This document shows, in pieces, positions 1-37,748 of a DNA stretch of 37,748 bases. The notes beneath the pieces were generated by a model, which did not search any database, had not been told where the DNA came from, and saw only the letters and a program-made list of their open reading frames with translations. A program made the translations under genes and the position numbers. Positions within the stretch are counted from its first letter, which is position 1, and each line of letters starts with the position of its first letter. Source of the DNA: a virus; the IMG/VR virus record IMGVR_UViG_3300024999_000229, positions 1 through 37,748 of that record; one strand, given 5' to 3'.

Positions 1-3000
1 CAATAGTTTTACTAGTATCCAAGGTCATAATAGAAGACCCCATAGCAACAAGAGAATAAGAAGTATTTATTGCATTTCCAACATAGGATTTATGGTCAGG
101 ATAATATAATGGTATAAATATCTCTGAAACAGATATTTTGGCAGCTATTTTATTTAACAATGTAATTTTCGCATTGTAATAATCTGTAAATTTACCTCTA
201 AACGTTGGGCCATCAACAGTAGTTATAACATTTAAATTTGCTGTAGCTAATGGAGCAGGAGAAATAACATAGAGATAATTATACAGATTCGTGCGAGCAA
301 TACCATAAGCATCTCTTTCTGCATACATATAATAATTTGTCCCTTGACTATAAATCGGTGCATATTCTCCACTAATAATATTCCATTCTTTTAATAATGC
401 CTTTTTCTCTGTAGGAGTAATTTTATTATCATCTGCCATACTTGTTAGCAAACTATTAGCAGTAGCAGCATTTGTAATTGCTGTATTAGCCGTAGATTGA
501 GCATTATTTGTATTTGTATTTTGAGCAGATGTCACACTATTTAATAATGCAGTTTTTGCATCATAATAATTTTTAAAATTTGCTTTAAAATCTACACTTA
601 CTATAGTTGATTTTGTAGTCAAATTAGCCATTAGAGGTGTTGAATTTGGTGATATTACTGTAACATTAAGATAATTATTTAATATAGTATGATAATTATC
701 ATAACTTGTGCGACTTATAGAATATAAATCTGCTTGAGAATCCAAACTAACTTTTTCTCCAATAATAGTATCCAACATTGGCTTTATTACTTTCTTTTCT
801 TGTGGTGAAAATATTGTGTCTCTTGAAACATCAACAATTTCTGCATACGCTATATTAGCAACTGTGTCGTCCGTATATTTCGAACTTTTAATCCAATCGG
901 CAGAAGAATATGATGCTCCATCAGATTTCTTTATTACACAAGCCATTAAATCACCAGCAACACCTTGGCTCCACATATCCCCTATACCATAAGGAGGTGT
1001 TGGTGTTGAAGGTGGAATCATCGTAAATACTCTTCTAATTCCATCCGATGTGTCTGATGCTATAGAAGCAGTAAATAAAGCATCTATCGTATCAGTATCA
1101 TAGATTTGTTTCCAATAGTAAGTTGAAGGCTCAACAAAAGTATATTCATAAGCCAATCCAGTATTAGTAGGAGGAACTGTATTATTGGTAGTATAAAATA
1201 AATCACCTAAATGAGCGTTTCTTATTTTATTATTATTCCATTTATTTGCAGGAGAATTTGTTGAATATGGATGGTATCCTGAAAAATAAACTTCAATCTT
1301 CCCATCAATTTGAGATTGAAGAGGATCTACTACAGCAACTTTAAAATCATTTAAAGTATTTCCAACATATGTCTTACCTGAATTCGTAATTAATAATTGT
1401 AAATCATTTCTTGCTTGATAATAATCATTAAACTTTGTATTGAAATAATCTCTTGCAATTATAGAATCTTTAACTAAACCTTCACCAGAATAACCCAAAA
1501 TAGGAGTTGTATTAGGAGAAGCGCCAATAAAAACATTGAGATGTTCATCTAATGCATCATACATCTGACTATACCATAAATCAGCAGTTACCATTTCCGA
1601 AGACGTATATACTTCTGCTTGACCATGATAATTTGGATATTCTGCTACTATTGAATCCCATATTGGTTTCAATGTTCTGATTTTTTCATTCTTTTTTATT
1701 TTATTATCATCGGCAATATCTGCTAAGTCTTCAAGTGCCAATACTGCGTCAACAGATGCTTTATTTGCTATTGTTTTTGCTATATTTATTGCAATATCGT
1801 TTGTGTATTCTGTCGAAGAAATCCAATCAGTGGAAACATAACTTTCTGTCAATCTTTCAACTGTGCAAATTTTCAAATCTCCATTACTTTGTCTCCATAA
1901 ATCTTCAATATTATAAGGAGGTTGCGGAGTTCCAATAAATATTCTTCTTCTAGAATCTAACGATCCTAATGATTTTGAGGCATCATATAATACATTGATT
2001 ACAGTTGCATCAATTGTTTTAACCCAAGAATAAGCAGATGAAGAATATGTAAATCTATATGCTTCTCCAGAAGATGTGTTATAAACAATATCGCCTAAAT
2101 GATAATTTCTAATTGTGCTTGTTGTCCATGAAGTATAAGGGGCATTTAACAATGTTGGAGAATAATTATAAAAATAACAATCAATTTTTTGACCATCTAT
2201 ATCTGTTTGACTTGAGAAATTAGTAGTGTCTGCACTATATAATGTGTCTGCAAACAGCTTTAAAGTGGTTGCAATTGACATATTTGAATTACTTATTTGC
2301 AATTTAGATAATTTATTAATTAGTGTTGATTTTGAAGATTGAACATTTTCAAAATATAATTGAACATTTTCTTTTTCTGTTGCAGTTATATCACAGGGGT
2401 AAAACGTACTATCTTTACCAATCCAAGTATTAAGTAATGCTGACAAAGTATCTAATGCTGTTTTATAAATCGTTCTCTCATTTGGGCCAGGTTCAATTAA
2501 TCCTAATTCATCAGCAAGATCAATTAATGGTTCTGATTCTGCTATTACTGATCTTAAATCAATATCAAGTTTTCCTGCTTCTTTTATATCTATCTTACTA
2601 TCACTAAAAGCATCATTGATTTCTAATGCTAAATTAATTAATGATTCAGCTAAACCTACTGTTGCATCTCCAATATAATCCATAGCAACTTTCTTTATAG
2701 CTTTAAGCAAATTAATTTTTGCATCATAATAAGATGTAAAATTACCAATAAAATTAATAATATCGATTATATAAGAATCATTCATATACGTTAATATAGG
2801 TGAAACATATGAAATGAAATTATTATAAGCAATTTCATAACTTGCCAATGTATCGATTACTTCTTGATAAACAGGATCATGATTAGGATTTGTGTAATAA
2901 TTTGCTTGTGTTTCAACTAACAATTTTTCATTTACAATTGCATCATAATATCTTTTAACAGTCTTTTTTTCATCTTTTGTAACTGTATCATTTTCAGCAA

Positions 3001-6000
3001 TTTTATTAATATCAACCATTGCTGTAATTTTACCTGATTCTGCTGTTTTAACTGCTAATGTTGCTTGTGCTGAAATTACAGTAGTGCCAATTGCAATTCC
3101 TTGTGGTATGCCATCTATTATTTTTGTAGATATTTCTGCAAAAGGAGATTTAGTTCCAGCGTCTGAAAATACCTCTAATCCAGATCCTTTAAATAATCCA
3201 GGAATACCAATAAAAGCAAATGGAAATTTACCATTTCCTGTATCTGTACCTGTTCCTCCACATCTAATCATTGCATCTAATAAAGTCTGATTCCATCCAA
3301 TTGAAGTATGAGAAGATAGTGCAACAATTACTTTATCTCCAAATAAACCAGTAACATTGTCACATAATTCATTTAATTTTGTGGCTAATGCATTTCTATT
3401 ATCGTCAGAACTATATGTTTCATATATTTGTGTAAAAATTACTGACAAATCTTCTCTACTAATTACAGTTAACATTAAACCTGGTTCCTGTGTACTACTA
3501 TCACTAATAATCTTCTTATTTATTTTTAATATTCTATCACTATTAGCGACTCTATTTGCTCCAGTACCTTTAATATACATTTCTCCATCAACTGAATATT
3601 CAGGAGATTTTAATGAAATAGCATTAGTCAATAACAATTTTGTGCTTAAAACTAAATTAAATTTTGCAAGGAATGCTTTTCTTTCTGGCGATGTTATTCT
3701 TTTAGGAGGAATATAATTAGCTTCTATTAAAGGAATCGGAGACCATTTGTTTAATTCTACTTCTAATCCATCAATTCCACAAGATAATACTGTCCCTGTT
3801 AAAGAATTTTCATAATTATTTATTATATCAGTAGAAATTGCTAAAGAATTTGCAATATTTTTTACATCAATACTTTCTGCTATAATTTTATCAAACGCGA
3901 TACGTAGCGCAACTGCTTCGTTATAATCAATCTCATAATTTTCTGCAAATACTTTAATATCTGATTGCATGGCTACTATAGCAACGTTTGCTTCAAATAT
4001 TTGTTCATCGATAGCAGTAAGTTGATTATCTTCTCTAATTTTAATAATTGTAGCATTTAATATTGTTTTAGTAGATTCAACTTTCTTTAATTTATCTTTT
4101 ACACTTTTACCTTTGCTAACCGAAATTAGAATTGGATATGTAGTTTTACCAATCCAATCATTTACAGAATTAAATGCAGAATCCAAAGCATCTGTATAAT
4201 CATCTTCTACTGTATTTAATTTTGATAAGTCGGCTCCAATGATTAATGGTCTTAAATTTGTCACAAGACCAGTTACATCATTAGATTCTGTTTGAACCCT
4301 AGTCCGTATTTCATCTAATACTATTGATTCAGATTGTTCTATTTTTGTATTATCAATGTAACCATTAATTGCCGTTTGAAATTCTCTTAATACAGTATCT
4401 AATTCTGTCACTTCAGACTTGATATAGTTTATTGCATCAGTTTGACGAACAGAACTAATTTTATTTATTAGAATTGATTTTGTATCTTCAACATTTTTAA
4501 ATAAATCAGTAATAATAACTCTTTCTGCATCGAGAACAACAATGGGGTAATCTTCAATTGGTTGATCAATCCATTTGCTTCTAAGTTCAGTTTCTAACCC
4601 ATCAAAACCACAACTTACAATAGTTCCTCGTAAGGCATTATTATAATCATTTGCTTCAGTTATAATCTCAAGAGTTCCTGCAATATTTAATATATTTTCT
4701 GATTCTGCAATTGCTTGTTCTAAAGTAAGTTTTAATGAATTTGCTTCATTTTTTGTTATATATCCATCCGCAGCAAATCTATTAATATCAATATTTAGAT
4801 TTAATAATGTACCACTCATCTCTTGTATTTGTTGGTCTACGTATTCAGTGGCGTTAACCAATGATTCATTCCATCTTGTTTGATTAATATCAATAACCTC
4901 GGCAAATGAATCTGTTCTATAAAGAAAATCTGCAATTTTATCTCTAGCAGATTTACTTTTTTTTACATCAGAAATAGTTAACTTTATTTCAGCATTTTCA
5001 AAATCAAAACTTGCTTTAGTTATAGTGGCTATTGCATTAATACCTAGTTGTTCTTGTACTATTGCAACTTTATTGCCTACTACTATTTTTTTATGATTAC
5101 GCTGTTCAGAAATAACCTCAAGAAAATTAACAATGCTTATCTCAATAAATGTTTGTGGTATTTTTCTGTCATTAATCTCATCAAGGGCAGCAAAATAAAG
5201 ATCAGTGTCTAATGTATAAGTTTCATCAGTCCACTCTTTTTCAATTTCAAATGGAATTTTTTCAATTAGTAATTCTGGAGAAAAATGATTAGTTTCAGAA
5301 AGTTCTGTTTGCATGGTAGTTATTTGTTCGTTTATACCTGTAATTTCTAATTGTTTAGCATCTATTTCAGATTGTAATCCATTAGGCCCATCAATTGATG
5401 CTTGTAATATTTCTTTTTCAGCAACTAAAGTTGTTGTGCTTTGTCCATTATTTTGAGCAGTTTCAATATTACCGTCAATAATCGCCATTGCATCTGTTAA
5501 TAATTTCATTTCGTTTTCTAGGGCTGTTAACTCTATTTGCAATACAGATAATTGTTCTAATAATTGAGTATGACCTATTGCATTTTGAGATAAAGCGTCT
5601 TTATAATCTAAAATAGCATGACATAATTCGTCAGACATCCAATTAGAAGAAACTATAACATTTCTTGCATCGTCTCTAATAAATGGGTAAAGAAAATAAC
5701 TATAATCTTCGATGAAGGGTTTATTTATCGGATTTATTTTCTGAATTGATAATGAATCTTTTCCATAAACATTTAATCTTGTGCAAAAATCTTCATCATC
5801 TTCAGTTTGTGTGATTGTACGAAGATAATTTTTATCTGTTATTTTTAACCCATCATTTTCTCCAAATGCTTCAGTTTCATAGAAATTAATTACTCTGTTT
5901 ACAGTATCAAATTTAGCAATCAATTTATATTTATCACATATATTTTTTCTTATAAAATCTAATTTTGTACTAGTAATCCCTTCGAAAGACCTATATATAG

Positions 6001-6511
6001 TTTCAATAGAAGCAGGTACATTACCCAGAGTCCACAAAGTTCCTTTAAGTAATCCATCTACAGTATTCGTGGTAGTTACATTGTTAATAGTTGTATCTCT
6101 TGAAAACCCATTCATTAATTCTGATAATTTAACAGCATTCCAAGTAAAATTACGAACTCGTTTATTATTCAATTCATTTTCTAACGAAACACAATTTACT
6201 TCAAGAAAATCAGAATCATCATCTGAAGTAGGAATTGGACTAGTAATTATAAACCATTGAATGTAATCTCCTAAAATTAATTTAATTAAAAAGCGATTGT
6301 GCAGTTGTGATATATGAGGATTTCTAATTGAATTATGATTTTTAGTAATTTGATAAGGTAATGAAAATGAGAGTGTATCTAAATCAGATATATTAATTTC
6401 TAAATTAGGATAATATGCTTCTGGAAGATTTGCTATTTGAACTTTATTGGGTTTATGGAGAGATAATTTTGGCTTTTGTGTAGCAAGTGACAAGTCAATA
6501 TCTAAAAACAT
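1..6511 (-). CDS. Giant tail-tip protein (tail endopeptidase-like N-terminus), C-terminus beyond window
   Basis: The frame is open from an ATG at 6511 to the window edge, at least 2170 residues, with the ribosome site AAGGTG just upstream. Residues 1 to about 310 look like the N-terminal domain of the siphovirus tail-associated (Tal, 'prophage tail endopeptidase') family, which sits at the tail tip below Dit. A coiled coil follows at about 315-400. The rest is modular. Seven helical repeats of the type DDNKITPTEKKALLKEW fall near residues 590, 865, 1185, 1315, 1620, 1910 and 2040. Two diverged copies of a W-rich module occur at about 1435-1570 and 1730-1890, each carrying RRxF, PPYxIxDxW, GDLxxC and YTxD motifs. 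Dit lies directly upstream. The role in host binding or cell-wall penetration is inferred from position and family. No peptidase active site is identified, and the missing C-terminus may carry fibre or hydrolase domains. Confidence 0.85.
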   Translation of the reverse strand, partial: MFLDIDLSLATQKPKLSLHKPNKVQIANLPEAYYPNLEINISDLDTLSFSLPYQITKNHNSIRNPHISQLHNRFLIKLILGDYIQWFIITSPIPTSDDDSDFLEVNCVSLENELNNKRVRNFTWNAVKLSELMNGFSRDTTINNVTTTNTVDGLLKGTLWTLGNVPASIETIYRSFEGITSTKLDFIRKNICDKYKLIAKFDTVNRVINFYETEAFGENDGLKITDKNYLRTITQTEDDEDFCTRLNVYGKDSLSIQKINPINKPFIEDYSYFLYPFIRDDARNVIVSSNWMSDELCHAILDYKDALSQNAIGHTQLLEQLSVLQIELTALENEMKLLTDAMAIIDGNIETAQNNGQSTTTLVAEKEILQASIDGPNGLQSEIDAKQLEITGINEQITTMQTELSETNHFSPELLIEKIPFEIEKEWTDETYTLDTDLYFAALDEINDRKIPQTFIEISIVNFLEVISEQRNHKKIVVGNKVAIVQEQLGINAIATITKASFDFENAEIKLTISDVKKSKSARDKIADFLYRTDSFAEVIDINQTRWNESLVNATEYVDQQIQEMSGTLLNLNIDINRFAADGYITKNEANSLKLTLEQAIAESENILNIAGTLEIITEANDYNNALRGTIVSCGFDGLETELRSKWIDQPIEDYPIVVLDAERVIITDLFKNVEDTKSILINKISSVRQTDAINYIKSEVTELDTVLREFQTAINGYIDNTKIEQSESIVLDEIRTRVQTESNDVTGLVTNLRPLIIGADLSKLNTVEDDYTDALDSAFNSVNDWIGKTTYPILISVSKGKSVKDKLKKVESTKTILNATIIKIREDNQLTAIDEQIFEANVAIVAMQSDIKVFAENYEIDYNEAVALRIAFDKIIAESIDVKNIANSLAISTDIINNYENSLTGTVLSCGIDGLEVELNKWSPIPLIEANYIPPKRITSPERKAFLAKFNLVLSTKLLLTNAISLKSPEYSVDGEMYIKGTGANRVANSDRILKINKKIISDSSTQEPGLMLTVISREDLSVIFTQIYETYSSDDNRNALATKLNELCDNVTGLFGDKVIVALSSHTSIGWNQTLLDAMIRCGGTGTDTGNGKFPFAFIGIPGLFKGSGLEVFSDAGTKSPFAEISTKIIDGIPQGIAIGTTVISAQATLAVKTAESGKITAMVDINKIAENDTVTKDEKKTVKRYYDAIVNEKLLVETQANYYTNPNHDPVYQEVIDTLASYEIAYNNFISYVSPILTYMNDSYIIDIINFIGNFTSYYDAKINLLKAIKKVAMDYIGDATVGLAESLINLALEINDAFSDSKIDIKEAGKLDIDLRSVIAESEPLIDLADELGLIEPGPNERTIYKTALDTLSALLNTWIGKDSTFYPCDITATEKENVQLYFENVQSSKSTLINKLSKLQISNSNMSIATTLKLFADTLYSADTTNFSSQTDIDGQKIDCYFYNYSPTLLNAPYTSWTTSTIRNYHLGDIVYNTSSGEAYRFTYSSSAYSWVKTIDATVINVLYDASKSLGSLDSRRRIFIGTPQPPYNIEDLWRQSNGDLKICTVERLTESYVSTDWISSTEYTNDIAINIAKTIANKASVDAVLALEDLADIADDNKIKKNEKIRTLKPIWDSIVAEYPNYHGQAEVYTSSEMVTADLWYSQMYDALDEHLNVFIGASPNTTPILGYSGEGLVKDSIIARDYFNTKFNDYYQARNDLQLLITNSGKTYVGNTLNDFKVAVVDPLQSQIDGKIEVYFSGYHPYSTNSPANKWNNNKIRNAHLGDLFYTTNNTVPPTNTGLAYEYTFVEPSTYYWKQIYDTDTIDALFTASIASDTSDGIRRVFTMIPPSTPTPPYGIGDMWSQGVAGDLMACVIKKSDGASYSSADWIKSSKYTDDTVANIAYAEIVDVSRDTIFSPQEKKVIKPMLDTIIGEKVSLDSQADLYSISRTSYDNYHTILNNYLNVTVISPNSTPLMANLTTKSTIVSVDFKANFKNYYDAKTALLNSVTSAQNTNTNNAQSTANTAITNAATANSLLTSMADDNKITPTEKKALLKEWNIISGEYAPIYSQGTNYYMYAERDAYGIARTNLYNYLYVISPAPLATANLNVITTVDGPTFRGKFTDYYNAKITLLNKIAAKISVSEIFIPLYYPDHKSYVGNAINTSYSLVAMGSSIMTLDTSKTI

Positions 6512-6571
6512 ATTTTATTTTCACCTTCCTATATGGAATTTTAATTTATTTTTTATTATTGTTTGTATTAT

Positions 6572-7345
6572 TTATAAATTCTTAAATTGATATCGAAATT
6601 GTAATTTACACTCCCCAAAAATCCGAAGATTATTGACCCCTCTGACCATATTGAGGAATTCACCTGTTTGATTATCGTAACGATACGTATTTGGAATTGA
6701 TGTAACAATTTCTTCATTTTCATTATCAATATATAAATCTTCATCATTTAAAAGATTTTTTATACCAAATTCTTTGCCCCCATCAGATAAGTTAATTATT
6801 GCTATATTACCATTTCCTACCTTTTGAAGCGATAGCATTGGTTTACAATCAACATCTCCATTATTTATAAATTGAATTACAGTAGTTAAATTATTTACTG
6901 AGAAGTCATAGATTGGAGAAAGAAATGTTGAAGAGTATTTATAATTATCAATATTTCTAAAATTAATATTCAAATAACCTTGTTTCAAAGAATTATGTAC
7001 TAAATCTACCGTACTATTTGCAATAGTATAATATTTTATATCTGGATTATCGCTAAATGACATTTCTTTGTAGTAGTCTTGACAGAGCCAACGAGCAGTT
7101 GCTCTCAATTTATCATCATCCCATGTATCTAAAAATGCAAATTGAAGAGGTAAAACAATAGGTTTTCTAATTATTCCTTGGAAAAAAGGACGATCATTAT
7201 ATTTAGTTGAGACTTCTTTTATTTCCGATTCTGCAAAAAAAGCTTCAGATTGCATACCAGATTTATCTACAGAGCAATTAATTATGCCCATGTCAATTGA
7301 TGAAATTCCATCGTACATAAAATAAAGTGATTCAGCTATAGACAT
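6572..7345 (-). CDS. Distal tail protein (Dit)
   Basis: This 257-residue protein has the features of the siphovirus distal tail (Dit/'tail component') family: an early YDGISS segment, the FFxGIIRKP strand pattern, FLDTWDD, and a C-terminal half ending in a beta-rich FGECKLQFRY. Dit forms the hexameric hub joining the tail tube to the tail-tip complex. Length is normal for the family. The start has a good site (GGAGGTG, 8 bases before ATG). It lies between the tape measure gene and the tail-tip gene, the canonical order TMP-Dit-Tal, which supports the call. A hairpin terminator lies just upstream, so its expression may be partly uncoupled from the tape measure gene. Confidence 0.85.
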   Translation of the reverse strand: MSIAESLYFMYDGISSIDMGIINCSVDKSGMQSEAFFAESEIKEVSTKYNDRPFFQGIIRKPIVLPLQFAFLDTWDDDKLRATARWLCQDYYKEMSFSDNPDIKYYTIANSTVDLVHNSLKQGYLNINFRNIDNYKYSSTFLSPIYDFSVNNLTTVIQFINNGDVDCKPMLSLQKVGNGNIAIINLSDGGKEFGIKNLLNDEDLYIDNENEEIVTSIPNTYRYDNQTGEFLNMVRGVNNLRIFGECKLQFRYQFKNL

Positions 7346-7391
7346 TATTTTTCACCTCCATTATGAAATTTTATTTAATTTAAATACATAA

Positions 7392-7423
7392 AAAGTGGAG
7401 AGAATTGAGTTACTCTCCACTTT
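7392..7423 (-). terminator. Rho-independent terminator after the tape measure gene
   Basis: Perfect 11-bp stem (arms 7392-7402 and 7413-7423) with a 10-base loop. On the minus strand the stem runs into five Ts. It begins 8 bases past the tape measure stop and could reduce transcription into the Dit and tail-tip genes. Confidence 0.8.
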
Positions 7424-7430
7424 AATAAAT

Positions 7431-10400
7431 TTACTTCTTAATCATTTTTGAGAACTCTTTAAAAACTCCATCTGCTATCTCTTTTACTTGTGATCTTGTT
7501 GTTCCTTTTGGAACCGTTATATTGAACACAGGATTCAAATTATTAGTTGTTGACGTACTAACATTATTCGCCATTTGTGGTGCTTGAAACTGCGGAACAG
7601 AAAATGATGGCACTGATACAGAATTAAGGAGATTAGATATATCTACTTTTGATAAAATATCTGCAAGGACACTATTAGAACTTAAATTTCCTATTCCAGT
7701 TGCATAAGCAGGTATACTAGATTTATTAAGAAGTTTCTTTGTTAAATCTGCAGGAAGAACTTCTGAATCTTTAGGTAAATTTACAATTTCAGGGCCATTG
7801 TTACCACTAAGGAATGAATGCCCATCTGGAGTTGTTATTAATTCTGGCCCTAATTCCGATATTTTTGCTAATCCACCAGGATGGGATTTTGTTCCAGATG
7901 CATAATTTGGAAATGCATCAAGTTCATTTGCAGCAGATTTTATTTGCTTTATTGTATTAATAATTGCTTGAAAACTTGTATCAATTTCTCCTGCTTTTTC
8001 AGTTAATGTATTGGTAAATTCATTAGCAAAAGTATTAAGGCTTGTTTTAATACCTTCAATATTCCCATCAAGAATTTCTTGAACCTTTGCTGACCAAATT
8101 TCATCATTTAACATTAATTCATTAAAAGCTGTTTCTGTAGCGGTTTTTTGATCATCTAATGATTTTTTCTTTGCATCATAGGCATCATCTTCTGATTTTT
8201 TCTTTGCATCTGATTCTTTTTTGATTGCATCAAGAGCATCTTGCAAATTTTGTTTACGAAGATCATTAGTATGAGAATTTTGCATATCATCAATTTCACT
8301 ATTTTTCTCATCTAATTGTTTTTGTAATTCTGCTGATCTGGCTCTTCCCTCATTTGATGTATCTAAAACAAGATAATTCTGTTCGTTTTGGAGCACTTGA
8401 ACTTCTGATTGAGATTTATTTAGATTCTTATCATAATTCTCTGCATCTGCAAGACGATCTATTGCAGAAATTTGAGCATTTATTGAATCTTCTCTGGCCT
8501 TTTCTTCGCTGTCAATATCATCTAAAACTTGCTGATGTCTTCTATCTTCGGATATCATTTCCACATTTATTACTGATATATCAATTTCTTTTTTTATTTT
8601 TGCTGCATCTTTTAAGGTTTGAACTATATTATTAGCGTAATCTTGCATTGATTTTTGATTCTGATTAAGTGTGAGTTTTAGATTTGCCATTTCATCATTT
8701 AAAGCTTTTTGAGATTCTGTAGTTAAATCTGTTGCTTTTAATAAATGACCAATAGTAACAATTTCATTAAAAATTGCATCTTCTTTTTCTTTTAATATAG
8801 TAATTTGCTTTGCTTGTTCTTTAGCATATTCTTCAGATGATTTATCATATAAATCCATTATTGATTTAGATAGATTTATTTTTTTATCTAAATCAGAAAG
8901 AGATTGTTCGAATTTCCCAATTTCAATTTGAGTTAAGGAATTTTTTAGTGCTACTAGAGAATCTGTAAGTGTATCAATGGATACACCTGTTTCATGATAT
9001 GCTTTTTCTAATTTTTGTAATTCATCATGAGTCATATTCATAGTTTTTCTAGTTTCTACACTTGAGTTTTTGAACTTTGTTTGATACGCGAGGGTGTCTT
9101 CACCTTTATTGTCAAACCATGATAATGTTTCTCTGACTGAATATCCACCTTCAGATGATACTTTTGCAAATTCATCTTCCATTTTTGAACGAGCTTGGGA
9201 TAGTTGGGAGATTTGTTTGGTTTCACCTTCTATTAGTTGACGGGAGAGGGTGAGTTCCTTATTGTAGTCTTTTGCAGATTTTGCTATTTGTAGTTGCTTT
9301 TCGAGTAGTTTGTTGGATTCTTCTGTGATTTTGGATTCGGTTAAGAATGAACGAATTAGGGACTCTTCTATTGATACAAATTCTGATAGAGGGGTTGTTG
9401 GGGATGATTTGTCTTTTTTATCCTTTGGTTCCGATACTCCATAATTAGGAGAAGAAATACCATTCTCAAATGTCTTTAAATTCATCAACCTATTTAATTG
9501 TGCTTGAGAATTACCTAAATCATATTTTGCTTGAGATGCCATTGAATCAGAAGTATTTGTTGAAAGATAATTTCCTTTTTCATCTTCTCTAACACTTAAT
9601 TTTGCTGCATTTAATTTATTGATTGCTTCTATTTCTTTATTAATCTCATTAATACGAATTTGTGTTGCGGAAATGGTTGCTTGAGTGTCGGCAATTTGAG
9701 CGTCAATTGATTTATTAGAACCTGTTACTTTTGCTGTTACTGCATCAATTTCTGCTTGACGAAGAGTTTTAATTACGTCTATATTAATTACAACTGCACC
9801 ATTTACAATTGAGATCGCATCTGCCATTTTTTCATTAGCAGATATTAATTCAAGTGCTTTTTCAATAGACATTTCTTGACCATTAGATTGATCATATAGT
9901 ATTTGGTTGTATTCTTTGATAGAATCAGTAGAATCTTTAGATGATTTTATAAGAGACGAAAGTGATACTGTAACTTTATCTATTTTTTCTTTTGCTTCTT
10001 GGGCAGAAGGCATATTAAGCATATTTTTAAGAATTATTCCTGTTACTTCTCCCTCACTGCCCAACTTTTCTAAATATGGAGATAGTTCAGAAATAGCACT
10101 TTCATAAGAAGATTTAATTACATCATTACTTACTCCACTCTTAACCAATTCTTCTAATTTAGTTTTTGCTTCGTTAAGTTTTGATGAAAAATCAGATTTT
10201 TCTAATCCGTCAAAAATATTAGTAAATTGTTCTCCTGTTATTTTTGCCTCATCTTTAAGAGAACTTAAATCATAGATTAACTTTGTAATTGCTTCTTTTC
10301 CTAAAGATTGTGCGGAATCACTACTTTTTAAAAAAGAATCTGCCAAACTTGATAAATCTTTTCTACTTTCAAGAACTTTTGAACTCAATGTTGGCAATTC

Positions 10401-13400
10401 GTCTTTTATACCCTTTAAATTGTTTTTGGCAATTACTAATGAATCATTACCGTATGCGTCAAATTGAACTTGCTTACCATTATTTATATCATCTATTATC
10501 TTTAAGTATTCTTCTTTGTGCTTAGTCAATAAATCTAATCGTTTTTGATCTTTTTGTAATTGAGAAAAATTATTTGAACCATCCGTAATAAATGTATTAG
10601 ACATTTGTTCTTGTTTAATTTTTAATAATTCTTCATTGTCTTTAATTGCCTGTTTAATTGATTCTGATGAACCAATTATTGCCTTCCCCTCAGAATCATA
10701 TCCTTCTATTAAATCTGGGAATTGAGCAATTAGACGGTCTTTTACTTCTGCTAACTTTGTTTCCTCATCTGCTGTACGAGATGTTATAGAAGATAGGGAT
10801 TCATATTGATTGGCTAAATTTTTAGCTTCTGCAGTTTGTTGTTTAAGTGAATTAATACTTCTGCTTAATTCGTCAAATGCTTCTTTTTGTTTTTTTGCAG
10901 ATTTCTCTGCTGACGCTCCCATAAAGTCAAATATCATTATAATAGCAGTTACCGCACCGATTACTAAACCTATCGGATTAGCAAGCATAGCTGCCCATAA
11001 ACCTTTAATTGCAAAAGTTAGTGATGTTGTAGTACTCATCATTCCAATTTGTGCAAAAGACATTCCTGCTAATCTAGCTTGTGTTTGAACCAAACTTGAA
11101 TTTAACAACATAGTTGATGCAGAAAAATTCTTTAAAAAAGTCAAAAATGCTGTTCCTTTATTTACGGAAAGTATAGTAAATATAATCCCTAAAATAGTTC
11201 TAAGATTTCCAAAATTATTAATTAATAGAGTTATTCCACCTATCATGCTTTTTACAAGACTTGTATCTATAGTATTATTCCAGAAGTTATTTATGGAATT
11301 GCGAAGTTGATTAATCTTGGTTTCCCAACTGCCCATTCTCACTTCATTTTCAGCCATAGCACTTCCACTGGCAGTAGAGTATTCTTGAAGCATACTTTTA
11401 TACATATCAAAATTCTCTACTAAGGCAACTAATTGATTACCTCTGTATTTTCCGCCAAGACTTTCGATAATTGGGGCAGTTTTCATTGAACTAAGACCTG
11501 ACCAAATTCGACTCAAATCTTCTAAAACTGACATTGGGTTTCTTAGTTCTTCAATGCCATTTCGCATTTCATGAACTTTAATTCCAACACTATCCAATGC
11601 TTTTGCAGACTTAGACAATGCTTCGTCGTCAATTATATCTCCGTCTTCTGTTTCTCCCTTTATTTGTCTTATGTTCATTAAAATTCCACGAAATGCCCGT
11701 CCTGCTTCATTTCCACTCTTTTGTGTAATTGCTGTCATTGTCCCAACTGCAGCAGAAAGTTCATTTATTCCTACGGAGGCGTTTGCAGATATAGATCCTG
11801 CAACCATAATTCCTTCACTTATTTTAGAAATGCTGGTCGCGAACTTGTTATCTATGATATTTGCGCCGTCCAAAACTTTCATTAATTCTTCTTCACTACC
11901 TTTGTATTTATAAGCAGCATCAGTAGCAAGTAAAAATCCATTAGCTTGTTCTGCGGTAAGCTCACCAACGTTTTGAGACAGCAGAGAAACTTTTGCTAAA
12001 TCTTCCGCTTTTCCTTCATATCCTGCGCGACTAAATTCACCAATTGATTTTAAATAGTCTTGTGCTGTGCGACCAAAAGCATTAGAGGCTTCAAATGCAC
12101 TATCTTTTAAATTATTCATAGCTTCGGCACTAAGATTAGTTACTTTAGCAATATTTACCATTAATCCATCTAATTCTTTTAATGTGGTCAGGCCGGCTTG
12201 TAAAGACCTAAGTGGGGCGTACAGCGCGGTAGCAACCAAACCCCACGCAATCATCTTCCCAAAATTTTTACTGAGCGTAGTCAAAAAACTATCAGCAGCA
12301 CCATTTATTCTTGTAATTTCATTTGTAGCACTTCTTACAGATGTTGTTAATTGTGCAAACTGTAAATTCAATTCTCTTGCAGATTTTCCTCCAACAGTTC
12401 CAAATCTGGCTACTCCATCAGTTAACCGTGTCATTTCTGCTTGGATTTCTGGTCTTGCAAAAACAGTATCTTTTCCAACTTGCAAACTGGATAATTTATT
12501 TGCCATATTGCCTTGATATAATGAAATATCACTGGCACTTAAAGTTCTAGTATTTGTAGTTGCTATTATACGTTGTAAATCTCTATATTTAGCAATTTCT
12601 AACTCTAGATTTGCTATACTTTGTACAAATCCTCTTCTTTGCTCATTAGATAAATTTGTACTGCTATTTCTTGTCTGGTCAATTTGTAGTTTAATCTTAT
12701 CATATTGTGCAACTAGTGCTGATAAATTTCCATCATCTTTAATTCCAGTTGCAGGAGAAGTAAATCCACTTTTAAGTTTAGCAATTTTGTTTTCATATAA
12801 TTGAAGCTTATCTAATGCTTTTTGTATATTAGATCCTGCATTATTATCAATTAAATTCTCTCCGCTAAAAACATATCCTCTTTGAATACTATTTCCTGAA
12901 GCAATTTTTGCCATATCAAATTTTAGTTTTTCAATTACGCCACTTGCTCTTGTTACATTTGCTATAAATCCAGTTATTTCTTGCTTTGAATTCTTTAAAA
13001 ATGTAACATCTACATCTCCAAGAGATTTAAATTCTTTTTTAACTCTCTCAATTATATTAGAAGCAGAAACAAAAAATTGTCTTCCTTCTGCTTCTAATTT
13101 TGTCCTATCAAAAATTTGTTCTGTTTTTATTGGTGTTCTTGACAATTTTGAATCGCTTGCTACATAACCTGAAGTTGTACTTGTTATTCCTTTTGCATTT
13201 AATTTAGATATTTCTGCTAAATTAAATTTTACTTTTTCTAGTTGATTATTAGCAGATTTAATACTTGCTTCAAATGATTTTATATTGCCACTAGAATCTG
13301 TTATTATAGAACCTAAATCAAACTTTTTACCATTAAATGCACCTTTAATATATTTTTCAACATCTTCAATTGTTTTTATTACACCTTGTTTATATTTAAT

Positions 13401-13637
13401 ACCTTGATCTTTCAAATATTGCTCATTAAATATTTTAATTTTAGAACTTCCACTTTGTGATGTTGCTTTTTTAATCTTTTCCATAGTGTCATTAATCATA
13501 GTTAAATCTTTAGCATCTACTTTTAATTTAACCGATATATCAGTAGTTACTTGTTTTTGTAAATCTTTTATTTGTTTATTAATGTTTGTAGTTGCGGCAT
13601 CTATTTTTGCTTTAATTAATATATTTAAATCATCCAA
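7431..13637 (-). CDS. Tail tape measure protein (TP901 type)
   Basis: The protein has 2068 residues and starts at a TTG preceded by AGAGAGGTGG; there is no better in-frame ATG. Residues about 460-800 match the TP901 tape-measure core, with LKELDGLMVNIAKV, the phrase SAEAMNNLKDSAFEASNAF, then AGRAFRGILMNIRQI. Two hydrophobic segments lie near 810-830 and 880-910. Long coiled coils fill most of the remainder. Near residue 1915 is the typical ASGTKSHPGGLAKISELGPE segment. It sets tail length during assembly and is later ejected with the DNA. At roughly 1.5 angstrom per residue the tail would be about 0.3 micrometre long (an inference). Two small tail genes lie upstream and Dit lies downstream, as expected. 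A stretch around 9155-9420 has unusual base composition (see findings). Confidence 0.93.
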   Translation of the reverse strand: MDDLNILIKAKIDAATTNINKQIKDLQKQVTTDISVKLKVDAKDLTMINDTMEKIKKATSQSGSSKIKIFNEQYLKDQGIKYKQGVIKTIEDVEKYIKGAFNGKKFDLGSIITDSSGNIKSFEASIKSANNQLEKVKFNLAEISKLNAKGITSTTSGYVASDSKLSRTPIKTEQIFDRTKLEAEGRQFFVSASNIIERVKKEFKSLGDVDVTFLKNSKQEITGFIANVTRASGVIEKLKFDMAKIASGNSIQRGYVFSGENLIDNNAGSNIQKALDKLQLYENKIAKLKSGFTSPATGIKDDGNLSALVAQYDKIKLQIDQTRNSSTNLSNEQRRGFVQSIANLELEIAKYRDLQRIIATTNTRTLSASDISLYQGNMANKLSSLQVGKDTVFARPEIQAEMTRLTDGVARFGTVGGKSARELNLQFAQLTTSVRSATNEITRINGAADSFLTTLSKNFGKMIAWGLVATALYAPLRSLQAGLTTLKELDGLMVNIAKVTNLSAEAMNNLKDSAFEASNAFGRTAQDYLKSIGEFSRAGYEGKAEDLAKVSLLSQNVGELTAEQANGFLLATDAAYKYKGSEEELMKVLDGANIIDNKFATSISKISEGIMVAGSISANASVGINELSAAVGTMTAITQKSGNEAGRAFRGILMNIRQIKGETEDGDIIDDEALSKSAKALDSVGIKVHEMRNGIEELRNPMSVLEDLSRIWSGLSSMKTAPIIESLGGKYRGNQLVALVENFDMYKSMLQEYSTASGSAMAENEVRMGSWETKINQLRNSINNFWNNTIDTSLVKSMIGGITLLINNFGNLRTILGIIFTILSVNKGTAFLTFLKNFSASTMLLNSSLVQTQARLAGMSFAQIGMMSTTTSLTFAIKGLWAAMLANPIGLVIGAVTAIIMIFDFMGASAEKSAKKQKEAFDELSRSINSLKQQTAEAKNLANQYESLSSITSRTADEETKLAEVKDRLIAQFPDLIEGYDSEGKAIIGSSESIKQAIKDNEELLKIKQEQMSNTFITDGSNNFSQLQKDQKRLDLLTKHKEEYLKIIDDINNGKQVQFDAYGNDSLVIAKNNLKGIKDELPTLSSKVLESRKDLSSLADSFLKSSDSAQSLGKEAITKLIYDLSSLKDEAKITGEQFTNIFDGLEKSDFSSKLNEAKTKLEELVKSGVSNDVIKSSYESAISELSPYLEKLGSEGEVTGIILKNMLNMPSAQEAKEKIDKVTVSLSSLIKSSKDSTDSIKEYNQILYDQSNGQEMSIEKALELISANEKMADAISIVNGAVVINIDVIKTLRQAEIDAVTAKVTGSNKSIDAQIADTQATISATQIRINEINKEIEAINKLNAAKLSVREDEKGNYLSTNTSDSMASQAKYDLGNSQAQLNRLMNLKTFENGISSPNYGVSEPKDKKDKSSPTTPLSEFVSIEESLIRSFLTESKITEESNKLLEKQLQIAKSAKDYNKELTLSRQLIEGETKQISQLSQARSKMEDEFAKVSSEGGYSVRETLSWFDNKGEDTLAYQTKFKNSSVETRKTMNMTHDELQKLEKAYHETGVSIDTLTDSLVALKNSLTQIEIGKFEQSLSDLDKKINLSKSIMDLYDKSSEEYAKEQAKQITILKEKEDAIFNEIVTIGHLLKATDLTTESQKALNDEMANLKLTLNQNQKSMQDYANNIVQTLKDAAKIKKEIDISVINVEMISEDRRHQQVLDDIDSEEKAREDSINAQISAIDRLADAENYDKNLNKSQSEVQVLQNEQNYLVLDTSNEGRARSAELQKQLDEKNSEIDDMQNSHTNDLRKQNLQDALDAIKKESDAKKKSEDDAYDAKKKSLDDQKTATETAFNELMLNDEIWSAKVQEILDGNIEGIKTSLNTFANEFTNTLTEKAGEIDTSFQAIINTIKQIKSAANELDAFPNYASGTKSHPGGLAKISELGPELITTPDGHSFLSGNNGPEIVNLPKDSEVLPADLTKKLLNKSSIPAYATGIGNLSSNSVLADILSKVDISNLLNSVSVPSFSVPQFQAPQMANNVSTSTTNNLNPVFNITVPKGTTRSQVKEIADGVFKEFSKMIKK

Positions 13638-13677
13638 ATTAATCCACCTCTCTTTTATGTTTTAGGGCATGAAAATA

Positions 13678-13698
13678 CCCTACCTTCAAAGAGTAGGG
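13678..13698 (-). terminator. Weak hairpin before the tape measure gene
   Basis: A 6-bp GC-containing stem (arms 13678-13683 and 13693-13698, 9-base loop) is followed on the minus strand by ATTTTC. It lies in the 80-base gap between the upstream small tail gene and the tape measure gene. The short stem and T-run suggest partial termination or an RNA processing/stability element. Confidence 0.4.
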
Positions 13699-13717
13699 AG
13701 TTGATTTTATTATATAA

Positions 13718-14200
13718 TTATTTTGTTGTAATTCCTTTTGTTCGTAAATATCCTTTTAACCTAATCATATGTTCTTTTGTTTGCTTCATCTCTTCTATTG
13801 TTAATTGCATATACTCAAAAGCAGGAGTGTTGTAATAAGGATTGTATTTTTGATTACCATACTCTAATAGAAATGGTAATTCTTCATTATATGGACTTCC
13901 ATCAAATGATTGATGAATACCCCACATTCCTTCTGGTCCATATCTAGGAATTATTTTATCAGCATCTATATATATCTTAACTGATATTTCATCTCCAATT
14001 ACAGAAACTTTCCCTATGGTTAATGCTCGTAAAACTTCAAAACTGCGCGAATACATAGATTGTTCATTAGCATAAACAGTAGATAAGAGATACTTTTGAA
14101 TAGTATCTCTTACACTTCTTGCCACATCATCTTGCATAGCTTTTGCTACCTGTAATTTTGCATAATTAAGTAGTGAATTCACATCTTTAAAATCAGGCAT
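13718..14200 (-). CDS. Small neck/tail protein, HK97 gp10-like
   Basis: This 160-residue protein has an N-terminal helix, then a segment (about 25-60, around VRDTIQKYLLSTVY) followed by YSRSFEVLRAL and a beta-rich middle. That arrangement resembles HK97 gp10-type neck or tail-completion proteins with a conserved Y-x-R. The C-terminus is helical and basic. It overlaps the upstream gene by 8 bases, pointing to translational coupling. Gp10-type genes normally sit between the connector genes and the tail tube; here it is immediately before the tape measure, so the assignment is tentative. No catalytic motif is seen. Confidence 0.5.
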   Translation of the reverse strand: MPDFKDVNSLLNYAKLQVAKAMQDDVARSVRDTIQKYLLSTVYANEQSMYSRSFEVLRALTIGKVSVIGDEISVKIYIDADKIIPRYGPEGMWGIHQSFDGSPYNEELPFLLEYGNQKYNPYYNTPAFEYMQLTIEEMKQTKEHMIRLKGYLRTKGITTK

Positions 14201-14741
14201 TTTTATCTCCTATGTTAATACCCATTGCTTTTCCAAGATTTTTAAGAGAATCAGGAGATATCTTATTAAATTGTTTAGGCAATTCTTTTATTAATTTCAT
14301 TAATCCGTTTTGATCTGGAATTTTTATAATTAGTTTATTTAATGCTTGATTAACAATATTAACCATACTGTTATCAACCAACTGAATCTGTTCAATTTCT
14401 TTTTCCAAAATATTATAAATAAACTTCTTTTCAGATTCAGGAATTAATTCTATAATTTCATCTAGCACACCATATTCTTTTAATTCATCATATAACGCCA
14501 CAACATCATCTACTTCAAAATTTATATTTGTAAATTCATTTGCTAAAACATATTCAAAAGCGAACTCTTTCAAAGCAAAATCAATTCTTTTGACTTCCTC
14601 ATCAATTATACACAAATCTAAAATCTTTTTAATTAATATTTTTTTTGTAGATAGTGGTAAATAATTTTTAATTTTAAAGCCTACACATTCATTAATCTTA
14701 TATCCTTGCTCTCTAATAATTTCTAACGTTAATAATTCCAT
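14193..14741 (-). CDS. Probable tail assembly chaperone
   Basis: A 182-residue, mostly helical, acidic protein. The pattern KNYLPLSTKKILIKKIL, then a region with two conserved hydrophobic helices and YDELKEYGVLDEII, resembles small Firmicutes phage proteins that sit between tail tube and tape measure and act as tail assembly chaperones. Position (two genes before the tape measure) supports this. I do not see an obvious slippery frameshift site producing a longer form. The start is a clear ATG with GGAGG. Function is inferred from position and weak similarity only. Confidence 0.5.
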   Translation of the reverse strand: MELLTLEIIREQGYKINECVGFKIKNYLPLSTKKILIKKILDLCIIDEEVKRIDFALKEFAFEYVLANEFTNINFEVDDVVALYDELKEYGVLDEIIELIPESEKKFIYNILEKEIEQIQLVDNSMVNIVNQALNKLIIKIPDQNGLMKLIKELPKQFNKISPDSLKNLGKAMGINIGDKNA

Positions 14742-14779
14742 TTAATTAATTCCTCCATTTATTTATATTTATTCACATT

Positions 14780-14819
14780 AATACAACTCCATACGCTATT
14801 GAGTGTAGGGAGTTGTATT
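14780..14819 (-). terminator. Long hairpin after the membrane-protein pair
   Basis: Perfect 11-bp stem (arms 14780-14790 and 14809-14819), extended by three more pairs after one mismatch. It begins immediately after the stop at 14821. The longer T-run (TTTTT) is on the plus-strand side; on the minus strand only TATTAATG follows, so termination of the minus transcript may be moderate. It separates the 15.4-14.8 kb cassette from the tail genes. Confidence 0.6.
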
Positions 14820-14820
14820 T

Positions 14821-15237
14821 TTATCTAAGATTCTTAACAGCTAAAATTCCATCTTCTGAATTCATTTTCCCTATGTCATCTAAACGATTTGTTGATATAC
14901 TAAAATAATTTCCAATACTTTTATAATAAATTTCTAATTTGTTTACATAAGAAGTATCTACTTTCTTATTAAGATTGATTTCGCTAGATATTAACATTAT
15001 AGTAATATACAAGTTTTCATCATCATTCAAGTCATTTCTCCAATTTTTTGCTATATTAAGCATCTTAGATTTATCTGAAATATTATTCACTTTCAAATCA
15101 GATGCTTTTTGATAATCACCAATGTTATAATAATACTGAGCCAAACTAACTTTTTGATTATGCTTATAAGCAAAAAATCCAACAGATATTGCTATAATTA
15201 TCACTATGAATATCCCGATAATCTTATTTGTTTTCAT
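14821..15237 (-). CDS. Membrane-anchored protein of unknown function
   Basis: A 138-residue protein with one N-terminal membrane segment (residues about 7-24, IIGIFIVIIIAISVGFFA). A hydrophilic, mostly helical region of about 110 residues follows, including YYNIGDYQKAS, which resembles a tetratricopeptide-like helix pair. The N-terminal KTNK before the membrane segment suggests the bulk lies outside the cytoplasm (inference). It overlaps the upstream gene by 4 bases (ATGA), so the two are translationally coupled. It has none of the usual features of an endolysin or spanin. A lysogenic conversion or superinfection-exclusion role is possible but unproven. Confidence 0.75.
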   Translation of the reverse strand: MKTNKIIGIFIVIIIAISVGFFAYKHNQKVSLAQYYYNIGDYQKASDLKVNNISDKSKMLNIAKNWRNDLNDDENLYITIMLISSEINLNKKVDTSYVNKLEIYYKSIGNYFSISTNRLDDIGKMNSEDGILAVKNLR

Positions 15238-15440
15238 TGCTTCTCACCAACTTTTTCAGCTAAAACAATTAATAATCCACCTGAGAATATAGCTGAACCG
15301 AACGACATAATACCTACATAGTGGTAGAAACTTTCTGCTACACTTTTCCCTGATACAGATTCTATGTTAAGTAATAGGAATCCTGCTACTAGAAATAAAA
15401 TGGTAGATAATAGTGCTAAGATTTGTATAAACAATTTCAT
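15234..15440 (-). CDS. Small membrane protein, two transmembrane segments
   Basis: This 68-residue protein has two predicted membrane helices (residues about 5-24 and 41-61) separated by a short polar loop. The ribosome site AAGGAGG is excellent. It is the first gene of a two-gene unit with its own sigma-A-like promoter (15480-15508) and a hairpin after the second gene. Two helices and small size could fit a holin, but no endolysin is nearby and the partner is a single-pass anchored protein, so I do not call it a holin. Confidence 0.75.
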   Translation of the reverse strand: MKLFIQILALLSTILFLVAGFLLLNIESVSGKSVAESFYHYVGIMSFGSAIFSGGLLIVLAEKVGEKQ

Positions 15441-15479
15441 TATTGTATACCTCCTTTTAATATTTTTATTATTAAATTT

Positions 15480-15508
15480 ATTATATGCTATTTAGAGGAA
15501 GTATACAA
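15480..15508 (-). promoter_or_regulatory. Sigma-A-type promoter for the membrane-protein pair
   Basis: On the minus strand: TTGTAT (15503-15508), 17-base spacer, TATAAT (15480-15485). It lies in the gap between the stop of the large nuclease gene (15543) and the start at 15440, with about 35 bases of leader. Confidence 0.7.
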
Positions 15509-15542
15509 CAAATTATTGAAATTATGTTAAGAATTATGATTA

Positions 15543-17159
15543 TTAAATAGACGCTTGATGGTCTATATTATTACTTATTATTTTCTTTTTAAAATGTTTT
15601 GCAAAATTGCTATATTTCCCATATCTTTTGATTATTTCATGATATATTCCAGATTCTTTTCTAGATATAATCATCGTACTAGGTAAAACATCTTGATTAT
15701 TACTATATGGCATTAACACTTCTAAAAGTTCTTCATCAGTCATACTAAAACATTCTCTGGTGCTTATATTATATGTATTTTCTACATGTTTTAACTCAAT
15801 TCCCAAGAATGGTTTAAATATCTCTTTAAGAGTTTTAGTTTTTACATCATCCGGGTAAATAAAAAGACATTTATCTAAGTGTCCGTTTAATCTTAATATT
15901 TCAATTTTATCTTCTAATCTTTCTTTATACTTTCTCCCTATACCACCCCTTGGTTTATCTGAATACATTCCTGCATATTCTACATATCGCCATTGATTAT
16001 TAATAAACACTTTCCAATCAAAAACTTTTTTACTATCTTCTATTAATTCTTTATATTTTGGTTGTCTAATAAATATTAATTCATTGTCGATAAAGAAATT
16101 GGCAATATTACATTCTTCTAACGATTTGCATTTTTCTCCATTCTTATCAAAACATATCTTACCTGCTCCTCCACCTTTATAAAATTTTTTGTAATCTATA
16201 TCGAGTAGTTTACATATGTTTTCAATTGAACCAAAATGACTAATATATGTTGGTGCTGAAGCTATATCTGAATTATTATTCATATCATTGTGATAAGGAA
16301 TTCTTTTTAATTTCAGAAATAGATTATTAAAATCGGTTAACATTTCTTCCTCTGTTCTTACCATACTTGTTGATCCAGATGGAATCCAGTTTAAGCCTTC
16401 AATTACCTGATTATATGTAATGCCATCAAATACTCTTGTAAATAGATTCCAACTATACTTACAACCGTATTCTTCTAATTCAATAAACATAGGTGGTCTA
16501 TTTAAAATATTATATATTCTTGTAAGTTCATTTGTTAAATCTTCCTTAGTAACTTCCCCATGAATACTATTTAAATCGTATTGTGGTATATATTTCCTAC
16601 ATATATCATTATATTTTATTTTTACCTTTGTTTCTAAAACTCTCCTTCCAAAACCTCTATGTGTCAATGTATCATATTCTACTACTGTAGGACATTTATT
16701 TAATTTATCTGCTAACTTTATTAACTCTTTTATAGATATTTCAATTCTCTCTTCATCTGTTAATGGAATTTCTGCAATACCTGCTAAATAACATGCATTT
16801 TCATAACTCTCAAAATTTTTACAATAATATGTATGTGATGGTTCTAATTTATTAATCCTAAATTCTTCTCTAGTTGGTATTTTACCTAATAGATCATAAT
16901 GTTCTTTTAACTTTACCAAAGACCATTCTTTGTTTATTTTATAAGATGGATCTGATTTTATTAAATCACAAATATCAAAAATATCTCCTAATTTAGTACA
17001 TCCAAATGTATTTCTTGTGTAAGTAAGAGATGGTAATCCATTTTTATTTACAAACTCATTAGTGTTTGGTGTCCTTCCATTAATCTCATAAAAACCTTGT
17101 ATAGCTTTAATTACTTCTTCTTTAGTCCACTGTTTAAATTGATTTCTACTATTTCCCAT
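15543..17159 (-). CDS. Large putative homing endonuclease with associated repeats (A)
   Basis: This 538-residue protein starts at the ATG at 17159, preceded by AAGGAG at 8 bases; a GTG slightly upstream is less likely. It begins with five copies, each about 50-60 residues, of the homing-endonuclease-associated repeat. The pattern is a helix, then GRTPNTNEF / GKIPTREEF, then YxxxFxxxxxxxxxxxG, covering residues about 5-310. A sixth copy lies at the C-terminus (KRYGKYSNFAKHF). Between them, about 345-435, is a probable PD-(D/E)XK-type nuclease: a helix with SLEE, FDWKVFINNQWRYVEYAG, a basic helix, then CLFIYPDD. The catalytic lysine is not obvious. The repeats probably bind DNA. It sits between two autonomous cassettes, as free-standing homing genes often do. 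A paralogue lies at 24676-26307. Confidence 0.75.
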   Translation of the reverse strand: MGNSRNQFKQWTKEEVIKAIQGFYEINGRTPNTNEFVNKNGLPSLTYTRNTFGCTKLGDIFDICDLIKSDPSYKINKEWSLVKLKEHYDLLGKIPTREEFRINKLEPSHTYYCKNFESYENACYLAGIAEIPLTDEERIEISIKELIKLADKLNKCPTVVEYDTLTHRGFGRRVLETKVKIKYNDICRKYIPQYDLNSIHGEVTKEDLTNELTRIYNILNRPPMFIELEEYGCKYSWNLFTRVFDGITYNQVIEGLNWIPSGSTSMVRTEEEMLTDFNNLFLKLKRIPYHNDMNNNSDIASAPTYISHFGSIENICKLLDIDYKKFYKGGGAGKICFDKNGEKCKSLEECNIANFFIDNELIFIRQPKYKELIEDSKKVFDWKVFINNQWRYVEYAGMYSDKPRGGIGRKYKERLEDKIEILRLNGHLDKCLFIYPDDVKTKTLKEIFKPFLGIELKHVENTYNISTRECFSMTDEELLEVLMPYSNNQDVLPSTMIISRKESGIYHEIIKRYGKYSNFAKHFKKKIISNNIDHQASI

Positions 17160-17243
17160 ACTCAACACTCCTTAAAATTTTATATTCCTACTAAAAACCA
17201 ACCACACACTCCAAACCAAAACCATATAAAAAGGCAACAAAAA

Positions 17244-17268
17244 AGAAGGGAGGAGTGTATTCCCTTCT
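17244..17268 (-). terminator. Terminator upstream of nuclease gene A
   Basis: An 8-bp stem (arms 17244-17251 and 17261-17268, 9-base loop) runs on the minus strand into CTTTTTTG (six Ts). This is the second terminator between the acetyltransferase gene and the nuclease gene; the 86 bases between the two may encode a short RNA (see findings). Confidence 0.7.
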
Positions 17269-17354
17269 ACTGCATTGCAATTGCAGATTGTTACCAAAAC
17301 TATCAAATTAAAAATTGAGTATAGTTCAATATGACCTATAGTTAGATACACAAA

Positions 17355-17382
17355 AAGAACCCACTAAAACCAGTGGATTCTT
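17355..17382 (-). terminator. Terminator after the acetyltransferase gene
   Basis: An 11-bp stem in minus-strand RNA (one G-U pair), 6-base loop, followed by TTTTT. It lies about 55 bases past the acetyltransferase stop and closes that cassette. Confidence 0.8.
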
Positions 17383-17436
17383 CTCTAAACAAATATAACT
17401 AAAATAATACAATCTCCCAAACTAACAAATCAAATC

Positions 17437-18015
17437 CTATGTTCCAGTCTCTTCAACAACATCAATAACCTCATCATATAAAACATCTAATCTCATGCTT
17501 GTATTTCCTCTTTTATATTTTTCATTACATAAAAATCCTTGTTTCTTATAAAACTCAACAACAGTTGAATTATTCTTTGTGTCTGCATCTAGGATAATAA
17601 ACCTACAAGCAATACCTGCATTTCTTAAATCCTCAGTTATACCTCTAGCTAATTCAATCATTAAAGATCCAATGCCTTTAAATCTTTCTTTATATTTCAT
17701 ATCTACAGCTAACTTCCCAATCTTCATTGAAGGTATTGCTTCGAAATTCACAAATCCAATCTTGTGCGAGTCCTTTTCTAAACTAGAAAGTTTTATAGAG
17801 TCAGTAGATAATGCCATAAATGCAATTATGTCTGCATTTTCTTTATTAATTAAGAGATGAACTTTTGATATTTCTGCTTCTTGTAGTCCAATAGCTTCAT
17901 CTCTTAAAAACTTATTATATTCTTCAAATTCACAAGTGAAATCACAAAATCTATAGCCATTAGATAAGTCAACCAATTTAATCATGTCTTGAAAATCGTA
18001 AATACTTTGTATCAT
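17437..18015 (-). CDS. GNAT-family N-acetyltransferase, toxin-like
   Basis: This 192-residue protein has the GNAT fold. IGKLAVDMKYKERFKGIGS (residues about 97-115) carries the acetyl-CoA binding R/Q-x-x-G-x-G/A pattern, and LDADTKNNSTVVEFYKKQGF near 143-162 is the motif B/C region. The N-terminal part, with FxCEFEEYNKFLRDEA and IIAFMALSTDSIKL, resembles TacT-type acetyltransferase toxins that modify aminoacyl-tRNA. The start is 2 bases after the upstream stop, with GAGAAG inside the end of that gene, so the two are coupled. Toxin activity is an inference from this layout and the N-terminal pattern; a metabolic GNAT cannot be excluded. Confidence 0.75.
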   Translation of the reverse strand: MIQSIYDFQDMIKLVDLSNGYRFCDFTCEFEEYNKFLRDEAIGLQEAEISKVHLLINKENADIIAFMALSTDSIKLSSLEKDSHKIGFVNFEAIPSMKIGKLAVDMKYKERFKGIGSLMIELARGITEDLRNAGIACRFIILDADTKNNSTVVEFYKKQGFLCNEKYKRGNTSMRLDVLYDEVIDVVEETGT

Positions 18016-18017
18016 AT

Positions 18018-18272
18018 TTATCTTCTCAACTTTCTGAGTAACTCTTGTGCTCTCTTATTTCTAGCAAGAGCTGTTGGTGATGGTGGTCTTAAAAGAGCTT
18101 GTCTAATATCTTCAGCATATTGCCCTTCAACAACAGTTGCTCGCATGATGCAATTTTGAATTGTTTCCATTTGCTTTTTTCCTCCTTTCCACAATTTAAC
18201 TTTCTTTTTTGCCCTAGATTTATTAACCTTAGTTGTTTTTCCTTTTCCTCTAGACATTCTAACCATCTTCAT
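18018..18272 (-). CDS. Small basic protein, candidate antitoxin of the GNAT
   Basis: The start is set at the ATG at 18272 because AGAGG lies at the right distance and a strong promoter lies just upstream; a longer frame reaching 18386 would run through that promoter. The product has 84 residues. Residues 1-32 are extremely basic (RGKGKTTKVNKSRAKKKVK); the C-terminus has RPPSPTALARNKRAQELLRK. GNAT toxins usually follow an antitoxin whose C-terminus contains a PP-containing segment, but the usual ribbon-helix-helix N-terminus is not recognisable here. It could be a new kind of partner or simply a nucleic-acid-binding protein. Confidence 0.6.
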   Translation of the reverse strand: MKMVRMSRGKGKTTKVNKSRAKKKVKLWKGGKKQMETIQNCIMRATVVEGQYAEDIRQALLRPPSPTALARNKRAQELLRKLRR

Positions 18273-18308
18273 AATAAATTCCTCTTTCAATGAATTATTC
18301 GATGGTTG

Positions 18309-18337
18309 ATTATACCAAAAAATAGCAAGAGAGTCAA
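18309..18337 (-). promoter_or_regulatory. Near-consensus sigma-A promoter of the GNAT cassette
   Basis: On the minus strand: TTGACT (18332-18337), 17-base spacer, TATAAT (18309-18314), with an extended -10 (TGG directly before TATAAT). It is one of the strongest promoters in the window and gives an untranslated leader of about 30 bases before the 84-residue gene. Confidence 0.85.
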
Positions 18338-18382
18338 CAAAATTAATATATTTATTTCTTACTTTACAAACATAAAACAAAA

Positions 18383-18817
18383 TCACTCTATTTTATCATC
18401 ATTATCATTATCATATTCATCAATTTTGCGAAATCTCAATCTTTTCGGCATATCCTCAATGTTATTACATTCAGTTTCAAATAATTTCTTAGACCAATCT
18501 TCTGGATCATAATGAAACACATAGTTTTTATCATCTTCAATTTCTTCTCTTGTCTTATTTAACAATTTTTTAATCTTACCATCTTCAATATTATGATTAT
18601 GTTTCAAATATATTCCAACTAATTCTAAGTACCTATTAACATACTTTTCATAATTATCATCAAGAAATATCTTCACAAACTCTTCTAATAATGATTCGGC
18701 ATGATTCGTATGTCTAAAATTATCAAGTTTACATTTTTGAATACACTCAATTAATATAGTAATATCCTTATCAGTAAGAGTCATATCATAATTTGTTACT
18801 TTTCGTCCAACTTTCAT
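18383..18817 (-). CDS. Unknown 144-residue protein
   Basis: The gene has an ideal start (AGGAGG, 9 bases before ATG) and ordinary codon use, so it is real. I do not recognise the family. The protein is mainly helical, with charged helices around residues 40-105 (LLEEFVKIF, KIKKLLNKTREEIEDD) and a very acidic tail (EYDNDNDDK). No cysteine cluster, membrane segment or catalytic signature is seen. It is transcribed divergently from the BRO gene across a 269-base regulatory gap, which makes a regulatory role possible but unproven. No terminator follows it; the promoter of the GNAT cassette starts about 45 bases past its stop. Confidence 0.65.
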   Translation of the reverse strand: MKVGRKVTNYDMTLTDKDITILIECIQKCKLDNFRHTNHAESLLEEFVKIFLDDNYEKYVNRYLELVGIYLKHNHNIEDGKIKKLLNKTREEIEDDKNYVFHYDPEDWSKKLFETECNNIEDMPKRLRFRKIDEYDNDNDDKIE

Positions 18818-18844
18818 TTGATTTTGCCTCCTAATATTTATTTG

Positions 18845-18880
18845 ATTATATTTATTTTATACTTTACAAACCCTACCCAA
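18845..18880 (-). promoter_or_regulatory. Promoter-like motif shared with 21882-21915
   Basis: In plus orientation the stretch reads ATTATA, a run of Ts with few As, TTTACAAA, CCCTA, then AATC. A closely similar stretch occurs at 21882-21915. On the minus strand it places TATAAT (18845-18850) ahead of the 144-residue gene, with a poor -35 region. It may be a phage-regulated promoter or operator. Confidence 0.4.
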
Positions 18881-18892
18881 TCATGCTATAAT
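18863..18892 (+). promoter_or_regulatory. Sigma-A promoter of the BRO gene
   Basis: TTTACA (18863-18868), 18-base spacer, TATAAT (18887-18892), with an extended -10 (TGC before TATAAT). It points toward the BRO gene and overlaps the control region of the divergent 144-residue gene. Confidence 0.8.
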
Positions 18893-19086
18893 ACATAAGG
18901 ATAGAAAGGAGTTGATAATCATCATTCGAGATGGGCCTGAGTAATAGATACATAAGGAGTACAATAGAAAGGAGAGGGCAAGGTATACCCTACCTTTAAG
19001 GAGTGTAAAAATTTTATCACCCTTGTAAGTGACAAATTATACAAATACAAAAATAATTAAATTAAAAGAAAGAAGGAAATAAAAAC
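18891..19086 (+). promoter_or_regulatory. Long leader of the BRO gene with direct repeat and hairpin
   Basis: About 190 bases separate the promoter from the BRO start. ATACATAAGGA followed by ATAGAAAGGAG occurs twice (near 18891 and 18949), so two strong ribosome-binding-like sequences lie in the leader with no substantial reading frame after them. An AAGGTA-TACCC-TACCTT hairpin lies at 18980-18996. A 22-codon frame (ATG at 18931) exists, but its ribosome site is too far away. The leader may carry a regulatory RNA or protein-binding site. Confidence 0.45.
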
Positions 19087-19902
19087 ATGACAAACAATCT
19101 ACAAGTATTTACAAGTGAAAAATTTGGGAAAATGAGAGTTATTAATAAAAATGGAGAACCTTGGTTTGTTGCAAATGATGTTTGTTCTATCTTAGATATT
19201 GATACAAGTACATCTGTAAATGGAAGATATCGCAAAGACAAAGATGGTAACTCTTATAAAGATGGTGGATTAGATGATGATGAAAAGGACACTGACATTG
19301 TCAGTACCCATGGAGGAGATCAAGAAATGATCATAATCAGCGAACCTGGATTATATTCACTCATATTAAAAAGTAGAAAGTCAGAAGCAAAAGAATATAA
19401 AAGATGGGTTACTCATATTGTCTTACCTACAATTCGTAAGACAGGAGGATTTATTGCAGATGAAGAAAACTTCATTGATACATATTTGCCATTTGCAGAT
19501 GAACCAACTAAATTACTATTCAAATCAACCCTTGAAATTGTTAATTCTCAGAACAAACTTATTAAACATAAAACCAATATAATTACTGGTCTAGTAGATG
19601 ATATTTCTCTAGCTGATAAAAGACAAATTCTCAATAGGGTGGTTATGAAATGTAGTAATTTTAACGATAGGTGGAAAGAACTTTACAAAAATTATGAGAT
19701 GAAATTCCATCTTAGTCTTGATTCTAGATTAAACTCTTACAATAAAACTCATACTCCACAACTTAGAAATAAATTAGAATACATAGAAACAATAGGTAAA
19801 ATTGATGAATTATTTGCCATTGCATGTAAATTATATGAAAACGAGGTGAATGTATTAGTAAAAGAAATGTATAAATTACATGAAGTCGAGTTTGTGCAAT
19901 AA
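19087..19902 (+). CDS. BRO-family phage antirepressor
   Basis: This is the only clear plus-strand gene: 271 residues, with AAGGA before ATG. Residues about 5-110 form a BRO-N domain: FGKMRVINKNGEPWFVANDV, a variable acidic insert (GLDDDEKDTD), then IISEPGLYSLILKSRKSEAK and KRWVTHIVLPTIRKTGGFI, the family hallmark. The C-terminal part (about 145-265, with LADKRQILNRVV, RWKELYKNYEMKFHLSLDSR and YIETIGKIDELFAIACKLYE) is the DNA- or protein-binding half seen in Firmicutes antirepressors. Such proteins typically counter a phage repressor or act as regulators. It is divergent from the 144-residue gene and has its own promoter, long leader and terminator. Confidence 0.88.
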   Translation: MTNNLQVFTSEKFGKMRVINKNGEPWFVANDVCSILDIDTSTSVNGRYRKDKDGNSYKDGGLDDDEKDTDIVSTHGGDQEMIIISEPGLYSLILKSRKSEAKEYKRWVTHIVLPTIRKTGGFIADEENFIDTYLPFADEPTKLLFKSTLEIVNSQNKLIKHKTNIITGLVDDISLADKRQILNRVVMKCSNFNDRWKELYKNYEMKFHLSLDSRLNSYNKTHTPQLRNKLEYIETIGKIDELFAIACKLYENEVNVLVKEMYKLHEVEFVQ

Positions 19903-19926
19903 CTAATAAATAAATATTGTGTTGTT

Positions 19927-19956
19927 ATAGAGACTCTAATCCACTAGAGTCTCTAT
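19927..19956 (+). terminator. Terminator of the BRO gene
   Basis: A 12-bp stem (arms 19927-19938 and 19945-19956, 6-base loop) is followed on the plus strand by TTCTTTTG. It starts 24 bases past the BRO stop. Confidence 0.85.
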
Positions 19957-20180
19957 TCTTTTGATAATTTTATCACATAATTTATCATTATAAACCATCT
20001 AAAACAAAAACAATTCCGACCCATACAATCATATCAACAATAAATTCTAACTCAACACAGACGATTGTGGTGCGTGTGATTGGATTGTGGAGTGATTTGA
20101 GATGGGATTTTTTTAAATTATTGGAGAAAGTGAGATGGGATAGAGGGATTAAGTCGTAATTTTAATCCCTTAGAATATTT
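19957..20180. repeat. Non-coding stretch with short direct repeats, possible recombination region
   Basis: No convincing gene. GATTGTGG occurs at 20063-20070 and 20083-20090 (20-base period), and GAGATGGGAT at 20099-20108 and 20132-20141. A CAATC-rich inverted counterpart lies near 20021-20035. A 9-bp hairpin (AGGGATTAA / TTAATCCCT) occupies 20144-20170. The left part is C/A-rich and the right part G/T-rich on the plus strand. Closely spaced repeats beside a tyrosine recombinase gene could be recombinase arm sites or attP, but no core can be assigned from one sequence. Confidence 0.35.
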
Positions 20181-20270
20181 TTATTTAATAACTTCTCTAC
20201 TAGTTTCAACAAATTTAACTTTTCTTAACATATCATTCTTTTCTTCTGCAAATGTTCTTAAATCATAAAA
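20181..20270 (-). pseudogene. In-frame open extension beyond the integrase stop
   Basis: Directly after the integrase TAA the same frame stays open for 29 codons to a second TAA at 20181-20183. It encodes a charged, protein-like peptide (with LRTFAEEKNDMLRKVKF and ETSREVIK). This suggests the recombinase gene once ended here and a stop arose early, or that readthrough occurs. In AT-rich DNA 29 open codons can also happen by chance. Confidence 0.35.
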
Positions 20271-21329
20271 TTATTTATCTGCTATCATATCATCAAATTT
20301 TTCCTTATCATCTAAATGATTTTTTAGTTTATCTAAACCTTTCCATTTTCTTTCCTTTGCTGTAAGATCGTTGTAAACCTTATACATCTCAGCAGAACTC
20401 CATCCCATAATTTCAATAATGAAATCGCTATCTAAACCCAAACGGGTCAAATGGGTCACAGTATAGTGCCTCAGACAATGAAAATAAACTGGTGTCTCTA
20501 AAAAAGTTTCCCATTTTTCAATCCAACCTCTAATTGTATGTAATGTTGCAGGTTTTCCGTCTCTTGTAATAAAGATAAAATCATGTTCTTGATTATATTT
20601 CTTCATTATCTTTTCTCTTTCAATTAACCAATCATTATAATATGGAAGAAATATATCTTTTACTAAATATTTTATAAGTTGTTTTCCCTGTTTTGAAAAA
20701 CCTTTAGTTTTTATTGTTTTCAATGTTTCTAAAAATAATCCATCAAAAGCTGTATTATCCTCACTAATAATAGATGTTTTGAATCTAAGTAATTCGCTAA
20801 CTCTTGCTCCGCTACTAATACCTAATGCTAGTAAACATGCTTCGTTTGGTCTATTAAGTGTATTTTTAAGATGATTAAGCAAACTATCAACTTGTTCTTC
20901 TGACAATATTGTTTTTTCTCTGACAGGAGCTTTTGCCATTAAATCTACCGCTTTTAGCACAATGTTACGATAATTTATATATGTTTCATCATAGAATCTC
21001 TCAATAAACTCTGATAATGAACTTAAAGCAGAACGTATTCTACTAAATCTATTTGAACTCCAATGTAATTCTTCTACTCCATAACCAAAGAAATCTGCAA
21101 ATTCAATTTTCTTCATATCAGTAAATAATTTATTATCATTTTCCAACAAATTCCATGTGAAGAAAATATTTAAATCCGATGTATAGCCAGTTACAGTACC
21201 ATCGCTCTTGGATGTATTTTTGTATTTAAGAAATTTATCTACTAATTTTACATTTTTAGGATTGAATTGTGCGGTGAGTTCTGGAGATGTTATTTGTTTT
21301 TTAAATGTTTCTCTAGGAATTGTAATCAC
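20271..21329 (-). CDS. Tyrosine recombinase / phage integrase
   Basis: This 352-residue protein has an N-terminal SAM-like core-binding domain (about 30-125) and a catalytic domain. Visible catalytic residues are the Arg in GISSGARVSELLRF, His and Arg in FHCLRHYTVTHL, Trp in IMGWSS (in place of the second His), and the nucleophile Tyr in MYKVYND. It would carry out site-specific integration or excision. The start is a GTG at 21329, but AAGGA is only one base away and no ATG is nearby; initiation at one of two AUU codons just downstream is possible. Integrases rarely sit among tail genes, so it may belong to a transferred cassette. See the open extension after its stop. Confidence 0.92.
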   Translation of the reverse strand: MITIPRETFKKQITSPELTAQFNPKNVKLVDKFLKYKNTSKSDGTVTGYTSDLNIFFTWNLLENDNKLFTDMKKIEFADFFGYGVEELHWSSNRFSRIRSALSSLSEFIERFYDETYINYRNIVLKAVDLMAKAPVREKTILSEEQVDSLLNHLKNTLNRPNEACLLALGISSGARVSELLRFKTSIISEDNTAFDGLFLETLKTIKTKGFSKQGKQLIKYLVKDIFLPYYNDWLIEREKIMKKYNQEHDFIFITRDGKPATLHTIRGWIEKWETFLETPVYFHCLRHYTVTHLTRLGLDSDFIIEIMGWSSAEMYKVYNDLTAKERKWKGLDKLKNHLDDKEKFDDMIADK

Positions 21330-21356
21330 TTCCTTTATAATTTATTTATTATTTTG

Positions 21357-21806
21357 TTATATTTTATCTAATTTTTCTTTCTTCCTCTGCTTTCTACCTT
21401 TAAGAATATCCTCATATAAAACGAATCCCCCATCCACCACAGAGTACCCAATCCAAACTAATTCTAAGTCAGGATAAACAAAATCAAACATTTTACGCTT
21501 TAATTTAGCTGTTGTATCTGGATTCCCCTTAGTATCAACTATTAAAATTCTATCATTCTCAACATATGTAATTTTAAAGTCTGCTACATACTCTATTTTC
21601 CTTACATTAATACCATTCTTAGTAAATTTATTTTGAAGTGTGAATTTTGGTTGTAATTCTATTGATTTTATTACTCCTTTCTCAATTTGAGGTAGAAGAT
21701 ATTTGTAATAATTAAGTTCTAAAAGTGAATCAAATAATTTTCCATCATATGTACGTTTAGTTTTACCTGCTTTTGTGGTGTCAACATTGTATTTTGATCT
21801 TGCTAT
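21357..21806 (-). CDS. DUF1064-type small nuclease, no ATG (AUA at start position)
   Basis: The frame runs from the codon after TGA (upstream of 21812) to TAA at 21357 and lacks any ATG, GTG or TTG near its beginning. AGAGG followed by ATTATA then ATA-GCA-AGA places AUA exactly where the usual start would be; the protein begins ARSKYNVDTTKAGKTKRTYDG. The 149-residue product matches the DUF1064 family of phage proteins: YDGKLFDSLLELNYYKYL, IKSIELQPKFTLQ, VRKIEYVADFKITYV, VDTKGNPDTTAKLKRKMF. The ADF...VDTKG pair fits a PD-(D/E)XK nuclease core. It is either initiated at AUA or silenced by an ATG-to-ATA change. It lies 27 bases upstream of the integrase start. Confidence 0.7.
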   Translation of the reverse strand: MARSKYNVDTTKAGKTKRTYDGKLFDSLLELNYYKYLLPQIEKGVIKSIELQPKFTLQNKFTKNGINVRKIEYVADFKITYVENDRILIVDTKGNPDTTAKLKRKMFDFVYPDLELVWIGYSVVDGGFVLYEDILKGRKQRKKEKLDKI

Positions 21807-21833
21807 TATAATCCTCTTCTTTCAATCAAAACA

Positions 21834-21870
21834 AAAGGCATATACCAATCAACAATCAGCACATACCTTT
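21834..21870 (-). terminator. Hairpin in the leader of the DUF1064 gene
   Basis: In minus-strand RNA a 12-bp stem (arms 21859-21870 and 21834-21845, with G-U pairs) is followed by TTTTGTTTTG. It may terminate transcription from the AntA gene or form part of a leader downstream of the promoter-like motif at 21882-21915. Confidence 0.55.
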
Positions 21871-21881
21871 GAATTGTTTAT

Positions 21882-21915
21882 ATTATATTTTATTTTTTAA
21901 TTTTACAAAACCCTA
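21882..21915 (-). promoter_or_regulatory. Second copy of the shared promoter-like motif
   Basis: The minus strand carries TATAAT (21882-21887) with TTTTGT 17 bases upstream, embedded in the same T-rich/TTTACAAAACCCTA context as at 18845-18880. It would drive the DUF1064 and integrase genes. Confidence 0.4.
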
Positions 21916-22026
21916 ACAATCTACCAATTCAACCAAAATATCATCAATAATTATGTATCCCTTTTTAATTAAGAAATTCCATAACCAATTAATACCCTTT
22001 GGTGTTACCTTAGTAGTGGATGACAT
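21913..22026 (-). CDS. 37-codon remnant, detached C-terminus of the AntA protein
   Basis: It begins at an ATG two codons after the TAA of the AntA gene and in the same frame, and encodes a 37-residue peptide containing KVTPKGINWLWNFLIKKGYI. That segment looks like the C-terminal winged-helix end of phage antirepressors (KilAC-like, V-T-x-K-G). There is no ribosome site before the ATG. It is therefore best read as the separated end of the AntA gene, translated by readthrough or not at all. Confidence 0.4.
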   Translation of the reverse strand: MSSTTKVTPKGINWLWNFLIKKGYIIIDDILVELVDC

Positions 22027-22032
22027 TTTTGT

Positions 22033-22710
22033 TTAATATGTATTAGAGATTATTCCTTTATTGTTTAAATCTGAAATAACTCCATAACCAACTAAATGTA
22101 ATATTATTTCATGAATACCTTCAAGTTCTTTTCCTTCCTTTACTCTAATAACTGGTATTCTATATAAATCTTCCATTTCGTTTTTTGATAACCAATCTAT
22201 ACAATATTCAATACGTTCAGCATCTTTTTCATTTTGATATTCATGGTGTTTTTCATCATATTCAACAATCAATGTGCTTCCTAATTTAAAATCTAATAGA
22301 TATTTCCCACCATCAATTGAATATTGCCTATCCCATTTTAATCCAGTAATTATATCTAACATATTTCCAAAATCAATTTCTTTTCTAATTGGTTCGCGAA
22401 TGAATACTTCTTTATCATCTAGTTCTAATAAATATTTCAATAATTTTGGAGCATTATTGTTTTTCTTATATCTCCTACATATATCTTTTGCCATATTTAT
22501 TGTTACTTCAAAGTCATCTAATTCCTGTTTATTTTGAGGGTGTATAAATTTTATATTAGTATAATCAACCGACTCTTCAAAACCATATTCACACATTCTA
22601 GGAAACCACGATCTAAATGGTGTTCCAACTTCTAAAAATTCATGTAATTCTCTTCCTAAAACCGTTTGATTGTCTCCATTGTAATTAATTGTTATCAGAT
22701 TATTCTCCAT
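22033..22710 (-). CDS. AntA antirepressor fused to a VSR/DUF559-like nuclease domain
   Basis: The protein has 225 residues. Residues 1-85 are an AntA domain: VLGRELHEFLEVGTPFRSWF, the GFEESVDY segment, INMAKDICRRYKKN. Residues about 110-205 are a compact nuclease-like domain: DRQYSIDGGKYLLDFKLG, LIVEYDEKHHEYQNEKDAER, then VIRVKEG. D140, E150, D152 and H155/H156 line up with the D...E-x-D-x(3)-H pattern of very-short-patch-repair-like and DUF559 nucleases; the large nuclease gene at 32450-33778 has the same EYD-x(3)-H core. AntA domains usually act as antirepressors. Whether the nuclease half cuts DNA or only binds it is unknown. The start has a modest site (GTAGGA). An antirepressor-like tail follows in frame after the stop. 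Confidence 0.75.
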   Translation of the reverse strand: MENNLITINYNGDNQTVLGRELHEFLEVGTPFRSWFPRMCEYGFEESVDYTNIKFIHPQNKQELDDFEVTINMAKDICRRYKKNNNAPKLLKYLLELDDKEVFIREPIRKEIDFGNMLDIITGLKWDRQYSIDGGKYLLDFKLGSTLIVEYDEKHHEYQNEKDAERIEYCIDWLSKNEMEDLYRIPVIRVKEGKELEGIHEIILHLVGYGVISDLNNKGIISNTY

Positions 22711-22751
22711 TATTAGTTCCTACTTTCTTCAATTTATTTTTTAATATACAA

Positions 22752-22976
22752 TTATCTTATAACCTTGCGTTGACACCATCGCGTAAAAATTTCTGTGGTC
22801 TGATCCCACCCGAACATTGCCCATACACGTTTTGTAGTTGAATTAATTCCTATTTGTTTTGGGCAAATTCCATTACTAAGATAATAGTTGATTTGCAGGA
22901 CATTGTATAAATATGTTACTTTTTCTTTTGTTGGGGTTGTTTTTATTTCTAATTTTTCATTTATAGCCTCATTCAT
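22752..22976 (-). CDS. Small protein of unknown function
   Basis: The start at 22976 is chosen for its AAAGGAGG site; 15 upstream codons lack one. The 74-residue product has a lysine/glutamate-rich N-terminus (1-22), then a compact W/Y-rich region (YNVLQINYYLSNGICPKQIG, RVWAMFGWD, RWCQRK). Similar small proteins occur in Firmicutes phages near antirepressors, but I cannot name the family. It lies 41 bases upstream of the AntA gene and is probably co-transcribed with it. Confidence 0.6.
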   Translation of the reverse strand: MNEAINEKLEIKTTPTKEKVTYLYNVLQINYYLSNGICPKQIGINSTTKRVWAMFGWDQTTEIFTRWCQRKVIR

Positions 22977-23025
22977 TTTAGTTCCTCCTTTCAATATATT
23001 TGCATCACAACTTTGAGACACATAA

Positions 23026-23056
23026 AAGGAGCATAATCAATAAAAATATGCTCCTT
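23026..23056 (-). terminator. Terminator after the collar-domain gene
   Basis: Perfect 10-bp stem (arms 23026-23035 and 23047-23056, 11-base loop), followed on the minus strand by TTTTA. It lies about 40 bases past the stop at 23095. Confidence 0.75.
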
Positions 23057-23094
23057 CAATCAATCACAAAATATTTACCTTGAAATTAAATAAA

Positions 23095-23586
23095 TTAATA
23101 TTTCAAAATAAATGAAACCGTACAGTAGGGCTGTAAATTATTATGCGCTAAACCACCTCCAACATTAGAAGTTCCCCACGTTCCGCTACCTGGATCTAAT
23201 CTCCAATCGTTTGTAAATATATCACTAGTGTCTGTATTCGTATTATTCCATGCTTGAAATGTATGATTATGGGAAGGCATTTCTGGCGTGGTAAGAATAT
23301 GTGTCTTTTCGCCGGAACTTTTTCCAAGCGTATCAAATTCTATTTCTGAAGAATTCAAACCGACTGGGACTTTCCCTTTGAAATTCGGAACATTAAATGT
23401 ATTACTTCCATTACCTGATCCATATGCGGTTCCAATTACACTAAATAACTCTGAATATATTTCTCTTGATATAGCAGAACCATCACAAAACATCCAACCC
23501 GAAGGTGCTATTAATCCTGCATACATTTGAATTGTTCCAGTAATTCCACTAATATTATGTAAACCTTGTGGTGGGCATGTTTTCAT
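23095..23586 (-). CDS. Tail-fibre protein with phage tail collar domain
   Basis: The start is set at 23586 (GGAGG, good spacing), 2 bases after the upstream stop. The 163-residue protein has the tail collar signature GLIAPSGWMFCDGSAISREI, ELFSVIGTAYGSGNGSNTFN and PNFKGKVPVG. It then has the SHNHTF metal- or trimer-core motif and the terminal LQPYCTVSFILKY typical of 'microcystin-dependent' collar proteins. Such domains form trimeric fibre tips for receptor binding or chaperone fibre folding. It probably works with the preceding 314-residue protein. Both lie in the accessory block rather than after the tail-tip gene. Confidence 0.85.
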   Translation of the reverse strand: MKTCPPQGLHNISGITGTIQMYAGLIAPSGWMFCDGSAISREIYSELFSVIGTAYGSGNGSNTFNVPNFKGKVPVGLNSSEIEFDTLGKSSGEKTHILTTPEMPSHNHTFQAWNNTNTDTSDIFTNDWRLDPGSGTWGTSNVGGGLAHNNLQPYCTVSFILKY

Positions 23587-23588
23587 TT

Positions 23589-24533
23589 TTATGCACCTCC
23601 AACCCATTTTATCTGCATTGTTGCATCAACAGATAATTGAAGATTATAAGTTGAATCTTTTAATAAAAGAACATCAAATGCATACCATTTATTTATATCA
23701 AGTGCAACACCGCTATTTAATGTGCTAAGAACACCGTCAACAGCAAGTGATAAAATTCCTGTAGCACTTGTTGATACCATTAAAGTAGATTGTTGATAAT
23801 TTATAGCTGTATAATTTGCTGTTAATATATTTGTAGATGCTATAACTGCTTTATTAGTTTGATTGTTAATTAGGGTTCCTATAGTGTATTTTAATATTCC
23901 TTTAAGATTAGCATTTATAGATCCTGGTGCATTAGGATCTATAACAGGTGTAGCAGAATTAGTTCCCAATGTAATATTAGCTCCATCTGCTTCCATAACT
24001 GGTATGACTCCTACACCTTGAGTATAATGATTTAATAAAAATTCAGTTTGAGCTACAGCACCATTTACAAAAATAAATCTAATATATTGTTTAGTTGGTG
24101 TTGTCCAAGGCATTAATGCCGATATTGTTGCACTACAACTTAACGTTGCAAGCGTTGTCCATCCAACATCTGGAGTAGCAGGATTATAGGTATCAGCTTG
24201 TTGTAAGGTTAATAATCCCGTAGAACTTGATTTTACATAAATACGAATCATTCCATCAGGAACAGGTTGCCGAGGTCTGTCAATGACAGGTGATGTATAA
24301 GTTGCATTAGCAAGTAGTAAATGAGTTGGATCTAAATTTGAATCTCTCATTACCATTGCTATATCACCATGAGTCATTGTTGCACCAATGAGATTATTTC
24401 CAGATGGGATAGGATCTGTGATAGAAGTTTGAGTTAGAAGGATTCCATTATCATCTGTTTTTATGAAGCGTGTTTCGTTGTTTATAATTGAGGTTCCGAG
24501 TATTTGTTCCATGTTGCCGGATTGGTTTGCCAT
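23589..24533 (-). CDS. Virion-associated protein, probable baseplate or fibre component
   Basis: The start is placed at the ATG at 24533; a GTG four codons upstream sits on top of its ribosome site. The 314-residue product is beta-rich with many T/S/N/A residues. It has a repeating pattern of short strands, an early ITDPIPSGNNLIGATMTHGD and a C-terminal NKWYAFDVLLLKDSTYNLQL. There are no cysteine clusters or catalytic motifs. Composition and coupling to the collar-domain gene indicate a structural fibre or baseplate role. The first 90 bases have a C-rich coding strand unlike the rest of the gene (see findings). Confidence 0.6.
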   Translation of the reverse strand: MANQSGNMEQILGTSIINNETRFIKTDDNGILLTQTSITDPIPSGNNLIGATMTHGDIAMVMRDSNLDPTHLLLANATYTSPVIDRPRQPVPDGMIRIYVKSSSTGLLTLQQADTYNPATPDVGWTTLATLSCSATISALMPWTTPTKQYIRFIFVNGAVAQTEFLLNHYTQGVGVIPVMEADGANITLGTNSATPVIDPNAPGSINANLKGILKYTIGTLINNQTNKAVIASTNILTANYTAINYQQSTLMVSTSATGILSLAVDGVLSTLNSGVALDINKWYAFDVLLLKDSTYNLQLSVDATMQIKWVGGA

Positions 24534-24595
24534 TGTTTGGAGCACTTCCTTTCTTTATTGGGAATTGTTTTAGAGAATGGAGGAAATAGTAAAAA

Positions 24596-24639
24596 AATAA
24601 GAGGAAGAAGACAATTTGAATGTCTGTCTTCCTCTTATT
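24596..24639 (-). terminator. Strong terminator after nuclease gene B
   Basis: A stem of about 18 bp with a one-base bulge (arms 24596-24613 and 24621-24639, 7-base loop), followed on the minus strand by seven Ts. There are also five Ts on the plus side. It insulates the nuclease gene from the following virion gene. Confidence 0.9.
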
Positions 24640-24675
24640 TTTGTGTTAATTATGAACTTAGCTATTGCTCATAAT

Positions 24676-26307
24676 TTATGCTGGTTGTTGTTTATTATAT
24701 TTTTCTAGGATTTGTTTTGCTAGGAGTTGGTGTTCTGGAGTATTGTCGTTTATTTTATTGTCTGCTATTCTATTTAGTAGTAAAATATCTTCATTACTTA
24801 CTTCATTTATATTATTCATAAAATATGTTAGTTGCATATTTCTGAACCCACCACCATACTTATGCATGACAGTAATAACTCTACTTAAATCCCTGCATAA
24901 TATACACTTATCTTTTAATTTCTGAATTTCAGGTCTATTTAATAACTTATTATATTTATCATGTAATAATCCAAAATACTCAAATATCTTATCTTCGTCC
25001 CAATATTTATTTGTTTTAAATTCCATAGGCATTCCTATTTTCTTAGAAAATTTACCATAATTACCATATCTTTTTACAATTTCTCTCATCAGTCTATTAT
25101 TTGCTTTTTCAACAACTTTCACCGTTGGCAAGTATTCATCATTAGTTGAATAGGACATAATTTTATCTATTAATTCTTGTTCATCTATTAAAGTGTATGG
25201 AATTATTTTTTCAACATCTATATTTTTATGTATACATTCGATTTTATCGCTAAATAATTCATAAAGGGCAGTTTGTATTTCTTCATACTTCTTATTATCA
25301 AAGAACTCAGGATATATGGATATTAGATTATGTTTATGCTTATCATATAATTTTATTTTAATGTCATGCGTTTCATTATAATTGTGGAATTGATCTTTAG
25401 ATTTACTTCTATAACCTCCCCAAATCTCTACCCACAACTTAGTATCATTTTGCAAAGATAGAACGAAGTCACAATTATAATTTCCATCTTCTTTTGGATT
25501 ATCTGATATCAAAACATTTCTATCTACTTTAACATATGAATTGTTTAAAATCCACTGGCTGAAAATATATTCGTAGGAAGAAGAATTGTAGTATCCAGAA
25601 TCATCGATCAAATCACCTTCGTCAACATAGTTTAACTTTCTCTTTATATCATAAATTCCACCATGATAATTAATATATTGTTGACCTATGCCCAATTCCT
25701 TTGTAATTTCTACTATAGTTGGAAATCTATTAAATTTGTTTATTAAAATTCTAATTTGAGTCTCAAATTTATTCCAGTCATCTAAATAATGTGGAGTTAA
25801 TTTATCACATATCTCAAATATATTATATCCCATCTCTTCAGCTAATGATGTTGGGGTTTCTTTGTTACGTAATATTTCTTTGTATAAATATTTATTATTT
25901 TTCCTCATATTAGTTATAGTTCCAAATTTCTCTATGTAATTCTTTAATCCTTTTAATCTGTTTTCTTTAAAAGTATAGTATCTCCTATCTGATATAGTTA
26001 ATAACCCATTATCATTTTTATATTTTAATTTATCATATTCTTTCTCATATCTGTGTTTGTAACATGTATCAGAAGGAAATTTTTCACGCTCTTTATTGTA
26101 TTTATAATATTGCTTTGGAAGTATTGTTTCTATCCCTTCTTTTAGACAATAATCACATAAACATTCTACTATCATATTAGAACCATTATACAAATCATCT
26201 ATTTTTATATGTATAATATCTCCAGATGAACAACTATGTCCTAGTTTATTATAATAAAATTTGTTTCTATTTGTTATTTCTACACTAACTTCTTTGGTTA
26301 TTAACAT
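24676..26307 (-). CDS. Large putative homing endonuclease (B), paralogue of A
   Basis: The start is placed at 26307, where AAGGAG is well spaced; a longer start at 26337 would overlap a hairpin region and lacks a site. The protein has 543 residues. The N-terminus has a cysteine cluster (VECLCDYC ... DTCYKH), probably zinc-binding. Homing-endonuclease-associated repeats follow, e.g. LINKFNRFPTIVEITKEL and, after the nuclease, VKRYGNYGKFSKKIGM. Residues about 246-335 are a probable PD-(D/E)XK-type nuclease: SYEYIFSQW, NCDFVLSL, LWVEIWGGY, then LISIYPEFF. The nuclease and the following repeat match those of nuclease A, so the two share one architecture. It is flanked by terminators and inserted between tail tube and fibre-like genes. 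The expected catalytic lysine is not evident. Confidence 0.75.
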   Translation of the reverse strand: MLITKEVSVEITNRNKFYYNKLGHSCSSGDIIHIKIDDLYNGSNMIVECLCDYCLKEGIETILPKQYYKYNKEREKFPSDTCYKHRYEKEYDKLKYKNDNGLLTISDRRYYTFKENRLKGLKNYIEKFGTITNMRKNNKYLYKEILRNKETPTSLAEEMGYNIFEICDKLTPHYLDDWNKFETQIRILINKFNRFPTIVEITKELGIGQQYINYHGGIYDIKRKLNYVDEGDLIDDSGYYNSSSYEYIFSQWILNNSYVKVDRNVLISDNPKEDGNYNCDFVLSLQNDTKLWVEIWGGYRSKSKDQFHNYNETHDIKIKLYDKHKHNLISIYPEFFDNKKYEEIQTALYELFSDKIECIHKNIDVEKIIPYTLIDEQELIDKIMSYSTNDEYLPTVKVVEKANNRLMREIVKRYGNYGKFSKKIGMPMEFKTNKYWDEDKIFEYFGLLHDKYNKLLNRPEIQKLKDKCILCRDLSRVITVMHKYGGGFRNMQLTYFMNNINEVSNEDILLLNRIADNKINDNTPEHQLLAKQILEKYNKQQPA

Positions 26308-26341
26308 TTTATCATTCTCCTTCCGAATCAGAGACATGGGA

Positions 26342-26375
26342 AAGAAGACTATATTTCGGATAATATAGTCTTCTT
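26342..26375 (-). terminator. Hairpin terminator after the tail tube gene
   Basis: Perfect 13-bp stem (arms 26342-26354 and 26363-26375, 8-base loop). The minus-strand tail is CTTTCCC, so the T-run is short. It lies about 60 bases past the tail tube stop. Confidence 0.7.
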
Positions 26376-26436
26376 AATTACTCTTATAAACTCGCGCAAA
26401 TTTATAAAAAACCATATGTAATTATTTATTGCTCAA

Positions 26437-27210
26437 CTAAGATAAAGGAATTCTAAGCAATTTACCAACAACAGTGGTCGTAGCTGGTTTAATAACCTTT
26501 AATTTTAAATTCTGTGTTGCAGCATTTTTCTCAGATGATGTATTAATTTGGAAAGATCCATTAGGAATAGCATTTGTAAACTGATATTGCAATTCAAATG
26601 GATTAGATTCGTTTTCATCTGTTTCAAAAGTAGAAAGAACTAATGTAACACCATGAGAGAATTTATTACTTTCCATTGTAAGTGTTTGAGTAGTAGCAGG
26701 AGTAGCATATTTATATGTTCTTACTTCATATAAATCACCAACCGCAACACCAGCAGAGTTAATTGTTACAACTTTTGCTGCAATAGTATAATTTGTAGTT
26801 ACCGCAATAATAGCACCATCTTCATCATAAATAGACAATCCACTAGCGGATGCTAAAGGTTCTTTTTCAAGAGTAAAACCCAAAGCAGTTCCAGCTCCTG
26901 TGCCATCTAAATCAACCACTTCATACCATTTTGGCATAGCATACCCAACACCTGCCCCAGTAGCAATAGATGTTCCAAACTGTTTAGCAATCCATTCAGG
27001 TTTCCACTCAATATCTGTTAAATCTACACTAATATCACGTTGTACATGGAGTGTAGCTTGTAAGGCATTTCCTTTACCTGCTCTAATTTCGACTTCAGAA
27101 ACAGCTATATCAATATTTGCACTTTGTAATGTAGTTGTTCCAGCAACACTACCATCCACATTATCCACCATAATGGCATCAAAAACGTCACAAACTAGTT
27201 TTTTTGACAT
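26437..27210 (-). CDS. Major tail tube protein
   Basis: This 257-residue, beta-rich protein opens with KKLVCDVFDAIMVD and SANIDIAVSEVEIRAGKGN, the pattern of Firmicutes siphovirus tail tube proteins. A middle segment (about 95-170, with GFTLEKEPLASASGLSIYDE and VVTINSAGVAVGD) looks like an Ig-like or inserted beta domain. The C-terminus returns to tube-type strands (FELQYQFTNAIPNGSFQIN). It polymerises around the tape measure to form the tail. The start has GGAGG. It follows the probable assembly gene by 16 bases and is followed by a hairpin, consistent with high expression. Confidence 0.8.
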   Translation of the reverse strand: MSKKLVCDVFDAIMVDNVDGSVAGTTTLQSANIDIAVSEVEIRAGKGNALQATLHVQRDISVDLTDIEWKPEWIAKQFGTSIATGAGVGYAMPKWYEVVDLDGTGAGTALGFTLEKEPLASASGLSIYDEDGAIIAVTTNYTIAAKVVTINSAGVAVGDLYEVRTYKYATPATTQTLTMESNKFSHGVTLVLSTFETDENESNPFELQYQFTNAIPNGSFQINTSSEKNAATQNLKLKVIKPATTTVVGKLLRIPLS

Positions 27211-27226
27211 TGTATAATTCCTCCTT

Positions 27227-27964
27227 TTATTTTAGTGCTTTATTTAATCCACCTAATTTATCTGAACTAACAAATAAATCATCATAAGGATTGTGAAAAA
27301 TATCTAAATCTTCGGCATAATCATCAAGTTTTAAATCAGCACCAACACACTTGAATTGAACATTTGTATCATACTCCACCATTTTCCTCAATCTATAAAA
27401 ATCAGAATAAATCTGATAGATTGTATAATTCTCTAAATCTGAATAATTTTTACCAGTACCAACTGAAACAGTAGTAATTATATCTTCCATTAAAATTTTA
27501 GAAGCATTTTTTTGTTTTGCTTTTAAAGCTTTTTGTGCCCAATCATTCATAAGTTTTGTTTTGTATATCTTTTGTTCATGTATTAGATTTTGTTTTAATA
27601 TTATATTTCTAATTTCTTCATAATTATAAATTGTAATAATATTAGAACTATCTACTATAAATCCTTCTATTTGTTCATTTGATATAAACTTAACATCTTG
27701 TCTAGTTATAATAGAAAAAATATCCTCTAATTTTTTTACTAACTCTTCTTGTGTTAATTGCAAATGTGGCAAACTGCTAAAAATTAATAGTAACAAAGGA
27801 TAATCTACATTTTCAAAATGATTCTTAGATATGTATAAAAGATGCGATGCTTCTATAAATTTATCGTAATCTTTTAATCTAACTGGATGAATGTATATTG
27901 GATTATCTTTATCAATTCCTTCTATGTAATCAGGTTGAGCAAAAATATATTTAAGTTCTGCCAT
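27227..27964 (-). CDS. Probable tail assembly protein
   Basis: This 245-residue helical protein opens with KYIFAQPDYIEGIDKDNPIY and HPVRLKDYDKFIEAS and ends with DDYAEDLDIFHNPYDDLF. Its central region is basic (KLMNDWAQKALKAKQKNASK). The sequence pattern recalls chaperone-like proteins encoded next to tail tube genes, but I cannot name a family confidently. The start is immediately next to the preceding stop (27965), so it is coupled to the tail completion gene. No membrane or catalytic motif is seen. Confidence 0.55.
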   Translation of the reverse strand: MAELKYIFAQPDYIEGIDKDNPIYIHPVRLKDYDKFIEASHLLYISKNHFENVDYPLLLLIFSSLPHLQLTQEELVKKLEDIFSIITRQDVKFISNEQIEGFIVDSSNIITIYNYEEIRNIILKQNLIHEQKIYKTKLMNDWAQKALKAKQKNASKILMEDIITTVSVGTGKNYSDLENYTIYQIYSDFYRLRKMVEYDTNVQFKCVGADLKLDDYAEDLDIFHNPYDDLFVSSDKLGGLNKALK

Positions 27965-28462
27965 TTATCTCAGTCCTTTTAAAGTTGAAGAATTAACTTC
28001 AATAAATAAAGTTAATCCAGAGTAAGTTTCATTAACTTTGTATGCTTTAAAATTAGTAATATTTACTTCTCCTAAACCAGCAACCTTTTGTCCGTCAACT
28101 AATTGTGCAAACTCATCACTTATTCTGTATGGTCTCAATTGTCCCATACCATTTAACTTCCAATAGAGATTTGGTACAATTATGTCTAAAGTAAAAACTA
28201 TGTCAGAAAGTGGCATTGATTTAAGAGAACCATTAAATGGATTTAAGAATACTTTAACCTGAGAATTTGTTAATACTGTTTCATCAAATAGAGTTAATAT
28301 TATATTTCCATTTACCATTAAGTCTTCTGTTACGTCAGATTCAGATAAAGGGTCATCTACTAAATGATAAATATATTTTGAGATATTTTGACTACCAAGT
28401 AACAAAGATAATAGTTTCACAAGATTATTTTCTATATGCTTAAATTTGAAAGATTTTTCTAT
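27965..28462 (-). CDS. Tail completion protein, start apparently AUA
   Basis: A GTG at 28420 would give 151 residues but has no ribosome site. The same frame is open upstream with a protein-like IEKSFKFKHIENNLVKLLSLLL; homologous Firmicutes proteins as I remember them begin with a similar KFKHIE-NL-KLLSLLL helix. A good site (AGAGGTGG) lies nine bases before ATA at 28462, and no ATG, GTG or TTG is available there. With the AUA start the protein has 165 residues: an N-terminal helix, KVFLNPFN, then DIVFTLDIIVPNLYWKLNG and IRPYRISDEF, the pattern of phage virion or tail completion proteins. It is adjacent to the neck and tail tube genes. Confidence 0.65.
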   Translation of the reverse strand: MEKSFKFKHIENNLVKLLSLLLGSQNISKYIYHLVDDPLSESDVTEDLMVNGNIILTLFDETVLTNSQVKVFLNPFNGSLKSMPLSDIVFTLDIIVPNLYWKLNGMGQLRPYRISDEFAQLVDGQKVAGLGEVNITNFKAYKVNETYSGLTLFIEVNSSTLKGLR

Positions 28463-28497
28463 GCTAACACACCACCTCTAGACTAAAAAATTATAGA

Positions 28498-29673
28498 CTA
28501 AAACAAACTCTTAATCTGAATCCTAAACCCACTACTAAATACTGTCTCACCAACATTTTTAACAAACAATCTAACATACCCTAACCCCAATCCCTTTACA
28601 ACACAACTATTCCCAACACCATCTTGACTTACAATACTCGCCAATACAGTCTCGCTAATTCCATCATCACTAGTCAAATAGAAAACTGATGTATCCGTAA
28701 TTGCAATTCCATTATCCTTAAATGTACAAGTATAAGTAGAAGAGTAAGTTTTAATTATTGAAATACTACCCAAATCAATCACTGCTGTATAATTATGCTT
28801 TTCTTCCTCAACAATTTCAATTCCAATACTATCCTGAATCAAATTATCATTGTCCAATTTGCAACTAATACTCACACCCCCTACAGATAAGAAACTTACT
28901 AATCCTGTGTTTGATACATTAGCAATTAAATTATTACTTGAGGTAAAAGTAAGCAAAGGAGATGTAATTATTGTTTCTCTATCTTTTACTTGAATATTTA
29001 ATTGTACAGGCGTATTAATGTCTGCTTGAATTGAATCACCATTTAAAATAGTAAGAGAATATGATGGAAATACTTGTTCAACTTCGCTATATACCATTTT
29101 TAAAATCAGCAAACCATTCACAGTAATATCATCAATATTTACCACCGTATAATTCCTCAATCCAATTTTGAACACATAATTCATTGGAATTTGTCTAGTG
29201 ATATCAGTATTGCTTATTTGTATTGCAATTTCTGAATCTAAAGTTGATATTATTTTTTGTTCATCTAGGGAGATTAAGCCTTTTGAGATTATGCAATGGA
29301 TTGTGTGGAGAGTTGATGTGGAGTCGTAGAATTGGATGGTGTTGTTGGATTTAATCATACTTGCAGTTTTATATGCTTGTAAATTATCAATATTGCTTAT
29401 AATAATCCATTTACTACCTTCCCATTCTACAATTGATCCAGTATTTACTACAGTTTCAATTGGCATATGAATCTTTTTATCATATTTTCCCTCATTTAAA
29501 GGATTTGAATGTGATTGAACTATTACTTGTGTTGTAATATCATCAATTATTGTACTGAAACCTTCTGCACTATAATATCTACGAACATCATAGTTTTCTT
29601 TTACATCTAATATTGTTTCTTCTTTAGCATAATAATTTGAACTATCTTCTATCCATTTTCTTCTAACATCCAT
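28498..29673 (-). CDS. Head closure/neck protein with Ig-like domains
   Basis: The protein has 391 residues. Residues about 1-200 have the head-closure pattern WIEDSSNYYAKEE, then VEWEGSKWIIISNIDNLQAY and MIKSNNTIQFYDSTSTLHTI. The C-terminal half has two Ig-like (Big_2/adhesion-type) beta domains: about 205-290 (LTILNGDSIQADINTPVQ, NTGLVSFLSVGGVSISC) and about 295-390. Such neck proteins seal the capsid portal and connect head to tail; displayed Ig domains often bind carbohydrates. The gene is unusual in base composition: its 3' end (28498-28650) is almost free of G on the plus strand, while 29255-29345 is almost free of C. Confidence 0.7.
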   Translation of the reverse strand: MDVRRKWIEDSSNYYAKEETILDVKENYDVRRYYSAEGFSTIIDDITTQVIVQSHSNPLNEGKYDKKIHMPIETVVNTGSIVEWEGSKWIIISNIDNLQAYKTASMIKSNNTIQFYDSTSTLHTIHCIISKGLISLDEQKIISTLDSEIAIQISNTDITRQIPMNYVFKIGLRNYTVVNIDDITVNGLLILKMVYSEVEQVFPSYSLTILNGDSIQADINTPVQLNIQVKDRETIITSPLLTFTSSNNLIANVSNTGLVSFLSVGGVSISCKLDNDNLIQDSIGIEIVEEEKHNYTAVIDLGSISIIKTYSSTYTCTFKDNGIAITDTSVFYLTSDDGISETVLASIVSQDGVGNSCVVKGLGLGYVRLFVKNVGETVFSSGFRIQIKSLF

Positions 29674-29692
29674 AAGAAATCACAACCTTATA

Positions 29693-29725
29693 GAATAGAG
29701 GATTAATTATTATAATCCTCTATTC
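29693..29725 (-). terminator. Intergenic hairpin
   Basis: Perfect 13-bp stem (arms 29693-29705 and 29713-29725, 7-base loop) between the 92-residue gene and the neck gene. No T-run follows on either strand, so it is more likely an attenuator or an RNA stability or processing element. Confidence 0.5.
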
Positions 29726-29753
29726 AAATTACATCATATTGTTTTTAATAAAA

Positions 29754-30032
29754 TTAGAATTCTGCTTTTGCTAATCCTTCAATCCTAAGATAAGACGCAT
29801 CTGCAGCAGCTTTATAGTATAATTTTCCAAAAGGTACTGCAATATTTTTTCTAGATTCTCCTGTTTTTAATACCATCAAATTATTAGATGCGTTTGCACT
29901 TGCCACGTCAAAAGACAAAGTAACTGTACTTGTACTATCGTTTACAATAAGATTAATAAAAGACATATCCAATGTGACATTTTGTTCTGCAATGTTCGCC
30001 GTTAAAGACCGTCCAATGAAATTAGTTGCCAT
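29754..30032 (-). CDS. Small virion protein, unknown
   Basis: A 92-residue protein, beta-rich, with phrases FIGRSLTANIAEQNVTLD and TGESRKNIAVPFGKLYYKAA. It has a strong ribosome site (AGAGGAG). It lies between the probable head fibre gene and the neck gene and is followed by a hairpin. Size and position fit a capsid decoration or accessory head protein, but nothing in the sequence proves it. Confidence 0.55.
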   Translation of the reverse strand: MATNFIGRSLTANIAEQNVTLDMSFINLIVNDSTSTVTLSFDVASANASNNLMVLKTGESRKNIAVPFGKLYYKAAADASYLRIEGLAKAEF

Positions 30033-30088
30033 TATTAAATCACTCCTCTTAATTATTTTTATTTAATCACAATTATAATTATTGCTTA

Positions 30089-30895
30089 TTATTCTACTGC
30101 CATTACTTGAACTACATTGGTAGCAGCCAAATGAGTAGCACCTGCTTGTAATACACGAACACGATTTGGACTTGTTTGAATAGATGCCTTATCTGTAATT
30201 GTACCAAGTAAAACTCCATCTGCATCAAAATAATTAACTAATATTTTAGTAGGTACAAATGGTATTGGTATATTGGTTTCAAGAGCTAAAACATCTTGTG
30301 CAGTAACAATACGGTCTATGACAACCATTTGTTTTATACCTGCATTAGATCCACCAACTGAGTTCTCTACAGTACAATTTGCTGCACTAGTTGTAGTAAT
30401 AGTAATATTTCCAGTAGTTCCAATTGCATCCCATGCCAATACAACGCTTGCACCATCTGCAGACAAAAATGCTGTAAAAGGAACTGTTGCTCTTGTGTCG
30501 CCATTAATTGCAGCAACTAAACTAGTCGCAGAGTTTGCCGCACTTGCACCGTTTGTCCAAACACCAGTTGTAGCTACTGCTACATCAGCTTCTTGATAAT
30601 CAACACCATTAATTACAACTTTCATTGCAGGTTCTCCAGTGGCATTAAAATCAATTACTGCTGTAGAAATTGTTCCAGGAAAATTAATCAAAGAATTGAT
30701 TTGCGTTGCAGTAGCAGTTACAGAAGTTCCTGCACCAGCACCTAGTTTTAAATCTACAACTGCTAGAACATCAACATTTTTGTTTGCTCCAACAACTACA
30801 GCTTTATTAGCTAATACTGTTCCTGCAGTTACTCCATCTAGGGTTATTTCTTCACTTTCAGATATTCTAATAAAATCAGAATCACTATATCCCAT
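30089..30895 (-). CDS. Head fibre or decoration protein
   Basis: This 268-residue protein is rich in A, T, V, G and N, with a fibre-like N-terminus (DGVTAGTVLANKAVVVGANK, then DLKLGAGAGTSVTATATQIN) as in Firmicutes phage head fibre and coat-associated proteins. The middle (about 85-185) is a beta domain, and the C-terminus has VVIDRIVTAQDVLALETN and VRVLQAGATHLAATN. It starts with AGGAGG. A surface-exposed head structure is inferred from composition and location downstream of the capsid gene. Confidence 0.6.
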   Translation of the reverse strand: MGYSDSDFIRISESEEITLDGVTAGTVLANKAVVVGANKNVDVLAVVDLKLGAGAGTSVTATATQINSLINFPGTISTAVIDFNATGEPAMKVVINGVDYQEADVAVATTGVWTNGASAANSATSLVAAINGDTRATVPFTAFLSADGASVVLAWDAIGTTGNITITTTSAANCTVENSVGGSNAGIKQMVVIDRIVTAQDVLALETNIPIPFVPTKILVNYFDADGVLLGTITDKASIQTSPNRVRVLQAGATHLAATNVVQVMAVE

Positions 30896-30943
30896 TATCT
30901 TTCCTCCTTTTTCTTGATTTTCTACTATTCTATTATTATTAAA

Positions 30944-31171
30944 TTACATAATCTCCCTCTCTAAATAAGGCATCCTCTTAATGAAGTTTGAAATGTTTAG
31001 AATCTCACCTCTTAGTTCAGGATAATTATGTAAAGAAATACCAAACTCTCTTTCAATCATATGCATTAAATGATTAATTTTTAGATATTCTTTCTTACAT
31101 AAATTTTCTAAACTAGTCTCATATTGTGGCGTTTTTATAAGAATTTTCTTATTGTTATTGTTATTATTCAT
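30944..31171 (-). CDS. Small protein of unknown function
   Basis: 75 residues with an asparagine- and lysine-rich start (MNNNNNNKK), then a helical region (LCKKEYLKINHLMHMIEREF) and a second helix. It starts 12 bases after the upstream stop, with GGTG before ATG. It may be a small connector or assembly protein; nothing else can be said. Confidence 0.55.
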   Translation of the reverse strand: MNNNNNNKKILIKTPQYETSLENLCKKEYLKINHLMHMIEREFGISLHNYPELRGEILNISNFIKRMPYLEREIM

Positions 31172-31182
31172 TTTTCACCAAC

Positions 31183-31866
31183 TCAATTATTACTATAAGA
31201 ATTAAATTCTTGCCTGAAATCTTTAATTTCTTCCTTTAAACTACTTAACATTAATGAATAAACTTTTAATTCTTCTACTTTACTTTCCAAACGATTAAAA
31301 TCTTTAGTTCCAATTTGCTTTTTTAGGCGAGACAATGGTTTTAATAAGTAGTCTAAATATGCCTTCTTCATATTTAATGAAATTAATTCAATTTCATCTA
31401 CATCTAAATCATTAAGCATTATTCCATCATATGTTTTGCTAACAATTAAATTCAAATTTGTATTGCTTGTATCTATAAATGTTAATGTAATAATATCTGT
31501 ATCAATTTTAGTAATTGTAAGCATAGGATTTTCAATATCATCTAGTTTAACTGTATAATTAGTATCTATTACTGATTTTATTTTTGTAGCAATCTGCAAT
31601 TTTGTATCAGTATTTAATAGTGCAATTGTATATGTATCAGAATTAATATTAAGACTAATATTTCCACTATTTTCTAATATTCCATAGATTATTAAAACTG
31701 CATTATCAGAATATAAAGTATAACCTAAATCATGTGGTGTAGTTTTGTAGCTATACCCTATTGCAGTTTCAAAAAATTCAAAAATTAAATCTTGTTTATA
31801 GGTAAAATCAACATCTGATACTTTTATAAGGAATTTATCGTAAACTTTTTGAAGTAAAGTTCCCAA
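31183..31866 (-). CDS. Head-tail adaptor (connector) with inserted domain
   Basis: The protein has 227 residues and a TTG start (TTG-GGA-ACT) preceded by GGAGGTGATATAGT. The ends are typical of helical connector proteins: LLQKVYDKFLIKVSDVDF at residues 4-21, and DVDEIELISLNMKKAYLDYL with KKQIGTKDFNRLESKVEELK at about 155-205. Between about 50 and 135 is an insert of short beta strands with many I/T/D residues that is not usual in this family. The protein should sit under the portal. The insert could be exposed at the neck, an inference from the layout. Confidence 0.6.
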   Translation of the reverse strand: MGTLLQKVYDKFLIKVSDVDFTYKQDLIFEFFETAIGYSYKTTPHDLGYTLYSDNAVLIIYGILENSGNISLNINSDTYTIALLNTDTKLQIATKIKSVIDTNYTVKLDDIENPMLTITKIDTDIITLTFIDTSNTNLNLIVSKTYDGIMLNDLDVDEIELISLNMKKAYLDYLLKPLSRLKKQIGTKDFNRLESKVEELKVYSLMLSSLKEEIKDFRQEFNSYSNN

Positions 31867-31895
31867 ACTATATCACCTCCAATGATTTATTATAT

Positions 31896-32384
31896 TTATT
31901 CTTTATCATCTGTTTTGTTAGTTTTGAATGAAAGACCTGTGAAATTTTCTAGAAATTGAATCTGATCATAATTATTTATCTTATTTTTCTTAGCATAATT
32001 AACTATTTTAGATTTTTCTTGATTTGTGATGATATTTTCAGTTACATGTTTTTTAAAAGTGCTAAATGTTTTATAATCAAATATTTCTTTACATTTTTCA
32101 TCACTTAGAATTAATTGAGTTCTTTTTTCTTCTTTGTTGTCGAAACCTAAATGCTCTCTCATTTCTGGATTGTGAATATAAACTCTCGCGTGCGACCCAA
32201 TATTGTCATTTCCGGAAAAGAAAAGATTATTATTCTGTACTTGTGTTTCAATTTCCATATTTGGAATATATACTGTCTGATTTGCTTTAATAAATTCATC
32301 TCCGTCCATGGAAAACCTCTCCCATGAGACATTCCAATCACATAAGTTTTGTACCTTTGAACGACTGTTCATATCAATTGCCAT
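31896..32384 (-). CDS. Virion-associated protein, unknown
   Basis: A 162-residue protein with a compact N-terminal region (NLCDWNVSWERF, NQTVYIPNMEIETQVQN, GSHARVYIHNPEMREHLGFD) and a charged helical C-terminus ending in KTNKTDDKE. I have seen similar proteins beside capsid genes of Firmicutes phages, where they have no assigned role. The start has GGAGGG. It follows the homing-type nuclease gene at 32450-33778, which probably inserted between it and the capsid gene. Confidence 0.6.
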   Translation of the reverse strand: MAIDMNSRSKVQNLCDWNVSWERFSMDGDEFIKANQTVYIPNMEIETQVQNNNLFFSGNDNIGSHARVYIHNPEMREHLGFDNKEEKRTQLILSDEKCKEIFDYKTFSTFKKHVTENIITNQEKSKIVNYAKKNKINNYDQIQFLENFTGLSFKTNKTDDKE

Positions 32385-32440
32385 TATTATTTATTCCCTC
32401 CATTTTTACCCTTTATTATTTTTTAGATTTTATATTACAA

Positions 32441-32463
32441 AAGAAGCATTTATATTGCTTCTT
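32441..32463 (-). terminator. Short terminator overlapping the end of nuclease gene C
   Basis: An 8-bp stem (arms 32441-32448 and 32456-32463) whose loop contains the stop codon, followed on the minus strand by TTTTG. A weak terminator. Confidence 0.45.
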
Positions 32464-33778
32464 GTTCTTGGATGTCTGTTGGTTTAATTTTTCTTAATTC
32501 GCCATATTTATAGTTAAATTCACCTTGAGAATTAATTATTTTTGAATTGTCAATGTCAAATTTTATGTAATGATGATTTTGATTTAGGTATGTACGTGCG
32601 TAGGATAGGATTTCTAGAAGTTTTTGGTCTGATGGGATTAGGTCATCTTTTTCACTAATAATTCTAATTTCTTTCCAACCAGAACGTAGTAACCCATAGG
32701 TTCTATTTCTTTCTCTTTTTATGAATTCTTTTTCTGTTACAGTGCCGTATATGATACTATTCTTGTGACCACCACCATCGTATTCTAGATAAATCATTTC
32801 TTCTAGGAAAGCTATATCTAAAGACGATGTTTTTACGGGATAATTAAGTTCACCACCTATAAGATTGTGGATATATTTTTGTTGGATAGAGCATGGTGCT
32901 GATCCATTTTTATAAAGAGTTTGTCTAATTTTTTCTCTTATTTCTGGACTTGATAATGCATACTTAAAACCATATCTATCTAAAAATGTTGCTTGTACTC
33001 GTTCTTGTCTACAATTATTGCATCTTTCACCTAATTTGAACTTATCAATAATTACTTCGTCGTGATTCCCGCATGAACAAATATATTTTACTTTTGTTTT
33101 ACCATTTTGTATTTCTTCTTCTGTAGATAATAATTCACAATCATGTTCTTTAAAATAATTATATGTTTCCATATATGGAGTTCTCAGTGCATCTCCAGTT
33201 TTTTTATATCCACACTCTTTACATCTTTGCCCATGCATAAATTCTTTTAAGGCAATTGTGCTAGGTTTTCCACATGAACAAATATAAGGCATAGGAGTAT
33301 CTGTATTTATATATTCGTCTGCTAATAGTTCACAATTTCCCAATTTAAAAATTTCTTTTGCAATTTCTAAATCATATTTATAATTACCACCTGTATTACA
33401 AATAGGGCATCTGTGGCCTCCTACATTAAAAGCTGTAAATGTCATAGGAAATGGATGACCTTTATCACATTGGATAATTAAATAGTCTTTACATCTAACA
33501 TATTCAGTTGATATTAATATGTATCCTTCAACTGCTTCAACTATATTTTTGGCATCTTCATAAGTATATTTATATTTTCCAGTACAATGAGGACATCTAG
33601 GATTCTTCTTAAAATTGGTTATTGTTTTTGGAAATATATGATTTTTATTACATTGGAATGATAATTCTGTTTTTCCATCTATTTTATCATCAATGCTATA
33701 GTCACTAATACATTTTATATCAATGGAATTTTCTAATACCCATTGCTTAAATTGATTAATATTTTGCTTTTTACCCAT
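32450..33778 (-). CDS. Homing endonuclease, zinc-repeat plus VSR-like (EDxHD-type) nuclease (C)
   Basis: This 442-residue protein starts with a perfect GGAGGAG site. Four zinc-ribbon-like modules run from 40 to 260. Their metal ligands are C43, H47, C62, C65; C104, H108, C124, C127; C167, C169, C186, C189; and C234, C236, C253, C256. A linker (about 262-300) precedes a nuclease domain of the very-short-patch-repair/I-Bth0305I type. It has D321, E332, D334 and H338 in LDIAFLEEMIYLEYDGGGH, then KRERNRTYGLLRSGWKEIRI. It lies immediately downstream of the capsid gene that carries a group I intron, the classic place for a free-standing homing gene. The target is unknown; the intron insertion site or an intronless capsid gene is a good candidate. 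Confidence 0.82.
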   Translation of the reverse strand: MGKKQNINQFKQWVLENSIDIKCISDYSIDDKIDGKTELSFQCNKNHIFPKTITNFKKNPRCPHCTGKYKYTYEDAKNIVEAVEGYILISTEYVRCKDYLIIQCDKGHPFPMTFTAFNVGGHRCPICNTGGNYKYDLEIAKEIFKLGNCELLADEYINTDTPMPYICSCGKPSTIALKEFMHGQRCKECGYKKTGDALRTPYMETYNYFKEHDCELLSTEEEIQNGKTKVKYICSCGNHDEVIIDKFKLGERCNNCRQERVQATFLDRYGFKYALSSPEIREKIRQTLYKNGSAPCSIQQKYIHNLIGGELNYPVKTSSLDIAFLEEMIYLEYDGGGHKNSIIYGTVTEKEFIKRERNRTYGLLRSGWKEIRIISEKDDLIPSDQKLLEILSYARTYLNQNHHYIKFDIDNSKIINSQGEFNYKYGELRKIKPTDIQEQEAI

Positions 33779-33826
33779 TTTAACTCCTCCTATCGAATCA
33801 CCACCTAATTTTTTATAAAATAAAAG

Positions 33827-33852
33827 AAGGACGGGTTAGGAAAACCGTCCTT
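33827..33852 (-). terminator. Terminator of the major capsid gene
   Basis: A perfect 8-bp GC-containing stem (arms 33827-33834 and 33845-33852, 10-base loop) followed on the minus strand by CTTTTATTTTAT. It starts about 60 bases past the exon 2 stop. Confidence 0.8.
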
Positions 33853-33914
33853 GTCGAATCTTAATTAAGCATCGATTCAAAATTAAGACCTATCTTTTAT
33901 AAAATTAACTTAAA

Positions 33915-35414
33915 TTACTCAGCTAATGCCGCATCGTATATCATCCCAATTTGTGGAATATTCTCAATTGCCACGTAATTTCCGAACTCCCAATCATATC
34001 TTGTAACTTCGGCTTTTTATAAATTTGTATTCATATAGAATCGCAACTTCTATACCGTTTATAACTGCTCATACTTTCATATGAGAATAGACTATTTCTT
34101 CACCTTCACCATTATGTGTTAAGGGTTTCCATTTTCCACTCGCTTGAGTGTACTGGCATTTCAGCCATAGTCGTTGAAGTTTACTCTATTCGAGTCTTAC
34201 CTGCAATGAACATCCATTATAATAGCACTTAGGATTTAACCATATGCCATCTCTCAACTTTTTTCTACTTTCGTTCCATCACACTTAGGCATGTTTCATC
34301 CTTATGTTGTGGCATGAGAGCTTTAGGAATTACCTGCAATTAAGGAAATGTCCTATGCACATTTCTGTACATACGGGGCTAAAGTTACCCTTAAATTAAT
34401 GTCAGTTTGTGTCATCGTTGTCATATTACCACGAAGTCCAATTTGCAATGCGTTGGCGGCTCCTTGTGGTAAGAACCACAAATCAGTCGTAGGCAATTGA
34501 GGAGCATAGAAGTCACCAGCAGTATTAAGGTCAATCATATTATAAGAATTTGGCAATTCTACAACAATACTTCCTTTGTATACTTTAATAAGACCAGTTT
34601 TCATTATTTCTTCCATTACATATTCTGGGAATCTAAATTCTGTTCCTGCAGATACCGTGCTGAAAGTAGTCAAGTCTCCTAATTTATTAACTGCACTATA
34701 GTCTCCCATAATTGTAACAGAAGAACCAAAACGTCTTGCTAATTTTCTTGTATTTTCGACATTAGTCTTAGTAATCCCTTCACTATAATTCTTTAAGCTA
34801 GTAGCTGCCGTAATAGCACTTTTTAATGCGTTGATATGTGAGAGAACCATTTGGTTAACCATATCGGTCATTACTTGCTCATTGGCTGTATTAAAGGCAT
34901 TTACACTACCACTTTGTAATTCTCTGTAATCAACCACAACACCACCAGTAGAAGTTTTGGTTTCCATGATTCCAGTTCTCTTTTTTACAGTAGGGAATAC
35001 AAAAGCACCAGAAGATGCTTGAACTCTAGACTTATCTCCTTGTAATTGATAAACTTCATAACGCATTTCCTCATTTAGACCAACTTTTGTAACCGTGCCC
35101 ATAGCACTATTAATAGCCAATCTCTTTTCTAAAGGTTGTTGAATAGTAATAGTACGAATAGCATTCAACTCGGCTTTTGCCTGAGTATTACCATCATTAG
35201 CCATACCTGCTAAAGTTTTAATCTTATCCATTACTGTATCAACTTTTTTACCATATTTAGATACATCTTTTCCATAAACAATATTAGTAAAAATCTCCAC
35301 ATCTTCATTCGGACGAGCAGGATTAATAGTTGCCAACTTATTCTTTACAATTTTATTAATTTCCACTTGTTCTGCATTCTCTTGTAATTTTGTAAAATCT
35401 ATTCCAAAACTCAT
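33915..35414 (-). CDS. Major capsid protein, split by a group I intron
   Basis: Exon 1 runs from ATG 35414 (GAGG site) and reads as a 353-residue capsid protein until a stop inside the intron (34353). It has an N-terminal helical arm (about 1-115), a core with SRVQASSGAFVFPTVKKRTG and VMTDMVNQMVLSHINALKSA, and the C-terminal LWFLPQGAANALQIGLRGN, as in HK97-fold capsid proteins. Its end (TLAPYVQK) is incomplete. About 340 bases further on the protein resumes with EVTRYDWEFGNYVAIENIPQ and IGMIYDAALAE, ending in TAA at 33915. Splicing would give about 380-385 residues. The first part of exon 2 fixes its frame, but the exact 5' site is not resolved (see intron). A terminator follows. Confidence 0.85.
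34013..34354 (-). ncRNA. Group I self-splicing intron in the major capsid gene
   Basis: On the minus strand the conserved core appears in order. AATTGCAGGTAATTCCTAAAG (34344 region) is P3/P4-P5. TTCAACGACTATGG with the complementary AAATAGTCT further on is P7, the guanosine-binding helix. Two hairpins lie between them (GGC-TGAAAT-GCC and CACTC-AAGC-GAGTG), then P9 (CTCATA...TATGAG) and a further hairpin TATAGAA/TTCTATA. The intron ends ATAAAAAG, so the terminal G is probably 34013. GAAATGT and ACATTTC, flanking the 5' end, pair perfectly as P1. The 5' site could follow T34355, T34359 or T34361; the first and last keep the reading frame, while 34359 looks best by pairing. No reading frame lies inside. 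The nuclease gene C next door is the likely mobility partner. Confidence 0.88.
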
Positions 35415-35545
35415 TGTTAATACCTCTTTTCTTTCTTATTAATTATTAATATTATTTTATAGTTTAAATATTTGACATTTATCCAAAAACATATAAAAAT
35501 CTTAATCTTACAAATAGCACATACAATAATCTATAATCTCATAAC

Positions 35546-36067
35546 TTACAGATTATCGTTTGCCATTACTTCTACAACATAACCACCAGCAACAGTTCCA
35601 CCACCTGCATCAATAGTAAACGCACCAAAAGTAGTTTTCTTGATTACTTTAAGATAAATTTCATATGCCGAAACATCAGCAGTTTTAGTCCATTTCATTA
35701 CATTTGTAGTATCTGCTACAGAACGTCCAATGATAAGAGCACCAACAGCGACATCAGCAAAAGCATCTGTAACCAAATCAGCAGACATATCAAGTTGAAG
35801 TCCTACCATGTCTTTAAGTCTGAATGCACGAATATACTCATTTGCAACAACTTTATAAGAATCTGTATTGATGATTTCAGGCTTATCAATGATATTGCAC
35901 ATAACATAAACGTCACCTAATTTTGCTGTAGCTAAATCTGGAACTAATACCTGAACATCAGATGTAACATTGAACTGATAACCATTATATGTATCTGCAA
36001 TTGCCTTTACATTAGGTTTGTTGGATACATTAAGAAAATTTGAATCATGGAATTTAAATAAACTCAT
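35546..36067 (-). CDS. Probable capsid decoration or stabilising protein
   Basis: The start is placed at 36067 (GAGG site, nine-base spacing) rather than at a TTG two codons upstream. The 173-residue protein has SLFKFHDSNFLNVSNKPNVK at the N-terminus and a beta-rich body (QFNVTSDVQVLVPDLATAKL, YIRAFRLKDMVGLQLDMSAD). The C-terminus is FTIDAGGGTVAGGYVVEVMA. It lies between the scaffold and capsid genes, the usual place of a head decoration protein. I cannot assign a named family. Confidence 0.6.
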   Translation of the reverse strand: MSLFKFHDSNFLNVSNKPNVKAIADTYNGYQFNVTSDVQVLVPDLATAKLGDVYVMCNIIDKPEIINTDSYKVVANEYIRAFRLKDMVGLQLDMSADLVTDAFADVAVGALIIGRSVADTTNVMKWTKTADVSAYEIYLKVIKKTTFGAFTIDAGGGTVAGGYVVEVMANDNL

Positions 36068-36165
36068 TATCAATTACCTCATTTCTTTTTATTTTTGTTA
36101 TTACTTTAACTTAACTTGTTTATGTTTAATATATTTTACTTTCTTAACTAATTACATTTATAAAC

Positions 36166-36753
36166 TTAGTTAAAGAAAGATGGGATACTACCAGGAACCT
36201 TTTTCATTTCTTTTTCTTTAATAGAAATAAACATATCATTCTTGGTGTTAGTTTCAACATCAGTGTTATCTTGAGATGCAATCATTTCTTTGAATTTCTT
36301 TGCACATAATTCTGCTTCTGCTTTCTTCAACCCATCCAAATCAATAGCTTCAACAAAAGATTTAAGAGAATTTACTTCGCTTTCTTCAAAACCATTTTTA
36401 GTAATTTCTGTTTCAAAATATGCATTTACTTCAGCAATTTTTGCTTCTGAATCTGCTTTAATTTTTTCTTCTCTGAAAGAATTTACCTCAACTGTAAGAG
36501 ATTCTTTTTCTGCTTTTTCAGATTCAAGTAATTTATTAACCTCTACAATACTGGTGTTTAGTTCAATTACTTTACTATCAAGTTCTGTTGCTTTTTCAGT
36601 TAAAGCATTAATTTCTGTTGCTTTTTCCTCCAAAGATTTAGTCAATGAATTGATCTCTACTCCTTTTTGTTCTAGGGAGTTTGTAAGAGTATTAATTTCA
36701 TTAATTTTATCTTCGATTTTTTGATTAAGTTCCAATACAATTTTTTCATCCAT
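36166..36753 (-). CDS. Scaffold protein from an internal in-frame start
   Basis: Within the protease-scaffold gene, AAGGAGG (residues K-E-E of the long protein) lies 9 bases before an in-frame ATG at 36753. Translation from it gives a 195-residue protein. It is almost all coiled coil (repeated ELNQKIEDKINEINTLTNSL-like heptads to about residue 120) with a C-terminal segment (KKAEAELCAKKFKEMIASQ), exactly the shape of a capsid scaffold. This resembles the nested C/Nu3 arrangement of lambda, in which a shared gene makes both a protease-scaffold and a free scaffold. The ribosome site inside the gene is the best in the region. Confidence 0.75.
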   Translation of the reverse strand: MDEKIVLELNQKIEDKINEINTLTNSLEQKGVEINSLTKSLEEKATEINALTEKATELDSKVIELNTSIVEVNKLLESEKAEKESLTVEVNSFREEKIKADSEAKIAEVNAYFETEITKNGFEESEVNSLKSFVEAIDLDGLKKAEAELCAKKFKEMIASQDNTDVETNTKNDMFISIKEKEMKKVPGSIPSFFN

Positions 36754-37734
36754 TTTTTTACTTTCCTCCTTCGTTTGATTATTTAATATATTAATTAGCA
36801 CATTGTTAACTTCGACAGACTGTTCACCATCAACTGGTTTCCACCCTTCTTCAACTTTAACAATGTTGCCAATAATAACCTTAGAATTTTCCACTGTATA
36901 AGAGCTTCCATAATATTCCCCTGTACAACTATAACTTTTCATTACAAAGGTTGAATTAGTTGGATAAAACTTATGAATATAATAATAATGGTAATCATTT
37001 TCTGAATCTGAATTTTCAATAGTGAATTTTCTATTAAATGCATTTTGAATTAAGGTTGCAAGATCATTGATATCTAATTCGTTTATTTCGATTGATGCGT
37101 TATTTGGAATATTGTTATCATCTGACAATATATTGTCCTCCTTTCCTGTTTCTAATGTTGGATTATTATTTATATCAAGGTCATCCTGTTTAGAATTAAC
37201 CTCAAAAACAATTGAATCATCATCTGCTTGATTTTCTAGATTAGATAATATTGCCAGTCCAGAAAAATCAAAAATAGTGGGAATCCTGCCTTGTTTTAAA
37301 GTTCCATCAGTATTTTTATTTCCATCAAGATATATAATATTTTTCGCTTTACCTTTTCCATTTATCTCAATTGAACCATAAACTTTACCATTTTCAATTT
37401 CTTCTTTTAACCATTTTACAAAAAGACTATATCGTTGTGAATTAATATATCCTTCTGTCATCATTACTTTTTTTATTTGTCCATCAATTTCTACATCACA
37501 AATATAAGCATCTAGTACACTTCCAACAACTACTCCTTCAAACTTGACATTTCCATCTTCATCAAAACTCATTTCTCCGTGTCCTGAAGGTATTTGATTT
37601 TCTTCATCTGCCCAAGATACCACATAATTCATTCCAATGGCAGATTTAATATTATCTTGAGTATATTCCTCAAGCCATGTGATCCCATTTTTATTCCACT
37701 TACCTACTTCTGGATGGATAAAATGACTAGACAT
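36166..37734 (-). CDS. Prohead protease-scaffold fusion, N-terminus may extend past the window
   Basis: The frame is open to the window edge. The first ATG (37734) has no visible ribosome site in the 14 available bases, so the true start may lie outside. The N-terminal part (about 1-175) has SAIGMNYVVSWADEENQIPS, GHGEMSFDEDGNVKFEGVVV and VMMTEGYINSQRYSLFVKWL, the pattern of Firmicutes phage prohead proteases. A low-complexity acidic linker (N/D/E-rich) and an additional small domain at about 215-310 follow. Residues about 330-520 are scaffold coiled coil ending in PGSIPSFFN. It should organise capsid assembly and then cleave the scaffold. The catalytic triad is not confidently mapped. Confidence 0.7.
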   Translation of the reverse strand: MSSHFIHPEVGKWNKNGITWLEEYTQDNIKSAIGMNYVVSWADEENQIPSGHGEMSFDEDGNVKFEGVVVGSVLDAYICDVEIDGQIKKVMMTEGYINSQRYSLFVKWLKEEIENGKVYGSIEINGKGKAKNIIYLDGNKNTDGTLKQGRIPTIFDFSGLAILSNLENQADDDSIVFEVNSKQDDLDINNNPTLETGKEDNILSDDNNIPNNASIEINELDINDLATLIQNAFNRKFTIENSDSENDYHYYYIHKFYPTNSTFVMKSYSCTGEYYGSSYTVENSKVIIGNIVKVEEGWKPVDGEQSVEVNNVLINILNNQTKEESKKMDEKIVLELNQKIEDKINEINTLTNSLEQKGVEINSLTKSLEEKATEINALTEKATELDSKVIELNTSIVEVNKLLESEKAEKESLTVEVNSFREEKIKADSEAKIAEVNAYFETEITKNGFEESEVNSLKSFVEAIDLDGLKKAEAELCAKKFKEMIASQDNTDVETNTKNDMFISIKEKEMKKVPGSIPSFFN

Positions 37735-37748
37735 TTTAATTTTTACGC

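What the first reader, a model, noticed from the sequence alone, without database searches (positions are those of the whole stretch)
14780..15508. Two-gene membrane moron with its own promoter
A TTGTAT-17-TATAAT promoter, a two-helix membrane protein, an overlapping gene for a membrane-anchored helical protein and a long hairpin sit between a homing gene and tail genes. This is the layout of a lysogenic conversion or superinfection-exclusion unit, and neither protein is recognisable.
Basis: partly seen in the sequence, partly recalled or inferred. Interest (0 to 1): 0.5.

Follow-up and report, generated by a model that had tools for sequence, protein, structure and literature searches.

The report
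Phage two-gene membrane unit, own promoter
In a relative of the Bacillus phage SPβ, two small membrane-protein genes with their own conserved promoter sit among the tail genes, close to where SPβ keeps its immunity gene, so they may help a bacterium that carries the phage keep rival phages out, but this is untested.

Summary
On the minus strand lie a TTGTAT-17-TATAAT site, a 68-aa two-helix membrane protein (A), a 138-aa membrane-anchored helical protein (B) overlapping A by ATGA, and a hairpin right after B. The promoter pattern alone is at chance level (4 in the window, 2.4 expected). It is credible because in a second, distinct virus 58 of 60 nt around it are unchanged and A is under purifying selection (dN/dS 0.10), while the next tail gene is 60% identical in protein. 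The hairpin is not conserved, and its T-rich flank is on the strand opposite to the genes. The phage is SPβ-like. The pair lies between an integrase-like gene and the tape-measure gene, an interval that carries cargo in SPβ relatives: YomJ (the 'd' immunity protein), toxin genes, transposase genes. In a third relative the same slot holds a weakly YomJ-like membrane protein in opposite orientation. A and B themselves do not resemble YomJ and reach no curated family cut-off. Best reading: an accessory unit read by host polymerase in the lysogen, most likely for superinfection exclusion at the membrane. Accessory status is fairly well supported; the function is inference. Another membrane function or lysis is not excluded.

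The parts
15471..15530 (-). Conserved regulatory block holding the promoter; -35 TTGTAT 15508-15503, -10 TATAAT 15485-15480
   Evidence: 58 of 60 nt identical in IMGVR_UViG_3300024999_000207; an exact-match IMG/VR scan with the 43-nt core found 2 contigs, both of which carry the pair
15234..15440 (-). Gene A: 68-aa protein, two membrane helices
   Evidence: 88% aa identity to the relative, dN/dS 0.10, hydropathy, AF2 helical hairpin; nothing near a Pfam or NCBIfam cut-off, nothing in PHROGs or PADLOC
14821..15237 (-). Gene B: 138-aa protein, N-terminal membrane anchor then a helical domain
   Evidence: 47% aa identity to the relative; residues 1-50 74%, the rest 30%; below Pfam and NCBIfam cut-offs, best PHROG E 0.004, PADLOC none
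14780..14819 (.). Hairpin (two 18-nt arms) right after B; T-rich flank on the plus strand; absent in the relative
   Evidence: not listed by the terminator scan
14193..14741 (-). Next gene, a tail-assembly gene by position (the place of SPβ yomO); no sequence match to YomO
   Evidence: 60% identity to the relative's copy; no YomO hit
13718..14200 (-). YomN-like tail gene, by way of the relative's copy
   Evidence: the relative's copy matches YomN at 1e-14 and this gene matches the relative's copy at 2e-7; this gene itself matches YomN only at 0.13
7431..13637 (-). Tape-measure protein (YomI-like)
   Evidence: PhageMin_Tail 9e-17; YomI 2e-51
15543..17168 (-). Homing-endonuclease-type gene upstream; the relative has a different ORF here
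   Evidence: Pfam HNH_repeat 2e-31; only short weak similarity to the relative's ORF, best E 0.008
20271..21329 (-). Tyrosine-recombinase-like gene (YomM-like) on the far side of the cargo interval
   Evidence: phrog_1 integrase 1.6e-33; YomM 26.5%, 2e-9

Best explanation
A and B form a small accessory operon in a cargo interval of the tail region of an SPβ-like, probably temperate phage. Host RNA polymerase reads it from its own conserved promoter, independently of the late tail transcript, so it can be made in the lysogen or early in infection. Both proteins go to the cytoplasmic membrane: A as a two-helix hairpin, B held by one N-terminal helix with its helical body outside the cytoplasm (topology inferred). 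The most likely function is superinfection exclusion: A and B act together at the membrane to stop DNA entry of a related incoming phage, with A and the anchor of B as the constant part and the fast-changing body of B as the part that recognises the target. Shown: genes, overlap, promoter conservation, purifying selection, genomic neighbourhood. Inferred: promoter activity, expression in the lysogen, partnership of A and B, orientation, exclusion function, target.
For: Promoter block 58 of 60 nt unchanged where synonymous divergence of whole neighbouring genes is 0.8-1.3 per site and the next gene is 60% identical; the block 15092-15530 is 85.5% identical in DNA against 70% for the next gene. 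A dN/dS 0.10; B residues 1-50 0.17 against 0.47 for the rest. Gene order and overlap kept in the relative. The interval between the recombinase and the tape measure holds cargo in SPβ (yomJ/K/L), SPR (yomJ and two others), BUCT083 (RelE-type toxin, a YomJ match), Geobacillus E3 (two PemK-annotated genes, a YomJ match) and phi3T (two transposase genes and a YomJ C-terminal piece). In a third relative (L013) the slot directly upstream of the same tail gene holds, in opposite orientation, a 164-aa membrane protein with a weak YomJ match (hhalign 92.9%; profile hit E 0.006). YomJ expressed from a plasmid gives resistance to closely related phages (PMC8270828, passages). [quoted passage not shown] Exclusion proteins of three long-tailed phages are membrane proteins, and for two of them altered tape-measure (or tube plus tape-measure) genes escape the block (PMC10883804, passages).
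Against: No homology of A or B to YomJ (hhalign 0.3-0.5%; no YomJ-profile hit in the window, G001 or G002), and no match to an exclusion family. Only two independent copies of the pair are known. The 85.5% block is not unique: a tape-measure stretch (7741-8948) is 83.5% identical between the same two viruses. In the relative, 15 nt and no hairpin separate B from the next tail gene, so the promoter could also feed tail genes. The pair is upstream of two tail genes, whereas SPβ yomJ is directly upstream of the tape measure: the interval is comparable, the exact slot is not. The L013 link to YomJ is not seen by direct BLAST, and that protein's N-terminus also weakly matches ZorB (2e-4). YonO was not detectable in any of the five IMG/VR records, all possibly fragments. 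Host unknown; no expression data. B weakly matches PHROG Rz-like spanin (0.004).
Confidence: 0.42

Rival explanations
1. Another lysogenic-conversion function: the pair changes the host envelope or stress response without blocking phages.
For: Same promoter and position evidence; cargo in this interval is functionally mixed: toxin genes, transposase genes, antirepressors, an acetyltransferase, an Ig/LRR protein in the relative. The relative's B has a weak NCBIfam match to a surface-associated protein family (5e-4, far below its cut-off).
Against: The one gene of the interval for which I saw a reported function, yomJ, is an immunity gene; nothing firm in A or B points to another pathway.
Confidence: 0.28
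2. Lysis proteins: A a two-helix holin, B an antiholin or spanin-like partner.
For: Size and topology of A fit a class II holin (recalled); B residues 3-72 weakly match PHROG Rz-like spanin, E 0.004.
Against: The spanin match is weak and no lysis family appears in the Pfam or NCBIfam scans; Rz spanins belong to Gram-negative hosts (recalled), while the named SPβ-like phages looked at here (SPβ, SPR, phi3T, BUCT083, Sundance, LC76P1, E3) are phages of Bacillota genera (phylum recalled). PMC8270828 (passage) names SPβ's holin-like genes yomA and yomB beside the amidase blyA (yomC); by gene names these lie beyond the tail genes (inferred). I saw no endolysin near the pair in the ORF lists of the window and L004 (by eye). 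A conserved separate promoter is not expected of a late lysis gene.
Confidence: 0.14
3. Membrane-bound tail-assembly or virion accessory proteins, made with the late genes.
For: In the relative the pair is followed after 15 nt by a tail gene.
Against: Not found in 9 of 11 records searched, seven of them complete genomes of SPβ-like phages, which assemble tails without it; own promoter; A is better conserved than the two adjoining tail genes and the tape-measure N-terminus.
Confidence: 0.08
4. Addiction or toxin-antitoxin pair, A being a small membrane toxin and B its antidote.
For: Two short overlapping genes, own promoter; toxin genes occur in this interval in relatives.
Against: No toxin or antitoxin family match; a membrane-anchored antidote would be unusual.
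Confidence: 0.08

Closest known systems
SPβ YomJ (d immunity protein) and its neighbours YomK and YomL
   Same: Cargo between the YomM recombinase and the YomI tape measure in the same phage kind; membrane segments; a possible YomJ relative sits at the pair's slot in L013
   Different: No sequence relation; two genes instead of one; YomJ has 227 aa with a glycine-rich segment at about 131-150; two tail genes separate the pair from the tape measure
Membrane superinfection-exclusion proteins: Ltp (TP-J34), Sie2009 (Tuc2009), HK97 gp15, P22 SieA
   Same: Small membrane-associated proteins of temperate phages; [quoted passage not shown]
   Different: Described as single proteins; Ltp is a lipoprotein encoded in the lysogeny module beside integrase; no library match links A or B to them; not compared sequence to sequence; A and B lie among tail genes
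T4 Imm (recalled)
   Same: Small two-helix membrane protein that blocks DNA entry
   Different: Virulent phage; not compared sequence to sequence
Rz-like spanin (phrog_739)
   Same: N-terminal anchor plus helical body
   Different: Weak match (E 0.004), no outer-membrane partner gene recognised, position not in a lysis cassette

Membership tests
SPβ YomJ / d immunity family | Sequence similarity to the YomJ profile | tested here: not met
   hhalign of B and A with a four-sequence YomJ alignment: 0.5% and 0.3%; YomJ profile has no hit in the window, G001 or G002
SPβ YomJ / d immunity family | Location between the YomM-like recombinase and the tape measure | tested here: met
   Window 20271 recombinase, pair, 7431 tape measure; but two tail genes lie between the pair and the tape measure, unlike SPβ
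SPβ YomJ / d immunity family | Membrane segments | tested here: met
   Hydropathy of A, B and YomJ
SPβ YomJ / d immunity family | Resistance to related phages when expressed from a plasmid | not testable with these tools
   Needs an experiment
Superinfection exclusion proteins (functional class) | Expressed from the prophage and blocks an incoming phage | not testable with these tools
   Only the promoter sequence can be read here
Known exclusion or defence families in Pfam, PHROGs, NCBIfam, PADLOC | Match at the curated cut-off (Pfam, NCBIfam) or at a convincing E-value (PHROGs, PADLOC have no cut-off) | tested here: not met
   best PHROG 0.004, PADLOC none for A, B and the relative's B, best NCBIfam 5e-4 to the relative's B at 20 bits of 80 required
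Rz-like spanin / lysis cassette | Clear profile match and neighbouring endolysin | tested here: not met
   PHROG E 0.004 only; no endolysin beside the pair in the ORF lists of the window or L004, by eye; the window ends inside the tail genes, so a distant cassette cannot be seen
Moron (autonomous accessory unit) | Own promoter | tested here: met
   Conserved promoter block; activity not tested
Moron (autonomous accessory unit) | Own terminator | tested here: not met
   Hairpin lacks a T-run on the coding strand, is not listed by the scan and is absent in the relative
Moron (autonomous accessory unit) | Patchy presence among related phages | tested here: met
   A and B in 2 of 11 records searched, the window not among them; one of the two is the same virus as the window; four of the 11 are IMG/VR records that may be fragments

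The most novel reading that the evidence does not exclude
A two-component membrane exclusion device of a new family: a constant two-helix partner (A) and a constant anchor carry a fast-diverging outer domain (B) that recognises the injection machinery, perhaps the tape measure encoded three genes downstream, so that the exclusion unit and the tail module it is matched to travel together.
Probability: 0.12. Interest if true: 0.6.

Novelty: new variant of a known kind. Interest (0 to 1): 0.35.

Why it matters
If right, it adds an unrecognised protein pair to the immunity and exclusion cargo of SPβ-type phages and marks the interval between recombinase and tape measure as a place to look for such genes, a simple test bed for how a prophage keeps relatives out. 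If the pair has another membrane function it is still ordinary cargo of a temperate phage.

Tried and rejected
Sequence families: A and B reach no curated cut-off in Pfam or NCBIfam; PHROGs gave only weak matches for B (best 0.004) and none for A; PADLOC none. Sub-threshold matches I did not credit: B to Pfam DUF5124 (0.008) and spanin phrog_739 (0.004); the relative's B to NVEALA (0.004), MlaE (0.006) and NCBIfam SAG1386/EF1546 (5e-4); the relative's A to DUF7649 (0.02). PDB sequences: none at 0.001 (weak ones for B's profile from 0.08). GenBank phages: only at E 1 or worse. Plasmids: none at E 1. Genomes: one scan with A and one with the neighbouring tail gene confirmed no relative in the collection of 84,980 species (exact short peptides, so close relatives only). 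IMG/VR: five scans with A or B returned only two contigs between them.

Operator idea: the promoter and the Shine-Dalgarno region form an inverted repeat (best 13-mer 12 of 13 in the window, 11 of 13 in the relative), but 9 of 300 and 17 of 300 shuffles reach those values, and the motif is not repeated elsewhere in the window above chance (7 matches with up to 2 mismatches, 4.83 expected). Left as weak.

RNA element at the hairpin: the two Rfam matches in 14700-15560 were a microRNA model far below its cut-off. Structure search of A: 0 matches at E 0.001, little to expect of a helical hairpin. B was not searched because its model is poor. YonO: no match in the five IMG/VR records, nor in Sundance or E3, so the late-polymerase argument is by analogy. 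Sample origin: the three metagenome numbers are in no held paper. Direct BLAST of the L013 protein with YomJ found nothing; the relation rests, mostly a glycine-rich stretch, so it is tentative.

Full report
What is there. The window is a whole IMG/VR virus record of 37,748 bases. On its minus strand, between a homing-endonuclease-type gene (15543-17168, Pfam HNH_repeat 2e-31) and tail genes, are a TTGTAT-17-TATAAT promoter-like site, gene A (15440-15234, 68 aa), gene B (15237-14821, 138 aa, overlapping A by ATGA) and a hairpin with two 18-nt arms at 14780-14819. A has two hydrophobic segments and is predicted as a helical hairpin. B has one N-terminal segment; its model is a long helix followed by low-confidence helices.

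Is the promoter more than chance? By pattern alone no: TTG-N20-TATAAT occurs 4 times in the window against 2.44 expected. The evidence comes from relatives. IMGVR_UViG_3300025009_000318 is 99.9% identical over 16.2 kb and counts as the same virus. IMGVR_UViG_3300024999_000207 (L004) is distinct: it has the pair in the same order and overlap, A 88% identical, B 47%. The 60 nt at 15471-15530, which hold the promoter, differ at 2 positions, although synonymous divergence of the whole genes around is 0.8 to 1.3 per site. A shows dN/dS 0.10; B has a constant N-terminal part (residues 1-50, 74% identity, dN/dS 0.17) and a diverged body (30%, 0.47); the next tail gene is 60% identical (dN/dS 0.22), the YomN-like gene 31%, the tape-measure N-terminus 62%. 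Not every structural stretch has diverged as far: a later part of the tape-measure gene is 83.5% identical in DNA. Still, the promoter block and A stand out from their direct neighbours. An exact-match IMG/VR scan with the promoter core found only these two contigs (the window's own record may be left out of such scans).

The hairpin. On the coding strand it is followed by AATGTG, on the other strand by TTTATC; the terminator scan lists it on neither strand; in L004 only 15 nt without a hairpin separate B from the next gene. I do not count it as the unit's terminator. A different stem-loop ahead of the tape-measure gene is present in both viruses (intergenic identity 79%; folds), and SPβ has an annotated stem-loop just ahead of yomI.

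What phage is it? The tape measure is YomI-like (2e-51), gene 27227-27964 is YomV-like (1e-15), the recombinase 20271-21329 is YomM-like (26.5%, 2e-9), the Dit protein is 40% identical over 155 residues to one of Brevibacillus phage Sundance, and the virion protein 26437-27210 matches Sundance_30 (3e-9), itself similar to YomU. The protein 34353-35414, by eye the major capsid protein, is 40.7% identical to a protein of four SPβ-group phages (SPR, SPbetaL2, SPbetaL3, BUCT082); SPβ itself was not among the five records hit. In SPβ the interval between yomM and yomI holds yomL, yomK and yomJ, the last annotated 'immunity protein d'. In related phages it holds YomJ plus other cargo: SPR, BUCT083 with a RelE-type toxin, Geobacillus E3 with two PemK-annotated genes, phi3T with two transposase genes and a YomJ C-terminal piece. 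Sundance has one small gene there, and so has LC76P1 if its unannotated gene 00154 is the recombinase. In the window the interval holds an antirepressor, an acetyltransferase, two small unknown genes, a homing gene and the pair; in L004 an Ig/LRR protein, an antirepressor, a PIN-domain protein, a homing-type ORF (by eye), other unknown ORFs and the pair; the recombinase of that virus (L010 14226-15413) I recognised by eye only. One difference matters: in SPβ the order is yomO, yomN, yomM, cargo, yomI; here it is recombinase, cargo and pair, a yomO-position gene, a YomN-like gene, tape measure. The interval is comparable, the slot is not identical.

A third relative, IMGVR_UViG_3300025000_000104 (L013), found through the neighbouring tail gene, has no detectable A or B. 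Directly upstream of that tail gene, in the opposite orientation, it has a 164-aa protein with an N-terminal membrane segment and a glycine-rich stretch like that of YomJ (hhalign 92.9%; profile E 0.006 on that record; direct BLAST none; a weak ZorB match of its N-terminus, 2e-4). If that relation is right, the pair occupies a slot used by an immunity-type gene in a sister phage. A fourth, more distant record (L014) has neither A nor B nor a YomJ hit.

How it probably works. A review states that YomJ expressed from a plasmid gives resistance to closely related phages and that it seems not essential for maintaining lysogeny (PMC8270828, passages; the original 1986 paper is not held). SPβ late structural and lysis genes need the phage polymerase YonO (PMC5467207, passages); a host-type promoter inside such a region would allow expression apart from them. 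I could not find YonO in these fragments, so this is analogy. [quoted passage not shown] Ltp is expressed in the prophage state (PMC3952083, passages). From this I take superinfection exclusion at the membrane as the most likely function (0.42), with other conversion functions (0.28) and lysis (0.14) as main rivals. The accessory, self-promoted nature is better supported (my estimate about 0.75) than any function.

Membership. A and B are not recognisable YomJ relatives, nor members of any family in the libraries searched. The claim is 'works like', not 'is a'. Literature: searches on SPβ with superinfection, immunity or lysogeny terms, on exclusion proteins and tape measures and on yomJ. Their listings, capped at 10 to 20 rows of up to 129 papers, showed no title on this pair; I do not claim more.

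Limits. Two independent copies, unknown host, no expression data, and public scans by exact short peptides that find close relatives only.

Noticed in passing
window 34068-34408 (-): Group I intron (Rfam RF00028, 51.6 bits, cut-off 50) overlapping the 3' end of the putative capsid ORF (34353-35414); by eye the reading frame resumes after it. The default Rfam scan of window, L012 and L013 together listed nothing.
   Followed up: partly
L012 13304-13480: A stretch 76% identical over 179 nt to the window's capsid intron region interrupts the tape-measure gene of the relative (by eye): seemingly the same intron kind in two structural genes of sister phages.
   Followed up: partly
window 18337-17437 (-): A second self-promoted cargo unit: TTGACT-17-TATAAT at 18337-18309 with an extended -10, a short basic protein, then a GNAT acetyltransferase 2 nt downstream (phrog_1758, 1.6e-27). 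The short protein's C-terminus resembles an ORF at L013 4146-4292 (by eye). Possibly a toxin-antitoxin-like pair.
   Followed up: no
L004 1612-3342: Phage-borne 576-aa protein with Big_2 domains, leucine-rich repeats and a signal-like N-terminus (by eye) among the cargo; L013 328-1107 has a Big_2/Big_4 protein in the same area. Candidate surface or conversion genes.
   Followed up: no
window 13638-13717 (-) and L004 9645-9720: Stem-loop in the conserved intergenic region ahead of the tape-measure gene (79% identity; folds); SPβ also has an annotated stem-loop there. Possible attenuator.
   Followed up: no
window 15436-15508 (-): Inverted repeat between the promoter and the Shine-Dalgarno region of A (12 of 13 in the window, 11 of 13 in the relative), only weakly above shuffles (9 and 17 of 300); possible operator.
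   Followed up: partly
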